Shown one piece after another: positions 1-64,000 of a stretch of DNA of 64,000 nt. The notes under the pieces were generated by a model. That model had not been told where the DNA came from. It saw only the letters and a program-made list of their open reading frames with translations, and ran no database searches. Each line of letters starts with the position of its first letter. Within the stretch, counting starts at the first letter, position 1. Source of the DNA: Akkermansia muciniphila (GTDB taxonomy: Bacteria > Pseudomonadota > Gammaproteobacteria > Burkholderiales > Burkholderiaceae_C); contig CALQKH020000004.1 in assembly GCA_943331105.2 (NCBI GenBank), positions 1 to 64,000 on the forward strand. Direction: 5' to 3'. A program made the translations under genes and the position numbers.

Positions 1-381
1 GCCATACACCTTGAGTTTCTTGATCATGGCGTAACCGAGTGGGCCCTTGGGCAGCATGCCCTTGACAGCCTTCTCGAGTGCGCGGCCAGGGTGCTTGGCT
101 TGCATGTCGCGGAAGTTGGTGGCAGTGATGCCGCCTGGATAGCCGGAATGGCGGTAGTAAATCTTATCGATCGTCTTGGTGCCAGTCACTTTGAGCTGGG
201 CAGCATTGATGATGACGATGTAGTCACCTGTGTCGACGTGAGGCGTGTAAATGGCCTTGTGTTTGCCGCGCAAACGGAGAGCAACTTCGCTGGCTACTCG
301 TCCGAGGACCTTGTCGGTCGCGTCAATCACAAACCACTCGTGCACGACCTCAGCGGGTTTGGCGCTGAAAGTAGTTGTCAT
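1..381 (-). CDS. rplM: 50S ribosomal protein L13 (3' end beyond window)
   Basis: Structural protein of the large ribosomal subunit. The reverse strand from the ATG at 381 reads [20 protein letters not shown] and continues through the L13 hallmarks [26 protein letters not shown] and NAAQLKVTG to [20 protein letters not shown], where the window ends. About 127 of the usual ~142 codons are present, so only the C-terminus is missing and nothing looks broken. In proteobacteria rplM is normally followed by rpsI (S9); that gene would lie outside the window. The ATG is preceded by AAAGAG, a weak ribosome-binding site, and by a leader of roughly 140 bases. Confidence 0.96.
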
Positions 382-528
382 GAGTTTTCTCTTTGAAGAA
401 AGGTTTGTCGGGCCCTTTTCCACGGTCGGTGTTCCTCTGTTGGGAACCTCTTAGGTGGGAGATTGCTTGAACCTTTTCAGGTTTGGGCGTCTTCGCCGCG
501 GGGCCACAAAATCGCTGCGAAGCCCTCC

Positions 529-557
529 ATTATACGAAAAATCAAGGACTTGCGGAA
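529..557 (-). promoter_or_regulatory. Probable rplM promoter
   Basis: On the minus strand a perfect -10 box TATAAT lies at 534-529. The -35 region (about 557-552, TTCCGC) is poor. Transcription would begin near 522 and leave a leader of ~140 nt before the rplM ATG. The leader contains short inverted repeats: GTTCC/GGAAC at 431-447 and AACCT/AGGTT at 470-483. Whether L13 binds them is unknown. Confidence 0.5.
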
Positions 558-578
558 GTTATTGGTTACCATCAAGCC

Positions 579-1466
579 ATGTTCAGTTACCGACACGCTT
601 TCCACGCGGGCAACCATGCCGATGTGCTCAAACACATCACTTTGCTCGCCACCATGCGCCACCTCATGCAAAAAGAGGCCGGCATCACCCTCATTGACAC
701 CCACGCCGGAGCCGGGTTGTACCGTTTGGACGGTGATTACGCCCAAAAAGGAGGCGAAGCCGAAGACGGCTTGTTCAAATTATTGGCTGCTGCCGAAAAA
801 ATCGATGTCTTGCCCGAACCCGTGCAAGATTATTTGGCGCAAATTGCCAGCTTCAACCCCAACGGACAAGCCAAGATCTACCCTGGCTCGCCGTTTTTGA
901 TGCACAAACTGATGCGCCATGCCTCGCGTGATCGCCTGCGTTTGTTTGAATTGCACCCCACCGACAGCAAGTCCCTGACCTCCAACATTGCGCAACTCGA
1001 GGCAGGTCGCACCATCACTGTCAGCCGTGAAGACGGTTTTGAGGCGCTCAAAAAGCTGCTTCCACCGCCACCATCGGCCAGCGGATCCAAGCGGGCCATG
1101 GTGTTGATCGACCCGAGCTACGAAATCAAGTCCGATTACAGCAAGGTCGCCAGCGTCATTCAGGAATACCTCAAGCGCTTTTCGACTGGTACTTATCTGG
1201 TCTGGTACCCGATCATCCCGCGCCCCGAGGCGCATGACTTGCCCAAACGCCTGCGCACCTTGTCCAACCAGGCTCAAAAGCCTTGGCTCAACGCCACGCT
1301 GGCCATTGGCCGGGGACCCGGCGATGAAGGCGGTTTGGTGGCCAGTGGCATGTTTGTCATCAACCCGCCCTTCACGCTCAAAGACCAAATTCGCAAAGCA
1401 CTGGACATAGTGGGCCCCGCTTTGGCGCGTGGTTCTGGCAAAAACTGGGCTGTAGAGTCGTCTTGA
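579..1466 (+). CDS. rlmJ: 23S rRNA (adenine(2030)-N(6))-methyltransferase RlmJ
   Basis: SAM-dependent methyltransferase that modifies A2030 of 23S rRNA. The 295-residue product starts MFSYRHAFHAGNHADVLKH, the highly conserved RlmJ N-terminus, so the ATG at 579 is preferred over the in-frame extension to 483. Residues 40-48 (DTHAGAGLY) form the SAM-binding region. The catalytic motif IV is DPSY at 178-181, where many family members have DPPY; the flanking LIDPSYE keeps the Asp and Tyr. PIIPRPE follows near residue 210. Length fits the family (E. coli about 280). It is transcribed divergently from rplM. Confidence 0.93.
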   Translation: MFSYRHAFHAGNHADVLKHITLLATMRHLMQKEAGITLIDTHAGAGLYRLDGDYAQKGGEAEDGLFKLLAAAEKIDVLPEPVQDYLAQIASFNPNGQAKIYPGSPFLMHKLMRHASRDRLRLFELHPTDSKSLTSNIAQLEAGRTITVSREDGFEALKKLLPPPPSASGSKRAMVLIDPSYEIKSDYSKVASVIQEYLKRFSTGTYLVWYPIIPRPEAHDLPKRLRTLSNQAQKPWLNATLAIGRGPGDEGGLVASGMFVINPPFTLKDQIRKALDIVGPALARGSGKNWAVESS

Positions 1467-1518
1467 ACGGCGTGAGGCCTGCTGATCTGCCAGCTTGCAT
1501 GGGGTTTGAGCTTGAAAA

Positions 1519-1551
1519 CGCGGCGTCAGGGAAAGACCTGACCACGCCGCG
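1519..1551. other. Hairpin between rlmJ and paaA
   Basis: CGCGGCG...TCAGG pairs with CCTGA...CGCCGCG around a small loop (GAAAGA), with a three-base bulge. An outer pair, TTTGAGC at 1505-1511 and GCTCAAA at 1551-1557, could extend it. It follows the rlmJ stop by 52 bases but has no T-run, so it may be a weak or factor-dependent terminator, or simply structure upstream of the paa operator. Confidence 0.4.
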
Positions 1552-1556
1552 CTCAA

Positions 1557-1582
1557 ATTAACCGACCGATCGGTCGGTTAAT
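1557..1582. promoter_or_regulatory. 26-bp perfect palindrome, probable TetR-type (PaaR-like) operator of the paa operon
   Basis: The half-site ATTAACCGACCGA is followed by its exact reverse complement, giving 26 bases of perfect dyad symmetry. ACCGACCG...CGGTCGGT cores are typical of TetR-family operators, and PaaR of betaproteobacteria is a TetR regulator of phenylacetate genes. A -10-like TATACT at 1586-1591 lies immediately downstream, so the palindrome covers the -35/spacer region, as expected for repression relieved by inducer. No TetR gene is present in the window; the regulator would be encoded elsewhere. Confidence 0.8.
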
Positions 1583-1640
1583 GGGTATACTGGCAACTGC
1601 GCCGCGATCATCCCATCCTGTTTGGCGCAGGAGTCACGCC

Positions 1641-2672
1641 ATGTACACCCAATCTTTCAGCGTCCCGGATTCATCCGAGGACGTCAAGTCGGCCGGTCTG
1701 AAGGCCGTGCCCAAAGCCCTGAGCACCCAAGACGCCGCACTTCAAGCCGCTTTTGACGCCCGCATCGACAATGACGGCCGCATCGAACCCCGCGAGTGGA
1801 TGCCAGAGGCCTACCGCAAGACCCTGGTGCGCCAGATCAGCCAGCATGCACACAGCGAAATCGTGGGCATGCTGCCCGAAGGCAACTGGATCAGCCGCGC
1901 CCCGAGTTTGAAGCGCAAAACGATTTTGATCGCCAAAGTTCAAGACGAAGCCGGCCACGGTCTTTACCTCTACAGCGCCGCCGAAACCTTGGGCACCAGC
2001 CGAGACCAAATGCTGGACGCACTGCACAGCGGCAAGGCCAAGTACAGCTCCATCTTCAACTACCCCACACTCAACTGGGCTGATGTGGGCGTGGTCGGCT
2101 GGCTGGTCGATGGCGCGGCCATCATGAACCAAGTGCCCCTGTGCCGCTGCTCGTATGGCCCCTATGCCCGTGCCATGGTGCGTGTGTGCAAAGAAGAATC
2201 CTTTCATCAGCGCCAGGGCTACGAAGCCTTGTTGGTGATGATGCAAGGCACCGCAGAACAAAAAGCCATGGTGCAGGACGCCGTGAACCGCTGGTGGTGG
2301 AAGTGCCTGGCCATGTTCGGGCCGCCGGACGCCGACAGCCCCAACAGCGCGCAAGGCATGCGCTGGGGCATCAAGCGCATCAGCAACGACGACCTGCGCC
2401 AGAAGTTTGTGGACGCCACCGTGCCGCAAGCCAAAGTCTTGGGCGTGACCTTGCCCGACCCCGATCTGAAGTGGAACGAAGCCCGTCAAGCCCATGACTA
2501 TGGTCAGATCGACTGGGACGAGTTCTGGGCCACCGTGAACGGCAATGGCCCTTGCAACAAGGAGCGCCTGGGCGCCCGCGTCAAGGCCTGGAACGACGGC
2601 GCCTGGGTGCGCGAAGCTGCGCTTGCCCACGCCCGTAAACAACAAGCACGCCAATTGAAGGAGGCTGCATGA
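1641..2672 (+). CDS. paaA: 1,2-phenylacetyl-CoA epoxidase, catalytic subunit PaaA
   Basis: Diiron oxygenase subunit of the PaaABCE complex, which epoxidises the ring of phenylacetyl-CoA, the committing step of aerobic phenylacetate degradation. The 343-residue product has [57 protein letters not shown] and [11 protein letters not shown]; the E/H residues of QDEAGH and KEESFH belong to the diiron site. It is about 30 residues longer at the N-terminus than the E. coli protein. The ATG at 1641 follows AGGAG at 1629-1633 and is preferred over an in-frame start at 1581 that overlaps the operator. First gene of paaABCDE; its stop overlaps the paaB start (ATGA). Confidence 0.97.
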
Positions 2673-2965
2673 GCTCCGCCGCATTGAAAGAATGGCCCCT
2701 GTGGGAAGTTTTTGTCCGCAGCAAACAAGGCCTGGAGCACAAGCACTGTGGCAGCCTGCACGCATCTGATTCAGCGCACGCCCTGCAAATGGCGCGCGAT
2801 GTGTACACCCGGCGCCAAGAAGGCGTGAGCATCTGGGTCGTCCCCTCGGCCAGCATTTCGGCCAGCGAGCCGAATGACAAATCCGAGTTTTTTGATCCAG
2901 CCAGCGACAAGGTGTACCGCCACCCGACCTTCTACGCGATCCCCGACGAAGTCGGCCACATGTGA
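2669..2965 (+). CDS. paaB: 1,2-phenylacetyl-CoA epoxidase subunit PaaB
   Basis: Small 98-residue subunit that bridges PaaAC units in the epoxidase complex. The sequence begins with a short lead into [19 protein letters not shown], continues with [22 protein letters not shown] and GVSIWVVPS, and ends in [11 protein letters not shown], all family hallmarks. It is translationally coupled to paaA by a four-base ATGA overlap, and GGAGG lies just upstream inside paaA. No catalytic residues are expected. Confidence 0.95.
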
Positions 2966-2973
2966 GCGTGCAG

Positions 2974-3756
2974 ATGAATGCCCCCGCTGAATATCTTTTG
3001 CACCTCGCAGACAACGCGTTGATCCTTGGCCAGCGCAATGCCGAATGGTGCGGTCATGGACCCATCCTTGAAGAAGACATCGCGCTGTCCAACAACAGCC
3101 TCGATCTGATCGGCCAGGCCCGCATGCTCTACCAGCACGCAGCGGCTTTGCAAGGCGGTGGTGCCACTGAAGACACGCTGGCGTACTTCCGTGATGTGCC
3201 CGACTTCAGGAACTACACGCTGTGCGAATTGCCCCATATGCCTTTGATGGCGGCCACGTCTGTGGGCGACCGCGACTTTGCCACCACCATCATGCGCAAC
3301 TTTTTGTACAGCAGCCTGATGGTGCTGGTGTGGGACCAACTGCAAAACTCGCAGGACACACAGCTGGCAGCGATCGCTGCGAAGTCGCTCAAAGAAGTGC
3401 GTTACCACCTGCGCCACTCGCGCGACTGGTTGGTGCGGTTGGGAGATGGCACCGACGCGTCCAATGCCAAAGCGCAAGCGGCGCTCGACCAATTGCTGCC
3501 CTACACCCAAGAGTTTTGGAGCCACAGCGCGCACGAATCAGCGGCACTGGCCAATGGCACAGGCACCGACCTGGCCACTTTGCGCAACGACTGGAACCAG
3601 ATCGTGGACGAGGCACTGCAAGAAGCCACTCTGCAACGCCCCGCCGATGGCGGCTTTGTGCCCACGGGCAAACAAGGCATCCATTCCGAGCACCTGGGTT
3701 TCGTGTTGGCTGAAATGCAAAGCCTCGCACGCGCCCACCCGCAAGCCACCTGGTAA
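2974..3756 (+). CDS. paaC: 1,2-phenylacetyl-CoA epoxidase structural subunit PaaC
   Basis: Ferritin-like subunit that pairs with PaaA and stabilises the oxygenase. The 260-residue protein contains LGQRNAEWCGHGPILEEDIAL, NNSLDLIGQARMLYQHAA, KEVRYHLRHSRDWLVRLGDG, GIHSEHLGFVLAEMQ and a terminal LARAHPQATW. The ATG at 2974 (MNAPAEYLLHLADN) aligns residue for residue with the E. coli start. A GTG at 2962 that overlaps the paaB stop is possible but lengthens the protein by four residues without family support. Confidence 0.95.
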   Translation: MNAPAEYLLHLADNALILGQRNAEWCGHGPILEEDIALSNNSLDLIGQARMLYQHAAALQGGGATEDTLAYFRDVPDFRNYTLCELPHMPLMAATSVGDRDFATTIMRNFLYSSLMVLVWDQLQNSQDTQLAAIAAKSLKEVRYHLRHSRDWLVRLGDGTDASNAKAQAALDQLLPYTQEFWSHSAHESAALANGTGTDLATLRNDWNQIVDEALQEATLQRPADGGFVPTGKQGIHSEHLGFVLAEMQSLARAHPQATW

Positions 3757-3765
3757 TCAGCCCCC

Positions 3766-4314
3766 ATGGCCTCGTCTGCTTCGCCCACCTCTGCGTCCGA
3801 ACACACCGCCGATGTGCGTCACGCCTGGGCACTGCTGGAGCAACTGACCGACCCGGAAATTCCGGTCGTCTCCTTGCGCGAACTGGGCATATTGCGCGAG
3901 GTCCGACAAGGCGCAGAGGGTTTGGAAGTGATCATCACGCCCACTTACAGCGGTTGCCCGGCCATGGGCGCGATCGAGGACGACGTGAAAGCCCTGCTAC
4001 AAGCCCACGGCTTGCAAGGCGGAGTGGTCACGCAACTGGCCCCGGCTTGGACGACCGACTGGATGACCGACACGGCCAAAGAAAAACTGCGTGCTTACGG
4101 CATTGCCCCACCACATGCCTGCGCCAACACGCCCTCGGGCGCGGCCAATGTGGTGCAGTTTGCCTCGCGCAGCGCCAAACCTGAGGTGGTCAACTGCCCA
4201 CAATGCGGCTCAGCCAACACCACCGAAACTTCCCATTTCGGCTCGACCGCCTGCAAGGCCCTTTACAGGTGCCTGGCTTGCATGGAGCCCTTCGATTACT
4301 TCAAACCTTACTGA
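3766..4314 (+). CDS. paaD: Phenylacetate degradation protein PaaD (MIP18/DUF59 family)
   Basis: Required for epoxidase activity in vivo and thought to act in metal-cluster assembly or maturation. The 182-residue protein has an N-terminal MIP18-like fold (LTDPEIPVVSLRELGILREV, residues 26-45; TPTYSGCPAMGAIEDDV, about 60-76). A C-terminal zinc-ribbon-like segment follows, with two Cys pairs: CPQCGSANT and CLACMEPFDYFKPY. It starts nine bases after paaC in the same operon. Confidence 0.93.
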   Translation: MASSASPTSASEHTADVRHAWALLEQLTDPEIPVVSLRELGILREVRQGAEGLEVIITPTYSGCPAMGAIEDDVKALLQAHGLQGGVVTQLAPAWTTDWMTDTAKEKLRAYGIAPPHACANTPSGAANVVQFASRSAKPEVVNCPQCGSANTTETSHFGSTACKALYRCLACMEPFDYFKPY

Positions 4315-4343
4315 GTCGCCACAAGCTGCCTCAACGTCACGCC

Positions 4344-5447
4344 ATGTCCGCATCCCGATTTCATGACCTCCCCATCGCACGCGTCAACCCCGAAGCGGCC
4401 GGTGCGGTGGCGATCACGCTGAACGTACCCGCCGATCTGCGCAGCAGCTTCGACTTCCAGCCCGGCCAGTTCTTGACCTTGCGCGCCGACATCGATGGTG
4501 CCGATGTGCGCCGCAGTTACTCCATCAGTTCGGCCCGCAGCCAATTGCAAAAACATGGCCTGCTCGAAGTAGGCATTCGCCCGGTCGAAGGTGGTGTTTT
4601 CTCCAACTGGGCGGCGACTCAACTGAAGGCTGGCAACACCCTGCGTGTGATGCCACCGGACGGTCGCTTTGTGGTGCAACGCCCCCGCGCCATTCACCGT
4701 GTGGGCTTTGCAGCAGGCTCGGGCATCACGCCCATCTTGTCCATCTTGTCGAGCACGCTCGAAGACCAGCCCGACAGCAAGTTCACCCTGGTCTATGGCA
4801 ACCGCCGCATGGACAGCGTGATGTTCAACGAAGCGCTGCAAGACCTGAAAGACCGCTACCCCTCGCGCCTGACGTTGATCCACATCCTCTCGCGCCAAGC
4901 ACAAGAAGTCCCCCTGCTCGAAGGGCGGATCGACGGCGTCAAGGTGCAGGCGATCATCGATGCCTTCTTGCCCGTAGGGAGCATGGACGAGGTGTTCGTA
5001 TGCGGCCCAGAAGCCATGATCGAAGCCACCGAACAAGCCCTGCTGACCGCTGGCGTCAAAGCCGAGCGGATTCGCACCGAGCGCTTCAGCTCACCCACGC
5101 TGGATGCTCTGGCCCCCGAAGTCCGCGCAAAGGCCGTGCTGGGCCACCCTGCCACGCGCGAACAAGGCGAAGTGCAGCTCACCGTGGTGCTGGACGGCAA
5201 GCCTTACAACATGCCCATGAACCGCAACGAGAAGATTCTCGACATCGCTTTGACGCTGGGTCTGGACCTGCCGTATTCGTGCAAAGCAGGCGTCTGCTGC
5301 ACCTGCCGATGCAAGGTCATGGAAGGCACAACCGTGATGGAGAAGAACTTCACACTCGAAAAACCCGAAGTCGAACAAGGCTTCATCCTATCGTGCCAAG
5401 CACGCCCCACCAGCCAGCGCGTGGTCATCAGTTTTGACGAGCGCTGA
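4344..5447 (+). CDS. paaE: Phenylacetyl-CoA epoxidase reductase PaaE
   Basis: NAD(P)H-dependent flavin/iron-sulfur reductase that feeds electrons to PaaA. In the 367-residue product, RRSYSISSA (about 57-65) is the flavin-binding RxYS motif and AAGSGITPILSIL (123-135) belongs to the nucleotide-binding domain. A C-terminal plant-type 2Fe-2S ferredoxin domain has ligands C313, C318, C321 and C351 (CKAGVCCTC ... ILSCQ). The ATG at 4344 fits the family length (E. coli 356); an in-frame extension to 4203 lies inside paaD and is ignored. Last gene of the operon; paaFGHIJK are not here. Confidence 0.96.
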   Translation: MSASRFHDLPIARVNPEAAGAVAITLNVPADLRSSFDFQPGQFLTLRADIDGADVRRSYSISSARSQLQKHGLLEVGIRPVEGGVFSNWAATQLKAGNTLRVMPPDGRFVVQRPRAIHRVGFAAGSGITPILSILSSTLEDQPDSKFTLVYGNRRMDSVMFNEALQDLKDRYPSRLTLIHILSRQAQEVPLLEGRIDGVKVQAIIDAFLPVGSMDEVFVCGPEAMIEATEQALLTAGVKAERIRTERFSSPTLDALAPEVRAKAVLGHPATREQGEVQLTVVLDGKPYNMPMNRNEKILDIALTLGLDLPYSCKAGVCCTCRCKVMEGTTVMEKNFTLEKPEVEQGFILSCQARPTSQRVVISFDER

Positions 5448-5459
5448 AAAAACGCCCGT

Positions 5460-7304
5460 TCACTCGCCCGACTGCTGCATCGCCCACATGTTGGCGTAGC
5501 GGCCTTGGATAGCCAGCAACTCGGCATGGTTACCGCGCTCAATGATCTGCCCGGCTTCCATCACCAAAATTTCATGCGCATCCACCACCGTGGACAAGCG
5601 GTGCGCGATCACCAGCGTGGTCTTGTTTTGCGCCACATTGGCCAACTCAGATTGAATCGCGCGCTCGTTGGCCGAGTCCAGAGCCGACGTAGCTTCGTCA
5701 AATACCAAAATTGGCGGGTCTTTGAGCAAGGTACGGGCAATCGCCACGCGTTGCTTTTCACCGCCTGAAAGCTTCAAGCCCCTCTCACCCACCGAAGTCT
5801 GGTAACCCTTGGGTGTAGAGGCGATGAAGTCATGGATGCGAGCTGACCGCGCAGCGCCCTCGATCTCAACCTGGCTGGCACCCGTGCGGCCATAAGCGAT
5901 GTTGTAGGCCACACTGTCGTTGAACAACACCGTGTCCTGCGGCACGATGCCCAAAGCGCCGCGCACACTCGACTGCGTGACCTGACGAATGTCTTGCCCT
6001 GCAATCCGAATAAAGCCCTGCTGCACATCGTAAAAGCGAAACATCAAACGCGCCAAGGTGGACTTGCCCGAACCCGAAGGCCCGACCACCGCCACCGTTT
6101 TGCCAGCGGGAATCGTGAAACTGATGTCTTTGAGGATCGGGCGATCGCGCTCGTAAGCAAAAGAAACGCGGTCAAACACCACATCGGGCGCACCCTGCAA
6201 AACCAGCGCTGCTGCACCGGGCGCATCAGCCACTTCACGCTCGCGGTCCATCAGCACAAACATTTTGTCCAGATCGGTCAGGCTTTGCTTGATCTCGCGG
6301 TACAGCACACCCAAAAAGTTGAGCGGAATGTAGAGTTGGATCATGAAAGCGTTCACCATGACCAAATCACCCAAGGTCATGCGCCCAGCCACCACACCCT
6401 CGGTGGCCCGCCACAGCATGGTCACCAAGGCGGCGGCAATGATGAGCTGCTGGCCGGTGTTGAGAACTGACAAGGTGGTTTGAGACTTGAGCCGTGCCAC
6501 TCGCAAACGCTCCAAACTTTCGTCGTAACGGCCGGCCTCAAAACGCTCGTTGCCAAAGTACTTGACGGTCTCATAGTTCAACAGCGAATCGATAGCGCGG
6601 GTGTGGGCAGCCGAATCGAATTCATTGGCTTGCTTGCGAAACTGAGTGCGCCATTCGGTGACATAAACCGTGAAGAAGATGTACAAAACCAATGCCGCAA
6701 AAGTGATGCTTGCAAACCAAGCGTCGAACTTCACCGCCAAAATCGTCAACACCAAGGCCACCTCCAACAAGGTGGGAATGACGCTGTACAGCGAGTAAGA
6801 AATCAGCGACTCAATGCCGCGCACACCGCGCTCGATGTCCCGCGTCATGCCGCCCGTCTGCCGCGCCAAATGAAAGCGCAAACTCAAGGCATGCAGGTGC
6901 TCGAAGGTTTGCAACGCAATGCTGCGCGAAGCCCCTTGCGTGGCTTTGGCAAACACCAACTCGCGCAACTCAGTGAAAGCCGAGGTCATCAAACGCAAAG
7001 CACCATAACCCAACAAGAGCGCAACCGGCACCGCTAACACCGCGCTCGGATCACTGGGCTTGATGCTCATGGCGTCCACCAATTCCTTGAGCAGCAGGGG
7101 CACGCTCACATTGGCCAACTTGGCGCACACCATGAGGCCAAGCGCGATCACCACGCGCCATTTGTATTGCCACAAATAGGGCCAAAGACGCGACAGGGTT
7201 TTCCAATCGCTCTTGGCTACCTGTGGAGACTGGGTGCCAGATGGCGTGTGGGCGTGTGGGCCAGGGGATGCTGCAGGGGAAGAGGTTTCGCCGTGTGGGC
7301 GCAT
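5460..7304 (-). CDS. ABC exporter, fused permease/ATPase, Atm1/HMT1 type
   Basis: Half-transporter of 614 residues that would act as a homodimer in the inner membrane. Residues ~35-340 form a six-helix type-1 exporter domain (WPYLWQYKWRVVIALGLMV, PLLLKELVDAM, ARQTGGMTRDIERGVRGIE). The ATPase domain has Walker [11 protein letters not shown] near 405, signature LSGGEKQRVAIARTLLKDP near 511 and Walker B ILVFDEATSALD near 533, followed by the H-loop IAHRLSTV. The RQTGG/RGI membrane motif is typical of Atm1-like exporters of glutathione or sulfur conjugates. An ATG at 7304 is chosen over an in-frame TTG at 7313; neither has a good Shine-Dalgarno. Converges with paaE, 12 bases apart. Substrate unknown. 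Confidence 0.88.
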   Translation of the reverse strand: MRPHGETSSPAASPGPHAHTPSGTQSPQVAKSDWKTLSRLWPYLWQYKWRVVIALGLMVCAKLANVSVPLLLKELVDAMSIKPSDPSAVLAVPVALLLGYGALRLMTSAFTELRELVFAKATQGASRSIALQTFEHLHALSLRFHLARQTGGMTRDIERGVRGIESLISYSLYSVIPTLLEVALVLTILAVKFDAWFASITFAALVLYIFFTVYVTEWRTQFRKQANEFDSAAHTRAIDSLLNYETVKYFGNERFEAGRYDESLERLRVARLKSQTTLSVLNTGQQLIIAAALVTMLWRATEGVVAGRMTLGDLVMVNAFMIQLYIPLNFLGVLYREIKQSLTDLDKMFVLMDREREVADAPGAAALVLQGAPDVVFDRVSFAYERDRPILKDISFTIPAGKTVAVVGPSGSGKSTLARLMFRFYDVQQGFIRIAGQDIRQVTQSSVRGALGIVPQDTVLFNDSVAYNIAYGRTGASQVEIEGAARSARIHDFIASTPKGYQTSVGERGLKLSGGEKQRVAIARTLLKDPPILVFDEATSALDSANERAIQSELANVAQNKTTLVIAHRLSTVVDAHEILVMEAGQIIERGNHAELLAIQGRYANMWAMQQSGE

Positions 7305-7354
7305 AAGACACAATCCAGTTCAACGTCAACCATTAACGAACACCGATTGTGCCC

Positions 7355-7765
7355 ATGTCTGAACCCCAACGCCCCGACACTGTGTCTTTGCCCACTGACC
7401 AAGAGTTGGTGCTCAAAGTCATCCCCATGCCTGCTGACTGCAACGCCAGTGGCGACATTTTTGGCGGCTGGGTCATGGCCCAGGTCGACTTGGCCGGGGC
7501 TGTCTTGCCTGCGCGCCGTGTGCGCGGCCGCATGGTGACCGTGGCGGTGAACGAATTCATCTTCAAACAGGCCGTCAAGGTGGGCGACATCCTGTCGTTT
7601 TTCTCGCGCATCGTGCGCGTGGGCCGCACCTCGGTCACCGTCAAGGTGGAGGTCTTTGCCGAACGGTTTCAGTTGCAGGGCCAATACATCAAGGTCACCG
7701 AAGCAAACTTGACCTATGTGGCTGTGGACGACCAAGGCAAGCCCAGGCCTGTGCCAATCGAGTGA
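7355..7765 (+). CDS. Acyl-CoA thioesterase, YciA-like hotdog protein
   Basis: 136-residue hotdog-fold hydrolase predicted to cleave acyl-CoA to free acid and CoA. NASGDIFGGWVMAQVDLAG (about 30-48) carries the catalytic Asp region of the YciA/BFIT family, and NEFIFKQAVKVGDILSFFSR follows. ATG 7355 (MSEPQRPDTVS) is preferred over a GTG six bases upstream. It is divergent from the ABC exporter and ends 28 bases from the convergent thioesterase at 7794. The physiological substrate cannot be told from sequence. Confidence 0.88.
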   Translation: MSEPQRPDTVSLPTDQELVLKVIPMPADCNASGDIFGGWVMAQVDLAGAVLPARRVRGRMVTVAVNEFIFKQAVKVGDILSFFSRIVRVGRTSVTVKVEVFAERFQLQGQYIKVTEANLTYVAVDDQGKPRPVPIE

Positions 7766-7793
7766 TGGGGCAGTTGTTTTGGCGGTTAGGCGC

Positions 7794-8276
7794 TCAAGAG
7801 ACGATGTAAGCCGCAGCGCCTGTCGACATCAAAGTCCCATCGGGTCCGTAAAACTCCATGCGGGATGACCCTACACGCGAGCCCACGCGCAAGGCGTTGG
7901 CGGTGATGGTGAAGTGCTCGCCAATGCCAGGGCGCAGGTAGTCCACCCGCAAGTCGATGGTGCCCAGCTTGGCAAAGCGCGCAAGGCGCTTTTCCGGAGC
8001 TTCGTCCATGTGCTTGGCGGCCATCGCAGCCATAACGGCAGCACTGCCAATGGCGTCCAAGACAGCGCTGATGACGCCACCGTGAATACGGTTGTAAGCA
8101 TAGTGTCCCACCAGCTCAGGACGCATATCAATGCGTGCCTCAACCCCTTCGGGTGTGACTTGCACCAGCTTCAGACCAAGCGTTTTGTTGAATACAATTT
8201 TTTCTTCATGGATCAGGCGAAAACCTTCGATGTACTCGGGTTCCAGGACGATGGGGGAGGCAGTGCAATGGGGCAT
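7794..8276 (-). CDS. PaaI-like thioesterase family protein
   Basis: 160-residue single hotdog domain. The conserved RIHGGVISAVLDAIGSAAVM (about 63-82) is the helix and catalytic loop of PaaI-type thioesterases, and TIDLRVDYLRPG and LRVGSRVGSSRMEF form the later strands. The N-terminus (EPEYIEGFRLIHEEKIVFNKTLGLKLVQV) resembles YigI-type long-chain thioesterases. The neighbouring fused uvrA gene is on the same strand, but 35 bases separate its stop from this start, so co-transcription is possible. Substrate not assigned. Confidence 0.85.
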   Translation of the reverse strand: MPHCTASPIVLEPEYIEGFRLIHEEKIVFNKTLGLKLVQVTPEGVEARIDMRPELVGHYAYNRIHGGVISAVLDAIGSAAVMAAMAAKHMDEAPEKRLARFAKLGTIDLRVDYLRPGIGEHFTITANALRVGSRVGSSRMEFYGPDGTLMSTGAAAYIVS

Positions 8277-8311
8277 GGCTTGATTCTATTGAAAGCGCAA
8301 CCCAGTCCCGG

Positions 8312-11300
8312 TCACACCCGCGCCAGCACCGGCCCCAGCGCCACGCCCGTGTGCGTACCCAAGATCACCAGCGCCTCGGGCGTCATGGCCGCCACGATGC
8401 GGCCACCGGCGTTGCCGCCTTCGGGCCCCAGGTCAATCACCCAGTCGGCTTCGGCGATCACATCCAAGTCGTGCTCGATCACGATCACGCTGTGGCCTGC
8501 ATTCACCAATCGGTGCAACACGCTGATCAGCTTGTCCACATCGGCCATGTGCAGGCCCACAGTGGGTTCGTCCAGCACATACAGCGTGTGCGGCGCCTTG
8601 TTGCCGCGCTTGCCCACTTCGTCTCGCACCTTGGTGAGCTCGGTCACCAACTTGATGCGCTGCGCCTCGCCACCGCTCAGGGTGGGTGAAGGCTGACCCA
8701 AAGTGAGGTAACCCAGGCCCACGTCTTTGAGCAACTGCAGCGGGTGGGCGATGCTGGGCATGCTGGCAAAAAAGTCAACCGCCTCATCCACTTCCATCTG
8801 CAACACATCGCCAATGCTCTTACCGCGCCAAGTGACAGCCAGCGTTTCTGGGTTGAAACGGGCACCTCGGCAGGTTTCGCAAGGCACTTTCACATCGGGC
8901 AAAAAACTCATCTCGATGGTGCGCATACCCTGGCCTTCGCAGCTGGGGCAGCGGCCTTCGCCGGTATTGAAGCTGAAGCGACCGGCTGCGTAGCCACGCG
9001 CCTTGGCTTCCAGCGTTTCGGCAAACAGTTTGCGGATCGTGTCCCAAAAGCCAATGTACGTGGCCGGGCATGAACGTGGGGTTTTGCCAATCGGCGTTTG
9101 GTCGACTTCAAGCACGCGGTCAATCGTCTCAAAGCCTTGCACATCGCTGCACGCGGTCAAAGCCACGCGTTGGCCTGCGTCTTGCGCGGTGCGTCCAGCA
9201 AAAGTAGAGCGTTGGCTGACCAGTGCCTGCACATTGGCCAGCAACACGTCGCGGGCCAAGGTGGATTTGCCGGAGCCACTGACGCCCGTGACGGCCACCA
9301 AGCGCTTGAGTGGGACCTGCACATCGACCTGGCGCAGGTTGTGCAAATTGGCGCCTGTCAGGGTGAGCCATTGCAGGGGAGCCGCCGCAGCTTCCACAGC
9401 TTCTGCGTGGGGCGGTGGCGTGGGTGCCGATTTTGGCGTACCCCCGCCATATGAGGCGACCGCGCCGCCGCCCCGCGCAGAAGCACCCACCACCCGACGC
9501 ATCTGCATCGGATGCTTCATCGCATGCAACAAATACCGCCCAGTCTGTGAATCGGCAGAAGCCGTGATATCGGCCACCGACCCCTCAGCCACCAAGCGGC
9601 CACCACGCTTGCCCGCGCTCGGCCCAATGTCGATGATGTGGTCGGCGCGGCGGATCGTGTCTTCGTCGTGCTCCACCACCACCAGCGTGTTGCCTTTGTC
9701 GCCCAACTTGTGCAAGGCATTGAGCAAGATCTGGTTGTCGCGGGCGTGCAAACCGATGGTGGGCTCGTCTAAAACGTAGCAGACGCCCTGCAAGTTGCTG
9801 CCGAGTTGGGCGGCCAAGCGGATGCGCTGCGCCTCGCCACCCGACAAGGTGGGCGCGCCCCGGTCCAGCGTGAGGTAACCCAAACCCACTTCTTCCAAAA
9901 ATTCCAAACGGCTTTTGATTTCTGGCACCAGATCCCGGGCGATGTCGGCATCGCGGCCCGTGAGCTGCAGTTTGTCCACCCAATGCCGCACATCGGTGAC
10001 GGACAAACTGGCGATGTCGGTGATGCGCCAGCCTTGTCCCGGAGCCGAGCCCAAGCGCACAGAGCGGGCCGTGGCGTTCAGGCGGGTACCTTCGCAGCTG
10101 GGGCAAGCCACGTTGGCCAAGTCTTCGATTTCGGGTTCGGCAAAGGTTTGTTCGCGGCCCTTGTTTTTGTCGTCCTGCACCGAGTCGTCAAATACTTGGC
10201 GTTCGTCTTTGCTGAGCTTGACACCCGTGCCCACGCAATCGGGGCACCAGCCGTGTTTGCTGTTGTAGGAGAACAAGCGCGGGTCGAGCTCGGCATACGA
10301 GGTGGCACAGGCCGGGCAAGCCCGCAGGGTCGAGAAAACGCGGTGCTGACCGATGCGGGCGGTGGACTCGCCGCTGAACATGGCTTCGCGCAGACCGTCC
10401 AGGTCGCTCAACACATGCACCACGCCTTTGCCATGTTCCAGTGTTTTGGTCAGGGCCTGACGGAGCGCAGTTTCGTTGGTGGGCAGCACATCCAAACTGG
10501 CCACAGGCAGTTCGATGTTGTGCTCTTTGAATCGATCGATGCGCGGAAAACCTTGCGTGGGTAAAAAATCGCCATCGACGCGCAAATGGGTGTAACCACG
10601 CGGTCGCGCCCAGTCGGCCAGCTCTGTGTAAACGCCTTTGCGGTTGGTGACCAAAGGCGCCAACAAGCCAATGTGCTCGCCGCGGAATTGCGTCATCAGC
10701 TGCGCGACGATGCTGTCGGGCGTTTGCGGCTGCACGGGAGTGTTGTCGTGCACGCAATGCTGAATGCCCAGCTTGACGTAGAGCAGGCGCAAGAAATGCC
10801 AAACCTCGGTGGTCGTGCCCACCGTGGATTTGCGACCACCGCGCGACAAGCGCTGCTCAATCGCCACAGTGGGCGGGATGCCGTACACCGCATCCACCTC
10901 GGGGCGGCCTGCAGGCTGCACGATGCTGCGGGCATAGGCGTTCAAACTTTCCAAATAGCGGCGCTGGCCTTCGTTGAACAGGATGTCAAAAGCCAACGTG
11001 GATTTGCCGGAACCGCTCACGCCGGTCACGACGTTGAACTTGCCACGTGGAATGTCCACGCTCAGGTTTTTGAGGTTGTGCTCTTTGGCGTTGACGATCT
11101 GGATGTTGTTGTTGAGCACAGGGGTACGCCGAGTAACCGGAGCAACGGAGGTGGCACCCTCCCGACTGCGAACGCTGGCCAGCGAGGCTGCGGTGTCAGA
11201 GGGTGACGATTTGGGCGTACCCCCGCCGTATGAGGAACCCGCTGACACCGCAGCCTCGCCCCCACCCACGTACACATCCGCACTAGACCGCTCAGCCACC

Positions 11301-14300
11301 CCAAACACCTCACCCATAGAAGCTGCGTACTCGCGCAACGCCAGCCCCGTGTGCGATGTGGCGTGTTGGCGAACGTCCTCTGGCGTGCCCTCGGCCACGA
11401 CCAAGCCCCCGGCATACCCGCCTTCTGGGCCCAAGTCGATCAGCCAATCGCTGGCCCGGATCACATCCAGGTTGTGCTCGATGACGATGAGCGAATGCCC
11501 GGCTTCGAGCAGCTTACGCAAGGCCCGCATGAGCTTGGCGATGTCGTCAAAATGCAGGCCGGTGGTCGGCTCGTCAAACAAAAACAGCGTGCCCTTGCGC
11601 GCCAGGCTCTGGCGGCTCTTGGACGCGCTCTTGGCGGCCTCGGCCAAAAATCCTGCAAGCTTCAGGCGCTGCGCCTCACCGCCCGACAGCGTGGGCACAG
11701 GTTGGCCCAAGCGCACATATTCCAGCCCCACATCGACGATGGGTTGCAGGGCACGTATGACTTCGCGGTCTTGGGCGAACAAAGCCGCAGCCTCGCTCAC
11801 GGTGAGCTGCAAAATATCGGCCACATTGAGGTGGCGTAACGCGCCGCCGATGGCCTGGCGCTCGACGGTGATCTCCAGAATTTCAGGACGGTAACGCTTG
11901 CCGTCACAATCGGGGCAGCGCAAGTACACGTCGCTCAAAAATTGCATCTCCACATGCTCAAAGCCCGAGCCGCCACAAGTGGGGCATCGCCCGTCGCCGC
12001 CGTTGAAGCTGAACTTGCTGGCGGTGTAGCCGCGCTGGCGTGACAGCGGCACGGTCGCAAAAATCTCGCGGATCGCATCCCACGCGCCCACATAGCTCAC
12101 GGGGTTGGAACGCGCGGTTTTGCCAATCGGCGACTGGTCCACAAACACCATATCACTCAAGTGGTCTGCACCCAACAATCGGTCGTGTGCACCAGGGGTT
12201 TCGGTGGCTTTTCCAAAGTGACGCATCAGCGCTGGGGCCAACACGTCCTGGATCAAACTCGACTTGCCCGAGCCGCTCACACCCGTGATGGTGACCAGGC
12301 GCTGCAGCGGAAAGTCCACGCTGATGTTTTGCAGGTTGTGTTCGCGTGCGCCTTCCAGAATCAAACGCGGCGTGCTGTCAGACACCATGCGCTTGAAGCC
12401 CAGGCCCACTTGTTTGCGTCCACCCAGATATGCGCCTGTGAGTGTGTCGGCCTTGCGCAGGTCGGCGGTGGTGCCGTCAAACACAATTTGCCCGCCGCGC
12501 TCGCCAGGGCCAGGGCCCATGTCGATCATGCGGTCGGCCGCCATCATCACGGCCGGGTCGTGCTCGACCACGACCAGGGTGTTGCCCGCATCGCGCAGGC
12601 GGTGCATGGCCAAGGTGATGCGGTGCATGTCACGCGGGTGCAGGCCGATGCTGGGCTCGTCCAGCACGAACAAGGTGTTGACCAAGCTGGTGCCCAGGGC
12701 GGTGGTGAGGTTGATGCGCTGCACTTCACCGCCGCTCAAGGTGCGGCTTTGGCGGTCAAGGGTGAGGTAGCCAATGCCCACGTCGCACAGGTATTTGAGG
12801 CGGGTGGTGATTTCTTCGAGCAGCAGTTGCAGGGCTTTTTGTTCGGCGCTTTTGCCTTGTCCTGGTTCTTCTTTTGCGGCCCCTACGGCTTCGGCCGGGG
12901 ATGGGCTGGGTGACGATTTTGGCGTACCCCCGCCGTATGAGGAGCCCAGCCCATCCCCGGCCGGAGCCTCCCCTGCTGCAAGGGAGGCATGCCCAGAAGC
13001 CGACAAGCGGTCAAAAAACAAACGCAAACGATCGAGCGGCATGATCATCATGTCGTGCAGGCTCAAACCCGGCAGCGCCTCCAATTGCGCCCGCGACCAC
13101 TTCACGCCTGCGGGCATGAACCGCTTTTCCACCGGCAAAACCCCATCGGCATCCGAATGACTGCCAATGCGCCACAACAAACTCTCGGTCTTTAAACGGG
13201 CACCTTGGCAGGTCGGGCACTCTGTGTAACTGCGGTACTTGGACAAGAGCACGCGGATGTGCATCTTGTAGGCCTTGCTCTCTAAGTACTCAAAAAAGCG
13301 CTTCACGCCATACCACTGGTGGTTCCAGCGGCCCTTCCACTCGGGTGAACCATTGATCACCCAGTCTTGCTGGGCTTTCGTCAACTTGTCCCATGGCGTG
13401 TCCCGTGGAATGCCGGCCGCCTCGGCATGGCGCATCAGGTCGTCCTGGTTTTCTTGCCAAGCCGGCGTTTGCAGCGTCTTGATGGCCCCGGCCCGCAGCG
13501 TGAGCTTGGGGTTGGGAATGACCAAGCCGTAGTCGACGCCGATCACCCGCCCAAAACCCCGGCAGGTCTCGCACGCACCCACCGCCGAGTTGAAAGAAAA
13601 CATCGACGGGATCGGGTCGGTGTAACGCTGGTCGCTGTCGGGGCAATGCAGGCCGGTGGAAAAGCGCCAGATGTCGAAGGCGGTCTCGGAAGGAGAAAAA
13701 TTGGGATCTGACCCCAATTTCTCCACATACACATTCAGGCGGCCGCCTCGTTTCAAGGCCACTTCGATGGCTTCGACCACGCGGGCTTTTTCGGCATTGC
13801 CAATGCGAAAGCGATCGGCAATCACGTCCAGCACTTTGCGCGGGCCGGTGGGTGTGGCCACTTCGCGCTCGGCCTGCACTTTGGTGAAGCCACTGGCCGA
13901 CAGCCATTGCTCGATCTGCTCGGCACTGGTGTTCGCTGGCAACTCCACCGGGAAGGTCAGGTACAAACGCGGGTCACCCGCCTGCGCGGCACGCTGGGCC
14001 AATTCGGCGTAAATCGTGTCGGGGTTGTCGTGGCGCACCGGCTGCGCCGTGTCTTTGTCAAACAACTGACCCAATCGGGCGAACAACAACTTGAGGTGGT
14101 CGTTCAGCTCGGTCATGGTGCCCACGGTAGAGCGCGAACTGCGCACCGGGTTGGTCTGGTCGATCGCAATCGCCGGGGGCACGCCTTCGACCTTGTCCAC
14201 CGCCGGTTTGTCCATGCGGTCCAAAAACTGGCGCGCATAGGCGCTGAAGGTCTCTACATAGCGGCGCTGGCCCTCTGCGTACAGCGTGTCGAACACCAGG

Positions 14301-14422
14301 CTCGACTTGCCGGAGCCACTCGGACCGGTGACCACTGTGAGTTCACCCGTTCGGATGTCGAGGTCGAGGTTTTTGAGGTTGTGCTGACGGGCACCACGGA
14401 TGCGGATGAGACCTTGGGACAT
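8312..14422 (-). CDS. uvrA: Tandem-fused excinuclease ABC subunit A (double UvrA) with in-frame palindromic insertions
   Basis: A single 2036-residue ORF equal to two UvrA proteins in line. UvrA is the ATP-dependent damage-recognition subunit of nucleotide excision repair. Four ABC modules are visible: Walker A at about 31 ([15 protein letters not shown]), 711 ([13 protein letters not shown]), 1132 ([15 protein letters not shown]) and 1711 ([15 protein letters not shown]). Each has its own LSGGE signature and DEP(S/T)xGLH Walker B. Zn-finger pairs (CPTCGGSGF ... [12 protein letters not shown] ... [12 protein letters not shown] ... CETC) are intact. The first half ends near residue 1040; the second begins near 1090. 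ATG 14422 ([18 protein letters not shown]) is chosen because the conserved UvrA start follows. Four palindromic DNA elements are read through at about residues 234-244, 485-512, 1055-1080 and 1647-1675, all in loops or linkers. A conventional uvrA probably exists elsewhere; the double form may have another role. Confidence 0.93.
9399..9484. repeat. In-frame palindromic element, copy 1 (SYGGGTPKS core)
   Basis: A core shared with the other two copies (about 9425-9456) sits between 22-base arms: 9399-9420 (GCTTCTGCGTGGGGC...) and 9463-9484. The arms are complementary at 20 of 22 positions, and the two exceptions are G-T wobbles. On the coding strand it reads [21 protein letters not shown] in the linker between the two ATPase modules of the second UvrA half. 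This is the most diverged of the three copies. Confidence 0.85.
11182..11259. repeat. In-frame palindromic element, copy 2
   Basis: Perfect 18-base inverted arms (11182-11199 GCGAGGCTGCGGTGTCAG and 11242-11259) enclose a 42-base loop holding the common core. The coding strand reads [20 protein letters not shown]. It lies in the junction that joins the two UvrA halves. The arm sequence is unrelated to the arms of copies 1 and 3, while the core is nearly identical. Confidence 0.9.
12887..12968. repeat. In-frame palindromic element, copy 3
   Basis: Inverted arms 12887-12910 and 12945-12968 pair over 24 bases with one G-T wobble; the inner 19 pairs (CGGCCGGGGATGGGCTGGG and its complement) are perfect. 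The 34-base loop (12911-12944) is the common core. The coding strand reads [20 protein letters not shown] in the surface loop preceding the conserved helix [13 protein letters not shown] of the first UvrA half. Confidence 0.92.
13692..13724. repeat. REP-like palindrome read in frame within uvrA
   Basis: GGAGAAAAATTGGG (13692-13705) and CCCCAATTTCTCC (13712-13724) form a near-perfect hairpin with the centre ATCTGA. On the coding strand the centre reads TTGGGGTCAGATCCCAA, the type of GGGGTCAGA-cored palindrome often found as scattered REP-like sequence in proteobacteria. It adds [11 protein letters not shown] (about residues 234-244) where ordinary UvrA runs directly from GRLNVYV to the RFSTGLHC segment. 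It is unrelated to the three SYGGGTPKS elements. Confidence 0.75.
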
Positions 14423-14603
14423 GCTGGGCTTTGTGGGGTGGAGGCCAAACATTCTAGGGCCGCGCCCCAGGCACCTTGGACAAGTCAAGTTTGTCCCTTT
14501 TTCTTGACCGGGATCATGAAAACCAACGACTTTTCAGCCGCTCAAACCTGGCGGATGCCAGAATGAAAAAACCTTTCTCACCACGAAAGGACGGGGCCAG
14601 AAC

Positions 14604-15872
14604 ATGTCCATTGTGAGCACCGATCACGCTGCAGCACCCAACGCCATCGCCTTGCCCGATTCAGCCCATCGACTCGCTGAAAACGCAAGCTTGTTGGGCA
14701 TGCCATTGCAAGCCTTGGTTCAGCGCAACCCCATCACATTGCCATTGAATGCCAGCGTGCTCGAAGTGGCCCGCACCCTGCGCTGGATGGGCATGGTGAC
14801 CGCCTCCGACCTGATGCGCCAGCCAAGCACATCTCCGCTTGACTTAGCGCGTAACATCCACCGACAAACCACGCTCGAGGGTCTGGTGGGCATCGGTCAA
14901 CAGGTCAAGGCCTTGCAAAACGATTTGAGTGCCGCCAACACCAGCGCCTTTCATACCGGTCACATCATCACAGCCATCACCGATGCTTTGACCTGTCGCT
15001 TGATTGCACTGACCGAGGCAGAACTGGGCCCGCCACCCGTGCCCTATGTCTGGGTGGCGGCTGGGTCTCAAGGGCGCTGCGAGCAAACCGCCAAGTCAGA
15101 CCAAGACAACTGCATGGTTCTGGACGACGCGTATGAGCCCCTCTTGCATGGCAACTACTTCAAGACCTTGGCTCGCCGGGTTTGCGACGGCTTGGCGGCC
15201 TGTGGCTACATCCACTGCCCGGGTGAGATGATGGCCATGACCGACACATGGCGACAACCCCTGCATGTTTGGCGTCGGTATTTTCAACGCTGGACAGAAA
15301 ACCCTGAGCCCAAGGCTTTGATGCTGATCACGGTCTTTTTTGATCTGCGGGCGGTTCACGGCCAGCTCGAATTGCTTCAGGCATTGCGCCAAGACGTGCT
15401 GGCGCATACGCCCCAGAAAAGCCTGTTTTTGGCGCATGTGGTGAACAACGCACAAAAGCAACGCCCGCCACTCAACTTGTTTGGCCAAATCGCCAGCAGC
15501 CACAGCGGCGCGCACGCGGGGACGGTCGATCTGAAAAACCATGCGATCACTCCCATCGTGGACCTGGCCCGCATTTGCGCATTAGAGGGCGGATTGCTCG
15601 AAGTCAACACCCAAGATCGCATCGAAAAAGCATCAAAAATGGGCGAGTTGTCTGAGCCCAGTGCGCGCGACTTGCGGGACGCATTTGAATTCGTGTCCCG
15701 CTTGCGCATCGCCCATCAAACCCATTGCATGCAGCGCGGCCTAGAGCCTGACAACCACCTGCATTTGCAGGAACTGTCGAATTTCGAACGCGATCACTTG
15801 CGCGACGCGTTTTCGGTCATTCAGTCCCTGCAAGATGTCTGGGCCCAGCGCTACCCCTCGGGCTTGCTTTGA
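14604..15872 (+). CDS. DUF294-type nucleotidyltransferase with collapsed CBS region
   Basis: 422 residues. The core is a putative nucleotidyltransferase domain (GSQGRCEQTAKSDQDN at about 154-169; the GS and DxD-like residues are the metal/nucleotide motif) followed by the helical DUF294 C-terminal domain (LKNHAITPIVDLARICALEGG ... FEFVSRLRIAHQ). Family members normally carry two complete CBS domains (~120 residues) before it. Here the N-terminal strand of CBS1 (NPITLPLNASVLEVARTLR, about 42-60) runs straight into the end of CBS2 (MGMVTASDLMRQ), which suggests an internal in-frame deletion. It precedes an orphan DUF4212 gene, a common partner of such proteins. Possible regulator of the transporter; function unproven. 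Confidence 0.85.
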   Translation: MSIVSTDHAAAPNAIALPDSAHRLAENASLLGMPLQALVQRNPITLPLNASVLEVARTLRWMGMVTASDLMRQPSTSPLDLARNIHRQTTLEGLVGIGQQVKALQNDLSAANTSAFHTGHIITAITDALTCRLIALTEAELGPPPVPYVWVAAGSQGRCEQTAKSDQDNCMVLDDAYEPLLHGNYFKTLARRVCDGLAACGYIHCPGEMMAMTDTWRQPLHVWRRYFQRWTENPEPKALMLITVFFDLRAVHGQLELLQALRQDVLAHTPQKSLFLAHVVNNAQKQRPPLNLFGQIASSHSGAHAGTVDLKNHAITPIVDLARICALEGGLLEVNTQDRIEKASKMGELSEPSARDLRDAFEFVSRLRIAHQTHCMQRGLEPDNHLHLQELSNFERDHLRDAFSVIQSLQDVWAQRYPSGLL

Positions 15873-15988
15873 AACTTTGGGCGCTCTGCGGCGCTTGCCA
15901 TGCACCCGCTTTGCATGCAAGGGTAAACACTGAATATCGGTGTGGCGCTGCGCCAACAAACGCCATGGGTTTTTGCGTATCCTTGCGC

Positions 15989-16291
15989 ATGCCTGAAATT
16001 CACACGCCATCGGCTGCGCTGAAAAAACGTCAAAACCGTTTGAAGTGGACCTTGTTGTCCATTTGGCTTTTGACCAGTTTTGGGCCTGGTTTTTTTGCAC
16101 GCGACTTGGCCATCGACATCCACGGTTGGCCTCTTTATTTTTGGATGGCTGCACAAGGCTCTTTGCTGATTTTCATGGCCATCGTGGTGCTTTATGCGTG
16201 GCTCATGAACCGCTGGGAAGCCGAAGAAGTGGCCCAACTCAGCACGAGCAACCATCGTCCTTCTCTCGAAAACGCTCACGAACCCGACTGA
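15989..16291 (+). CDS. DUF4212 small membrane protein (orphan symporter subunit)
   Basis: About 100 residues with two membrane segments (WTLLSIWLLTSFGPGFFARDL and WPLYFWMAAQGSLLIFMAIVVLYAWLM) and the conserved short loop between them. The family is normally the small partner encoded just before a sodium:solute symporter of the VC_2705 type. Here the next gene is an MFS carrier, so the large subunit is missing at this locus; a second DUF4212 gene with its symporter lies at 20238. The start is uncertain: ATG 15989 (MPEIHTPS) is chosen for family length, ATG 15965 is possible, and neither has a clear Shine-Dalgarno. Confidence 0.82.
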   Translation: MPEIHTPSAALKKRQNRLKWTLLSIWLLTSFGPGFFARDLAIDIHGWPLYFWMAAQGSLLIFMAIVVLYAWLMNRWEAEEVAQLSTSNHRPSLENAHEPD

Positions 16292-16661
16292 TTGCGCGTT
16301 CAGCGCATCCCCCACACCAGGCCCGTGTGAAGCGCGTGCCATCTTCTGCAGCATTCGAGCGGCCTCCAACACACTCTCGCCCATTGATCTGGGTCAAAAC
16401 AAGATGTGAACGGCATCGCTATGGTTCAGCCTGAATACGCGCATGCTCTGGATTCACCCACAAGCCAATCAAGCGTCAACCGCCCAAATTTAAGTGTTTA
16501 CCCTAGTATGTGCGGCATCTTATAGCCGATGCAATTCCCAAGTAAGTTAACAAGCCTAAATTTATAAGGTAATTGTTTGGGGACCCCAAAAGTGCGCCCA
16601 TCAGTACACGCTTTACCTAAACCGTCGGGCTTTGAAACCCGACAACCATCAAGGAAACGAC
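16292..16661. other. 370-base intergenic region upstream of the MFS gene
   Basis: No credible gene. AT-rich between 16490 and 16580. It holds a 15-base palindrome TTTGGGGACCCCAAA at 16576-16590, a short GCATC/GATGC inverted repeat at 16514-16531, and a leader hairpin GTCGGG...CCCGAC (about 16624-16643) just before the ribosome-binding site AAGGAA (16651-16656). These look like regulatory sequence for the following transporter. No convincing -35/-10 pair was fixed. Confidence 0.5.
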
Positions 16662-18467
16662 ATGTCAACAACAGATCAGTCAACCAACGTGCGGGAACGC
16701 TCCCGTCCGATGACGCCGGAGGAGAAGAAGGTCATCATGGCTTCTTCAGCCGGCACCATTTTTGAGTGGTACGACTTTTACCTTTACGGCGCACTGGCCG
16801 CCATCATTGGTGCGCAATTCTTCACCGCCTTTCCAGAAAACACCCGCAACGTTTTTGCCTTGCTGGCTTTTGCCGCAGGCTTCATCGTGCGCCCCTTCGG
16901 CGCGCTGGTGTTCGGCATGTTGGGCGACATGATTGGTCGTAAATACACGTTTTTGATGACCATCGTCATCATGGGCGTCTCCACATTCTTGGTCGGTGTG
17001 CTGCCCAACTACGAAAGCTGGGGCGTTGCTGCGCCCATCATCCTGATTCTTTTGCGCATGGCACAAGGTCTGGCCCTGGGCGGTGAATACGGTGGTGCGG
17101 CCATCTATGTGGCCGAACACGCGCCTGCCAATCAGCGCGGCTACTTCACGGCGTTCATTCAGACCACGGCCACTTTGGGCCTGCTGCTCTCGCTGATCGT
17201 CATTTTGTCGGTGCAAGGCTATGTCAACGGCAACTACCCCGATGTGCCCTTGTTGAAAGACGGCGTGGCCGTGCTCATGGCCGATGGCAACCCCACCATG
17301 GTCAAGGCATTCAATGCATGGGGCTGGCGCGTTCCTTTCATTGGCTCCATCTTCTTGCTGGCGATTTCGCTGTACATCCGCTTGCAGATGAACGAAAGCC
17401 CGGCTTTCAAGAAAATGAAAGAAGAAGGCCGCACCTCCAAGGCGCCTTTGAGCGAAGCTTTTGGCAACTGGAAAAACGGCAAGATCGCCCTGATCGCTCT
17501 GCTGGGTTTGGTGGCCGGTCAGGCTGTGGTTTGGTACACCGGCCAGTTCTACGCCTTGTTCTTCATGCAAAACGTCATCAAGATCGACAGCTTCACGGCC
17601 AACGTCATGGTGGCTTGGTCGCTGATCTTGGGTACAGGCGGCTTCTTGTTCTTCGGCTCTTTGTCGGACCGCATCGGTCGCAAGCCGATCATCTTGGCCG
17701 GCTGCGCGCTGGCTGCTGCGACCTTCTTGCCCGTGTTCAACTTTTTGACTGAAACGGCCAACCCCGCCATTTACAAAGCGCATCAGACGCCGGTTTCTGT
17801 GAAAGTGTTTGCTGAAGATTGCTCTTTCCAGTTTAACCCCACGGGCACTGTGAAATTCACGTCGTCTTGCGACATTGCCAAAGCTCAACTGGCACGTTCT
17901 TCGGTGAACTACACTACCGAAGAAGGCGCAGCGCCTGGCACACTGGCCATCGTGAAGGTAGGCGAAACAGCCATCGAGTCTTATGACGCAGGCAAGCTGA
18001 CTGGCGACGATCTGAAAAAGGCCAAGGCCGCTTTCGACAGCAGCCTGAACGCAGCCCTCAAGCAAGCGGGTTACCCCCTGGTGCCTGCTGACAACAAAAC
18101 CATTGCCAAGGCCAGCAGTTTTGTGGACATCTTCACAGCTCAGAAGATGACCATCATTGTGATCTTGACCTACTTGGTCTTGCTCGTGACGATGGTGTAT
18201 GGTCCCATCGCCGCCATGTTGGTTGAAATGTTCCCCACCCGCATCCGTTACTCCGGTCTGTCTTTGCCTTACCACATCGGCAACGGCTGGTTCGGTGGTT
18301 TGATGCCGGCCACAGCGTTTGCGATCTCTGCGCAAACCGGCAACATCTACTCCGGCCTCTGGTATGCCATCGTGATTGCGGTCATGACCGTGGTCATCGG
18401 TACGCTGTTTGTGCCAGGCGGCACGCACAAGAAGGACATCTTCGCCGGCGACCACGACGCGCGATAA
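16662..18467 (+). CDS. MFS transporter, metabolite:H+ symporter type, with large soluble insert
   Basis: 601-residue inner-membrane carrier. The N-terminal half has SSAGTIFEWYDFYLYGALAA, RPFGALVFGMLGDMIGRKYTF and LALGGEYGGAAIYVAEHAP, all typical of the MHS family of organic-acid/proton symporters; LFFGSLSDRIGRKPIILAG opens the second half. Between helices of the second half, about residues 385-495, lies a hydrophilic ~110-residue insert (VKVFAEDCSFQF ... ALKQAGYPLVPADNKT) with two Cys, absent from ordinary MHS carriers. ATG 16662 follows AAGGAA at good spacing; upstream in-frame codons overlap the leader hairpin. Substrate unknown; it could be a carboxylate given the neighbouring DUF4212 genes. 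Confidence 0.87.
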   Translation: MSTTDQSTNVRERSRPMTPEEKKVIMASSAGTIFEWYDFYLYGALAAIIGAQFFTAFPENTRNVFALLAFAAGFIVRPFGALVFGMLGDMIGRKYTFLMTIVIMGVSTFLVGVLPNYESWGVAAPIILILLRMAQGLALGGEYGGAAIYVAEHAPANQRGYFTAFIQTTATLGLLLSLIVILSVQGYVNGNYPDVPLLKDGVAVLMADGNPTMVKAFNAWGWRVPFIGSIFLLAISLYIRLQMNESPAFKKMKEEGRTSKAPLSEAFGNWKNGKIALIALLGLVAGQAVVWYTGQFYALFFMQNVIKIDSFTANVMVAWSLILGTGGFLFFGSLSDRIGRKPIILAGCALAAATFLPVFNFLTETANPAIYKAHQTPVSVKVFAEDCSFQFNPTGTVKFTSSCDIAKAQLARSSVNYTTEEGAAPGTLAIVKVGETAIESYDAGKLTGDDLKKAKAAFDSSLNAALKQAGYPLVPADNKTIAKASSFVDIFTAQKMTIIVILTYLVLLVTMVYGPIAAMLVEMFPTRIRYSGLSLPYHIGNGWFGGLMPATAFAISAQTGNIYSGLWYAIVIAVMTVVIGTLFVPGGTHKKDIFAGDHDAR

Positions 18468-18523
18468 ATCCAAGCCCAACCCGACTCGGTCTTACAAAAG
18501 GCTGAGCTCGGGTAGCACGGCTG

Positions 18524-18593
18524 CGTTGCCCCTGACAAGGCAACGGGCCGGTTGGCTTCTTCCAAATCGGGTTGGTCCAGCCCAGCCCGATTT
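18524..18593. other. Two hairpins downstream of the MFS gene
   Basis: CGTTGCC (18524-18530)/GGCAACG (18539-18545) and AAATCGGG (18564-18571)/CCCGATTT (18586-18593). Neither is followed by a clear T-run. They may end or stabilise the MFS transcript, or act in the leader of the small membrane gene at 18651. Confidence 0.45.
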
Positions 18594-18650
18594 GCAAGGC
18601 GCAGACCATGGCAAACTTCATGCTCGCTTCACGCCAAAGGAAATGTCACC

Positions 18651-18923
18651 GTGATTGAACTGGTCCTCTCGCAATTGAGCGACGTGTTTCGCATCGGTCT
18701 GATCATGGCCTTGGTGGTCACCATGTACAGAACCTCTTCAGTGACAGGTCGGGTCTTGCCCTTGATCGCGGGCGTGGTGTTCGTGGCTGTGATCGTGCCG
18801 AGCACCCTGTCTGGCAGCACGGAAACACTCAGCCAAGAAATCGCCGCAGGCCTGATCTCCAACCTGATCATTCTGGTCCCCGTGCTGGTGCTGGCGCGAT
18901 GGATCACACACCTGCGCCGCTGA
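18651..18923 (+). CDS. Small three-helix membrane protein, unknown function
   Basis: 90 residues starting at GTG 18651 (IELVLSQLSDVFRIGLIM), chosen because AAAGGAA lies eight bases upstream; longer in-frame starts lack this and begin with a non-hydrophobic, low-quality stretch. Three hydrophobic segments are visible: residues ~10-22, 33-50 (VLPLIAGVVFVAVIVPSTL) and 65-82 (GLISNLIILVPVLVLARWI). No recognised domain. It lies between the MFS carrier and another small membrane gene; partner unknown. Confidence 0.65.
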   Translation: MIELVLSQLSDVFRIGLIMALVVTMYRTSSVTGRVLPLIAGVVFVAVIVPSTLSGSTETLSQEIAAGLISNLIILVPVLVLARWITHLRR

Positions 18924-19253
18924 CGCTGCACGTCTGCCCGCCATCCCATGTGGGCTTCATGGCTGCCAACAGAGCGGGCCTCCACCTGTGTTTGCGTTCT
19001 GAAATGACGCAATTCGCCTAAGTGTTTTCCCTCAAACCTCCATCGCCAAGGCTGTAAGCCTTCGGACAGTAATTTGTCAGGCCTTTGTCAGCTTGGCCTT
19101 TTCCCCGAGTGACGCCATCTAAAAAGCGTAAAAAAATAAGGTTTTGAAGTGGCGGCCGTTAGGTTTTGACTCTGCGTCGCTGGGTTTGGACGATTGCAAG
19201 CTTGCCCATAGAATCCAAAAAAACTTATCGGGTCACCCCATCAATGGAACCTT
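18924..19253. other. 330-base intergenic region
   Basis: No supportable gene. The only clear signal is the promoter at 19186-19214 for the downstream gene. The run AAAAAGCGTAAAAAAATAAGG near 19122-19142 is AT-rich and could be an UP-like element, though it lies about 45-65 bases upstream of the -35 box. Confidence 0.5.
19186..19214 (+). promoter_or_regulatory. Sigma-70-type promoter for 19254 and the TPR gene
   Basis: TTGGAC at 19186-19191, a 17-base spacer and TAGAAT at 19209-19214. This is close to the consensus and correctly spaced. Transcription would start near 19221, giving a ~33-base leader before the ATG at 19254. Confidence 0.65.
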
Positions 19254-19550
19254 ATGCTGCTTGCCGTCGTCATTGCCAAGAGTCTGATTGAACTTTCTTT
19301 GATGTTCATCATTGGGCGTTTCTTGCTGGGACTGCTGGCGGGCGCCAAACGCGATACCAATGTTTTTTACCAACTGCTCGACGTGGCCTCCAAACCTGCG
19401 CTTTGGATCACCCGCAAGATCAGCCCCAAATTGATCCTCGACCAACACATCCCCTTGGCCACCAGCAGCTGGTTGCTCATCGCTTGGGTTGTGGTGGTGC
19501 AGTGGAAGATCGAACTCTGCCTCGAAATGGGTATCGCAGCATGTCAGTGA
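19254..19550 (+). CDS. Hypothetical membrane protein
   Basis: 98 residues with an N-terminal hydrophobic stretch (LLAVVIAKSLIELSLMFIIGRFLLGLLAG), a basic middle (ASKPALWITRKISPKLILD) and a second membrane segment (SSWLLIAWVVVVQWKIEL). No recognised domain. GGAA sits upstream of the ATG. Its 3' end overlaps the following TPR gene by ten bases, so the two are probably co-transcribed and may work together at the membrane. Confidence 0.72.
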   Translation: MLLAVVIAKSLIELSLMFIIGRFLLGLLAGAKRDTNVFYQLLDVASKPALWITRKISPKLILDQHIPLATSSWLLIAWVVVVQWKIELCLEMGIAACQ

Positions 19551-20158
19551 AAACCCAACTCTCTCCCGCCAACCCCGGCACCTCCAATCGAGGCAGGTGC
19601 TTTTGGCTGCGTCTTCAAGCCAAGGCGCTGTTGGTCGTGGGCATGCGCAGCAGAGCCCACGAGGTGTTTCAAGACATCCTAGACCTCAACCCACACGATG
19701 TTTTGGCCCTCAACAGCCTTGGTTTCAATGAATTGAACGATCGGCGCTTGGTGCAGGCTTTGGGCTTTTTTGAGCGTGCCTTGGCGCTCACCCCGACCAA
19801 TGCCAATGCGCACTTCAACGTGGGTTTTGTCTGCGAAGAGTTGGGGCGCAGCCAGGAAGCAGAACAAGCCTTCAGGGCCGCCCTCCAAATTGACGAAAAA
19901 ATGGACCGTGCTTGGTATGGCCTGGGATTGGTGCTGGTGCGTCAACAACGGTTTGCCGAGTCTTTGGTGGCCTTTGAGCGCAACACCAAATTGCAATCGA
20001 TGAGCCCCTATGCGTGGTACCAAATGGCCCGGGTGCACATGGAGATGCATGAACCCGAAAAGGCGCTGGAAGTCATGCGCCACTTGAACAGTTTCGAGCC
20101 CAAGGTCGCCGCACAACTCGAGCGTGAGACTGGGCTCAAGTTGAACACACTCATGTGA
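19541..20158 (+). CDS. Tetratricopeptide-repeat protein
   Basis: 205 residues made mostly of TPR units: ALLVVGMRSRAHEVFQDILDLNPHD, VLALNSLGFNELNDRRLVQALGFFERALALTP, ANAHFNVGFVCEELGRSQEAEQAFRAALQID and DRAWYGLGLVLVRQQRFAESLVAFERNTKL, then PYAWYQMARVHMEMHEPEKALEVMRHL. About five repeats from residue 30 onward; no signal peptide. TPR arrays bind partner proteins, here unknown. The ATG at 19541 overlaps the upstream membrane gene; upstream in-frame codons read through that gene and are discounted. Confidence 0.85.
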   Translation: MSVKTQLSPANPGTSNRGRCFWLRLQAKALLVVGMRSRAHEVFQDILDLNPHDVLALNSLGFNELNDRRLVQALGFFERALALTPTNANAHFNVGFVCEELGRSQEAEQAFRAALQIDEKMDRAWYGLGLVLVRQQRFAESLVAFERNTKLQSMSPYAWYQMARVHMEMHEPEKALEVMRHLNSFEPKVAAQLERETGLKLNTLM

Positions 20159-20237
20159 GTCCCTGCCCTCTGATTTGGGGCAAGAAATTCAAATGTGACA
20201 GTCGGTAGTTTGATTTTTTAACGAGAAGGAGATGACG

Positions 20238-20501
20238 ATGCAGCTCACTGCAAGGCACCAGGAATACTGGGGCAAAAACTTAAGGATCACGGGGCTCTTG
20301 CTGGCCCTGTGGTTCTTTGTCACGTTCGTACTTTTGTACTTTTCGCGTGATTTGACGTTCAGCTTTTTTGGCTGGCCATTTTCGTTTTGGGTCGCTGCCC
20401 AGGGCGCGCTGATCGTCTATTGCCTGATCATTTGGTATTACGCACGCTACATGAACAACCTTGACAAGGAATATGGCGTGGCAGAAGGAGAAGAGTCATG
20501 A
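20238..20501 (+). CDS. DUF4212 small subunit of sodium:solute symporter
   Basis: 87 residues with two membrane helices (LRITGLLLALWFFVTFVLLYF and SFWVAAQGALIVYCLIIWYYARYM) and the conserved RDLTFSFFGWPFSFW linker. Two in-frame ATGs exist. The first, at 20232, abuts the AAGGAG at 20226-20231, so the second, at 20238 with a six-base spacing, is the likelier start. Its stop overlaps the start of the symporter gene (ATGA), marking a two-gene unit. Confidence 0.88.
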   Translation: MQLTARHQEYWGKNLRITGLLLALWFFVTFVLLYFSRDLTFSFFGWPFSFWVAAQGALIVYCLIIWYYARYMNNLDKEYGVAEGEES

Positions 20502-22612
20502 GCGTATTTGACGGAGTGGGGCAAACCCAAAGCCAGTTTCAGAAGTCTCTGAACAAAGTTTTCTTGTTTTACGGCGGTGGCTTCGCAGCCTTCGTCATCG
20601 TGCTCGCCATCCTTGAGCAAATGGGCATGCCCAAAGAGTACATCGGTTACGCCTTCCTGGCCGCCACCGTGCTCTTGTACGGCGGCATTGGTGTGATCAG
20701 CCGCACCAACGATGCGGCCGAATACTACGTCGCCGGTCGCCGTGTGCCCGCCATCTACAACGGCATGGCCACAGGCTCTGACTGGATGTCGGCGGCTTCC
20801 TTCATCGGTATGGCCGGTACGCTGTACCTGACAGGTTACGGCGGTTTGGCCTTCATCTTGGGCTGGACTGGCGGTTACTGTTTGGTGGCCTTGTTCTTGG
20901 CACCTTACCTGCGTAAGTTTGGCCAGTTCACCATCCCAGACTTCTTGGGCGCACGCTACGGCGGCAACATGGCTCGCCTGATTGGCGTGTTTGCGGCCAT
21001 CTTGGTGTCCTTCGTGTACGTGGTGGCGCAGATCTTTGGCGTGGGCCTGATCACAGCCCGTCTGACAGGCCTGTCCTTCGACGTGGGCGTCTATGTTGGC
21101 TTGGCCGGTATCTTGGTGTGCTCGTTCTTGGGCGGTATGCGCGCTGTGACCTGGACCCAAGTGGCCCAATACCTGATCCTGATCGTGGCTTACATGATCC
21201 CCGTGGTTTGGTTGTCGGTGAAACACACCAGCAATCCTCTGCCTCAGATCTCTTATGGCTACTTGCTTGAAAAAGTGACCGCCAAAGAAGAGCAACTGCT
21301 GAAAGACCCCAAAGAACTCGAAGTTCGCGGTATCTTCAAAGCACGTGCCGATGCAGCCGCTGAAAAGCTGAAAGACGTGCCAGCAGCCATGGCCGCTGAC
21401 AAAGAAGCAGCCACCAAAAAGCTGGAAGACCTGAAGGCCGCCAACGCACCGGCAGCTGACATCACTGCCGCTGAAAAGGCTTTGGCTGGTCTGCCCAAAG
21501 ACGAAGCAGCAGCCAAAGCGGCCTACACCGCTGCCCGCGCTGCGAATGCCCCACGTGCCAACCCACCCCTGCGTCATGCTGAGCCCTTCCCTGGCAAAGA
21601 CGACGCTGCCCGAGATGTGGCACGCAAGAACTTCTTGGCCCTGGTCTTCTGCTTGATGATCGGTACGGCGGCTTTGCCCCACATTCTGATGCGCTTTTAC
21701 ACCGTGCCTTCGGTGCGTGAAGCGCGTGAGTCGGTGGCTTGGTCGCTGTTCTTCATCTCGCTGCTGTACTTCACAGCGCCGGCTTTGGCGGTGTTGGTCA
21801 AGTTCGACATCTACACGATTCTGGTCGGCACACCGTTTGACCAATTGCCGGGATGGATTGCACGCTGGAACGTGGTCGACCCCACACTGATGGCTGTGGC
21901 TGACATCAACAAAGATGGCATCTTGCAGTTGGCTGAGATCCGCTTGGGCGGTGACATTGTGGTCTTGGCCACACCTGAAATCGGCGGCTTGCCGTTCGTG
22001 ATTTCCGGTCTGGTGGCAGCCGGTGGTTTGGCTGCGGCCTTGTCCACAGCCGATGGCTTGTTGCTGACCATTGCCAACGCCTTGTCGCACGACGTGTACT
22101 ACAAAATTGTTGACCCCAACGCCTCGGCCAACCGCCGTGTCGCGATCTCCAAAGCCATTTTGGTGTTCGTGGCTTTGGCTGCGGCTTATGTCGCATCGCT
22201 GCGCATGGCCGACATTTTGTTCCTCGTGTCAGCGGCCTTCTCGTTCGCTGCGGCAGCCTTCTTCCCTGCGTTGACCCTGGGCATCTTCTGGAAGCGTGCC
22301 AACAAATGGGGCGCCTCGCTGGGCATGTTGGCTGGTTTGGGCATCTCGTTCTACTACATGACCAAGACACATCCTTGGATGTACGGCTTGTTCCATGAGG
22401 GTTCGCTGACACCTGAAATCTTGAAGGCCAACACCTGGTGGGACATTGCCCCCATCTCGGCCGGTATCTTCGGCGTGCCACTGGGCTTCGCAGTGATCAT
22501 CATTGTGTCGCTGCTGACCAAGGCACCGGACCAAGAAGTTCAGGACATGGTCGAAAACGTCCGTTTCCCCAGCTTTGACGGCACCACCTCACAAGGCAGT
22601 GCTGCTCACTAA
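20498..22612 (+). CDS. Sodium:solute symporter large subunit, VC_2705 type, with helical insert
   Basis: 704-residue SSS-family carrier, related to acetate/cation symporters (ActP). Hallmarks are AAEYYVAGRRVPAIYNGMATGSDWMSAASFIGMAGTLYLTGYGGLAF and AAGGLAAALSTADGLLLTIANALSHDVYY (quoted here in part from a continuous stretch). Between membrane helices, residues ~260-365 form a hydrophilic Ala/Lys/Glu-rich insert predicted to be helical or coiled-coil (KARADAAAEKLKDVP ... DITAAEKALAGLPKDEAAAK). Translationally coupled to the DUF4212 gene. Substrate probably a short carboxylate; not proven. Confidence 0.9.
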   Translation: MSVFDGVGQTQSQFQKSLNKVFLFYGGGFAAFVIVLAILEQMGMPKEYIGYAFLAATVLLYGGIGVISRTNDAAEYYVAGRRVPAIYNGMATGSDWMSAASFIGMAGTLYLTGYGGLAFILGWTGGYCLVALFLAPYLRKFGQFTIPDFLGARYGGNMARLIGVFAAILVSFVYVVAQIFGVGLITARLTGLSFDVGVYVGLAGILVCSFLGGMRAVTWTQVAQYLILIVAYMIPVVWLSVKHTSNPLPQISYGYLLEKVTAKEEQLLKDPKELEVRGIFKARADAAAEKLKDVPAAMAADKEAATKKLEDLKAANAPAADITAAEKALAGLPKDEAAAKAAYTAARAANAPRANPPLRHAEPFPGKDDAARDVARKNFLALVFCLMIGTAALPHILMRFYTVPSVREARESVAWSLFFISLLYFTAPALAVLVKFDIYTILVGTPFDQLPGWIARWNVVDPTLMAVADINKDGILQLAEIRLGGDIVVLATPEIGGLPFVISGLVAAGGLAAALSTADGLLLTIANALSHDVYYKIVDPNASANRRVAISKAILVFVALAAAYVASLRMADILFLVSAAFSFAAAAFFPALTLGIFWKRANKWGASLGMLAGLGISFYYMTKTHPWMYGLFHEGSLTPEILKANTWWDIAPISAGIFGVPLGFAVIIIVSLLTKAPDQEVQDMVENVRFPSFDGTTSQGSAAH

Positions 22613-22621
22613 AAGGCGCAA

Positions 22622-22645
22622 GTTGGCAAGACCTGTCTTGCCAAC
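22622..22645. other. Hairpin after the symporter gene
   Basis: GTTGGCAAGA/TCTTGCCAAC, ten-base perfect arms and a four-base loop (CCTG), ten bases past the symporter stop and just before the main terminator. Possibly a transcript-stabilising structure. Confidence 0.6.
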
Positions 22646-22655
22646 CTGAACCCTT

Positions 22656-22702
22656 CCAACAAAAAACCCCGATCGCATTCAGCGATCGGGGTTTTTTGTT
22701 GG
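22656..22702 (+). terminator. Strong bidirectional rho-independent terminator
   Basis: 21-base perfect arms (CCAACAAAAAACCCCGATCGC and its complement) with a five-base loop, followed by a T-run on the plus strand and, by symmetry, on the minus strand. It serves the symporter operon (plus) and the convergent isomerase gene (minus), whose stop is at 22725. Confidence 0.93.
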
Positions 22703-22724
22703 CGCTTGTGCTCGGCCCGTCAGG

Positions 22725-23363
22725 TCATGAACGCCGCACCCCCACCCCACACAAGGCCGGCGCTTGCCAGTCCGGGCCATGGAACCAAGGGTCGCCTTGC
22801 AGATAGGCCCGCAGCATGGGCAAGGCGTCTTGGCCCCAAAAGTGACGCCCATCCACGACCCAGGTCGGTACGCCAAAGATGCCTTGCGCGATGGCGCTTT
22901 CGGTCTGTGTTTGCAAGGCTTGTTTGACCGCTGGGCTGCTCGTATCCACAACAGGCTTGAGCTCTGCTGTGAGCTGTTGCAATCTCTCTGCATCGGCGGC
23001 ATCGCCACCGGTGCACCACACATGGCGGAAAATTTTCTCGCACACCCAGCGGTTGGGCTCGCCGCCCACATCGCAGGCGGTGGCCAAACGCAACAAGCCC
23101 AAGGGGTTGAAAGGGTGCATGGCAGGCAACTGCAAGGGCGTACCTTGCTGGTGAGCTTGCCAGAGCACTTGACGGTAAGTCCAATCGCGCTTGGCAGGTA
23201 TTTCTGCCGGCCCCAGTTGTCCATGGTGCTTGAGCAGCGCAGCAAACAAAATGGGCTTGTGCACCACCCTGTGGCTGATGCCTTGCAAGGCTTGGGGCAA
23301 GGCATCAAAGCCCAACCAGGCATAGGGCGAGATGAAATCGAAATAAAAGTGGATGGTTTTCAT
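22725..23363 (-). CDS. 2-hydroxychromene-2-carboxylate isomerase family (DsbA/GST-kappa fold)
   Basis: 212 residues with a thioredoxin-like fold and helical insertion. KTIHFYFDFISPYAWLGFDAL at the N-terminus carries the Ser used by kappa-type GST/HCCA isomerases instead of a CxxC pair. GIFGVPTWVVDGRHFWGQDAL (about 165-185) holds the cis-Pro loop. Members isomerise 2-hydroxychromene-2-carboxylate in naphthalene degradation or use glutathione on unknown substrates; no naphthalene genes are nearby, so the true substrate is open. Confidence 0.85.
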   Translation of the reverse strand: MKTIHFYFDFISPYAWLGFDALPQALQGISHRVVHKPILFAALLKHHGQLGPAEIPAKRDWTYRQVLWQAHQQGTPLQLPAMHPFNPLGLLRLATACDVGGEPNRWVCEKIFRHVWCTGGDAADAERLQQLTAELKPVVDTSSPAVKQALQTQTESAIAQGIFGVPTWVVDGRHFWGQDALPMLRAYLQGDPWFHGPDWQAPALCGVGVRRS

Positions 23364-23534
23364 GTCATCTTTCAGTCAATGAAATCGGTCAATTCGGCAT
23401 GGCCATGGGCGGGGTCCATAGGGTCAACACCAGCTTGCGCATCTGGGCATTGCAGCACATGATTTTGTCATCCATCCTCAGAAGTGCGGTGCCCCCAAAG
23501 CATCCCACTCTTTTTTTCGATTCAGGAGGCGCGT

Positions 23535-23978
23535 ATGTACCAACACATCATCTTGGCTTACGACGGTTCTGTCACCGGCCAGAAAGCCTTGATTGAGCTG
23601 AAAGAGCTGGCGCACTGGGGGCAACCTCGGTTGACGCTCGTGGCCGTGGCCCCCAACCCCTTGGATGTGGGCTCGATGGAGATGGGTTACTACACCTCGG
23701 TGGATGCGGAACCTCTGCAAGAAACACTCAAAGATCAACTTGAGCGTGGCGTGCAATCTTTGCAGGCCATGGGTTTCTCAGTGAAAGGGGAAATCTTGAA
23801 AGGAGACATCATCCATGAGCTGACGCAATTTGCGGAGCGCGCCAAGGCTGACTTGATTGTGGTGGGCCACAAACACGAAAAGAACATCTTGCGCCGCTGG
23901 TGGAGCGGCTCGACGGCCAAGTCGCTCGTTGAAGAGTCGCCATGCAACGTGTTGATTGTGGTGGCACGCGAGCACTGA
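23535..23978 (+). CDS. Universal stress protein, UspA family
   Basis: 147 residues. MYQHIILAYDGSVTGQKALIE begins the Usp fold, and VVGHKHEKNILRRWWSGSTAKSLVEESPCNVLIV ends it; the G-x2-G-x9-G-S/T nucleotide-binding pattern is only partly met (GHKHEKNILRRWWSGST). The ATG at 23535 follows a strong AGGAGG (23524-23529). Isolated between convergent or divergent genes, so probably its own transcript. Confidence 0.9.
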   Translation: MYQHIILAYDGSVTGQKALIELKELAHWGQPRLTLVAVAPNPLDVGSMEMGYYTSVDAEPLQETLKDQLERGVQSLQAMGFSVKGEILKGDIIHELTQFAERAKADLIVVGHKHEKNILRRWWSGSTAKSLVEESPCNVLIVVAREH

Positions 23979-23999
23979 CCTCAGCAGGCCCAAGCGATT

Positions 24000-24233
24000 T
24001 CAGCCCTGTGAGGACACCAGCCGCTGCTGAATGTTGCGCCACACCAAGCGTTTGGCCTCATCCGACATGCGGCCCCAGTTGCCAATCTCAGGAAGTGTGC
24101 GCAAACACCCCTCACAGTGCCCCCCATCGGGGTGCATCAGACACACCGACACGCAGGGCGATGGCACATGCGGCTCTTGTGTAGCCAACACTTGGGCGGC
24201 ACGCTGCGCCAACAATTTGAAGTGCGACTTCAT
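24000..24233 (-). CDS. DUF1289 domain protein
   Basis: 77 residues with the DUF1289 signature PSPCVSVCLMHPDGGHCEGCLRTLPEIGNW: four Cys likely to bind metal, then the conserved EI-x-W. The C-terminus continues EAKRLVWRNIQQRL. It lies three bases after the HMG-CoA lyase stop, so it is probably the last gene of the leucine operon transcript. Function unknown for the family. Confidence 0.85.
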   Translation of the reverse strand: MKSHFKLLAQRAAQVLATQEPHVPSPCVSVCLMHPDGGHCEGCLRTLPEIGNWGRMSDEAKRLVWRNIQQRLVSSQG

Positions 24234-24236
24234 GGC

Positions 24237-25145
24237 TCAGCCCGCCCGCTTGTTCAAGATGGCCTTGGCCACGTTCGAGTTGGGTTTGCGGCCCAAAAAG
24301 TCGCTGATGAAGGCGCCGGCATCCACCAGTTTGTCCAGGTCGATGCCAGTAGCAATGCCCATGCCGTGCAGCATGTACACCACGTCTTCGGTGGCCACAT
24401 TGCCCGTTGCACCCTTGGCATAAGGGCAGCCACCCAGACCTGCGACAGAAGACTGGAAGTTCCACACCCCCATCTGCAGCGCGGCCAAGGTGTTGGCCAG
24501 GGCCTGGCCATAGGTGTCGTGAAAGTGGCCGCAGATGTGGTCGATGTCGAAGTGCTGGCCTGCGGCCTCGATGGCTTTTTGCACCTTGAGCGGCGTGCCT
24601 GTGCCAATGGTGTCGGCCACGTCCACGCGCTGCACGCCAATTTGCTTCATCAAACCTGCCAAATGGGCCACGCTCGCCGGTGAGACCTCGCCTTCGTAGG
24701 GGCATCCCACGGTGCAGCTCATGGCCCCGCGCACGGCAATGCCCGCTGCCAGCGCGGCTTGCACCACGGGCGCAAAGCGTTCCATGCTTTCTTCGATGGA
24801 GCAGTTGATGTTCTTTTGGCTGAAGGCCTGGCTGGCGGCTCCAAAGACCACGATCTCGTCAGGCTTAGAAGCCAACGCCGCCTGAAAGCCGACCATGTTG
24901 GGCGTGAGCACCGAATAGCGCACACCCGCTTGGCGCTCAATACCCGCCATCACGATCGCGTTGTCGGACATCTGCGGCACCCACTTCGGGGACACAAAAC
25001 TGGTGACCTCGATCTCGGTGAGGCCCGCAGCCTGCAATCGGTGCACCAAACCAATTTTGACCTCGGCCGGGACCGGCTGCTTTTCGTTTTGCAAACCGTC
25101 ACGGGGGCCGACATCGATGAGCTGAACGCGAGAAGGAAGGGTCAT
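24237..25145 (-). CDS. liuE: Hydroxymethylglutaryl-CoA lyase
   Basis: Cleaves HMG-CoA to acetoacetate and acetyl-CoA, the last step of leucine/isovalerate breakdown. 302 residues of DRE-TIM barrel: VQLIDVGPRDGLQNEKQPVP (8-27) contains the catalytic Arg-Asp pair, and GLGGCPYAKGATGNVATEDV (about 231-250) contains the lyase active-site Cys; the metal-binding HFHDTYGQALAN lies near 207. ATG 25145 fits the family; a much longer in-frame extension upstream is antisense-type coding and is ignored. Sixteen bases downstream of the GhrA-like gene. Confidence 0.95.
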   Translation of the reverse strand: MTLPSRVQLIDVGPRDGLQNEKQPVPAEVKIGLVHRLQAAGLTEIEVTSFVSPKWVPQMSDNAIVMAGIERQAGVRYSVLTPNMVGFQAALASKPDEIVVFGAASQAFSQKNINCSIEESMERFAPVVQAALAAGIAVRGAMSCTVGCPYEGEVSPASVAHLAGLMKQIGVQRVDVADTIGTGTPLKVQKAIEAAGQHFDIDHICGHFHDTYGQALANTLAALQMGVWNFQSSVAGLGGCPYAKGATGNVATEDVVYMLHGMGIATGIDLDKLVDAGAFISDFLGRKPNSNVAKAILNKRAG

Positions 25146-25161
25146 GGGGTTCTCTGAATGG

Positions 25162-26082
25162 TCAATAACCGCGCTGGTGGTCCACCACGCCGTTGATGGG
25201 CTCACCGTGCTGCAAAGCCCGCATTTTGCCAACGATCTGAGCAATGCTTTCTTCACGCAGAGTGCGGGCCGAGGTGTGTGGCGTGACGGTGATTTTCGGA
25301 TGTTGCCAGAACACGTGGTCGGCGGGCAAGGGCTCGGTGCGGAACACATCGAGCGTGGCCCCGGCCAGGTGGCCACTGTCGATGAGGGCCAGCAGATCTT
25401 CGTCCACCAGGTGTTTGCCACGGGCCACGTTGATCACATAGCCGCCTTTTTGCAGCTGCGAGAGCGTGTCTTTGTTCAGGATGTTTTCGGTCTCGGCAGT
25501 CAGCGGCATGAGGTTGACCAGCACGCGCGTGGCCTGCAGGAATTCGTGAAGGCTCTGCGCCCCGCTGAAGCAGCGGATGCCCGCCAGGTCTTTGGGGCTG
25601 CGGCTGTAGCCGTTGACGGAGAAGTCAAACACCTGCAGCGCTTTGGCCACGCGTTCACCCAGCACACCCAGGCCCATCACACCCACCGCAAAGTCGGCGC
25701 GACTGCGAGGCTTGCGGTAAGACCATTTGCCCAAATGGGTGTCGGCGTCGTAGCCATCGAACTCGCGAAAATGCCGGATCACCGCATGGCACACGTATTC
25801 GGCCATCTGCACCGACATGCCCGCATCGTCCAAGCGCACCACCTTCAGGGCAGGCGGCAATTTGAGCTGCAGCAAAGCGTCCACACCTGCGCCGATGTTG
25901 AACAGGGTTCGCAGGCCCGGCTGTTCGTCGATGAACTGCTGGGGCGGCGCCCAGACAATGGCATGCTCGGCGGAGGGCGCGCCAGGCGCCCATGCAGACA
26001 CTGCAGCCTCAGGGAAAGCCTTTTGCAGGCCCTGCACCCAAGGCGCGGGGTCGAGCTTGTCAAAGCAGATGGTGATGTTCAT
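25162..26082 (-). CDS. ghrA: Glyoxylate/hydroxypyruvate reductase A-like 2-hydroxyacid dehydrogenase
   Basis: 306-residue NAD(P)H-dependent 2-hydroxyacid dehydrogenase. FNIGAGVDALL matches the substrate-binding segment, GVMGLGVLGERVAKAL (about 138-153) the Rossmann GxGxxG loop, and NVARGKHLVDEDLLALIDSG and HVFWQHPKITVTPHTSA the catalytic Arg/Glu/His region of GhrA. It is embedded between liuD and liuE with 12- and 16-base gaps. Its role in a leucine operon is not obvious; it might reduce a 2-keto acid such as ketoisocaproate, which is inference. Confidence 0.85.
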   Translation of the reverse strand: MNITICFDKLDPAPWVQGLQKAFPEAAVSAWAPGAPSAEHAIVWAPPQQFIDEQPGLRTLFNIGAGVDALLQLKLPPALKVVRLDDAGMSVQMAEYVCHAVIRHFREFDGYDADTHLGKWSYRKPRSRADFAVGVMGLGVLGERVAKALQVFDFSVNGYSRSPKDLAGIRCFSGAQSLHEFLQATRVLVNLMPLTAETENILNKDTLSQLQKGGYVINVARGKHLVDEDLLALIDSGHLAGATLDVFRTEPLPADHVFWQHPKITVTPHTSARTLREESIAQIVGKMRALQHGEPINGVVDHQRGY

Positions 26083-26094
26083 GGGTCGATTTTG

Positions 26095-28104
26095 TCAGCC
26101 CAGCTTGAGCAGCTCTGCCCCGTCGGCGACTTGGTCACCCGGTGCGTACAGCAGCTCGGCCACCACACCGTCTTTGGGTGCGCTGATGGTGTGCTCCATT
26201 TTCATGGCCTCCATCACCGCCAGAGGCTGACCGGCTTTGACCTTGTCGCCCGCCTTGACGGCAAAGGACACGACCTTGCCAGGCATGGGGGCCGTCAGAC
26301 GCCCGCCTTCTTGCGCCGCTTCGCCCGCGTGGGCCAACGGGTCGAGCACGGTGATGCGGGTCGCACCTTGCGGCGTGAAGAGGTGCGCGGTTTCGCCTTG
26401 CCAGTTGAGCTGGGTGAAGCAGCGTGGGGTGCTGCCCCACTGCACCCACAGGCCTTCACCATGGGCGGCAAATGTCAGCACGCCAGAGATGGCGTCATCA
26501 CCTTCCAGAGACAAGCTCACAGCGCCGTCGTGCAAGTAGCTCAGACGGGCCGAGCAGGGCTGGTCTTGCCACACGAATTCAAAACGGCGCTGCGCCAGGC
26601 CGTGCGACTGCCAGCCATCACGGCGGCTGAAGGGGTCTGCGCCCTGCAGGGCTTTTTCCGCATGCAGGGTGTGGGCCACCACAGCGGCCACCGCTGCAGC
26701 TAAGCCCACGGTTTCTTGCTTGAACAAAACCGCGGCTTCGCGCTGGATGAGCGCGGTGTCGAGCTTGGCGGTGGCAAAGGCATCGCTGCGCACCACATGG
26801 CGCAAGAACTGCACGTTGGTGTTCAGGCCCACGATGTGGGTTTGCGCCAAGGCGGTATCGAGCCGGGCCAGCGCTTGCTCGCGGGTATCGCCGTGCACGA
26901 TCAACTTGGCCACCATCGAGTCGTAAAACGGGCTGATGGTGTCGCCCTCGCGCACGCCGTCATCGATGCGCACCGTGCTTGTCTCAAAGCTGCTGGCTTG
27001 CGGTTTGCGGTAGACCTGCAAAGTGCCAGTAGCGGGCAAGAAGTTGTTGTCGGGGTTCTCAGCGCAAATGCGCGCCTCGATGGCATGGCCCTGAATGCAC
27101 AACTGGTCCTGGCGCAAAGGCAGCGGCTCGCCACTGGCCACACGCAACTGCCACGCCACCAAGTCCAGACCCGTGATCGCCTCGGTCACCGGGTGCTCGA
27201 CCTGCAAGCGGGTGTTCATCTCCATGAAAAAGAACTTCATGGATTCGGGCTGGTCATAAGCGGTTTGCTCGACGATGAACTCCACCGTGCCCGCGCCCAC
27301 ATAGTTGACCGCTTTGGCCGCAGCCACAGCGGCTGCGCCCATTTGCGCACGCAGGGCCTCGGTCATCCCGGGGGCCGGGGCTTCTTCCAGCACCTTCTGG
27401 TGGCGGCGCTGCACCGAGCAATCGCGCTCAAACAAATACACGCAGTTGCCCTGCGTATCGCCAAACACCTGGATCTCGATGTGGCGTGGGCGCTGCACGT
27501 ACTTTTCAATCAGCACCGCATCGCTGCCAAAGCTGTTGATCGCTTCGCGCTGGCAACTGGCGAGCGCCGCCGCAAAGTCTTCGGACTTTTCGACCACGCG
27601 CATGCCTTTGCCACCACCGCCCGCGCTGGCCTTGATGAGGGCAGGGTAACCAATGCGGTCGGCCTCGCGCTGCAGCAGCGCTGGGTCTTGGTCGGCTCCG
27701 TGGTAACCCGGCACCAGCGGTACGCCGGCTGCTTCCATCAAACGCTTGGATTCGGCTTTGAGGCCCATCGCCAAAATCGCAGAGGCTGGCGGGCCAATGA
27801 ACACCAGACCGGCTGCGGCGCAGGCCTTGGCAAAGTCTTCGTTCTCGCTCAAAAAGCCGTAGCCGGGGTGCACGGCCTCAGCGCCCGTGTCTTTGGCCGC
27901 TTGCAAAATGCGTTCCCAACGCAGGTAGCTGTCTTTGGGCGCGCTGCCGCCCACATGCACGGCTTCGTCACACGCTTGCACATGCTTGGCTCCGGCATCG
28001 GCGTCCGAATACACGGCCACGGTCTGAATGCCCATTCGACGGGCTGTGGCCGCAACACGGCAGGCGATTTCGCCACGGTTGGCGATCAGTATTTTGTTGA
28101 ACAT
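26095..28104 (-). CDS. liuD: Methylcrotonoyl-CoA carboxylase alpha subunit (biotin carboxylase + BCCP)
   Basis: 669 residues. The N-terminal biotin carboxylase starts MFNKILIANRGEIACRVAATA and has the ATP-grasp loop KASAGGGGKGMRVV (about 165-178) and EMNTRLQVEHPVTE. The C-terminal biotinyl domain carries EAMKMEH near residue 633; the Lys is biotinylated. With LiuB it carboxylates 3-methylcrotonyl-CoA to 3-methylglutaconyl-CoA. The leucine assignment rests on its liuB/liuC/liuE neighbours; the sequence alone could also fit propionyl- or acetyl-CoA carboxylase. Confidence 0.94.
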   Translation of the reverse strand: MFNKILIANRGEIACRVAATARRMGIQTVAVYSDADAGAKHVQACDEAVHVGGSAPKDSYLRWERILQAAKDTGAEAVHPGYGFLSENEDFAKACAAAGLVFIGPPASAILAMGLKAESKRLMEAAGVPLVPGYHGADQDPALLQREADRIGYPALIKASAGGGGKGMRVVEKSEDFAAALASCQREAINSFGSDAVLIEKYVQRPRHIEIQVFGDTQGNCVYLFERDCSVQRRHQKVLEEAPAPGMTEALRAQMGAAAVAAAKAVNYVGAGTVEFIVEQTAYDQPESMKFFFMEMNTRLQVEHPVTEAITGLDLVAWQLRVASGEPLPLRQDQLCIQGHAIEARICAENPDNNFLPATGTLQVYRKPQASSFETSTVRIDDGVREGDTISPFYDSMVAKLIVHGDTREQALARLDTALAQTHIVGLNTNVQFLRHVVRSDAFATAKLDTALIQREAAVLFKQETVGLAAAVAAVVAHTLHAEKALQGADPFSRRDGWQSHGLAQRRFEFVWQDQPCSARLSYLHDGAVSLSLEGDDAISGVLTFAAHGEGLWVQWGSTPRCFTQLNWQGETAHLFTPQGATRITVLDPLAHAGEAAQEGGRLTAPMPGKVVSFAVKAGDKVKAGQPLAVMEAMKMEHTISAPKDGVVAELLYAPGDQVADGAELLKLG

Positions 28105-28114
28105 GTCTTATTCC

Positions 28115-28897
28115 TCACACCAACCAGCTGGGTTTTCGTTTTTGCAAAAAGGACTGCACGCCCTCCTTGCCTTCGCTGCTGGCGCGGATGTCGGCGATAC
28201 CCGCCACCGTTTGCGCCACCAACGCGTCGTTGATCTCTCGCTCGGCCACGTGCTGCACCAGCTTTTTGCAGGCGCGCACGGCGTGGGGACTGGCGTTCAC
28301 CAGCGCTTGGGTGAGCTCGGCCACTTTGGCGTCCAGCGCATCGGCCGGTACCCGCTCATGCACCAACCCGATGCGGTGCGCCTCGGCCGCATTAAAACGC
28401 TCAGCCGTCAAAAAATAGCGGTGCGCCGCACGCGCACCCATGGCGCGGATCACATAAGGGCTGATGGTGGCGGGGATCAGGCCCAGCTTGACCTCGCTCA
28501 GGCAATAGTGGGCTGTGTCCACGCTCACCGCCATGTCACACGCCGCCACCAAGCCCATGCCGCCGGCGTACACATCGCCTTGCACGCGGGCGATGGTGGG
28601 CTGGGGGCATGCATAAATGGCGCGCAGCATGGCGGCCAGCTCGCCCGCATCGGCCAGGTTTTCATCGCGGGTGTAGTCGGCCATGCGGCGCATCCAGTTC
28701 AGGTCTGCGCCTGCACAAAAAGCAGGCCCCTCGGCGGCCAGCACCACGCAGCGCACGGCGCTGTCCTGAGCCACTGCCAGAAAAGCGTTTTTCAGCTCAG
28801 CAATGACTTCGTCGTTGAAGGCGTTGCGCACATCAGGGCGGGACAGCGTGATGGTGTGCACGCCGCCTTGGGTTGAGATTTTCAGGGCTGTACTCAT
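28115..28897 (-). CDS. liuC: Methylglutaconyl-CoA hydratase (enoyl-CoA hydratase family)
   Basis: Hydrates 3-methylglutaconyl-CoA to HMG-CoA. 260-residue crotonase fold: LSRPDVRNAFNDEVIAEL, LAAEGPAFCAGADLNWMRRM (oxyanion hole) and VQGDVYAGGMGLVAACDMAV (second oxyanion-hole segment), then LSEVKLGLIPATISPYV with the catalytic Glu. ATG 28897 (MSTALKIS) overlaps the stop of the DinB-like gene by four bases, which decides the start over an in-frame upstream codon at 28951. Confidence 0.92.
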   Translation of the reverse strand: MSTALKISTQGGVHTITLSRPDVRNAFNDEVIAELKNAFLAVAQDSAVRCVVLAAEGPAFCAGADLNWMRRMADYTRDENLADAGELAAMLRAIYACPQPTIARVQGDVYAGGMGLVAACDMAVSVDTAHYCLSEVKLGLIPATISPYVIRAMGARAAHRYFLTAERFNAAEAHRIGLVHERVPADALDAKVAELTQALVNASPHAVRACKKLVQHVAEREINDALVAQTVAGIADIRASSEGKEGVQSFLQKRKPSWLV

Positions 28898-29418
28898 GCT
28901 TTGGGGGCCTGTTCTGCCAAAAGGAAATGCACCATGTCGAGCTCCGGGCAAGGCTGGCCCATGGCCGTCAGTGCTGCCGTGATCTGACCACGGTGGTGGG
29001 TGGTGTGGTTGAACACATGCGCCAAGGTGGCCGCAAACGGCAGGGACAGGGGATCGCCCTTGCTCGTGCGGTAGTCCAGTTGGCCATCAAAACGCTCGGT
29101 GCTCCAGCTGGCGATCAATGGCGCCCAGTTGGCCGATCCACCCTTGAGCGCCTGCGCCAGGCGTTCGCGGTGGGGTTCAACCTCGGCGTCCAGCGCCAGC
29201 ACGGGCGATGCGCCTTTGGCAAAACGCGCATACCAAAGCAGGTGCTCGGCCACCAGCATGTGGTTCAGCGTGCCGTGGATGCTTTTGAAGAACAGGCCCA
29301 CGTCGCGCCGATAGTCTGCATCGGACACGCGCGAGACCGCTTCAAGCAGGCGGTGCGTGACCCAGACTTGGTAACGCGCTTGCATTTTGAAGTGACTGTG
29401 CCAGGTGGATGTGTTCAT
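28894..29418 (-). CDS. DinB-like four-helix metal-binding protein
   Basis: 174 residues. The DinB/YfiT fold is suggested by the three-His pattern: LNHMLVAEHLLWY (about 50-62) and LAHVFNHTTHHRGQITAALTAMGQ (about 132-155). These proteins often are metal-dependent thiol transferases (bacillithiol or mycothiol in Gram-positives); in proteobacteria the role is unknown. ATG 29418 is chosen because it forms an ATGA overlap with the vapC stop; an ATG three codons upstream is possible. Sits between vapC and liuC with four-base overlaps at both ends. Confidence 0.85.
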   Translation of the reverse strand: MNTSTWHSHFKMQARYQVWVTHRLLEAVSRVSDADYRRDVGLFFKSIHGTLNHMLVAEHLLWYARFAKGASPVLALDAEVEPHRERLAQALKGGSANWAPLIASWSTERFDGQLDYRTSKGDPLSLPFAATLAHVFNHTTHHRGQITAALTAMGQPCPELDMVHFLLAEQAPKA

Positions 29419-29816
29419 TGTGGCCATGTCTCCAGTCCTCCCAATTTTTTGAGTGATTCAAAGTCGGCGTCACGGTGCAGCAGCGTGTGGCGGTGGGTCA
29501 TGCAATAACTGGCCAGCAGCACGTCAATGGGACTGCGCACGGTACGGCCTTGTGCCCGCAGGAGGCGGTACAGAGCTGCCGCGCTGAGCGCATTGGCCGC
29601 CCCACCAATGTCTATCACGGGCAAATCCAACAGCAGGCTTTCTGCCGTGCGACGGGCTGTGTCGTTGCGAAAGCCGCGCAGCACTTCGAATACCACCAGA
29701 TCGGCTGTGCCAATCGACACGTCTCCACCTTCCAGCCAGCGCACCAGTTGCAGGCGTTGCGGTGTCGGCGCTTGATTGAAGAAGTCAATCCAGACGCTGG
29801 AGTCCACCAGAATCAT
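29415..29816 (-). CDS. vapC: Type II toxin VapC (PIN-domain ribonuclease)
   Basis: 133-residue PIN-domain nuclease. The acidic active-site residues are visible as MILVDSSVWIDFF (D5), FEVLRGF (Glu near 44), SPIDVLLASYC (Asp near 98) and LLHRDADFESL (Asp near 116-118). Known VapC toxins cleave tRNA or rRNA. Its start overlaps the vapB stop (ATGA) and its stop overlaps the DinB-like gene, so the toxin is translated from within the leucine operon. Confidence 0.92.
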   Translation of the reverse strand: MILVDSSVWIDFFNQAPTPQRLQLVRWLEGGDVSIGTADLVVFEVLRGFRNDTARRTAESLLLDLPVIDIGGAANALSAAALYRLLRAQGRTVRSPIDVLLASYCMTHRHTLLHRDADFESLKKLGGLETWPQ

Positions 29817-30151
29817 GGCTTCTTCCGGGTTTTTGCGATCAGTGTGGGCGGCTCGGGTTCTTGAAGCACCAAAGCCTGAACGCCTGTGTGGACCTTCTCC
29901 GCCGCGTCAATGGCGCGGTCGTACGGTTCGCCTGCGACCTTCAATGCCTGCTGCTGCGCCCGCCAGAGGGCCCATCCTTCGTCCGAGTCGTCCCACTGAA
30001 GCTGTCCTTGCAAGGCCAGCAAGCCGTCATAAACTTTGCGCCGCTTGAGCATGCGCAAGCCCTCTTCCACAGCCTCTCGCTTGGTCTTGAAGTCGCCATA
30101 AGCCATGACGTCGGCCATGAGCTTGTCGTCGATCACGATGTTGGTTCGCAT
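29813..30151 (-). CDS. vapB: Type II antitoxin, VapB family (PF09957-like), with long C-terminus
   Basis: 112 residues. The N-terminal ribbon-helix-helix-like part MRTNIVIDDKLMADVMAYGDFKTKREAVEEGLRMLKRR is the VapB hallmark and should bind operator DNA. It is followed by LLALQGQLQWDDSDEGW, the usual toxin-neutralising segment. About 45 further residues (RAQQQALKVAGEPYDRAIDAAEKV ...) exceed the common ~70-residue family length. AAGGGG precedes the ATG at ~9 bases. A 30-base palindrome immediately upstream is the likely autoregulatory site. Confidence 0.9.
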   Translation of the reverse strand: MRTNIVIDDKLMADVMAYGDFKTKREAVEEGLRMLKRRKVYDGLLALQGQLQWDDSDEGWALWRAQQQALKVAGEPYDRAIDAAEKVHTGVQALVLQEPEPPTLIAKTRKKP

Positions 30152-30166
30152 GTGTTAAGCCCCTTA

Positions 30167-30196
30167 ATGTGTATGAATTTACAAAATCATACACAT
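30167..30196. promoter_or_regulatory. Palindromic vapBC operator overlapping the liuB stop codon
   Basis: Perfect ten-base arms ATGTGTATGA (30167-30176) and TCATACACAT (30187-30196) around an AT-rich ten-base centre. It ends in the first base of the liuB stop (30196-30198) and lies 15 bases upstream of the vapB ATG. The position, symmetry and AT-richness fit VapBC autoregulation and imply an internal promoter for the toxin-antitoxin pair. Confidence 0.8.
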
Positions 30197-31803
30197 CACA
30201 TGCGGAAAAGTCCAAATTTCGTCTCTGGTATCGGGGCATTGAGCGATGCGCTCAAACCCAACGCCAGCACGCGGCGGGTGTCGGCCGGGTCGATGATGCC
30301 GTCGTCCCAAATGCGGGCAGTGGCGTAGTAGGGGTGGCCTTGGTCTTCGTATTGCTGCTTGATCGGGGCTTTGAAGGCCTCTTCTTCTTCCAAGCTCCAC
30401 TGGCCGCCCTTGCCTTCAATGCCGTCACGTTTGACAGTGGCCAAGACGCTGGCCGCCTGCTCACCACCCATGACACTGATGCGGGCGTTGGGCCACATCC
30501 ACAAGAAGCGGGGGCTGTAGGCACGGCCGCACATGCCATAGTTGCCCGCGCCAAAGCTGCCGCCAATGATGATGGTGAATTTGGGTACAGCCGCCGTGGC
30601 CACGGCCGTGACCATCTTGGCGCCATTGCGGGCGATGCCTTCGTTCTCGTATTTGCGGCCCACCATGAAGCCGGTGATGTTTTGCAAGAAGACCAAGGGG
30701 ATCTTGCGCTGGCAGCACAGTTCGATGAAGTGCGCACCCTTCAAGGCGGACTCGCTGAACAAAATGCCGTTGTTGGCGATGATGCCCACCGGCATGCCTT
30801 CGATGCGGGCAAAGCCGCAGATCAAGGTGGTGCCAAAGCGTGATTTGAATTCATCGAACTCCGAGCCGTCCACGATGCGAGCGATGATTTCGCGCACATC
30901 AAAGGGCTTGCGCGTGTCCGTGGGAATCACGCCGTACAACTCTTGCGCGTCAAACAGCGGCGGCACTGGCGCATGCGTGGCGATGTTGGGGACCTTTTGC
31001 GCGTTCAGGTTTTTCACGGCCTGACGCGCCAACGCCAGCGCGTGCACATCGTTTTGCGCCAAGTGGTCGGCCACGCCCGACAGGCGCGTGTGCACATCAC
31101 CACCGCCCAAATCTTCGGCGCTCACGACTTCGCCCGTGGCCGCTTTGACCAAGGGCGGGCCACCCAAAAAGATGGTGCCCTGGTTCTTGACGATGATGGT
31201 CTCGTCGCTCATGGCGGGCACGTAAGCCCCCCCTGCCGTGCAAGAGCCCATGACCACCGCGATCTGTGCGATGCCTTGCGCACTCATGTTGGCTTGGTTG
31301 AAGAAGATGCGGCCAAAGTGGTCGCGGTCGGGGAAAACTTCGTCCTGGTTGGGCAGGTTGGCACCGCCCGAGTCCACCAGGTAAATGCAAGGCAGGCGAT
31401 TTTGCTGCGCGATCTCTTGCGCACGCAAATGCTTTTTCACCGTCATGGGGTAATAGGTGCCGCCCTTCACCGTGGCGTCATTGCACACGATCATGCAATC
31501 CACGCCGCTGACGCGACCTATACCCACGATCACGCCAGAGCTGGGCGCGTCGTTGTTGTACATGTTGAGCGCGGCCAGCGGGGCCACCTCCAGGAAGGGT
31601 GTGCCGGGGTCGAGCAGCATTTGCACACGGTCACGCGGCAGCAGCTTGCCCCGGGCGGTGTGTTTGGCGCGGGGCGCATCGCCCCCGCCTTGGGCCACTC
31701 GCTCCAGGTGGGCACGCAGGTCATCGACCAAACCACGCATGGCAGCGGCGTTGTGCTGGAAATCGGCGGAGCGCGGGTTCAGTTGGGAGTGCAAAACGGT
31801 CAT
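30196..31803 (-). CDS. liuB: Methylcrotonoyl-CoA carboxylase beta subunit (carboxyltransferase)
   Basis: 535-residue biotin-dependent carboxyltransferase. Carries [57 protein letters not shown] and [20 protein letters not shown], all standard for MCC-beta; the C-terminal part reads [20 protein letters not shown]. With LiuD it forms the MCC holoenzyme. ATG 31803 follows GAGGA at about seven bases; an upstream in-frame codon at 31839 is less likely. First gene of the liuB-vapB-vapC-dinB-liuC-liuD-ghrA-liuE unit, divergent from an AraC gene. Confidence 0.95.
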
Positions 31804-31902
31804 GGCAGGTCCTCGGCTGTCTCTGTTGGCCACCAGCATAAAGCGAAGTGTCCTGAAACATCACGCCAAGCAGGTTGCAAATCCTGCCAAAATATGCCAT
31901 TC

Positions 31903-32925
31903 ATGAACTTGACTTCCCCGACCTCCCGATCTGAAACACCGATCGCCTTCATTTTAGCGATGGTCAAGGCCTACACCGACCGCGGGATGGACCCGGCCGG
32001 AGCCCTTCGAAGAGCACAAATCACGCCAGAATTATTGTCGCAACCCGATGCGCGCGTGACGGCGCTGCAAATGGAATGGATGAGCGAAGCGGCCATGCGC
32101 GAGCTGGACGATGAGGCCCTGGGCTGGTTCAGCCGCCGCCTGCCCTGGGGCAGCTACGGTATGCTGGTGCGCGCCTCCTTGACCGCCCCCAACCTGGGCG
32201 TGGCGCTGGCCCGCTGGTGCCGCCACCACGGCTTACTGACCGACGACATCCACCTGCAAGTCAACCAGTCGCAGGGGGTGGCCAGCCTGCAATTGACCGA
32301 ACAACGCAACTTGGGCGCATTGCAAGAATTTGCCGTGGTCTCGGTGCTGCGCAATGCTTTGGGCGTGGCCTGCTGGCTGACGGACTCGCGCATCCCCTTG
32401 TTGCAAACCACGCTGCGCTTGGCCCCGCCACCCCATGCCGACAGTTACCGCGTGCTGTTTGACGGCCCCACCCAATTCAACGCGCCCACGCACAGCCTAC
32501 AGTTTGACGCGGGCTACCTGAGCCTGCCGGTGCGCCGCGACGAGGCTGCCTTGCAACGCATGCTGCAACGCGCCCTGTTGCTCACGGTACGACCTTACCG
32601 GCGCGACCGCTTGCTGGTGGAAAAAGTGCGCCAGACCCTGGCCGAACACCCCGAGCACAGCCGCAACGCCGACGACCTGGCGGCTTGGCTCAACCTGTCG
32701 GCCCGCACCCTGCACCGGCAACTCAAAGAAGAAGGTGCGAGCTTGCAGCAGCTCAAAGACGCCGTGCGCCGCGACCTGGCCACCGACCTGCTGCTGCGCA
32801 CGCAGCGGCCCATCAAAAAAATCGCTGCCGAGGTCGGGTTTCAGAACGAGAAGAGTTTCATGCGGGCGTTCAAAGGGTGGACGGGGCAAACGCCTGAAGA
32901 GTTCAGGCAGGCCAAAGCGCCTTGA
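31903..32925 (+). CDS. AraC-family transcriptional regulator (arabinose-binding-like domain)
   Basis: 340 residues. The N-terminal ~190 residues form the PF12625-type ligand-binding region (AMVKAYTDRGMDPAGALRRAQI ... GSYGMLVRASLTAPNLGVALARW). The C-terminus holds the double HTH: LAAWLNLSARTLHRQLKEEGASLQQLKDAVR and IKKIAAEVGFQNEKSFMRAFKGWTGQTPEEFR. An ATG at 31894 is an alternative three codons earlier. Its divergent placement 99 bases from liuB makes it a candidate local regulator of that operon, possibly sensing an acyl-CoA or acid; this is inference. Confidence 0.9.
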   Translation: MNLTSPTSRSETPIAFILAMVKAYTDRGMDPAGALRRAQITPELLSQPDARVTALQMEWMSEAAMRELDDEALGWFSRRLPWGSYGMLVRASLTAPNLGVALARWCRHHGLLTDDIHLQVNQSQGVASLQLTEQRNLGALQEFAVVSVLRNALGVACWLTDSRIPLLQTTLRLAPPPHADSYRVLFDGPTQFNAPTHSLQFDAGYLSLPVRRDEAALQRMLQRALLLTVRPYRRDRLLVEKVRQTLAEHPEHSRNADDLAAWLNLSARTLHRQLKEEGASLQQLKDAVRRDLATDLLLRTQRPIKKIAAEVGFQNEKSFMRAFKGWTGQTPEEFRQAKAP

Positions 32926-32946
32926 AAAAGCCCATGCCATCAGGAC

Positions 32947-33594
32947 TCAAGCCAGACGCAACTCGTGCATACCCGTGAACACGCGAGCGGCCCCGGCTTG
33001 CACCAAAGGCGCATGCTCAGCTGGAGGCGCGGCATAAGCCCACACTGTGGCCCCAGCAGCCACACCCGCCGTGATGCCCACGGTGGTGTCTTCCACCACC
33101 AAACAACGTGCCGGGTCGATCTGCAAGTGCGCAGCTGCAGCCAGGTACACATCGGGGTGAGGTTTGCTGCGCGGCATCTCGTGGCCGCTGAAAATGCGGC
33201 CTGCAAAAAAGTCGATCAGCCCCACTTGCTTGAGCATCATCTCGACCTTGAAACGGTCTGCACCCGAAGCCACAGCAATTCGTCCCTGGCAGTGGTCGTG
33301 CAGATGCGCCACCGCTTCATGAACGCCCTCGATCGCGGTGATGCTTTGCGTCAAGCGCACATTGCGGCGGGCAAAAAACTGTTCCAACCACGCATCGGTG
33401 AGCGGCTGGCCGGTATGCGCTTCGATGGTGCTGCGCTGGCTTTTGACGGTGTGGCCTACAAAGCGCTGCATGCACTCGGCCAAGGTCATGCGCCAGCCCT
33501 GCTCTTCAAACATGTCGCGCAGCACGCCACAGGTGATGGCTTCGCTGTCCACCAGCACGCCGTCGCAATCAAACAAAATGGCTTCAAAGTTCAT
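32947..33594 (-). CDS. HAD-superfamily phosphatase (beta-phosphoglucomutase-like)
   Basis: 215 residues. Motif I FDCDGVLVDSEAI (8-20) supplies the nucleophile Asp and acid/base Asp; motif II is VASGADRFKVE (about 110), motif III the Lys in RSKPHPDVYLAAA (about 144), and motif IV VVEDTTVGITAGVAAG (about 167). The cap-domain position and sequence match subfamily IA phosphatases and mutases acting on small sugar phosphates. Ends 21 bases from the convergent AraC gene. Substrate unknown. Confidence 0.88.
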   Translation of the reverse strand: MNFEAILFDCDGVLVDSEAITCGVLRDMFEEQGWRMTLAECMQRFVGHTVKSQRSTIEAHTGQPLTDAWLEQFFARRNVRLTQSITAIEGVHEAVAHLHDHCQGRIAVASGADRFKVEMMLKQVGLIDFFAGRIFSGHEMPRSKPHPDVYLAAAAHLQIDPARCLVVEDTTVGITAGVAAGATVWAYAAPPAEHAPLVQAGAARVFTGMHELRLA

Positions 33595-33640
33595 GGATGT
33601 GATGATATAGGGGCATTGTGCAGAAGCTCTGGGTCAAGCC

Positions 33641-34051
33641 TCAAAGCTCATCGCCGTCCACATAAAACCAGCGATCGCCGTCTGCACTGGGTTCGCGCAC
33701 AAAGCGGCTGCGTTCATGCTGGCGCACCGCTTTGCCACCCACCCGAAAGCGCGCCACAAATTCCACCTCGGCGGTACCCACGCCTGTGACGCGGTGCTGT
33801 TTGATCTCCAAGCCCAACCATTTGCCACCCTGCTCGAGCGTCAGTTCGGCGGGCCGTTGACTGCTGTGCCAAGTGGCCAGCAGATAGGGCACATCACCCA
33901 GCACAAAGGCGCTATAGCGTGAGCGCATGAGGCGCTCGGCATCGGGCGCAGCTTGGCCTGTGTGCAGCGGGCCGCAGCAGTCAGCCAAGCTCAGTGCCTG
34001 ACCTTTGGGGGTGGTGCGGCCGCACGGGCACAGCGTCACGCTATGAGGCAT
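33641..34051 (-). CDS. YchJ family protein (UPF0225)
   Basis: 136 residues. An N-terminal zinc-binding SEC-C-like motif ([23 protein letters not shown]) is followed by the conserved [22 protein letters not shown] and an NTF2-like domain ([25 protein letters not shown] ... [10 protein letters not shown]). Biochemical role unknown. It begins directly after the rhodanese stop, indicating co-transcription. Confidence 0.9.
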
Positions 34052-34483
34052 TCAAGCGCTCTTGCGCGCGGCAATTTCGGCTTTGTGCTGCTCCATCGTG
34101 ACAATAGGCGCCGCTGCTTTTTTCCAGGCGGCAAAACCGCCATCGATATGGGCCACATTGGTCATGCCCATGTCTTGCAGGGTTTTGGTGGCCAGAGCGC
34201 TGCGCCAGCCTGCACCGCAAAACAAGATGAACTGTTTGCTCTCGTCGGCGAACACAGGCTTGAAATAAGGCGAAGCCGGGTCCACCCAGAATTCCAGCAT
34301 GCCGCGAGGGGCCAGCAAAGCGCCGGGCACCGTGCCATCGCGTTCCAGCTCACGCGGGTCGCGGATGTCCACGATTTGCACGGCTGCATCGGCCAGGCGT
34401 GCTTGCACCGCGGCCACACTGTGCGTCGTGACCTGGGCCATGGCCTCGTCGACGAGGACTTGAAATCCTTTGGTAATGGACAT
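34052..34483 (-). CDS. Rhodanese-like domain protein
   Basis: 143-residue single rhodanese domain, predicted sulfurtransferase. VQIVDIRDPRELERDGTVPGAL, FWVDPASPYF and the active-site loop ILFCGAGWRSALA with catalytic Cys near 94 are visible. ATG 34483 has AAGGAGA seven bases upstream, which rules out the longer in-frame start at 34531 that runs into trkH. It precedes ychJ without a gap. Confidence 0.9.
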   Translation of the reverse strand: MSITKGFQVLVDEAMAQVTTHSVAAVQARLADAAVQIVDIRDPRELERDGTVPGALLAPRGMLEFWVDPASPYFKPVFADESKQFILFCGAGWRSALATKTLQDMGMTNVAHIDGGFAAWKKAAAPIVTMEQHKAEIAARKSA

Positions 34484-34518
34484 GTGATTCTCCTTGTGAT
34501 GATGGCAAAAAACCGACT

Positions 34519-35982
34519 TTATTTGCGCCAAAAATGTGAGCTGAACAACACCAGAACCGACAACAATTCCAGTCGACCCAGCAGCATGGCAAAACTCAAG
34601 ACACTCAACTGAAAAGGGTTGAGGCCCCCAAAATTACCCGATGGACCGACTTCACCCAAACCGGGACCGATGTTGTTGACGGTGGCGATCACGGCCGAAA
34701 ATGCGGTCACGATGTCCAAGCCGCTGAGCAAAAGCAGCATGCTCAGGCCCATGGTGGCCCCACCATAAATGAGCATGAAGCCCAGCACCGCTGTCATGAC
34801 CGACATGGGAATCACGGCGCCGCCCAGTGTGACCGGGTTGATGACACGCGGGTGGATGATGCGCACCAACTCGCGACGCGCCTGCTTGACCAACAAAATC
34901 ATGCGCACCAGCTTGATGCCGCCGCCCGTAGACCCCGCACACGATACAAAGCAGCCCAGAAACATCAAAAAGATTGGGGCAAACACCGGCCACTGCGCGT
35001 AATCGGTGGCGGCATAACCGGTGGTGGTGGCCAAAGACACCACATGGAAAGCGCTGATGCGCAAGGCCTCCAGGCCGTCGTCATACACGCCATGGGCCAA
35101 CAGCAGCGCCATCACCAACAAAGTGGCGGCCAACAAAACACCCAAGTAGGTGCGAATCTCCCGATCATTGCTGATGGGCAGGATGGAGCGGCTGCGCAGC
35201 ACCACAAAGTAGCGCACAAAGCTGATGCCAGCCAAGCTCATGAAGACGATGGCAACCCACTCGATCATGGGTGAATTGAAGTGCCCAAAACTGGCGTCAT
35301 ACGAAGAAAATCCACCCAAACCCATGGTGGTGCACATGTGCATGAAGGCATCGGCCCAGCTCATGCCAGCCCAGCGGTACGCCAGCAAGCAAGCGGCCGA
35401 AAACAAAAAGTAAACGCCCCACAATCCACGCGCCGTCTCTGCAATACGAGGCGTGAATTTGGTGTCTTTCATGGGGCCGGGTGTTTCGGTTTTGTAAAGT
35501 TGCATACCGCCCAAACCCAACATGGGCAAGACCGCCACCACCAACAGCATGATGCCCAGACCACCGATCAGCTGCAAAAAGCAGCGCCAAATATTCACCG
35601 AAACCGGCAAGTGCTCAAGCCCGGAAAGCGCCGTTGCGCCCGTGGCCGTGAGCGCGCTCATGGCCTCAAAATAAGCTTTGAACCAAGTGATCTCTGGCAC
35701 CAAAAACATGAGGGGCAAAGCCGAATAGGCCGGCAAGACCAGCCACACCATGTTGACCAACAGGAAACCGTCTTTGGTCTTCAATTCCCGCCGATGCCGC
35801 TGGGTGAGCGCCGCCAACACCAAGCCACTGACAGCCGTCAAACCAAAGCCGGCCAGCCAGATCCACTGCAAGTCACGGTGGTCTTCAAACCAGGCCCAGA
35901 TGCCCGGCACCAAAAACGTGACCGAAAACGCGACCAGAATGCGCGCCATCAAGGCCAAGACCGGCGCGAAGAACGTGAGCAT
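34519..35982 (-). CDS. trkH: Trk potassium uptake protein TrkH
   Basis: 487-residue K+ translocating membrane subunit. Four pore-loop repeats are recognisable, e.g. MSALTATGATALSGLEHLP, CTTMGLGGFSSYDASFGHF, VVSLATTTGYAATDYAQWP and AVIATVNNIGPGLGEVGPSGNF, each with the selectivity-filter Gly. IGGLGIMLLVVAVLPMLGLGG is the conserved TrkH helix. Its ATG overlaps the trkA stop (TGATG), so the pair is translationally coupled. Confidence 0.95.
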   Translation of the reverse strand: MLTFFAPVLALMARILVAFSVTFLVPGIWAWFEDHRDLQWIWLAGFGLTAVSGLVLAALTQRHRRELKTKDGFLLVNMVWLVLPAYSALPLMFLVPEITWFKAYFEAMSALTATGATALSGLEHLPVSVNIWRCFLQLIGGLGIMLLVVAVLPMLGLGGMQLYKTETPGPMKDTKFTPRIAETARGLWGVYFLFSAACLLAYRWAGMSWADAFMHMCTTMGLGGFSSYDASFGHFNSPMIEWVAIVFMSLAGISFVRYFVVLRSRSILPISNDREIRTYLGVLLAATLLVMALLLAHGVYDDGLEALRISAFHVVSLATTTGYAATDYAQWPVFAPIFLMFLGCFVSCAGSTGGGIKLVRMILLVKQARRELVRIIHPRVINPVTLGGAVIPMSVMTAVLGFMLIYGGATMGLSMLLLLSGLDIVTAFSAVIATVNNIGPGLGEVGPSGNFGGLNPFQLSVLSFAMLLGRLELLSVLVLFSSHFWRK

Positions 35983-37373
35983 CAGCCAAAGAAGGTCGCA
36001 CTGACCTGAAAGAGTTTTTCCACCGCACGCACATCGCGCTTGTTGGGAATGAACAAGACGATGTGGTCATTGGCTTCGATCAGGGTATCGTGGTGCGGCA
36101 TGAGCACTTCGGAATATTTGCCCTCGCCACGCACAATGGCGCCCATGCTCACGCCCTGGGGCAGCTTGATTTCCTCGACACGCCGGCCCACCAACTTGGA
36201 GGTTTTGATGTCACCGCGCGCAATGCCCTCCAAGGCCTCGGCCGCCCCCCGGCGCAGGCTGTGGACTGCCGCCACATCGCCCCTGCGCAGATGCGCCAAC
36301 AGCTCGCCGATCACGGTTTGGGCAGGGGAGATCGCAATGTCGATCGTGCTGCCTTGCATCATGTCAGCGTATGCGCGGCGGTTGATCAGGGCCATGACAC
36401 GCCGCGCACCCATGCGCTTGGCCAACATGGCCGACATGATGTTGTCCTCGTCGTCGCTGGTCAGCGCCAAAAACAGGTCCATCTCGCCCACGTTTTCTTC
36501 TTGCAGCAGGTCTTCGTCGGCACCGTCGCCATTCAGAATCAAGGTGCTTGAAGGCAACTGACTGGCCAGGTATTCGCAGCGTTTTTTGTCGCGCTCGATC
36601 AGCTTCACGGCGTACTGGTCCGCCAAAATGCGCGCCAAACGCAAGCCCACTTTGCCCCCCCCGGCCAGCATGAGGCGTCGAACGGGTTGGTCGGTTTTAT
36701 GGATGCCAGACAACACAACAGGGATCTTGCGTGTGTCGGCCAAGACAAACACCTCATCGCCAGGCAAGATGCTCGTCTCGGGCAGCGCATCCACTTGCGT
36801 GTCTTGCCGGTACAGGGCCACCACGCGCATCTCGGCATCGGGTAAGCGGTCGCGAAACTCGGCGATGGTGTGGTTCACCAACAGGCTGTCGGCCGCGGCA
36901 CGCACCACGATGAGGCTCACGCGGCCCTCGGCAAATTCAAGCACCTGCAAAGCCTCGGGGTACTGGATCAGCTGCTGGATGTAGCGCATCACCGACTCTT
37001 CGGGGCAGATCACATGGTCCACCGCAAAACCGGACTTGCCCAGCAATTCATCACCCTCATTGAATTCGGGCGAACGCAGCCGAGCGATGGTGGTGGGCAC
37101 GTTGAACACATCGTGGGCGATCTTGCAAACCACCAAATTCGCTTCGTCGGCCGCCGCACAGGCAATCAGCATGTCGGCGTCTTGGGCCCCAGCTTCGCGC
37201 AGCACCGAGGGCTGAATGCCGTTGCCCACCACCCCGCGCAGGTCCAGACGCTCTTCGAGCAACCTGAGGCGTGCCGGGTCTTGGTCGATGACAGTGATGT
37301 CGTTTTGCTCTGAAACCAGGCTTTCGGCGACGCTTTCGCCCACACGGCCGGCACCCAGGATGATGATGTTCAT
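35982..37373 (-). CDS. trkA: Trk system potassium transporter, NAD-binding subunit TrkA
   Basis: 463-residue cytoplasmic regulator of TrkH. It has two RCK units: MNIIILGAGRVGESVAESLV (Rossmann GxGxxG) with VIDQDPARL, and a second Rossmann region starting PVRRLMLAGGGKVGLRLARIL with LIERDKKRCEYL, each followed by a TrkA_C domain. The ATG at 37373 gives the canonical TrkA start; a 40-codon in-frame extension is dismissed. It follows the acyl-CoA dehydrogenase by 49 bases and is coupled to trkH. Confidence 0.95.
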   Translation of the reverse strand: MNIIILGAGRVGESVAESLVSEQNDITVIDQDPARLRLLEERLDLRGVVGNGIQPSVLREAGAQDADMLIACAAADEANLVVCKIAHDVFNVPTTIARLRSPEFNEGDELLGKSGFAVDHVICPEESVMRYIQQLIQYPEALQVLEFAEGRVSLIVVRAAADSLLVNHTIAEFRDRLPDAEMRVVALYRQDTQVDALPETSILPGDEVFVLADTRKIPVVLSGIHKTDQPVRRLMLAGGGKVGLRLARILADQYAVKLIERDKKRCEYLASQLPSSTLILNGDGADEDLLQEENVGEMDLFLALTSDDEDNIMSAMLAKRMGARRVMALINRRAYADMMQGSTIDIAISPAQTVIGELLAHLRRGDVAAVHSLRRGAAEALEGIARGDIKTSKLVGRRVEEIKLPQGVSMGAIVRGEGKYSEVLMPHHDTLIEANDHIVLFIPNKRDVRAVEKLFQVSATFFG

Positions 37374-37422
37374 GAGGCCTGATGATACGGGAGCCGCCCC
37401 CCATAGCAGCCCGCTTTTTACT

Positions 37423-38550
37423 TTAAAGCGCCCGCTGGATGATGATTTTTTGCACGTCGCTGGTGCCTTCGTAAATCTGGCACACGCGCACATCGCGGTA
37501 GATCCGCTCGACCGGGAAGTCGCTCACATAGCCGTAGCCGCCCAGGGTCTGGATGGCGGCAGAGCAGATTTTTTCGGCCACTTCGCTGGCAAACAGCTTG
37601 GCCATGGCAGCTTCTTTCAGGCAGGGGCGGCCAGCATCGCGCAAGCTGGCCGCGTGCCAAATCAACTGGCGCGCCGCTTCGAGTTGGGTGGCGCAGTCGG
37701 CCAAACGGAAACCCACGGCCTGGTGGTTGAAGATGGCGGTGCCAAAGCTCTCACGCTGCTTGGCGTAGTCAATGGCCACATCCAAAGCGCTGCGGGCCAT
37801 GCCCAGACTCTGCGCAGCAATGCCGATGCGCCCGCCCTCCAATGACGACAAGGCAATTTTGTAGCCCTCGCCCTCTTGACCGACCAGGTTCTCAGCTGGG
37901 ATGCGGCAATTGTCAAAATTGATCTGCGCGGTGTCGCTGCTGTGTTGCCCCAGCTTGTCTTCCAGGCGCGCCACCACATAGCCCGGGGCGCTGGTGGGCA
38001 CCAAAAAGGCGCTCAGCCCCTTCTTGCCCGCGCCCTTGTCGGTCACGGCAATCACCACCGCCACATCGCCATTCTTGCCGCTGGTGATGAACTGCTTGAC
38101 GCCGTTGATGACGTATTCGTCGCCGTCTTTCAAGGCCGTGGTGCGCAGGGCCGATGCGTCAGAGCCCACATGCGGCTCGGTCAGGCAAAACGCACCCAGC
38201 ATCTGGCCTTGGGCCAGCGGCGTGAGCCACTGCGCTTTTTGCGCGGCGTTGCCGTACATCATCAAGATGGCATTCACGGGGCAGTTGGTCACGCTGATCA
38301 CGGTGCTGGTGCCGCCGTCACCGGCAGCGATTTCTTCGAGCACCAGCGCCAGCGTCACATAGTTCAGGCCCGCGCCGCCCAGTTCTTCGGGCACACAAAT
38401 GCCATACGCCCCCAGCTCGGCCAGGCCCTTGTGCGCTTCTTTGGGAAAGTGGTGCTTCTTGTCCCACTCGGCGGCATGGGGCCACAGCTCGCGCTGGGCA
38501 AAGTCACGCACGGCGTCACGGATCATTTCTTGGTCGGGGGTCAGCAGCAT
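37423..38550 (-). CDS. Acyl-CoA dehydrogenase
   Basis: 375-residue FAD enzyme that introduces the alpha,beta double bond in acyl-Co[22 protein letters not shown] opens the fold, GAFCLTEPHVGSDASALRT is signature 1, and QTLGGYGYVSDFPVERIYRDVRVCQIYEGTSDVQ is signature 2 (quoted from one region, residues ~330-366), with the probable catalytic Glu in YEGTS. ATG 38550 fits family length. Last of the enzyme genes in the operon from 43027; chain-length specificity cannot be read from sequence. Confidence 0.92.
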   Translation of the reverse strand: MLLTPDQEMIRDAVRDFAQRELWPHAAEWDKKHHFPKEAHKGLAELGAYGICVPEELGGAGLNYVTLALVLEEIAAGDGGTSTVISVTNCPVNAILMMYGNAAQKAQWLTPLAQGQMLGAFCLTEPHVGSDASALRTTALKDGDEYVINGVKQFITSGKNGDVAVVIAVTDKGAGKKGLSAFLVPTSAPGYVVARLEDKLGQHSSDTAQINFDNCRIPAENLVGQEGEGYKIALSSLEGGRIGIAAQSLGMARSALDVAIDYAKQRESFGTAIFNHQAVGFRLADCATQLEAARQLIWHAASLRDAGRPCLKEAAMAKLFASEVAEKICSAAIQTLGGYGYVSDFPVERIYRDVRVCQIYEGTSDVQKIIIQRAL

Positions 38551-38570
38551 GTCGGTCTTTCTGTGTCGGT

Positions 38571-39248
38571 TCACCAAGGCAGGGCTTGCCCATCGTGGTT
38601 CAAAAATGCGCCTCGGTGTTTCGGGTCGCGTTCAGTACGTACGGTCTCCAGCGTCTGGCGCAGGCTGGCTGCACTGTCTTGCACTTTCACAGGCGCTTGC
38701 GGCCCCCCCATGTCGGTCTGCACCCAGCCCGGGTGCAAGGCCAGACAGACAATTTCAGGAAAGTCATGCTGAGCACATCGGATGTACATGTTCAGCGCCG
38801 CCTTGCTCATCCGGTAGAGCACCGCCATGCTGCTCTCGGTCAAGGTCAAGCTGCCGAAGTGGCTGCTGATGACCGCAAAAGTACCTGAGGACTGCGCCAA
38901 CATGGGCGCCACTTGTGGCAACACCATCATGGGACCCATGGCATTGGTATGCATCAACAGATCGAATTTCTCTCGGGTGGGCGGCGAGACGGCAGTGTCC
39001 CGATCGCCGACCCCGGCAACATACACGGCCAAGTCCAATTTCTCTCCATCCAACTGCCAGGCCAATCCCGAGTTGCTGGCCGGGTTGGCCGCATCCAGTC
39101 GCAAGGTTTCGGCACCCAAGGTTTTGAGAAGAGCGATCCCGTCGTCCGAACGCGCAGTCGCGATGACGCGCCAGCCCTCTTCGATGTACTGGCGTGCCAG
39201 TTCAAAACCGATGCCACGCGATGCGCCGATGAGCAAGACTGTCGGCAT
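38571..39248 (-). CDS. Short-chain dehydrogenase/reductase
   Basis: 225 residues. TVLLIGASRGIGFELARQY (3-21) is the cofactor-binding TGxxxGIG-type loop, with Ala/Ser replacing the first Gly context; DLAVYVAGVG matches the NAG region, and YRMSKAAL (about 146) is the YxxxK catalytic motif. It resembles C-factor-type SDRs. Ends 20 bases before the acyl-CoA dehydrogenase start and lies three bases downstream of the thiolase. Substrate unknown. Confidence 0.88.
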   Translation of the reverse strand: MPTVLLIGASRGIGFELARQYIEEGWRVIATARSDDGIALLKTLGAETLRLDAANPASNSGLAWQLDGEKLDLAVYVAGVGDRDTAVSPPTREKFDLLMHTNAMGPMMVLPQVAPMLAQSSGTFAVISSHFGSLTLTESSMAVLYRMSKAALNMYIRCAQHDFPEIVCLALHPGWVQTDMGGPQAPVKVQDSAASLRQTLETVRTERDPKHRGAFLNHDGQALPW

Positions 39249-39251
39249 CTG

Positions 39252-40436
39252 TCAGACCAGTTCCAGCGCCACGGCCGTGCCTTCGCCGCCGCCAATGCAC
39301 AGCGTGGCCAGGCCCTTCTTGAGGCCACGGGCCTTGAGCGCGTGGATCAGCGTGACCATGATGCGCGCGCCGGACGCGCCAATCGGGTGGCCGAGGGCGC
39401 AAGCGCCGCCGTTCACGTTGACCTTGTCGTGCGGCACGTTCAACTCTTTCATGAGCGCCATGGGCACCACGGCAAAGGCTTCGTTGACTTCCCACAGGTC
39501 CACGTCTTCGACTTTCCATCCTGCTTTGGCCAAAGCTTTTTGGGTCGCGCCCACGGGGGCGGTGGCGAACCACTCGGGTTCTTGCGCATGGGTGGCGTGG
39601 CTGACGATGCGGGCCAGCGGTTTGCAGCCGAGCTTGGCCGCTGTGCTTTCGCGCATCAGCACCATGGCAGCCGCGCCGTCGTTGATGGACGAGCTGCTGG
39701 CGGCGGTGATGGTGCCGTCTTTTTTGAAGGCGGGCTTGAGCGATGTGATTTTGTCGAGCTTGACTTTGCCCGGGCCTTCGTCGATGGACACCACACGTTC
39801 GCCGCTGCGGTCTTTTACCGTCACGGGCGTGATCTCGGCGGCAAAGGCACCCGACTCGGTAGCGGCCTTGGCGCGCTGCACGCTGGTGGTGGCAAAGTGG
39901 TCTTGCTCGGCGCGGGTGAAGCTGTACTTGGCGGCGCAGTCTTCGCCAAAGGTGCCCATGCTGCGGCCGGGCTCGTAAGCGTCTTCCAGGCCGTCGAGCA
40001 TCATGTGGTCAAAGATGCGGTCGTGGCCCATGCGGTAACCACCTCGGCCCTTGAGCATCAGGTAAGGCGCGTTGGTCATGCTTTCCATGCCACCTGCCAC
40101 CAGCACGTCGTGCGTACCGGCCACCAGCATGTCGTGCGCGAACATGGCCGCGCGCATGCCCGAGCCGCACATTTTGGACAAGGTGACCGCGCCCGCGCTC
40201 TGGGGCAAACCGCCCTTGAAGCCGGCTTGACGCGCTGGGGCCTGGCCTTGCCCTGCCATCAGGCAGTTGCCAAACAGCACTTCGGTGACGAGTTCAGGGC
40301 TGATGCCAGCGCGCTCAACAGCGGCTTTGATCGCTGCGCCTCCAAGGTCGTGGGCGGCCAGCGCAGAAAAGTCGCCTTGGAAGCTGCCCATGGGGGTGCG
40401 GGCAGCGCTGACGATGACGATGGGGTCGAGTGACAT
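39252..40436 (-). CDS. Acetyl-CoA acetyltransferase (thiolase)
   Basis: 394-residue thiolase. Reactive Cys in LSKMCGSGMRAAMF (about residue 89), NEAFAVVPMALMKEL, the GHP loop NVNGGACALGHPIGASGARI with catalytic His near 350, and the second Cys in LATLCIGGGEGTAVALE near 380. It could convert acetoacetyl-CoA to two acetyl-CoA, finishing use of acetoacetate from leucine. ATG 40436 (MSLDPIVIVSAARTPMGSF) is the family start; an in-frame codon at 40451 is not used. Confidence 0.95.
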   Translation of the reverse strand: MSLDPIVIVSAARTPMGSFQGDFSALAAHDLGGAAIKAAVERAGISPELVTEVLFGNCLMAGQGQAPARQAGFKGGLPQSAGAVTLSKMCGSGMRAAMFAHDMLVAGTHDVLVAGGMESMTNAPYLMLKGRGGYRMGHDRIFDHMMLDGLEDAYEPGRSMGTFGEDCAAKYSFTRAEQDHFATTSVQRAKAATESGAFAAEITPVTVKDRSGERVVSIDEGPGKVKLDKITSLKPAFKKDGTITAASSSSINDGAAAMVLMRESTAAKLGCKPLARIVSHATHAQEPEWFATAPVGATQKALAKAGWKVEDVDLWEVNEAFAVVPMALMKELNVPHDKVNVNGGACALGHPIGASGARIMVTLIHALKARGLKKGLATLCIGGGEGTAVALELV

Positions 40437-40447
40437 GGTGAAGCCTT

Positions 40448-40684
40448 TCAAATGAGTGTGTCTTTGTGGATGTCGGCAATGATGAGGTGCTCGCCAGTTG
40501 CTTCATCGGCAATGCGGCGGATGTAGGCCACGAAGTCGGGGTCTTCACCGCGCACCAAGAGCGGTAAGGCCGAACGGAAATCGTCGCGCCTGCACCACTC
40601 GCGCATACAGTCGTTCCAGGAGTTCCATCGCTTGTGTTCGGTGGCGCTCATGGCTTCGAGGATGTCGGCCAAACTCATGGGCAT
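40448..40684 (-). CDS. Small conserved-looking protein, unknown function
   Basis: 78 residues (MPMSLADILEAMSATEHKRW ...), mostly charged, predicted helical, with Trp-rich HKRWNSWNDCMREWCRRDDF. No known domain. The ATG at 40684 overlaps the carbonic-anhydrase stop (TGATG), so it is coupled; ATG 40678 is possible. It lies between carbonic anhydrase and thiolase in an otherwise metabolic operon; an accessory role is conceivable but unsupported. Confidence 0.7.
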   Translation of the reverse strand: MPMSLADILEAMSATEHKRWNSWNDCMREWCRRDDFRSALPLLVRGEDPDFVAYIRRIADEATGEHLIIADIHKDTLI

Positions 40685-41325
40685 CACCCGCCTCTTGGAT
40701 AGCGCTTGAGCGCATTTCGAAACACGCTCAGCACCTCGCCCGGATGGGTCATGCTCACCCCCAAGTCTTTGGCCAAGCCGTCCTTGATGCCATAACACCA
40801 ACCGTGCACGCTGAGTTTCTGGCCGCGTGCCCATGCGTCCTGAACCACATTGGTCAATGCCACGTTGCCCACCTGCTCGATCACATTCATTTCACACAAG
40901 GTATCTTCCTGCTCCGAGATGCTCAGGTGATCGAGGCGGCGACGGTGACGCACTTTGACGTCGTGCACATGGCGCAACCAGTTATCGACCAGTCCGACGC
41001 GCAAGCCTCGCAAGGTGGCCAGCACGCCACCACAACCGTAGTGACCGACCACCATGATCTGCTCGACCTTCAGGACATCGACCGCGTACTGAATCACCGA
41101 CAAAGCATTCAAGTCGGAATGCACCACCAAGTTGGCCACATTGCGGTGGACAAACACTTCGCCCGGGTCCAGACCGGTGATCTGGTTGGCCGGCACACGG
41201 CTGTCGGAACAGCCGATCCACAAAAATTTAGGGTTTTGCTGGTTGGCCAAGCGGATGAAAAAATCTGGATCTTCGCGCTTCATGCGCGCAGCCCATTCGC
41301 GGTTTTTGGCAAGCAGTGTTTGCAT
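40684..41325 (-). CDS. can: Beta-class carbonic anhydrase
   Basis: 213 residues. Zn ligands: Cys and Asp in IGCSDSRVPANQI (about 39-51) and His/Cys in VVGHYGCGGVLATL (about 97-110). HRNVANLVVHSD is the conserved active-site helix. Interconverts CO2 and bicarbonate. Sitting beside isovaleryl-CoA dehydrogenase, it may supply bicarbonate for the ATP-dependent MCC reaction of LiuBD; that link is inference. ATG 41325 has GAGG upstream; a 14-codon extension is discounted. Confidence 0.93.
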   Translation of the reverse strand: MQTLLAKNREWAARMKREDPDFFIRLANQQNPKFLWIGCSDSRVPANQITGLDPGEVFVHRNVANLVVHSDLNALSVIQYAVDVLKVEQIMVVGHYGCGGVLATLRGLRVGLVDNWLRHVHDVKVRHRRRLDHLSISEQEDTLCEMNVIEQVGNVALTNVVQDAWARGQKLSVHGWCYGIKDGLAKDLGVSMTHPGEVLSVFRNALKRYPRGG

Positions 41326-41335
41326 CTGACCAACC

Positions 41336-42517
41336 TCAGCAGGTTTCGGCAAACAATTCACGGCCAATCAGCATGCGCCGAATTTCGCTCGTGCCCGCGC
41401 CGATCTCATACAGCTTGGCATCACGCCACAAACGGCCCAGCGGGTATTCGTTGATGTAGCCATTGCCACCAAAAATTTGTACGCCTTCGCCCGCCATCCA
41501 GGTGGCTTTTTCGGCCGTCCACAAAATAACGCTGGCGCAATCCTTGCGCACTTGGCGCACATGCTCGGCACCCAACAAATCGAGGTTTTTGGCCACGGTG
41601 TAAGCAAAGCTGCGACCCGCTTGCAGCACGGTGTACATGTCGGCCACTTTGCCTTGGATGAGTTGAAATTCTCCAATGCTCTGGCCAAACTGCTTGCGGT
41701 CGTGGATGTAGGGGATCACGTTGTCCATGACGGCCTGCATGATGCCCAAAGGGCCACCTGTGAGCACAGCGCGTTCGTAATCCAAGCCGCTCATGAGCAC
41801 TTTGGCGCCGTTGTTCAGGCCACCCAAAATATTTTCAGCGGGCACTTCGACGTTGTTGAACACCAGCTCACCCGTGTGGCTGCCGCGCATGCCCAGCTTG
41901 TCGAGCTTTTGCGCAATGGAAAAACCTTTCATGCCCTTTTCAATCAAAAAGGCCGTCACGCCGCGCGCACCCAGTTCGGGCTCGCTCTTGGCATAGACCA
42001 CCAGGGTGTCGGCATCCGGGCCGTTGGTGATCCACATCTTGGAGCCATTGAGCAAGAAATAACCGCCCTTGTCTTCGGCCTTGAGCTTCATGCTCAGCAC
42101 ATCCGAGCCCGCGCCAGGTTCAGACATGGCCAAAGCGCCCACATGCTCACCGCTGATCAACTTGGGCAAGTATTTGGCACGCTGGGCCTCGTTGCCGTTG
42201 CGCTTGATCTGGTTGACACACAGGTTGGAGTGCGCGCCGTAGCTCAGGCCCACAGAGGCACTGGCACGCGAGATTTCCTCCATCGCGATCATGTGCGCCA
42301 AATAGCCCATGTTGGCGCCACCGTATTCCTCACCCACGGTGATGCCCAGCACGCCCAGATCACCCATCTTGCGCCACAGGTCCATGGGGAACTGGTCGTT
42401 GCGGTCGATCTCGGCAGCACGGGGTGCGATTTCGGCTTGGGCAAAGTCGCGCACGGCGTCGCGCAGGGCGTCGATGTCTTCACCGAGTTGGAAATTCAGG
42501 CCGGGCAGGGTGTTCAT
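41336..42517 (-). CDS. liuA: Isovaleryl-CoA dehydrogenase
   Basis: 393-residue FAD acyl-CoA dehydrogenase oxidising isovaleryl-CoA to 3-methylcrotonyl-CoA. Features typical of [60 protein letters not shown] and [20 protein letters not shown], where the Glu (~residue 247) sits at the IVD-specific catalytic position; [20 protein letters not shown] follows. ATG 42517 follows GGAGA; the ORF extension to 42589 is not needed. Ten bases upstream of carbonic anhydrase. Confidence 0.95.
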
Positions 42518-42592
42518 GGGGTCTCCGTTGGGGGGTGTTGGGTTTGTGGTGTTGTCGCTCAACGCTGCACAAGCAAGGCCGAACGCCAAACA

Positions 42593-43027
42593 TCAATATG
42601 TTTTTGTCACTGGCACCAGGGTTTGCTGCATCAAGGCGCAGTCCGAGCGTTTGCCGCTGTCATCGACGTGCACCAACTCGGCCGTGGTCACGATGACGCG
42701 TTTGCCCGCCTTGGTGACGCGGCCAATGGCGCGAATTTCGCCACCCTGAAAGCTGGCGAGAAAGTTGATTTTGTACTCTACCGTGGTGACTTCCATGCCC
42801 TCGGGCGCGACCGTCAATGCGGCGTAGCCACCCGCGATGTCGGCTAAGGCGCCCATGGCCCCGCCATGGAAACCACCCAACTGCTGGGTCACTTTGTCGC
42901 TGTAGGGCAAAGCCAGCTCCACCTGGCCCTCGGTGGCCGACAACAAGCGAACGCCCAAGTGGTTCATCATGCCTTGACGGGCCAAGCTTTGGGCAACGCG
43001 CTCGTGGGCAGAAATGGCAGAGGTCAC
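42593..43027 (-). CDS. PaaI-family thioesterase
   Basis: 144-residue hotdog thioesterase. QQLGGFHGGAMGALADIAGGYAALT (about 48-72) is the PaaI catalytic segment, with the Asp in LADIAGG; VEYKINFLASFQGGEIRAIGRV follows. First gene after the LiuR-type operator at 43065 and directly precedes isovaleryl-CoA dehydrogenase, so it probably relieves CoA trapping as unwanted acyl-CoA. Substrate unproven. Confidence 0.9.
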   Translation of the reverse strand: MTSAISAHERVAQSLARQGMMNHLGVRLLSATEGQVELALPYSDKVTQQLGGFHGGAMGALADIAGGYAALTVAPEGMEVTTVEYKINFLASFQGGEIRAIGRVTKAGKRVIVTTAELVHVDDSGKRSDCALMQQTLVPVTKTY

Positions 43028-43064
43028 ATCACATCCAAGGTTGAATCACAGACCATCACTGTAA

Positions 43065-43087
43065 TTGACGTTTACGTCAACGTCAAT
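43065..43087. promoter_or_regulatory. LiuR-type operator upstream of the thioesterase-liuA operon
   Basis: TTGACGTTTACGTCAA at 43065-43080 (seven-base arms, two-base centre) overlapped by a larger dyad, ATTGACGTT (43064-43072) with AACGTCAAT (43079-43087). MerR-type LiuR sites in proteobacteria have an ACGT-rich core of this kind. It lies 37 bases upstream of the thioesterase ATG and downstream of the liuR stop. Confidence 0.8.
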
Positions 43088-43116
43088 CCGAAATCCAAGC
43101 CGATCGACCTGCAAGC

Positions 43117-43521
43117 TCAGACCAATTTGACAGTTTTCGAGGCTTTGACCAGCAGGTTACGGGTTTCTTTTTCGTGGGTTTTGACCTCGTCCAAGGTCGC
43201 CTCCAAATCAGACAGCTGAGACTCCAGCTGTTGCCGGTGTTCCGCCAAGACCACCAAAAACTTTTTGAGCTGGGGCACCGTGTCGCGCGGACTGTCGTAC
43301 ATGTCGATCAAGTCTTTGGCCTCGTTCAAAGACAGCCCCAGGCGTTTAGCCCGCAAAGTCAATTTGAGCCGAGTGCGGTCGCGGGCCGAATACACGCGGT
43401 TGCGCCCTCCTGGCCCAGAGCGCTCAGGCTCCAGCAACCCCATGTCTTCGTAAAAGCGAATGGCACGGGTGGTCAGATCAAATTCCTGAGCCAAATCACT
43501 GATCGTGTACGTGTTTGCCAT
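43117..43521 (-). CDS. liuR: MerR-family transcriptional regulator, LiuR-like
   Basis: 134 residues. The N-terminal winged HTH begins TYTISDLAQEFDLTTRAIRFYEDMGLLEPERSG, with the MerR hallmark RFYEDMGLL. A coiled-coil dimer helix follows (VLAEHRQQLESQLSDLEATLDEV). No metal-binding Cys, as expected for LiuR, which senses a metabolite. Lies upstream of the isovaleryl-CoA dehydrogenase operon in the same direction, and both flanking gaps contain TTGACGT-type dyads. Confidence 0.9.
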   Translation of the reverse strand: MANTYTISDLAQEFDLTTRAIRFYEDMGLLEPERSGPGGRNRVYSARDRTRLKLTLRAKRLGLSLNEAKDLIDMYDSPRDTVPQLKKFLVVLAEHRQQLESQLSDLEATLDEVKTHEKETRNLLVKASKTVKLV

Positions 43522-43593
43522 GGCATGGGTCCCCTGAGCTTGCGCAAGAGGGACAGGCTCATCAAAAGCCGCCCCCTAGAATGAAATGCATGT

Positions 43594-43609
43594 TTGACGT
43601 TAACGTCAA
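43594..43609. promoter_or_regulatory. LiuR-type operator between liuR and the MBL-fold gene
   Basis: TTGACGTTAACGTCAA, a 16-base perfect palindrome, 73 bases before the liuR start on one side and 38 before the chosen MBL-gene start on the other. Another half-site (AACGTCAA) follows immediately. It would allow autoregulation of liuR and control of the divergent hydrolase. A -10-like TAGAAT is at 43577-43582 on the plus strand, but no good -35 was fixed. Confidence 0.82.
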
Positions 43610-43646
43610 CGTCAAAGCCCGAATGCTAACCCAAACCCGTGCCGCC

Positions 43647-44810
43647 ATGACCTCTTTGCCCACCGACGCTTTGGCCCAACCGGTCCAAACCCCAAAGAGG
43701 GACCAGACACCCCTGTCCGGCTTGAATTACCCGCTGCAAGAACAGCTGCCTGAGCTGGGCTCGGCCCTTGAATTGGCACCCGGTGTGTTTTGGCTGCGCA
43801 TGGGACTGCCCTTTGCCTTGAACCACATCAACCTCTGGTTGCTGCGCGATCGGCTGCCCCACCCGAGCCAGCCTGACGTATGGCAAGAAGGCTGGACGGC
43901 CGTAGATTGCGGCGTTGACAACCCCGCCACCCGCAGGGCCTGGGAGCAGATCGAACAAAACGTGCTGCAAGGCCTGCCCATCTTGCGCGTGCTGGCCACC
44001 CACATGCACCCCGACCACATGGGTTTGGCCCACTGGCTGTGCGAACGCTGGCAGGCGCCATTGTGGATGAGCACCAGTGAATACCAGTCAGCCCTGCTGG
44101 CGTGCCATGGCTTGTCCAACTTTGGGGGTGACCCGACGGTGCGTTTTTTCAACGCCCATGGTTGGAAAAAAGCCGAAGATCTGGCGGTGGTGAAATCGCG
44201 CATGGGGTATTACCCCAGCATGGTGCCCAAGGTGCCGGCTGCTCACGTGCGCTTGATGTCTGGGATGCAGATACGCATCGGCGAGCGCCTCTGGCAATGC
44301 ATCAGTGGGTACGGCCACTCTCCCGAACACATGGCATTGCTCGATGACACGCAGCAACTGATGATCAGCGGCGACATGCTGTTGCCTTCAATTTCGACCA
44401 ATGTCAGTGTTTATGCGATGGAGCCCGATGGCAACCCTTTGCAACACTTTCTGGATTCGCTGGACAAGATGCAGCAACTGCCTGACAGCACTTTGGTCAT
44501 GCCCTCGCACGGGCGCCCCTTTCAAGGTGCAGCCGCCCGCATTGCCCAGCTGCGCAGCCACCATGTCGAGCGGCTCGAGGAGTTGGTCATTGCTTGCAGC
44601 ACGCAGGCCTTGTGCGCCCACGATGTTTTGCCTTTGATCTTCAAACGCGCGCTGGACGTGCACCAAACCACCTTTGCCATGGGCGAAGCTGTGGCCCATC
44701 TGAACTTGCTGTGGCTGAGTGGCCGCCTTTCACGCGAACAAGATGCCGCAGGCACTTACCGGTTCAAGACCCTCGCACCTCAATCGTCGGCCAAACCCAC
44801 CGGGGATTGA
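43647..44810 (+). CDS. MBL-fold hydrolase
   Basis: About 387 residues of metallo-beta-lactamase fold. The metal-binding motif is ATHMHPDHMGLAHWL (HxHxDH), with further ligands in SGYGHSPEHMAL and ISGDMLLPSISTNVS, and the C-terminal SHGRPF. The C-terminal extension (ELVIACSTQALCAHDVLPLIF ... HLNLLWLSGRL) is the lactamase-B associated winged-helix region seen in acyl-type hydrolases. Start uncertain: ATG 43647 (MTSLPTDAL) or 43623; the ATG at 43590 overlaps the operator. A thioesterase-like or lactone hydrolase role in leucine/acyl-CoA metabolism is suggested only by the shared operator. Confidence 0.82.
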   Translation: MTSLPTDALAQPVQTPKRDQTPLSGLNYPLQEQLPELGSALELAPGVFWLRMGLPFALNHINLWLLRDRLPHPSQPDVWQEGWTAVDCGVDNPATRRAWEQIEQNVLQGLPILRVLATHMHPDHMGLAHWLCERWQAPLWMSTSEYQSALLACHGLSNFGGDPTVRFFNAHGWKKAEDLAVVKSRMGYYPSMVPKVPAAHVRLMSGMQIRIGERLWQCISGYGHSPEHMALLDDTQQLMISGDMLLPSISTNVSVYAMEPDGNPLQHFLDSLDKMQQLPDSTLVMPSHGRPFQGAAARIAQLRSHHVERLEELVIACSTQALCAHDVLPLIFKRALDVHQTTFAMGEAVAHLNLLWLSGRLSREQDAAGTYRFKTLAPQSSAKPTGD

Positions 44811-45691
44811 CGCAAAGCTTTGCGCCGCTGCGCGTAATCGGGCATGACCTCGCCCACGGTTTCCCAAAAGCGGGGGCTGTGGTTCATCTCGCGCAAGTGG
44901 GCCAGTTCGTGCACCACCACATAGTCAATTTGGCTGATGGGCAAATGGATGAGCCGCCAATTCAGGCGAATATGGCCATCGTTGCGGGCGCTGCCCCAGC
45001 GCGTGCTAGCGCTCGACAAGCTGAGCTTTTGCCAACGCACACCCAAGAGCGGTGCAAAGTGGCGCAATCGCTCTTCAAACAAAAGCTTGGCTTGCTTTTT
45101 CAGCCAGACCTGTGCGGCGTCACGAACCTGTGTGACCGAGGCGTTTGGCGGCACCGTGACCGGCAAAACATGCTCGGGGGACAGGTCTTGCCCCAAGACT
45201 CGACCCACGCCGCGCTCGAGCACACACAACTGCACCGTACGCCCCAAAAAAGGCACCTCAGCGCCGTGCCGCCACTCGATGGCTTTTTGGAACTGCTCGG
45301 TCTGCCGCTCTTTGAACTGCTGGAGCTTGGCCACAATCCAAGCGCTTTTTTCCTGCACCGCGGCATCCACCTCGCGCAGCGTCACCCAATTGGGTGCGCG
45401 CACCACCAAGCCATCGGCCCCCACCAAAAAGCCAATGCTTCTGCGGCGCGAACGCTCGAACCGAAACGACACCGACACGCCTTGCAACTGGGCATGGCGG
45501 TTGGCGGCAGGATGGACAAAGCCAGCGGCGGCGGGCAGCGCGGCCTCTGTGGACAAGGTAGGCACACGGGCAGTGGCATCTGCACCCGATGTCGGTGCAT
45601 GGCTTGAGGCTTGCGCCGGTGGAGGCGCCGAGGTGACCACCGGGTCTCCCCCGGTGAAAAAATCGAGCACAAACTGCAAAGGCGCTCGCAT
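44780..45691 (-). CDS. YgjP-like metallopeptidase (DUF45/M48 type)
   Basis: 303 residues. The C-terminal domain has the zinc motif VVHELAHLREMNHSPRFW (about 252-269: HExxH plus a distal His) and STRWGSARNDGHIRLNWRLI just before it, typical of the YgjP/WLM group. The N-terminal ~75 residues are low-complexity Ala/Pro/Thr-rich and poorly conserved-looking. Its 3' end overlaps the convergent MBL gene by 31 bases. It starts 18 bases after the plsC stop. Target protein unknown. Confidence 0.87.
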   Translation of the reverse strand: MRAPLQFVLDFFTGGDPVVTSAPPPAQASSHAPTSGADATARVPTLSTEAALPAAAGFVHPAANRHAQLQGVSVSFRFERSRRRSIGFLVGADGLVVRAPNWVTLREVDAAVQEKSAWIVAKLQQFKERQTEQFQKAIEWRHGAEVPFLGRTVQLCVLERGVGRVLGQDLSPEHVLPVTVPPNASVTQVRDAAQVWLKKQAKLLFEERLRHFAPLLGVRWQKLSLSSASTRWGSARNDGHIRLNWRLIHLPISQIDYVVVHELAHLREMNHSPRFWETVGEVMPDYAQRRKALRQSPVGLADD

Positions 45692-45709
45692 GGTGGGCCT
45701 CGGGTGGGT

Positions 45710-46459
45710 TCAGTTCCCAGCCACCGCTGGGTAAGCCTCAGGGTCGAGCCGGTGCATCTCGGACTCGATCCAAGTCTCCACTTCGAGCATCAACTCTTCG
45801 GCGCTGCGGCCCTCGCTGGAGATGGCACGACCGATTGAAATGTCCACCACGCCGGGTGTTTTGACAAACGCTTTGGTGGGCCAGCATCGCGCCGAAGTCA
45901 CCGCAATCGGGATGACGGGCACGCCAGCGGCAATGGCCAAACGTGCACCACCGCTTTTGTATTCGCCTTTTTGACCACGCGGGATGCGCGTGCCTTCAGG
46001 AAACATGATGACCCAAACGCCATCTTGCATGAGACGACGTCCCTGCTGCACCACCTTGGCAAATGCACGCGAACGCTGCTTGCGGTCGATGTGGATCATG
46101 TCCAAACGGCCCATGGCCCAGCCAAAGAAAGGCACGCTGAGCAGCTCCTTTTTGAACACATAAGCCAACGGGTGCGGCATGATGGCGGGCATGACAAAGG
46201 TCTCCCAGGTGGACTGGTGCTTGACCAACAAAACCGCAGGGTCCTTGGTGCCCAAGGGCAAGTTCTCCATGCCCTGGATGCGGTTTTCAATGCCTAAAAT
46301 CCAAGTGCCACTGTTCACTGCCAAGCGCAGCCAAGCTGCGCAGATCCAATACAGGCGGGTGCTGCTGACAAAGTAAGAGACCACCACCACAAACAGCGCC
46401 CAAGGCACCACGGTGATGGCCATCCAAAGAACATGGGCAAGCGAGCGAATGAAGTTCAT
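45710..46459 (-). CDS. plsC: 1-acyl-sn-glycerol-3-phosphate acyltransferase
   Basis: 249-residue membrane acyltransferase that makes phosphatidic acid from lysophosphatidate. Two N-terminal hydrophobic stretches (VLWMAITVVPWALFVVVVSYF; LYWICAAWLRLAV). Motif I is LLVKHQSTWETF: His with Glu where most families have HX4D. Motif III is IMFPEGTRIPRGQ, and GVPVIPIAV is motif IV. ATG 46459 lies 22 bases after gmhB; longer in-frame starts overlap gmhB. Confidence 0.92.
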   Translation of the reverse strand: MNFIRSLAHVLWMAITVVPWALFVVVVSYFVSSTRLYWICAAWLRLAVNSGTWILGIENRIQGMENLPLGTKDPAVLLVKHQSTWETFVMPAIMPHPLAYVFKKELLSVPFFGWAMGRLDMIHIDRKQRSRAFAKVVQQGRRLMQDGVWVIMFPEGTRIPRGQKGEYKSGGARLAIAAGVPVIPIAVTSARCWPTKAFVKTPGVVDISIGRAISSEGRSAEELMLEVETWIESEMHRLDPEAYPAVAGN

Positions 46460-46481
46460 GCAGAAAGCGATCTGGTGAGGT

Positions 46482-47075
46482 TCAAGGTCTGACCGACTGG
46501 GACTTGCTGAACCCCGGCGTCGCAGCGTTGCCCAAAAAATGATCGACAAAAGCCGCCAAGTCAGTGTGCACCTGGGTGTCGGAAGGGAACCCCGCAGGCA
46601 AGCTGTTGAGGTCTCCACGGTCTTGGCGACCGGTCAAAACCCAATGCGGCGCGCAACCAGCCGCCTGCGCCGCCTGCATGTCTCGCAGCCTGTCGCCCAC
46701 ATAAGGTACGCCCGCCAAGGCGATGCCATAGCGCTCTTCAATTTGCTGCAACAATCCGGGCGCAGGCTTGCGGCAAGTACAGCCCTCATCTGGTGCATGC
46801 GGGCAGTAAAAAATGGCATCGATGCGGCCACCCAAAGCGGCCAGCGACTTGAGCATGAAGGCATGCACCGCATTGAGCGCAGCCATGTCAAAAAGTCCGC
46901 GTCCCAAGCCCGACTGGTTGGTGGCCAAAACCACATGGTACCCAGCATGGTTCAAGCGACTGATGGCTTCCAAGGCCCCCGGCAGAGGGTGCCATTCTTC
47001 AGGCGACTTGACGAACTCCTCACTGGCCCGGTTGATGGTGCCATCGCGGTCCAAAATAACGAGTTTGGTGTGCAT
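46482..47075 (-). CDS. gmhB: D-glycero-beta-D-manno-heptose 1,7-bisphosphate 7-phosphatase
   Basis: 197-residue HAD-family histidinol-phosphatase-like enzyme in ADP-heptose synthesis for LPS. LVILDRDGTINRAS (5-18) holds the nucleophile; LATNQSGLGRGLFD, the Zn-binding Cys/His cluster YCPHAPDEGCTCRKP (about 91-105) and YVGDRLRDMQAAQAAG complete the HAD core. Operon order glyQ-glyS-gmhB-plsC is common in Burkholderiales. Thirteen bases after glyS. Confidence 0.94.
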   Translation of the reverse strand: MHTKLVILDRDGTINRASEEFVKSPEEWHPLPGALEAISRLNHAGYHVVLATNQSGLGRGLFDMAALNAVHAFMLKSLAALGGRIDAIFYCPHAPDEGCTCRKPAPGLLQQIEERYGIALAGVPYVGDRLRDMQAAQAAGCAPHWVLTGRQDRGDLNSLPAGFPSDTQVHTDLAAFVDHFLGNAATPGFSKSQSVRP

Positions 47076-47088
47076 GGGCGATTTCAGT

Positions 47089-49221
47089 TCAGGTGGCCAG
47101 GCGCGACAAATCGGCCACGCGGTTCATCGCCACATGCAGTGATTTGAGCAGGCCCTGACGGTTCAGGCGCAGGTCCATCTCTTCGGCGTTGACCATCACA
47201 TCGTCAAAGAAAGCATCCACCGGGGCGCGCAGCGCTGCCAAGGTTTGCAAGCTGGCGGTGTAGTCGCCCGCCTTGAACATCGCCTCAGATTCGGGCAACA
47301 ACTTTTGCATGGCAGCGTACAGGCCTTTTTCGGCGTCTTCATGCAGCAGCGCAGGGTTGACGTGGGCGTCCACCTCACCGGCTTTCTTGAGGATGTTGCC
47401 GATGCGCTTGTTGGCTGCGGCCAGCGCCGGGCTCTCGGGCAGTGCAGCAAATGCGCGCACGGCAGTCAAGAACAGGTTGACTTGACACAGACGGGCGGGA
47501 CGCAGGGCCATGACGGCATCGACCTCTTGTGCGCTGAAGCCCTGCTCGCGCAGGCTGCCGGACAAGCGGTCGTAGAAAAACTCAATCAGAGCGTCCGCTG
47601 TGCCCACGATCTTGTCGCCGAACACCGGCGCAGACAAAGCCAGCAATTCGGGCAAGCCCAGCGCCACATCTTTCTCCACCAACATGCGGATCACGCCCAA
47701 AGCGTGACGACGCAATGCGAACGGGTCTTTGTCGCCCGTGGGCACATTGCCGATGCCGAACATGCCCACCAAGGTTTCGAGCTTGTCGGCCAGCGCCACC
47801 ACCAAGCCCACGTTATTGCGCGGCAAGTCGTCGCCTGCAAAGCGCGGCTTGTAATGGTCCTCGATGGCTTCGGCCACCTCGCTGGTCAGACCATCGTGGC
47901 GAGCGTAATAACCACCCATGATGCCCTGCAGCTCTGGGAATTCGCCGACCATGTCGGTCAACAAATCGGTCTTGGCCAAGCGTGCGGCCTGCTCGGCCTG
48001 CTGGGCCAACAGATCGCCGCCCAGTTGCTGGCCGATGGCTTTGGCAATCGCACAGACGCGCGCCATGCGCTCGCCTTGGGTGCCCAGCTTGTTGTGATAG
48101 ACCACCTTGGACAGGCCTTCGACACGCGATTCGAGTGTTTTTTTGCGGTCTTGGTCGAAGAAGAATTTGGCGTCGGCCAGACGCGGGCGCACCACGCGCT
48201 CGTTGCCACCGATCACGAACGAAGCATCGTCGGGGGTGATGTTGCTCACCACCAAGAAACGGTTCGTCAGCTTGCCCGATGCGTCGAGCAAGGGGAAGTA
48301 TTTTTGGTTGGCCTTCATGGTGAGGATCAGGCACTCTTGCGGCACGCCCAAGAACTCTTGCTCAAACTGGCAAGTCAACACATTGGGTCGCTCCACCAGC
48401 GCGGTCACTTCGTCGAGCAGGGCGTCGTCCTCAATCGGCTGGCAACCGCCACCGACTTTGGCCGCAGCAGCTTGCAACTGGCGCACGATTTCGGCACGGC
48501 GCTCGGCAAAGCTGGCGATGACCGAGCCATCGCGCTTGAGGACTTCGTCGTATTGGTCCGCATGCGGCAACAGCACGGGCAAAACTTTGGCTTCAAAACG
48601 ATGGCCTTGTGTGCTGTTGCCAGCTGTCAGGCCCAGCGCCTTGACCGGCACTACGGTGCTGCCATGCAGCGCGATCAGGCTGTGCGCAGGGCGCACAAAG
48701 TTCACGCTGCTCCAACCGGGCAGTTCGCAATCGGTTTCGAGCTGGTACTGCATGACCTTGGGTATAGGCAGTTTGGCCAACGCTTCTTCCAGCGCCTTTT
48801 GCAAACCGATTTGGAGCGATGCGCCTTGGGCCACGCTGTCGTAAAAAAGAGCCTCAGCCTTGCCGTCTGGTGCGCGTTTCAAGGCCGCTACGGCTGCAAC
48901 TGGGTCACTCAGGTCCGCGCCCAGTGCTTGAAGTTTTTTCAGCAAGGCAGGTGTGGGGTTGCCGCTGGCGTCCAGGCCCACGGCTACGGGCATGAGCTTT
49001 TGCTGCACGGCTTTGTCGGCAGCCTGCGCCAGCACGCCCGTCACATGCGCGGCCAAGCGGCGGGGCGAGGCAAACGCCGTGACCACCGCATCGGCAGGCG
49101 CCAGGCCTTGGGCCTTGAGTTGTTCGGCCAACACGCCCGAGAAGGCCGCGCCGAGTTTGTTGAGCGCCTTCGGTGGCAGCTCTTCTACAAACAGTTCCAC
49201 CAGCAAATTTTGTGTCGTCAT
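47089..49221 (-). CDS. glyS: Glycine--tRNA ligase beta subunit
   Basis: 710-residue beta subunit of the bacterial alpha2beta2 glycyl-tRNA synthetase, responsible for tRNA binding. Begins MTTQNLLVELFVEELPPKAL; contains FASPRRLAAHVTGV, DVSVLDEVTALVERPNVLTC-like (seen as LLDEVTALVERPNVL), MKANQKYFPLLD, FVIGGNERVVRPRLADAKFF and a C-terminal HD/DALR-like anticodon region. The ATG at 49221 is the conserved start; longer in-frame codons reach into glyQ. Eleven bases after glyQ. Confidence 0.96.
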   Translation of the reverse strand: MTTQNLLVELFVEELPPKALNKLGAAFSGVLAEQLKAQGLAPADAVVTAFASPRRLAAHVTGVLAQAADKAVQQKLMPVAVGLDASGNPTPALLKKLQALGADLSDPVAAVAALKRAPDGKAEALFYDSVAQGASLQIGLQKALEEALAKLPIPKVMQYQLETDCELPGWSSVNFVRPAHSLIALHGSTVVPVKALGLTAGNSTQGHRFEAKVLPVLLPHADQYDEVLKRDGSVIASFAERRAEIVRQLQAAAAKVGGGCQPIEDDALLDEVTALVERPNVLTCQFEQEFLGVPQECLILTMKANQKYFPLLDASGKLTNRFLVVSNITPDDASFVIGGNERVVRPRLADAKFFFDQDRKKTLESRVEGLSKVVYHNKLGTQGERMARVCAIAKAIGQQLGGDLLAQQAEQAARLAKTDLLTDMVGEFPELQGIMGGYYARHDGLTSEVAEAIEDHYKPRFAGDDLPRNNVGLVVALADKLETLVGMFGIGNVPTGDKDPFALRRHALGVIRMLVEKDVALGLPELLALSAPVFGDKIVGTADALIEFFYDRLSGSLREQGFSAQEVDAVMALRPARLCQVNLFLTAVRAFAALPESPALAAANKRIGNILKKAGEVDAHVNPALLHEDAEKGLYAAMQKLLPESEAMFKAGDYTASLQTLAALRAPVDAFFDDVMVNAEEMDLRLNRQGLLKSLHVAMNRVADLSRLAT

Positions 49222-49232
49222 GTCGTACTCCC

Positions 49233-50138
49233 TCACGCGGCTTTCTTGGGCATTTGCGCAACCCATTCACGCGGGGCCATCGGGAAGTCCAGACGTTCGC
49301 GACTTTCGTAATAACTCTGGGCCACGCTGCGGGCCAGATTGCGGATGCGGCCAATGTAAGCGGCGCGTTCGGTCACGCTGATCGCGCCACGCGCGTCCAG
49401 CAAGTTGAAGGTGTGCGCGGCCTTGAGCACTTGCTCATAGGCGGGCAGCGCCAGCTGCTGCACGATCAGGTTTTGCGCCTGTTTTTCGTGCGCGGTGAAC
49501 GCGGTGAACAAAAACTCTGCGTCTGAATGCTCAAAGTTGTAGGTGGACTGTTCCACCTCGTTTTGGTGGTACACGTCGCCATAGCTCAAAGTGTCGGTCC
49601 ATTTGAGGTTGTAGACGTTGTCCACGCCCTGCAGATACATGGCCAATCGCTCCAGACCGTAGGTGATCTCGCCTGTGATCGGCTTGCAGTCGATGCCGCC
49701 CACTTGCTGGAAATAGGTGAACTGCGTGACCTCCATGCCGTTCAACCAAACCTCCCAGCCCAAGCCCCAAGCGCCGAGCGTCGGGTTTTCCCAATCGTCT
49801 TCGACAAAGCGGATGTCGTTTTTCTTCAGGTCAAAGCCCAGCGCCTCCAAGCTACCCAAATACAGCTCAAGAATGTTGCTGGGCGCGGGCTTCAAGACCA
49901 CTTGGTACTGGTAGTAATGCTGCAAGCGGTTGGGGTTGTTGCCATAGCGACCATCCTTGGGGCGGCGGCTGGGCTGCACATAGGCAGCTTTCCAAGGCTC
50001 GGGGCCAATGGCGCGCAAAAACGTGGCGGTGTGGCTGGTGCCCGCGCCGACTTCCATGTCATAGGGCTGGAGCAAGGCGCAGCCTTGGGCATCCCAGTAC
50101 TGCTGCAATTTGAGAATGATCTGTTGGAAGGTCAACAT
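49233..50138 (-). CDS. glyQ: Glycine--tRNA ligase alpha subunit
   Basis: 301-residue catalytic subunit. [56 protein letters not shown] and [13 protein letters not shown] are hallmarks; [26 protein letters not shown] is motif 3 (stretch quoted in part, residues ~145-170). ATG 50138 matches the family N-terminus. Heads the glyQ-glyS-gmhB-plsC-YgjP operon; the promoter should lie in the 143-base gap up to 50281, but no clear box pair was identified. Confidence 0.97.
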
Positions 50139-50281
50139 GGCCTGAACGAGGCCAGCAGCGAGCTGGCCAGAGTGGAATGGGCGCAACCTTTGCGCGAACC
50201 TTTGATTTTACGGGCTTTGTACCTTGGCCACGCCTGACAAAAGCCATGGGCGCATGCACAGCCTTTGACAAACCATCATGG

Positions 50282-51250
50282 CTAAGCCTTGAAAAAATCC
50301 ACCGCGCCAGAGAAGGTCACAAACGCCGCCACCGTGGTCACCATGATGATGCGGGCAATGCGTCCGTTGTCGGCGCCCAATCGCTCAGCCAGCAAAGACA
50401 CATTGCTGGCACTTGGCAAGGCGGCCACCAAAACCATGACCTGCAGGGCAAAGGGCTCTAGCGGCACACCCCATTGCACAGCGGTCAGGCCCACCAGCAA
50501 GACCAGCAGAGGGTGCACGATGAGTTTGATCACAGCAATTGGCAGGTAGTCGAGCACACGCAAAGGGCCGTCTTCTCGTTCATGTGCCAACATGGCCGAG
50601 CGGGCCAAAACCGCCCCGATCGTGAACAAGGCCACAGGTGAAGCGGCATCGGCCAACAATCCTACGGTTTTACTCACCGGGCCGATCAACTCCAAATTCC
50701 AATAGGAAAACGCTGCCCCCGCACTGATGGCCCAAGGCATCGGGTTGCGCAACACCCCCACCAAGGCCTTGCGCGCCGCAACGGCCGCGCCGTGCTGGCC
50801 AGCCGCATCCATGCGAGACAAGGCGACACACAAAGAAGACGTGATGACCAGGTCGACCACAATGGTTACGATCGCCGGCCCCACGGCTTGGGTGCCCAAC
50901 AAGGCAACCAACAAAGGCACGCCCATGAAACCGGTGTTGGGAAAAGCCGCCACCAAAGCGCCCAGGGAGGCATCGTTCCAACGCACACGGCGGTTCAAGC
51001 TGATGCCGATGCTCAGAGCCACGATCACCAAAGCGCAAAACAAGTAGGTGAAAAACACCCCCGCATCCAGTAACTGCGCAATGGGCGTATCAGATCCAAA
51101 CCGAAACAACATGCATGGCAGCGCAAAAAACAGCACAAAGCCATTCAAGCCGGGGATGGCCTCCAAGGGCAACATGCGCAGGCGGGCGGCAGCATAGCCA
51201 CACAAAACCAGCGCGAAAAACGGAAAAGTGACGCGGAAAATTTCTAACAT
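50282..51250 (-). CDS. AEC-family transporter (auxin efflux carrier type)
   Basis: 322-residue inner-membrane protein with about ten hydrophobic segments. LEIFRVTFPFFALVLCGYAAAR at the N-terminus, AAFPNTGFMGVPLLVALLG and the C-terminal VLVAALPSASNVSLLAERLG fit the AEC/PIN-like carriers; the NTGFMG motif is the half-repeat crossover. Bacterial members export or import malonate, malate or aromatic acids; the substrate here is unknown. ATG 51250 is chosen over an in-frame codon at 51298. Confidence 0.88.
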   Translation of the reverse strand: MLEIFRVTFPFFALVLCGYAAARLRMLPLEAIPGLNGFVLFFALPCMLFRFGSDTPIAQLLDAGVFFTYLFCALVIVALSIGISLNRRVRWNDASLGALVAAFPNTGFMGVPLLVALLGTQAVGPAIVTIVVDLVITSSLCVALSRMDAAGQHGAAVAARKALVGVLRNPMPWAISAGAAFSYWNLELIGPVSKTVGLLADAASPVALFTIGAVLARSAMLAHEREDGPLRVLDYLPIAVIKLIVHPLLVLLVGLTAVQWGVPLEPFALQVMVLVAALPSASNVSLLAERLGADNGRIARIIMVTTVAAFVTFSGAVDFFKA

Positions 51251-51602
51251 GCCCCGATTGTCGGGGTAAACCAGTACGCTTTCGCCATGCCAGGGCACGC
51301 CATGCCGAGTCGCAGTTCAGCCCCCCATAGTGCTGTGTAGCGTGATTTCGGCAGAACAAATGTGAAAGGCCGCATATAGCGGCCTTTCCATTTGGTGCAT
51401 CTTTCTGCTTGTGAGCGTTCAGAGCGCATTTCCCAATCGTCAGAATGCTACATATTTATATAACAATGATTCTCTTGGTTTCCAAATGACAAAAGATCCA
51501 TATCCCCCAAATGCGCTCCGACCGTAATCCGAAGCAAGCCTCTTAACTGGTCTACTGAACTGGTCTACAATCGCTTTTCCATTCTCCGGAAAGCCGGTCA
51601 CC
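51251..51602. other. 352-base intergenic region, AT-rich island before the Phd/VapC pair
   Basis: No gene. It contains a perfect hairpin GAAAGGCCGC/GCGGCCTTTC at 51364-51388 with a five-base loop ATATA, an AT-rich stretch at 51440-51500, and the tandem repeats plus promoter at 51543-51571. The low GC against neighbours suggests regulatory sequence or a scar of past insertion. Confidence 0.6.
51543..51571 (+). promoter_or_regulatory. Promoter with tandem 13-base repeats before the Phd/VapC genes
   Basis: Two adjacent 13-mers, TTAACTGGTCTAC (51543-51555) and TGAACTGGTCTAC (51556-51568), match at 12 of 13 positions. A plausible promoter overlaps them: TTAACT at 51543-51548, a 17-base spacer and TACAAT at 51566-51571. 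Antitoxin binding to direct repeats here would repress the operon. Confidence 0.65.
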
Positions 51603-51857
51603 ATGACGATTCAAACCATCGGCGCTTATGAGGCCAAGACCCACTTGCCGCAGTTCTTGCGTCAGGTGCAGGCCGGCCAAACATTTGACATTTCGGTACG
51701 GGGTGTCACCGTGGCACGCTTGGTGCCGGTCGATGCGTCTGACCAACAACGCGCCGAAGCGGTGGCCAAAATGCGTGCGTTCACCCGTCAGCAACAAGAC
51801 AACGGCGCAGGCACCGGGGTGGACCTGGCCGCCCTGATCGGTGAAGGCAGGGCATGA
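51603..51857 (+). CDS. Type II antitoxin, Phd/YefM family
   Basis: 84 residues. The N-terminus MTIQTIGAYEAKTHLPQFLRQVQAG and DISVRGVTVARLVPV are the Phd/YefM DNA-binding fold (conserved G-x-AKxxL and RGxPVARL patterns). The remaining ~40 residues form the flexible toxin-binding tail. Stop overlaps the toxin start (ATGA). A pair of 13-base repeats upstream is the presumed operator. Confidence 0.92.
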   Translation: MTIQTIGAYEAKTHLPQFLRQVQAGQTFDISVRGVTVARLVPVDASDQQRAEAVAKMRAFTRQQQDNGAGTGVDLAALIGEGRA

Positions 51858-52273
51858 GCTTGGTGCTCGACAACTCGGTGGCCATGCTGTGGCTGCTGCC
51901 CCAAAGCAACCCCGCCGGGCTGGTTTTGGCTGAAAAAGTGCTGGACCGCCTGCAAGAAAGCGGCGCACTGGTGCCATCGCTGTGGCACTTGGAGGCGGCC
52001 AATGTGATGGCCAAAAGCCTGCGTTTGGACAAAATCACCCAAGCCCAAGCCTCGACCTTTGTGGCTTTGCTCGAGGCACTTGACATCGGCACCGATGGTG
52101 AAACCAGTCTGCGGGCTTTGCACGACACCCTGGATCTGGCCCGGCGCTACAACCTGAGCGCTTACGACGCGGCTTATCTGGAGCTGGCCTTGAGGAAAGG
52201 CCTGCCCTTGGCCACGCTGGATGCCCAGTTGATCGCGGCGGCGCAGCAAGCCGGCGTGCCCTTGGTGCGCTGA
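51854..52273 (+). CDS. Type II toxin, PIN-domain (VapC-like) ribonuclease
   Basis: 139 residues. The acidic residues of the PIN active site are LVLDNSVAMLWLL (Asp 6), LWHLEAANVMAK (Glu ~47), LSAYDAAYLELAL (Asp ~104) and LATLDAQLIAAA (Asp ~122). Paired with a Phd-type antitoxin rather than VapB, a common mixed arrangement. Distinct in sequence from the VapC at 29415. Sixteen bases upstream of rep. Confidence 0.92.
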   Translation: MSLVLDNSVAMLWLLPQSNPAGLVLAEKVLDRLQESGALVPSLWHLEAANVMAKSLRLDKITQAQASTFVALLEALDIGTDGETSLRALHDTLDLARRYNLSAYDAAYLELALRKGLPLATLDAQLIAAAQQAGVPLVR

Positions 52274-52289
52274 GTCCATTGGTTTTTCC

Positions 52290-54374
52290 ATGTCAACTGG
52301 CCTGAACAACGCCCAACTCGAAGCCGTGAACTTTGTCTCCGGCCCCTGCTTGGTGTTGGCCGGGGCGGGTTCGGGCAAAACGCGGGTGATCACCCACAAG
52401 ATTGGCCGCCTGATCGAAGCCGGGCTGGAGCCCCAACGCATCGCGGCCATCACTTTCACCAACAAGGCTGCTGCCGAGATGCGCGAGCGGGCCAAGGACC
52501 TGATCGGCCAAGCGGCCAAACATGTGCTGATTTGCACCTTCCACGCGCTGGGCGTGCGCATCATGCGCGAAGACGGTGGCGTGTTGGGCCTCAAACCTCA
52601 ATTCAGCATCATGGATGCGGACGATGTGACCAGCATCCTGAAAGATTGTGGCGGCACCACCGACGCGGCCACAGCCCGCCAGTGGCAGTGGACCATCAGC
52701 CTATGGAAAAACATGGGCCTGAACGCCGAGCAGGCTGCAGCGCAAGCGCCTGACGACAACGCCCGGGTGATCGCCCGCATCATGGCGCTGTACCAAGAGC
52801 GGCTGACGGCTTACCAAAGCGTGGACTTTGACGACCTGATTGGCATGCCCCTCAAACTGTTGGCCGAGTACCCCGAGGTGCGCGAGCGTTGGCAAGCCAA
52901 GATGGGCCATGTGCTGGTGGACGAGTACCAAGACACCAACGCCACGCAATACGAGGTGCTGAAACATCTGGTGGGGGAGCGAGCCCGCTTCACGGCGGTG
53001 GGCGACGACGACCAGTCGATCTATGGCTGGCGCGGCGCGACTTTGGACAACCTGAAGCGCTTGCCGGTGGACTTCCCGAATTTGAAGGTCATCAAGCTGG
53101 AGCAGAACTACCGATCCACCAGCGCTATTCTGCGGGCCGCCAACCATGTGATCGAGCCCAACCCCAAGCTGTTTCCCAAAACACTGTTTTCCGAATTGGG
53201 CGAGGGCGAGCCGGTGCGCGTGATCGATGCGGTGAACGAAGAGCACGAAGCCGACCGGGCCATTGCCCGCATCCAGTCGATCCGCAGCGGGCATTCGCTC
53301 GAATCCAAACACCGCGAGTTCAAGGACTTTGCCATTTTGTACCGCGCCAACCACATGGCGCGGCCGTTTGAGCAGGCCCTGCGCCGCGCCAACATCCCCT
53401 ACAAAGTGTCGGGCGGACAAAGCTTTTTTGACAAGGCCGAGATCAAGGACCTGTGCGCTTGGTTTCGCTTGTGGATCAACAACGACGACGACCCGGCATT
53501 TTTGCGGGCCATCACCAGCCCCAAGCGCGGCATCGGCCACCAGACGCTGGGCCAACTGGGCAGCTTTGCCACGCAGTACAAGCTCAGTCTGTTCGAGTCG
53601 CTGTTTGCAGGCAGCTTGCCCAGCGCCGTGAATGCCCGCGCCATCACCGGCCTGCACGAGTTTGGTCGCTACATCAACGACTTGGAATACCGCGCCCGCC
53701 AAACTTTGGGCAAAACCGATGCGCTGGCGTTTTTGCTGGCGTGGCTTCAAGAGATCGGCTACGAGTCGCACTTGTACGACGGTGAAGACAACGACAAAGT
53801 GGCTTCGGCCCGCTGGACGAATGTGTTGGAATTTTGTGACTGGATGGCTGGGCGTTGCGGTGGCGAGATCGAAGACGCGACCGGGGCTCAAACGGGCGCC
53901 GAGGCGACGGAGACCAAAAACCTGTTGGAGGTGGCACAGACCATCTCGCTGATTTCCACCCTGAGTGAGCGAGAGAAAGACCAAAACGTGGTGACCCTGT
54001 CTACGTTGCACGCCTCCAAGGGCTTGGAGTGGCCGCATGTGACCTTGGTGGGCGTGAACGAGGGTCTGCTGCCTTTCAAACTGGGCGAAGACGCTACCGA
54101 AGCGGCCAGCCAAGAGGGCATTTTGTTGCGTCTGCAAGAAGAACGCCGCCTGATGTACGTGGGCATCACCCGCGCCCAGCGCAGCCTGGCCGTGAGCTGG
54201 ACGAAACGCCGCAAGAAAGGCCGTGAAACCGTGGCCGCCCTGCCCAGCCGCTTCATTGCCGAGATGCGCCTGGACGAAAACACCACCAAAGAAGACCCGC
54301 GCGAAAAACTCAAGGCGCTGCGGGCCGAATTTGCACAACGCGCTGCCACGGCGGCGGCCGAGGCCAAACCATGA
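52290..54374 (+). CDS. rep: ATP-dependent DNA helicase Rep (UvrD/PcrA superfamily 1A)
   Basis: 694-residue 3'-5' helicase that aids replication through protein-bound DNA. Motif Q/I LNNAQLEAV and LVLAGAGSGKTRVITHKI (25-42), Ia ITFTNKAAAEM, II VLVDEYQDTNATQ (about 207), III VGDDDQSIYGWRGA, IV KLEQNYRST, V TLSTLHASKGLEWPHVTLVG (about 575) and VI RRLMYVGITRAQRSL. Length and motifs match Rep rather than UvrD, which is usually longer. Not preceded by a terminator, so some read-through from the toxin gene is possible. Confidence 0.93.
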   Translation: MSTGLNNAQLEAVNFVSGPCLVLAGAGSGKTRVITHKIGRLIEAGLEPQRIAAITFTNKAAAEMRERAKDLIGQAAKHVLICTFHALGVRIMREDGGVLGLKPQFSIMDADDVTSILKDCGGTTDAATARQWQWTISLWKNMGLNAEQAAAQAPDDNARVIARIMALYQERLTAYQSVDFDDLIGMPLKLLAEYPEVRERWQAKMGHVLVDEYQDTNATQYEVLKHLVGERARFTAVGDDDQSIYGWRGATLDNLKRLPVDFPNLKVIKLEQNYRSTSAILRAANHVIEPNPKLFPKTLFSELGEGEPVRVIDAVNEEHEADRAIARIQSIRSGHSLESKHREFKDFAILYRANHMARPFEQALRRANIPYKVSGGQSFFDKAEIKDLCAWFRLWINNDDDPAFLRAITSPKRGIGHQTLGQLGSFATQYKLSLFESLFAGSLPSAVNARAITGLHEFGRYINDLEYRARQTLGKTDALAFLLAWLQEIGYESHLYDGEDNDKVASARWTNVLEFCDWMAGRCGGEIEDATGAQTGAEATETKNLLEVAQTISLISTLSEREKDQNVVTLSTLHASKGLEWPHVTLVGVNEGLLPFKLGEDATEAASQEGILLRLQEERRLMYVGITRAQRSLAVSWTKRRKKGRETVAALPSRFIAEMRLDENTTKEDPREKLKALRAEFAQRAATAAAEAKP

Positions 54375-54805
54375 CGAGACCTTGGATAAACCCCTTGGGC
54401 CGCAGCGCATCCATGCTTTTCCTATCCTTGGCATTGACCGGATGCAACCTGGCCCTGAGCCCACCCGACTGTCCACCGGGCCAATCGCTTGGGGCCGACA
54501 AGCTGCTGGGCAACTGGACTGTGCAAATGGCGGGCTCAACCACCCCATGGGCTCTGAACTTGTCTCCACACCCGGAACACTTGGGCAGTCTGCGCGGTGA
54601 ACTTCAACAAGGCGACCAGCGCTACCCGGTGGTGGCCGATCTGGAAGGCCGCGAGTTCACGATGGAGGAATCGCACGACGGACAACGCATTGCAGCCACA
54701 TGGTTGGGCACAGCGGTGCACGGCCATTGCGGTCGTTGGGTGCAAGGTGAGCGGATGGCTACAAACCAAGCTGCTGAGGGCTTTTCCATGAGGCGCGCCC
54801 CGTAA
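54371..54805 (+). CDS. Putative lipoprotein
   Basis: 144 residues. N-terminal signal with lipobox LALTGC (about 20-25), so the mature protein starts at the Cys and should be membrane-anchored. The mature part (LLGNWTVQMAGSTTPWALNLSPHPEHLGSLRGELQ) has no recognised domain and contains three further Cys. Start overlaps the rep stop (ATGA). Function unknown. Confidence 0.75.
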   Translation: MTRPWINPLGRSASMLFLSLALTGCNLALSPPDCPPGQSLGADKLLGNWTVQMAGSTTPWALNLSPHPEHLGSLRGELQQGDQRYPVVADLEGREFTMEESHDGQRIAATWLGTAVHGHCGRWVQGERMATNQAAEGFSMRRAP

Positions 54806-54896
54806 CAAAGTCTGGTTGAGTGTCTTTGCAACCCATGGGGCCAAAGTCCGTGCTTTTCACGCAAAATACAGCCGAACACAGCCCTTGCAATCCTTC

Positions 54897-55625
54897 ATGC
54901 AGTCCGCCTCTTTCCAACTGACCCGCCCCAAGCGCCCGCTGGCAGGTTGGGTTTGGGTGGTTCTTTTGCATGCCCTGCTGCTTTGGGCTGTGCATGTGGG
55001 CTTGACGCGCGATGTGGTGCAAAAAATGCCGACCGTGGTTCAAGCGCTTTTGCTCAGCGACACCCGACCGGCAACACCGCCGCCAGCGGCACCACCTCCC
55101 CCAACGCCCTCACCGCCGCCGCCCACACCCCAACCTGCTAAGCCGGCACCGACACCAGCGCCCGTTGCACCTCCTGTGACACAAGCGCCGGCCGCCGAGT
55201 TACCCGCCATCACTACACCCACCCCGACCCCAACGGGCTTGACAGCGTCAGTGCCTGCAACTGCCCCTGCACCGCCGACCGCCACGCCTGTCCCCACGCC
55301 CGTTACGGCAGCACCCACTCGAGCCACGGCACCCGCCCCTGCACCCACGCGCACGGCTGCAGGCGTGAATGTCAACCAATGTGAAAAGCCGGAATATCCC
55401 AGTGCGTCCCGCCGTCTTGAAGAAGAGGGCACAGTTGCTTTGCGCTTTTTGGTGGGCGTGGATGGCAAAGTGCTTCAATCTGAGATTGAAAAAAGTTCGG
55501 GCTTCAAGCGGCTCGACGAAGCCGCGAGAGCAGGTTTGTCCAAATGCCAATTTCGTCCCGCTTTGGTCGATGGCAAACCCGAGCAGGCCTGGGCCAGCAT
55601 GAAATACACCTGGCGCCTCGAATGA
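54897..55625 (+). CDS. tonB: Energy transducer TonB
   Basis: 242 residues. One N-terminal membrane helix (WVWVVLLHALLLWAVHVGL), a long periplasmic Pro/Thr-rich stretch (residues ~58-155, ~40% Pro) and a C-terminal TonB domain (CEKPEYPSASRRLEEEGTVALRFLVGVDGKVL ... GFKRLDEAARAGLSKCQF). ATG 54897 is chosen; an upstream in-frame codon at 54816 has no support. Drives TonB-dependent outer-membrane receptors using ExbB/ExbD encoded next. No convincing Fur site seen. Confidence 0.92.
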   Translation: MQSASFQLTRPKRPLAGWVWVVLLHALLLWAVHVGLTRDVVQKMPTVVQALLLSDTRPATPPPAAPPPPTPSPPPPTPQPAKPAPTPAPVAPPVTQAPAAELPAITTPTPTPTGLTASVPATAPAPPTATPVPTPVTAAPTRATAPAPAPTRTAAGVNVNQCEKPEYPSASRRLEEEGTVALRFLVGVDGKVLQSEIEKSSGFKRLDEAARAGLSKCQFRPALVDGKPEQAWASMKYTWRLE

Positions 55626-55711
55626 ACCCGTCCGCCCCAACAACCCCTCACACAGCCAGCCCAAACTTGGCCACCCCACACCCCATGTCAAAGCCACAAG
55701 GACCCGCTCGC

Positions 55712-56479
55712 ATGATCAACCATTTCAGAACCACTCTGGCCCACCTGCTGCTGGGTTTGGGCGTGCTGATGAGCCACACCAGTTGGGCATCCACACCCAA
55801 CGCCGCCATCCCAACAGCCGCACCGGAGAACCCCTATGGCTTGGGCGCTTTGTGGGCACAAGGTGATGCAGTGGCCAAAATCACCTTGCTGATTTTGGTC
55901 ATCATGAGCATGGGCAGCTGGTTTGTGATCGCGACCAAATACCTCGAGCAATCCAAGCTGCTCAAAATGGCGGCCGCCACACAGGCCAGCTTCAAGCAAG
56001 CGGCATCGGTGCGGCAAGCGGCTGATGCCCTCGACACCACCAGCCCGTTTCGCTTCATTGCAGAAAAAGGCCTGGAAGGCGCAGCTCAACACCAAGGCTT
56101 GCCCGACACCGTGGACTTCAACGCCTGGGTGGTGATGTGCCTGCAACGCGCCATGAGCACGGTCCAAAGCCGACTGCAAGACGGGCTCGCCGTGCTGGCC
56201 ACAGTCGGCTCTACCGCGCCTTTTGTCGGTTTGTTTGGCACCGTGTGGGGCATCTACCATGCGCTGGTCAAGATCGGCATGTCCGGACAAGCCAGCATCG
56301 ACAAAGTCGCGGGCCCCGTCGGTGAGGCACTCATCATGACGGCCATTGGTTTGGCCGTCGCCGTGCCTGCGGTCTTGGGCTACAACTGGTTGGTGCGCCG
56401 CAACAAGGCGGTGATGGAAGAAATCAACGCCTTCGGTGCCGATGTGCACGCGGCCTTGCTCGCTTCGGCCAAACGCTGA
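55712..56479 (+). CDS. exbB: TonB-system proton channel subunit ExbB
   Basis: 255 residues with an N-terminal signal-like segment (MINHFRTTLAHLLLGLGVLM ... SWA), one membrane helix (KITLLILVIMSMGSWFVIATKY) and the MotA/ExbB channel domain (LATVGSTAPFVGLFGTVWGIYHAL; GPVGEALIMTAIGLAVAVPAV). Start uncertain: ATG 55712 has AAGGA eight bases upstream and gives a signal peptide; ATG 55622 overlaps the tonB stop. Coupled to exbD by TGATG. Confidence 0.9.
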   Translation: MINHFRTTLAHLLLGLGVLMSHTSWASTPNAAIPTAAPENPYGLGALWAQGDAVAKITLLILVIMSMGSWFVIATKYLEQSKLLKMAAATQASFKQAASVRQAADALDTTSPFRFIAEKGLEGAAQHQGLPDTVDFNAWVVMCLQRAMSTVQSRLQDGLAVLATVGSTAPFVGLFGTVWGIYHALVKIGMSGQASIDKVAGPVGEALIMTAIGLAVAVPAVLGYNWLVRRNKAVMEEINAFGADVHAALLASAKR

Positions 56480-56907
56480 TGGCCATGCAACTCGGCCCCA
56501 GCGTGGGCACTGGCCCCGACGACGAGGTGATGGGCACCATCAACACCACGCCCCTGGTCGACGTGATGCTGGTTTTGCTCATCATTTTCCTGATCACCAT
56601 CCCGGTGGTCACCACCTCCATCCAGGTGGACTTGCCCAAAGAGCGCCATGAGGTGCGTCAGGCACGGCCAGAGACCGTGATTCTCTCGGTCAACAAGGCC
56701 GGTCAGGTTTTTGTGTACGACACCCCCATCCAAAACCAGACGGATTTGCAAGAGCGGCTGAAAAAAATCGCCGCCATGAAACCCCAACCCGATGTTCAGA
56801 TTCGGGGCGATGCGCAAAGCGCCTATGCATCGGTTGGGCGGGTCATGCACGCCCTGCAGCAGGCCGGCATTGCCCAAGTGGGCTTTGTCATTGACCCCGG
56901 CCCCTGA
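56479..56907 (+). CDS. exbD: ExbD (first copy)
   Basis: 142 residues. TINTTPLVDVMLVLLIIFLIT (about 20-40) is the single membrane helix with the proton-carrying Asp (~28); the periplasmic domain follows (VSIQVDLP-like: TSIQVDLPKERHEVRQARP ... VVILSVN). Overlaps the exbB stop. Paired with a second, shorter-spaced ExbD downstream, so two ExbD subunits may form a mixed complex. Confidence 0.93.
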   Translation: MAMQLGPSVGTGPDDEVMGTINTTPLVDVMLVLLIIFLITIPVVTTSIQVDLPKERHEVRQARPETVILSVNKAGQVFVYDTPIQNQTDLQERLKKIAAMKPQPDVQIRGDAQSAYASVGRVMHALQQAGIAQVGFVIDPGP

Positions 56908-56923
56908 ACATCAAGGACAACTT

Positions 56924-57349
56924 ATGGCCATGCACTTGGGCACCGACAACAGCGACGAAGACGGCTTGATGATGGACATCAACACCACGCCCTTGATTGA
57001 CGTGATGCTGGTCCTGATCATCATGCTCATCATCACCATCCCGGCGCAATTGCACGCGGTCAACCTGGACATGCCCACGGCAAGCCCCGCTTCGCCCAAA
57101 GAGCCGGTGGTGGTTCGCATCGACATCAATGCGCAATCACAGTGGAGCTGGAACGGCAAGGCACTGGGCAACCGGGAAGAACTCGAAGCGCAACTCATTT
57201 TGGCTGCTGCCCAGCGACCTCAACCCGAACTGCACATCCGTGCGGATGGGCAAGCCCGTTATGAAGCGGCCGTCACCGTATTGACCACCGCACAACGTGT
57301 GGGCCTGACCCAACTGGGCATGGTGGGAACTGAACAATTTGCCAACTGA
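56924..57349 (+). CDS. exbD: ExbD (second copy)
   Basis: 141 residues, the same layout: DINTTPLIDVMLVLIIMLIIT with the channel Asp (~27), then a periplasmic domain (AVNLDMPTASPASPKEPVVVRIDINA). It shares the membrane segment with the first copy but its periplasmic part is diverged. AAGGA lies at normal spacing and 16 bases separate it from the first exbD. Last gene before a rho-independent terminator. Confidence 0.93.
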   Translation: MAMHLGTDNSDEDGLMMDINTTPLIDVMLVLIIMLIITIPAQLHAVNLDMPTASPASPKEPVVVRIDINAQSQWSWNGKALGNREELEAQLILAAAQRPQPELHIRADGQARYEAAVTVLTTAQRVGLTQLGMVGTEQFAN

Positions 57350-57362
57350 GCTGTGTAAGACG

Positions 57363-57393
57363 AAAAAAAGCCGCTCCAAGAGCGGCTTTTTTT
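57363..57393 (+). terminator. Rho-independent terminator of tonB-exbB-exbD-exbD
   Basis: 14-base arms AAAAAAAGCCGCTC and GAGCGGCTTTTTTT with a three-base loop; the plus strand ends in a T-run and the minus strand, by symmetry, also does. It serves both the exbD operon and the convergent Bug gene, whose stop is at 57410. Confidence 0.95.
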
Positions 57394-57409
57394 GGGAGCA
57401 AAAATCGAA

Positions 57410-58396
57410 TCAGTCAGCGTACTTGCCAGCGGCATCCACAGCGGCCTTGATCTTGATCATTTCGGCAGCCACAAACTTCTTGTGCTCTTCGGGCTCAACG
57501 CGCTTGTCGTTGACCACCAAAGCGCCCAAGGCTTCGTTCTTCTTGATGAAATCAGGGTCCTTCAAGGATTTCTTGAGGGCATCGTTCAACATTTTGGTGA
57601 TGGCGGGTGGCGTGCCTTTGGGGGCATACAAACCGTGCCAGATGGTCAGGTTGAAGCCCTTCATGCCCATTTCCTGCAAGCTGGGATAGTGCTTCAACAC
57701 AGGGTGACCGCTCAGAGGTTGGGCCGTTGTGACCGCAAACGCCTTGATGCGGCCGCCTTCGATCTGGGCCGTGGTGTTGGTGGTTTGGTCGCACATCATG
57801 TCCACCTGACCGCCAATCAAAGCCGTCATGGCTGGTGCAGTGCCGCCAAACGGGATCGTGGTCATGGCCTCTTTGGTCTTCATGTTGGTCTGCCAGAGCA
57901 AGCCGCAAATGTGCGAGGCAGAACCCAAACCAGCGTGCGCAATGTTCAACTTACCAGCGTTGGCGCGGATGTAGTTTTCAAAATCGCGGTAGGTGTTGGC
58001 TGGCAATTGTGGCTTGCCCACCAAGGTCATGGGCACATCATTGACCATGCCCAGAAACTCGAAGTCCTCGAGTGGCTTGTAACCCAGCTTGCGGTACAGG
58101 GCTGGTGTAGCGGCCATGCCGATGTGGAACAACAACAACGAATGGCCGTCCGGTGCAGCCTTGGCCACTTTGGTAGCGCCGATGGTGCCACCAGCGCCAG
58201 CAGCGTTTTCCACAACGAAATTGCTGCCTGGAATGTGCTTGCGCATCACTTCGGCCAAGTCACGGGCGACGCGGTCGGTAGGGCCGCCTGCGGCGAAAGG
58301 CACGACGATCGATATGGGCTTGTTACCCGGAAAAGCTTGGGCGTAAGAGCCCATCGAGAGAGTGGCCAATGCGGCCAAAGCGATCCATTGCTTCAT
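57410..58396 (-). CDS. Bug-family (TctC-like) tripartite tricarboxylate substrate-binding protein
   Basis: 328 residues with a signal peptide (MKQWIALAALATLSMGSYAQ). The Bug fold shows FPGNKPISIVVPFAAGGPTDRVAR (the first ligand loop), PDGHSLLLFHIG and GKLNIAHAGLGSASHICGLLW. Bug proteins bind organic acids and often work with TctAB permeases or as orphans; none is encoded here. AGGAG lies upstream of the ATG. It lies downstream of the PaaK-like gene with a 138-base gap, so may be separately transcribed. Confidence 0.9.
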   Translation of the reverse strand: MKQWIALAALATLSMGSYAQAFPGNKPISIVVPFAAGGPTDRVARDLAEVMRKHIPGSNFVVENAAGAGGTIGATKVAKAAPDGHSLLLFHIGMAATPALYRKLGYKPLEDFEFLGMVNDVPMTLVGKPQLPANTYRDFENYIRANAGKLNIAHAGLGSASHICGLLWQTNMKTKEAMTTIPFGGTAPAMTALIGGQVDMMCDQTTNTTAQIEGGRIKAFAVTTAQPLSGHPVLKHYPSLQEMGMKGFNLTIWHGLYAPKGTPPAITKMLNDALKKSLKDPDFIKKNEALGALVVNDKRVEPEEHKKFVAAEMIKIKAAVDAAGKYAD

Positions 58397-58534
58397 GACA
58401 AACTCCTAGTTGGTGGCGGATTGTAAAACCCCGCATTGTGATGAAAACACGGAAACTACTTAGACTTTCGGCTTAAATTGGCCTTGATTCAATTGAGGAT
58501 TCTGACAAGCGAGGACCCGCCAGCCAGCAAGGCG

Positions 58535-59797
58535 TCACTGGTAACTGCGGGCATCCTCAATGACTTTGCCGTCATTGGCCAGCGTGCCCTGGGCCACCAA
58601 GTGCACTTCGCCACGCAGCTTGGTCACATCGCGAACAGCTTCAGATACGCGGCCTTTGAGTCCTTCATCAGCCAAGGATGCGGTTTCGACATGCAAAGCC
58701 ATTTGGTCATTGGCCATCTCACCGGTGACCACCAAACGCGCTTTGGTCAACTCCGGAAAGCGTTTCACGATCTCGGCCACCTGGCCGGGATGCACAAACA
58801 TGCCCCGGATCTTGGTGGTCTGGTCGGCTCGGCCCATCCAGCCTTTGATGCGCTGCCCCGTGCGGCCTGTGGGGCATGTGCCGGGCAAGATGGCCGACAA
58901 ATCGCCCGTACCGAAACGGATCAGAGGGTAGTCAGGATTGAGCACCGTGACCACCACTTCACCGACCTCGCCGACTGCGACAGGGTCTCCGGTGCCCGGA
59001 CGCACGATCTCCACGATCACGCCCTCGTCGATCACCAAACCTTCTCGCGCGGCAGTTTCATAAGCAATCAAGCCCACATCGGCGGTGGCATAGCACTGGT
59101 AAGCCGCCACACCCTGCTGGGTAAACCAATCGCGCAATGATGGTGGGCAGGCCTCGCCCGACACCAGGGCTTTGGTGATCGACAGCTTTTGACCTGCCTC
59201 GGTGGCTTTCTCGATCAGGATCTTCAGGAAACTGGGCGTGCCCGAATAAGCCACCGGACGCAGATCGGCCACCGCCGCCAATTGCTGTTCGGTGTTGCCC
59301 ACGCCACCGGGAATCACCGCACAGCCCAGTGCATGGGCGCCGCTTTCCATGATCCAGGCGCCAGGGGTCAGGTGGTAGCTGAAGCAGTTGTGAACCAGAT
59401 CGCCGGCCTCAAAACCGGCGGCCGCCATGGCGCGGGCTGCACGCCAATAGTCGGGGGCATGGCCCTCGGGTTCATAGATCGGACCGGGTGACTGGTACAC
59501 ACGGCGCACACCGGCAGGGCGGAGCATGCCCTTCCAGCCAATGGTTGAGAAACCGCCAAAGGGGTCTTGAGCCCGCTGGGCTTGTTGACGCGCCAGCAAC
59601 TCGTACTTGCGCGTGACAGGCAATCGGGCCAGGGCAGCTCGGCTGGTCACTTGGGCAGCATCGATGCCCTTGAGGATCTCAGCCAAAGCGGCGCTGTTTT
59701 TCTGGGCATGCGCAATTTGCGAAGGCAAGGCCGCCATCAGCGCTGCTTCACGGACTTCAGGGGCGCGGGTTTCCAGCGCATCGAGGTGATGGACCAT
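58535..59797 (-). CDS. Phenylacetate--CoA ligase (PaaK) family, AMP-forming
   Basis: 420-residue ANL-superfamily enzyme that would activate an aromatic or short-chain carboxylate to its CoA thioester. VYQSPGPIYEPEGHAPDYWRAARA, YSGTPSFLKILIEKA, ALVSGEACPPSLRDWFTQQ, CYATADVGLIAYET and IRFGTGDLSAILPG are the PaaK-type sequence motifs; the C-terminal domain begins near TGRTGQRIKGWMGRADQTTKIRGMFVHP. Located at the end of an ABC importer cluster, so it likely acts on the imported acid. Phenylacetate itself is not proven. Confidence 0.85.
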   Translation of the reverse strand: MVHHLDALETRAPEVREAALMAALPSQIAHAQKNSAALAEILKGIDAAQVTSRAALARLPVTRKYELLARQQAQRAQDPFGGFSTIGWKGMLRPAGVRRVYQSPGPIYEPEGHAPDYWRAARAMAAAGFEAGDLVHNCFSYHLTPGAWIMESGAHALGCAVIPGGVGNTEQQLAAVADLRPVAYSGTPSFLKILIEKATEAGQKLSITKALVSGEACPPSLRDWFTQQGVAAYQCYATADVGLIAYETAAREGLVIDEGVIVEIVRPGTGDPVAVGEVGEVVVTVLNPDYPLIRFGTGDLSAILPGTCPTGRTGQRIKGWMGRADQTTKIRGMFVHPGQVAEIVKRFPELTKARLVVTGEMANDQMALHVETASLADEGLKGRVSEAVRDVTKLRGEVHLVAQGTLANDGKVIEDARSYQ

Positions 59798-59851
59798 GGG
59801 ATTCTTTCAGGACACTGGCGATGAAGGATTGCTCGAAGGATGCTCAAGGCA

Positions 59852-60661
59852 TCAGGCCAGCCAACGCTTGCGGCGCTTGTAGCTCTTGACGTCCTTGAAG
59901 CTCTTGCGCTCACCGCCGCCCATGCCCAAATAAAATTCTTTCACGTCTTCGTTGGTGCGCAGGTCTTCGGCCTCGCCATCCATCACGATGCGGCCCGACT
60001 CCATGATGTAGCCGTAATCCGAGTATTTGAGCGCCATGTTGGTGTTTTGCTCAGCGATCAAGAAAGTGACTTTTTCTTTCTCGTTCAAGTCTTTCACGAT
60101 GTTGAAGACCTCTTCCACGATCTGAGGCGCCAGACCCATCGAAGGCTCATCCAGCAGCATCACGCTAGGGTTGGTCATCAAGGCGCGGCCAATCGCGCAC
60201 ATTTGCTGCTCACCACCTGATGTGTACGCCGCTTGCGATGTGCGGCGGGTTTTCAGGCGCGGGAAATAGGTGTAAACCTTGTCCAGGTTGGCCGCGATTT
60301 CGCCCTTGTCCTTGCGGGTGTAGCTGCCGGTCAACAGGTTGTCTTCGATCGACAAGTGGGCGAAGCAATGTCGTCCCTCCATGACCTGCACCACACCCCG
60401 GTTGACCAAGTCGGCAGGGGTGAGGTTTTCGATCCGCTCGCCACGCAGCTCGATGCTGCCTTTGGTCACATCGCCACGCTCGCCCTTGAGCAAGTTGGAG
60501 ATCGCACGCAAGGTGGTGGTTTTGCCAGCTCCGTTGCCACCCAACAAAGACACGATGCCTTGCTCGGGCACCTGCAGGGACACGCCCTTGAGCACCAAGA
60601 TGACGTGGTTGTAAATGACTTCGATGCCGTTGACGTTCAGAACAATGTTTTTGTCGCTCAT
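59852..60661 (-). CDS. livF: ABC transporter ATP-binding protein, LivF type
   Basis: 269 residues. Walker A LLGGNGAGKTTTLRAISNLL (38-57), the LivF-type signature TSGGEQQMCAIGRALMTNP (about 155-173) and Walker B MLLDEPSMGLAPQIVEEVF; H-loop LIAEQNTNMAL. ATG 60661 follows the second intercistronic hairpin; an in-frame extension to 61027 lies in livK. LivG is expected but is not in the window, perhaps upstream of livH. The C-terminus is longer and more basic (SFKDVKSYKRRKRWLA) than usual. Confidence 0.92.
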   Translation of the reverse strand: MSDKNIVLNVNGIEVIYNHVILVLKGVSLQVPEQGIVSLLGGNGAGKTTTLRAISNLLKGERGDVTKGSIELRGERIENLTPADLVNRGVVQVMEGRHCFAHLSIEDNLLTGSYTRKDKGEIAANLDKVYTYFPRLKTRRTSQAAYTSGGEQQMCAIGRALMTNPSVMLLDEPSMGLAPQIVEEVFNIVKDLNEKEKVTFLIAEQNTNMALKYSDYGYIMESGRIVMDGEAEDLRTNEDVKEFYLGMGGGERKSFKDVKSYKRRKRWLA

Positions 60662-60693
60662 GGACTGTGCCTTTTCAAATTCTGGTGGTTCAA

Positions 60694-60731
60694 GCCAAAT
60701 GAAACCGCTGCATGCAATGGTTTCATTTGGC
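60694..60731. other. Intercistronic hairpin upstream of livF
   Basis: 13-base perfect arms GCCAAATGAAACC and GGTTTCATTTGGC around a 12-base loop, between the binding-protein and livF genes. It may set the higher level of the binding-protein message seen in many ABC operons, by stalling decay or termination. Confidence 0.75.
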
Positions 60732-60764
60732 AGCTGCAAGCAAGCCAAGGCCTGCAGCAGCTGA

Positions 60765-60790
60765 CCAGCTGCCGCTTGCGCGGCAGCTGG
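60765..60790. other. Second intercistronic hairpin next to the binding-protein stop
   Basis: 11-base perfect arms CCAGCTGCCGC and GCGGCAGCTGG with a four-base loop, eight bases past the binding-protein stop. With the hairpin at 60694 it forms a pair. Confidence 0.75.
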
Positions 60791-60797
60791 AATCAGA

Positions 60798-62135
60798 TCA
60801 AGACTGGCAATCCGCAGGGGTGCGGCGCGTGATCTTTTTCTCGGCGGCGTACTTGTCAGCAGCGGCCTTGACCATGGGCTTGATGATCTGCTCATCCGCT
60901 TGCATCCAGTCGCTGCTGAATTGCCACTTGGTGCCGTCCCATGTGTGGATACGGGCCCAGTTGGCACCCATGTGGTCGGCGCACGAGGTGGAAATCGGAC
61001 GCAGCACGCCCTTGAAACCCAGAGCATCCAGCTTGGGCTGGGTCAGGTTCAGGTTTTCATAACCCCAGCGCGCTTGCTCGCCAGTCATGACCTTGCCTTT
61101 GCCGTACTTCTCTTGGGCTTGGCGCACGCCTTCCACCGCGAACATGGCGCTGAACAATCCGCGCATGTACAACACTTCGCCCACTTCATCACGTGGACCT
61201 GTGCCTTGGTTCTTGGCGTGCAACTTCTCCAGCACCTCTTTCACCACAGCAGAGCCCTTTTCAGCGCCGTGCTGCATGGTGATGGCGTTGTAGCCCTTGG
61301 CACCCATGCCGATGTCTTTCACATCCGGCTCGGCACCTGCCCACCACACGCCCCAGATGTTTTCACGGGGGTAGCCGGTGGCTTGCGCTTCTTTGAGCAA
61401 GGTGGAGTTCATCACGCCCCAGCCCCAGTTGACGACATAGTCAGGGCGCTCACGACGAATCTGCAGCCAAGTGGACTTTTGCTCCACGCCGGGGTGGGTC
61501 ACGGGCAACAAGCTCAACTTGAAACCGTGCATGGCCGCACGCTCTTGCAAGATTGGAATGGCTTCTTTGCCAAATGGGCTGTCGTGGTAGACCAAAGCGA
61601 TGTGCTTGCCCTTGAGCTTGTCAGCGCCACCAGCCTTCTTGGCGATGTCTTGGATGATGACGTCGCCAGCCACCCAGTAAGTGCCAGCCAAGGGGAAGTT
61701 CCACTTGAACACACCGCCGTCAGCCGATTCGCTGCGGCCGTAACCGGCCGTGATCAAAGGGATCTTGTCGATGGGGGCTTTTTCGGTCAATGCAAACGTG
61801 ATGCCTGTAGACAGTGGCTGGAACACTGTGGCGCCGCCGTTTTTGCCTTTCAGACGCTCATAGCACTCCACACCGCGGTCTGTGGCGTAGCCGGTTTCGC
61901 ACTCTTCAAAGCTGAGCTTCACGCCGTTGATGCCACCGCGCGCATTGACCAGCTTGAGGTAATCCACATAGCCGTTGGCAAACGGCACACCGTTGGGCGC
62001 GTAAGCACCCGTGCGGTAAACCAGCACAGGGAAGAATTGCTCTTTGGTTTGAGCCGTTGCGACCGTGCTGACCAGCGCACTGGCAAGTCCGGCAGCGGCC
62101 ACGGTGGTGGCCAGGACGAGTTGACGAAGCTTCAT
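60798..62135 (-). CDS. ABC transporter periplasmic binding protein, LivK-like
   Basis: 445 residues. Signal peptide MKLRQLVLATTVAAAGLASA to about residue 29. The type-1 periplasmic fold is seen in FANGYVDYLKLVNARGGING, LSFEECETGYATDRGVECYERLKG and PLITAGYGRSESADGGVFKWNF. AACAGGAGACAAACC precedes the ATG. It is longer than classical LivK (~370), as are many aromatic-acid binding proteins; the substrate is unknown. Located between livM and livF. Confidence 0.9.
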   Translation of the reverse strand: MKLRQLVLATTVAAAGLASALVSTVATAQTKEQFFPVLVYRTGAYAPNGVPFANGYVDYLKLVNARGGINGVKLSFEECETGYATDRGVECYERLKGKNGGATVFQPLSTGITFALTEKAPIDKIPLITAGYGRSESADGGVFKWNFPLAGTYWVAGDVIIQDIAKKAGGADKLKGKHIALVYHDSPFGKEAIPILQERAAMHGFKLSLLPVTHPGVEQKSTWLQIRRERPDYVVNWGWGVMNSTLLKEAQATGYPRENIWGVWWAGAEPDVKDIGMGAKGYNAITMQHGAEKGSAVVKEVLEKLHAKNQGTGPRDEVGEVLYMRGLFSAMFAVEGVRQAQEKYGKGKVMTGEQARWGYENLNLTQPKLDALGFKGVLRPISTSCADHMGANWARIHTWDGTKWQFSSDWMQADEQIIKPMVKAAADKYAAEKKITRRTPADCQS

Positions 62136-62193
62136 GGTTTGTCTCCTGTTAAAAAAAGGTGGAAGCACTTGGGGAAAAAATCGAGATGAAAAA

Positions 62194-63270
62194 TCAGTGA
62201 GGGAAAGGCCAAAGGCGGAGCTTTTGCTTGGCAATGGACCACAACTTGGCCAGGCCGTGCGGCTCAACAATCAAGAACCAAACAATCAGGGCGCCAAAAA
62301 TCATGAACTCGGCGTGCGACACCAAGGCCGTGGAAATGGTGACCCCCACCAGACCGCCCATCCAAGGCAAAAACTGGTTGAGGAAAATTGGCAAGATCAC
62401 AATGAAAGCCGCACCGAAAAAGCTGCCCATGATGGAGCCCATGCCACCGATGATGACCATGAACAACAACTGGAACGAACGGTCAATCGAGAAGGCCGCT
62501 GGCTCCCAAGACCCCAGGTGCACAAAGCCCCACAGACCACCGGCCACACCGATGATGAAAGAGCTGACAGCAAAGGCACTGAGCTTGGCGTAGATTGGGC
62601 GAATGCCAATCACGGCGGCGGCCACGTCCATGTCGCGGATCGCCATCCATTCACGGCCAATGGCCGAGCGCACCAAATTTTTGGCGAGCAAGCCAAACAC
62701 CACCAAAAAGGCCAAGCAAAAGAGGTATTTCTCAACAGGGGCGTTGATCGTCCAACCCATCACGCTCAGGTTGGACACGTTGACGGAACCTGATGCCGAG
62801 TTGTTGGTGAACCAGCCCACGCGCAAGAAGGCCCAATCACAAAAAAACTGCGCTGCCAAAGTCGCCACGGCCAAATACAAGCCTTTGACTCGCAGGCTGG
62901 GGATGCCAAAAAACATGCCCACCACCGTGGCGAAGAAGCCACCGGCCAGCAAAGCCACGATCAAGGGCATGCCCTCAATGCGCACATAGGTGTTGTAAGC
63001 CATGTAGGCGCCCACCGCCATGAAGGCACCCGAACCCAATGAAATCTGACCGCAATACCCCACCAAGATGTTGACCCCCAATGCGGCCAAGGCCAGGATC
63101 AAAAAGGGAATCAGGATGGCGCGGAACATGTATTCGTCGGCGACCATGGGCACGCCGACAAACGCGAAGGCAATCAATGCCCAAACAGCCCAGCGGTCTT
63201 GCGCAATGGCAAAAATCTGTTGGTCGCTGCGGTAAGAGGTCTTGAACTGACCGTTCTCTCTGTAAAACAT
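62194..63270 (-). CDS. livM: Branched-chain/aromatic acid ABC permease LivM
   Basis: 358 residues, about eight hydrophobic segments. LGVNILVGYCGQISLGSGAFMAVGAY is the LivM signature, and IGREWMAIRDMDVAAAVIGI is the EAA-like loop contacting the ATPase. The leader (FYRENGQFKTSYRSDQQIFAIAQDRW) is soluble. ATG 63270 is preceded by a purine-rich stretch. Forms the heterodimeric pore with LivH. Confidence 0.92.
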   Translation of the reverse strand: MFYRENGQFKTSYRSDQQIFAIAQDRWAVWALIAFAFVGVPMVADEYMFRAILIPFLILALAALGVNILVGYCGQISLGSGAFMAVGAYMAYNTYVRIEGMPLIVALLAGGFFATVVGMFFGIPSLRVKGLYLAVATLAAQFFCDWAFLRVGWFTNNSASGSVNVSNLSVMGWTINAPVEKYLFCLAFLVVFGLLAKNLVRSAIGREWMAIRDMDVAAAVIGIRPIYAKLSAFAVSSFIIGVAGGLWGFVHLGSWEPAAFSIDRSFQLLFMVIIGGMGSIMGSFFGAAFIVILPIFLNQFLPWMGGLVGVTISTALVSHAEFMIFGALIVWFLIVEPHGLAKLWSIAKQKLRLWPFPH

Positions 63271-63282
63271 GTTTTTCTCTCC

Positions 63283-64000
63283 TTACACGCGGTCGATGAT
63301 TTTTTCGCCGAACAAGCCTTGCGGACGGAACAGCAAGAACACCAGCGCCAGCACATAAGCGAACCAGATTTCAATACCGCCGCCCACAAAGGGGCCGAGG
63401 TAAACCTCGGACAATTTCTCACCCACACCAATGATCAGACCGCCAATGATGGCGCCCGGCACCGAAGTCAGGCCGCCCAAAATGATCACCGGCAAAGCAC
63501 GCAAAGCCACCGTAGTCAACGAGAACTGCACACCCATTTTGGAGCCCCAAATGATGCCGGCGACCAAGGCGGTGATGCCGGCCACAAACCACACAATGAC
63601 CCAAATGCGGTTGAGCGGAATACCAATCGATTGAGCGGCTTGGTGGTCATCGGCCACCGCACGCAGGGCCCGGCCTGTACCGGTCTTTTGGAAGAACAAA
63701 GACAAGACCACCACCATCAATGCGGCAATGCAGGCGGCGTAAACATCTTCCAAGTTGACAAGTACGCCACCAGGGAAGACCGAGTCAAACAAGAACACCG
63801 GATCTTTGGGCATGCCCACATCGATCTTGTAAATGTCGCTGCCAAAAATGGTCTGACCCAATCCATCCAGAAAGTAAGTGATGCCCAAAGTGGCCATCAG
63901 CAAGGTCACGCCCTCTTGGTTGACCAAGTGACGCAGCACCAAGCGTTCAATCAGCCAAGCCAACACAAACATGATGGCTGCGGCCAGCACAAAAGCGATC
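63283..64000 (-). CDS. livH: Branched-chain/aromatic acid ABC permease LivH (5' end beyond window)
   Basis: About 239 of roughly 290-310 residues are present; the reading frame stays open to base 64000, so the start is outside the window and the internal GTG at 63990 should not be used. LVNQEGVTLLMATLGITYFLDGLG and GRALRAVADDHQAAQSIGIPLNRI (the ATPase-contact loop) identify LivH, as does LPVIILGGLTSVPGAIIGGLIIGV near the end. The stop is 12 bases before livM. Confidence 0.93.
   Translation of the reverse strand, partial: IAFVLAAAIMFVLAWLIERLVLRHLVNQEGVTLLMATLGITYFLDGLGQTIFGSDIYKIDVGMPKDPVFLFDSVFPGGVLVNLEDVYAACIAALMVVVLSLFFQKTGTGRALRAVADDHQAAQSIGIPLNRIWVIVWFVAGITALVAGIIWGSKMGVQFSLTTVALRALPVIILGGLTSVPGAIIGGLIIGVGEKLSEVYLGPFVGGGIEIWFAYVLALVFLLFRPQGLFGEKIIDRV

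Follow-up and report, generated by a model that had tools for sequence, protein, structure and literature searches.

A REP/BIME-like family of putatively mobile hairpin pairs with a constant internal loop and free but paired stems, resident in double-length uvrA genes

The double-length uvrA gene and its three hairpins

The window, by which we mean the whole stretch of 64,000 nucleotides analysed here, contains a double-length uvrA gene of Limnohabitans (ORF 8312–14488 on the minus strand, with TTG as the listed start). It encodes a protein of 2058 aa, the first half of which is matched by solved UvrA structures. Its 513-aa middle part is matched in 87 of the 90 genomes of the genus, a count that also includes canonical uvrA genes. 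The double gene hosts three hairpins, all on the plus strand. The first (9401–9482; 85.5 bits with our covariance model R1) lies at site B, the inter-module linker of the second half, with arms at 9401–9424 and 9459–9482 and a core at 9425–9456. Site A, the junction between both UvrA halves, holds the second (11180–11261; again 85.5 bits), whose arms at 11180–11203 and 11238–11261 enclose a core at 11204–11235. The third (12887–12968; 100 bits) occupies site C, a linker of the first half that precedes a 22-residue stretch, with arms at 12887–12910 and 12945–12968 and a core at 12911–12942. With this last core (copy 3) as the reference, those at sites A and B carry one and two mismatches, respectively. 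Each hairpin consists of a near-constant core of ~32 nt within 24-nt paired arms that differ between copies.

The sequence-only reading of this DNA had described three copies of a repeated core, enclosed by long inverted repeats and inserted in frame, and all three statements were confirmed. In the window, the 20-mer TGACGATTTTGGCGTACCCC has three matches with up to three mismatches, where shuffled sequences are expected to give 0.03. The arms of copy 3 are 96% complementary over 24 nt and those of copy 2 96% over 23 nt, while the arms of copy 1 are 78% complementary over 40 nt when counted into the core. All inserts are read in frame within the single 2058-aa ORF, in linkers. As single-stranded DNA, each hairpin folds better than 200 shuffled sequences by 6.6 to 9.5 SD, whichever strand is taken. 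Two further statements stood in part. The common orientation of the copies holds within the window but not as a rule, the loop at site A being inverted in genomes G004 and G052; an extra element (F) at the third site has the opposite orientation in many relatives. The core is free of stop codons if the coding strand is meant, but on the plus strand of copies 2 and 3 one frame contains two TGA codons.

A fixed internal loop between free but paired stems

The same reading had taken a 33-base core as the conserved unit. Only the internal loop, 5'-YGACGATTT / YATGAGGAR-3', which separates the long outer stem from the short inner hairpin, turned out to be conserved; the inner hairpin is variable, and elements typically come as inverted pairs. 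They are about 75–90 nt long; both stems, outer and inner, vary, as does the orientation of the loop, with pairing retained. We infer that the loop may comprise a C-G pair flanked by two tandem G.A mispairs. Among 76 elements with outer stems of 24 bp, 38 arm-independent types could be distinguished. At site A, the core is 98.1% identical among 22 genomes, while identity at fourfold sites in this gene is 72.1%.

The earlier suggestion that pairing is kept while the arms change was borne out by covariation, by redealing of arms and by arm-independent sets. In the 24-row alignment A1, 93.4% of cells are paired, as compared with 64.1% after shuffling and 43–51% after sliding, although these figures lean upward because rows were taken best-paired first within each site; covariation in the same alignment is 0.739 versus 0.189. 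The chimeric copies L080 and L088 belong to the 108-copy set and were excluded from the alignment, and L141 is aligned yet absent from R1. At orthologous site B, 25 arm pairs taken without any pairing-based choice show 84.7% Watson-Crick pairing, versus 72.7% with redealt right arms (maximum over 200 rounds, 77.8%). Elsewhere, D and E lie at or slightly over the shuffle maximum and A, C and F lie inside it. A loop pattern blind to the arms recovered at least 18 of 24 arm pairs in 285 of 309 contexts, the maximum with shuffled flanks being 17.

Wobbles in the stems favour one strand. G.T exceeds A.C by 36:7 in the 38 arm-independent elements and by 40:7 in a larger element set; the excess is reversed at site A (27 A.C, 5 G.T) and weak in the uvrA subset of the larger set (14:7, p 0.19). 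The interval rule for uvrA assignment breaks at linkers and assigned just 30 of 163 elements, a count on which we do not rely. The model R1 itself scores G.U above A.C. The 5' arm is G-rich in 38 of 38 and in 284 of 285 elements, possibly in part as a result of the locus-finding method.

Spread, inverted pairs and occupied linkers

R1 detected relatives in 87 of the 90 genomes of the genus. Within the family, 20 of 126 genera, this genus among them, gave matches, and a sample of the order gave none beyond the family; as R1 was trained on long stems, stemless relatives would escape detection. The core could be regarded as a genus-specific 32-mer, which is literally correct (40 of 90 genus genomes with up to three mismatches; a 31-mer of it in 5 of 397 family genomes and one of 126 genera) yet misleading, the structural family found with the covariance model being wider. 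A match in Sphingomonas, with a partial loop and no stem, was judged to be due to chance. Copies also exist beyond uvrA, as the sequence-only reading had proposed to check: they lie in the recQ–queC region of the window's own genome, and there are many others. By a simple ORF rule, 50 of 77 classed elements are intergenic, often soon after stop codons (52 nt or less in 25 of 43 measured cases); others lie in frame in protein linkers, those of double uvrA foremost. In four genomes (G125, G200, G322 and G404), the sole match at E<=1e-6 sits in uvrA, which is odd for an active mobile element.

Distinct neighbouring elements are inverted in 49 of 52 pairs, with 49 (-,+), three (+,+) and no (+,-) arrangements after removal of one duplicate (earlier counts, 50 and 3). 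Members of an inverted pair are 30–170 nt apart, with their GACGAT ends face to face. Loops also occur inverted between identical arms, for instance downstream of xseA in G037 as compared with G006, and both element orientations are found in one uvrA reading frame. The ORFs listed between distant hairpins at four loci (L287, L280, L284 and L289) were considered as cargo genes and rejected, having no common mobile-element look. No phage or plasmid partner came to light in two scans of viral contigs for exact patterns or in a single distant search of plasmids with the G027 pair, all of which would miss diverged copies.

In 16 double-uvrA genes of eight other genera, with UvrA identity of about 65–76%, copies are present at one to three of the linkers C, A and B. 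One set of these labels was interpolated linearly from BLAST matches and has wide limits; in the anchor-based placement, A and B were assigned where both anchors were found and C mostly via the right anchor alone. The 20 regions examined had been picked because uvrA was suspected. Element-free orthologous sites also exist: 18 of 40 genomes have a 39-nt site-C linker without any element. The orientation of the loop sets the encoded peptide (..DDF..HEE.. versus ..SS..KSS..), and in other genomes the same uvrA linkers hold other palindrome families. The in-frame copies, the copies outside the gene and the element-free sites together support the proposal of a coding-compatible palindromic element family.

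Known repeats, alternative explanations and a proposed reading

We favour, with a probability of about 0.58, a REP/BIME-like family of putative, perhaps formerly, mobile hairpin pairs in which the fold is kept rather than the stem sequence. The published account of REP, BIME and REPIN repeats describes small hairpins, often inverted dimers, located after stop codons and in some cases in frame (PMC3733652), and the pairs described above share the inverted-dimer arrangement. In-frame REPs are already in print for uvrA of Thioalkalivibrio and O. terrae and for uvrB of R. conorii (PMC3733652). However, GTAG/CGTC REPs have stems of 5–13 bp whose sequence is specific to the family, and they bear a GTAG or CGTC tag at one end (Di Nocera 2013, PMC3733652), whereas the present hairpins have sequence-free stems of at least 24 bp, many of them of independent type, and their constant part is the internal loop. 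In two sets of 37 and 38 elements, inspection of the 8-nt flanks by eye gave no constant GTAG or CGTC foot; GACG, which is CGTC on the other strand, is present inside the loop.

Other known systems resemble these elements in part. Rickettsia palindromic elements are, as related in PMC3733652, palindromic DNA inserted in frame into genes that remain open. The likeness, drawn from that description, lies in this mode of insertion, while a layout with constant loop and free stems is not among the features described in the available text of the same source. BRE repeats of Bordetella (75–91 bp, GC-rich), also present in Comamonadaceae, have some copies wholly within coding sequence (Hot 2011, PMC3110155); compared by description only, they differ in being sequence-conserved and tandem (VNTR). 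No Rfam match and, BRE aside (again compared by description), no counterpart in the papers searched was found for a family with free stems and a fixed loop.

That these are simply ordinary REPs or REPINs of a known family, moved by a resident RAYT and with unusually diverged stems, appears unlikely to us. Their inverted dimers, post-stop position and insertion into a repair gene do fit published REP behaviour (PMC3733652), and a subset in several genera has common feet (ttcgcag before, cgagctca after). A RAYT-type (Y1_Tnp) gene, for which the sequence-only reading advised a search, is present in 85 of 90 genus genomes. Y1_Tnp is also found in 28 of 28 family-sample genomes with at least two elements, versus 297 of 397 overall, an association that is weak because the genomes are related, and a short Y1_Tnp gene lies 1.4–1.8 kb from the site-B copy in G008, G014 and G023. 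Against this explanation, a short conserved stem with a GTAG or CGTC tag is lacking, and RAYT genes flanked by cognate repeats, as known for REPINs, were not found: R1 had no match in the 5 kb around the Y1 gene of the window's own genome (L205), and around those of L201–L204 it recovered only the uvrA site-B copies of L202 and L203, none of them flanking the gene. In other genomes, proximity of Y1 genes and elements was judged from listed positions only. A Y1 match is absent from 5 of 48 element-bearing family genomes. The window contains no relic of the short uvrA-adjacent Y1_Tnp of G008, G014, G023 and G073, in a search for which only the G008 protein was a fair query.

The sequence-only reading had also raised fold-back duplication as one of two possibilities, in which insertion of a fixed core is accompanied by reverse copying of the flank and the arms thus arise locally at each site. 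Element-free sites offer some arguments for it. At site B, G020 and G059 read gtggatgcttctttg-caa, while filled genomes have the outer left arm gcttctttg and a new caaagaagc at the right; the element-free site B of G052 holds ggggcaatggcgc, 13 nt that filled genomes have in their inner left arm, and the left arm at this site may therefore represent older flanking sequence or what is left of a lost copy. Where filled genomes read gaggctgcgg at site A, G025, in which this element is missing, carries gggggctgcggcc. Within one genome, moreover, arms vary by site. As a general rule, fold-back is nevertheless not supported, because whole pairs, arms included, were copied between sites: G027 has near-identical arms in four intergenic pairs, and G211 has copies of one pair at three uvrA linkers with an identical 135-nt spacing, the left arm of the + hairpin being common to the three at 21–23 of 24 positions and the - arms being less alike. 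The 39-nt site-C linkers of the 18 element-free genomes likewise contain no arm of such length. We consider this origin quite improbable.

Equally improbable in our view is retention of the hairpins in the linkers for an effect on uvrA expression, DNA structure or the protein. The shared linkers of the eight other genera, the far better conservation of the site-A core than of fourfold sites and the four genomes with their only match in uvrA all point in that direction, and same-linker retention across genera could reflect selection for function. On the other hand, relatives often have the gene without an element, the peptides differ between the two orientations, these linkers hold other families of palindromes elsewhere and most classed elements are intergenic. 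A structured RNA (leader, 3'-UTR element or sRNA) with stems serving a transcript function would agree with the covariation, the conserved loop, the wobble-tolerant strand and the short distances to stop codons, but is very improbable, as orientation relative to the host gene changes (at xseA, at uvrA site A and within a single reading frame), the G.T-favoured strand is opposite to the uvrA mRNA at sites B and C, and no Rfam family reaches threshold over any element. At 16 loci tested against Rfam 15, the gathering threshold was reached only by two tRNAs and a DUF805 RNA adjoining elements, and sub-threshold matches were mostly to miRNA models, which fit any long hairpin.

Under the favoured reading of a REP/BIME-like family, the inverted pair would be, or have been, a non-autonomous mobile unit recognised via its single-strand fold, which would leave the stem sequence free to drift. 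The drift of the arms and the inversion of loops resemble template switching during replication, a process described for inverted repeats with homogenisation of arms and inversion of the spacer (PMC8604942, PMC8794818), although it is a mutational process rather than an element family and leaves the constant loop unexplained. Such switching at replication may copy one arm into the other and also invert the loop. Drift would then stay paired because arms are copied in this way, and also because copies without pairing would no longer be recognised in the way, whatever it is, that keeps the loop constant. The inserts in uvrA presumably survive because linkers tolerate a hydrophilic in-frame peptide. 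A Y1 (RAYT-type) transposase acting in trans would be the most natural candidate mobiliser.

More tentatively, one may envisage a class of mobile hairpins inherited by fold, in which recognition depends on the double tandem-G.A loop alone, either stem may take any sequence that still pairs, template switching preserves the pairing and flips the loop, and the double-uvrA linkers have, across genera, been a long-retained or favoured site. These elements offer a natural system for telling four features apart, namely the sequence and the pairing of the stems and the sequence and the orientation of the loop. Many orthologous sites, filled and element-free, are available, and with them selection and template switching can be tested as sources of compensatory stem changes. 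They also sharpen an old puzzle, the recurrence of in-frame palindromic repeats in genes of nucleotide excision repair.

The hairpin family and its range

Our analysis shows that the palindromic family is real and that its range is wider than the sequence-only reading had seen. The three copies in the double uvrA lie where that reading had placed them and occupy linker sites B (9401-9482), A (11180-11261) and C (12887-12968), far above the number expected by chance; their arms, long inverted repeats peculiar to each copy, are as it had described, and strong folding was computed for each. All three are carried by a single uninterrupted ORF of 2058 aa. The core also occurs outside uvrA, as two further copies in the recQ-queC intergenic region of the same genome, each with its own arms.

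At three mismatches or fewer, the core was found in 40 of the 90 Limnohabitans genomes and in one of the 126 genera of the host family. Six orthologous sites take in 108 of the 110 distinct core contexts (among the loci then compared, two chimeras included), four in uvrA (A, B, C and F) and two near recQ-queC (D and E). Element F is an inverted neighbour of site C, which stands without it in our genome. The chimeric copies (L080:2314-2395 and L088:204-285) have a single core between arms of two different sites, perhaps through recombination across the core or misassembly. A short tandem repeat, gcccagccgc, lies beside the queC-side element at L006:5168-5240.

A covariance model of the family, R1, built from 24 copies, matched 87 of the 90 genus genomes (E <= 0.01), with 7 to 31 matches per genome under laxer filters in the nine genus genomes examined. 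At E <= 1e-6 it matched 48 of 397 family genomes and 20 of 126 genera, our own counted; in a sample of the order (339 genomes, 145 genera), the four genomes with a match all belong to the host family. Divergent members retain CGATTT and ATGAGG, mostly preceded by Y-G-A and followed by A-R, around a variable inner hairpin (CTGGTACCCCAG, CTGCTCGCAG, TGGCTTGCCG, GTGGCCGCGCAGCGGACGG and others). The internal loop would consist of two tandem G.A pairs; in some members, Watson-Crick pairs take the place of the outermost pair of mispairs (GGGCACCGATTT..ATGAGGTGCCC). The variant GAGGAATCGGAG..GACTGACGA (L348:3640-3715, L339:5738-5813 and L340:1633-1708) resembles this internal loop after an exchange of its two strands. 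Some elements in more than one genus (L270, L281, L298, L300, L302 and L311) share feet outside the hairpin, ttcgcag 5' and cgagctca 3'. A DUF805 RNA (RF03081), detected just at threshold at L291:1375-1443(-), adjoins an element; the two are different motifs.

Insertion in uvrA linkers and elsewhere

Of the 25 loci L291-L315 from the host family, ten fall within the double uvrA. Among 20 larger regions, chosen on suspicion of uvrA, 16 are double uvrA and come from eight genera. The 45 R1 matches in the 16 regions, three of these matches scoring below 31 bits, all map to linker C, A or B, and the ten element-bearing linkers that were translated are all in frame and free of stops. The same linkers host other palindrome families in frame in relatives, in G004, G063 and G024 (AATTGGGGTCAGATCCCAATT-like), in G025/G050 (GGATCCTCGGGTCAAGCCCGAGGATGAC), in G050 (CTCTCCCGC..GCGGGAGAGGG) and at loci L135, L146, L154, L157 and L133.

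Judged from sequence, in-frame copies are also likely in a DNA polymerase III alpha-type gene, in a molybdopterin iron-sulphur oxidoreductase gene and, on a weak match, in the leucyl-tRNA synthetase of our genome, where a decayed element occupies an editing-domain stretch of the ORF (G000:C7:158739-158814, locus L275). A simple ORF rule placed 27 of 77 elements within long ORFs, some possibly spurious, and 50 between genes; the distance to a stop codon was 52 nt or less in 25 of 43 measured cases, and the genes preceding intergenic copies include xseA, dbpA, boxB, glmS, serS and ttcA.

Empty sites were found as well. A 39-nt linker lacking the element occupies site C in 18 of the 40 genomes having both site-C anchors. 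The recQ-queC spacer holds elements, decayed elements or element-element joins among relatives, and in genome G048 is an element-free 68 nt.

Pairing of the arms and copying of hairpin pairs

In the 24-row alignment, 93.4% of cells were paired, as against 64.1% when shuffled and 43-51% when slid; the observed value leans upward, as rows were taken best-paired first within each site. Of 309 contexts retrieved by a loop pattern blind to the arms, 285 formed 18 or more of the 24 arm pairs, whereas no more than 17 formed with shuffled flanks. Redealing right arms within site B lowered pairing from 84.7% to 72.7% (maximum 77.8%, 200 shuffles). The observed pairing just exceeded the shuffle maximum at site E, equalled it at D, and did not stand out from the shuffles at A, C and F, whose arms differ little. 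G.T mispairs outnumbered A.C by 36:7 in 38 arm-independent elements, 40:7 in a larger set (only 14:7 in its uvrA part) and 126:37 at the six sites together (95 unique arm pairs). As R1 rates G.U higher than A.C, the first figures may partly reflect ascertainment. At site A the bias is reversed (5 G.T, 27 A.C).

The site-A core is 98.1% identical, against 72.1% at fourfold sites of the neighbouring uvrA segment (22 genomes), a difference that reflects either purifying selection or the copying of one element onto another. The latter is hinted at because some core variants, such as TTTGGGCG in G021, are common to several sites of one genome.

At site B there are hints of an arm that was formerly flank, as expected if arms are made locally by reverse copying of the flank (fold-back duplication). 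Copying of whole pairs speaks against this as a general rule. Among 52 distinct neighbour pairs at most 300 nt apart, 49 are (-,+), three (+,+) and none (+,-). In genome G027, four copies of a pair of about 220 bp, almost alike in their arms, lie within 10 kb of intergenic DNA, and G211 has a pair in each of the three uvrA linkers, with a start spacing of 135 nt throughout; left arms of its + hairpins agree at 21-23 of 24 positions, those of its - hairpins at fewer. Arms are therefore able to travel with the loop.

The loop can also turn: 3' of xseA it is reversed between G037 and G006, with both arms and the flank base in common, and at uvrA site A it is reversed in G004 and G052, with partly similar arms. 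Two reports (PMC8604942, PMC8794818) describe how template switching homogenises arms, inverts spacers and maintains stems, and a process of this kind may act on the elements.

A putative transposase and known repeat families

The sequence-only reading had proposed to look for a RAYT gene. Y1_Tnp matches occur in 85 of the 90 genus genomes; no element lies in the 5 kb around the Y1 gene of our genome. The domain is found in 297 of 397 family genomes, in 43 of the 48 that bear elements and in all 28 with at least two, a co-occurrence to be read against related genomes and a high base rate. Four genomes have a short Y1_Tnp gene close to the double uvrA (G008:C3:51079, G023:C23:239720, G014:C9:42088 and G073:C55:8109); in G008, G014 and G023 its distance to the site-B copy is 1.4-1.8 kb. 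No family elements were found flanking these genes, no relic of the gene was seen in the window with one fair query protein, and searches for family elements in phages and plasmids found nothing.

Di Nocera 2013 (PMC3733652) describes REPs lying within repair genes, uvrA among them, as well as REP inverted dimers. Apart from the beta-proteobacterial repeat element BRE, a possible counterpart described in Hot 2011 (PMC3110155), titles and abstracts of mostly non-subscription literature gave no match to such a family in Limnohabitans or Comamonadaceae or as a tandem-GA mobile hairpin. The palindromes fit best among the REP/BIME-like elements, as a new variant defined by its structure; they would be recognised through their fold, possibly by a Y1 enzyme acting in trans.
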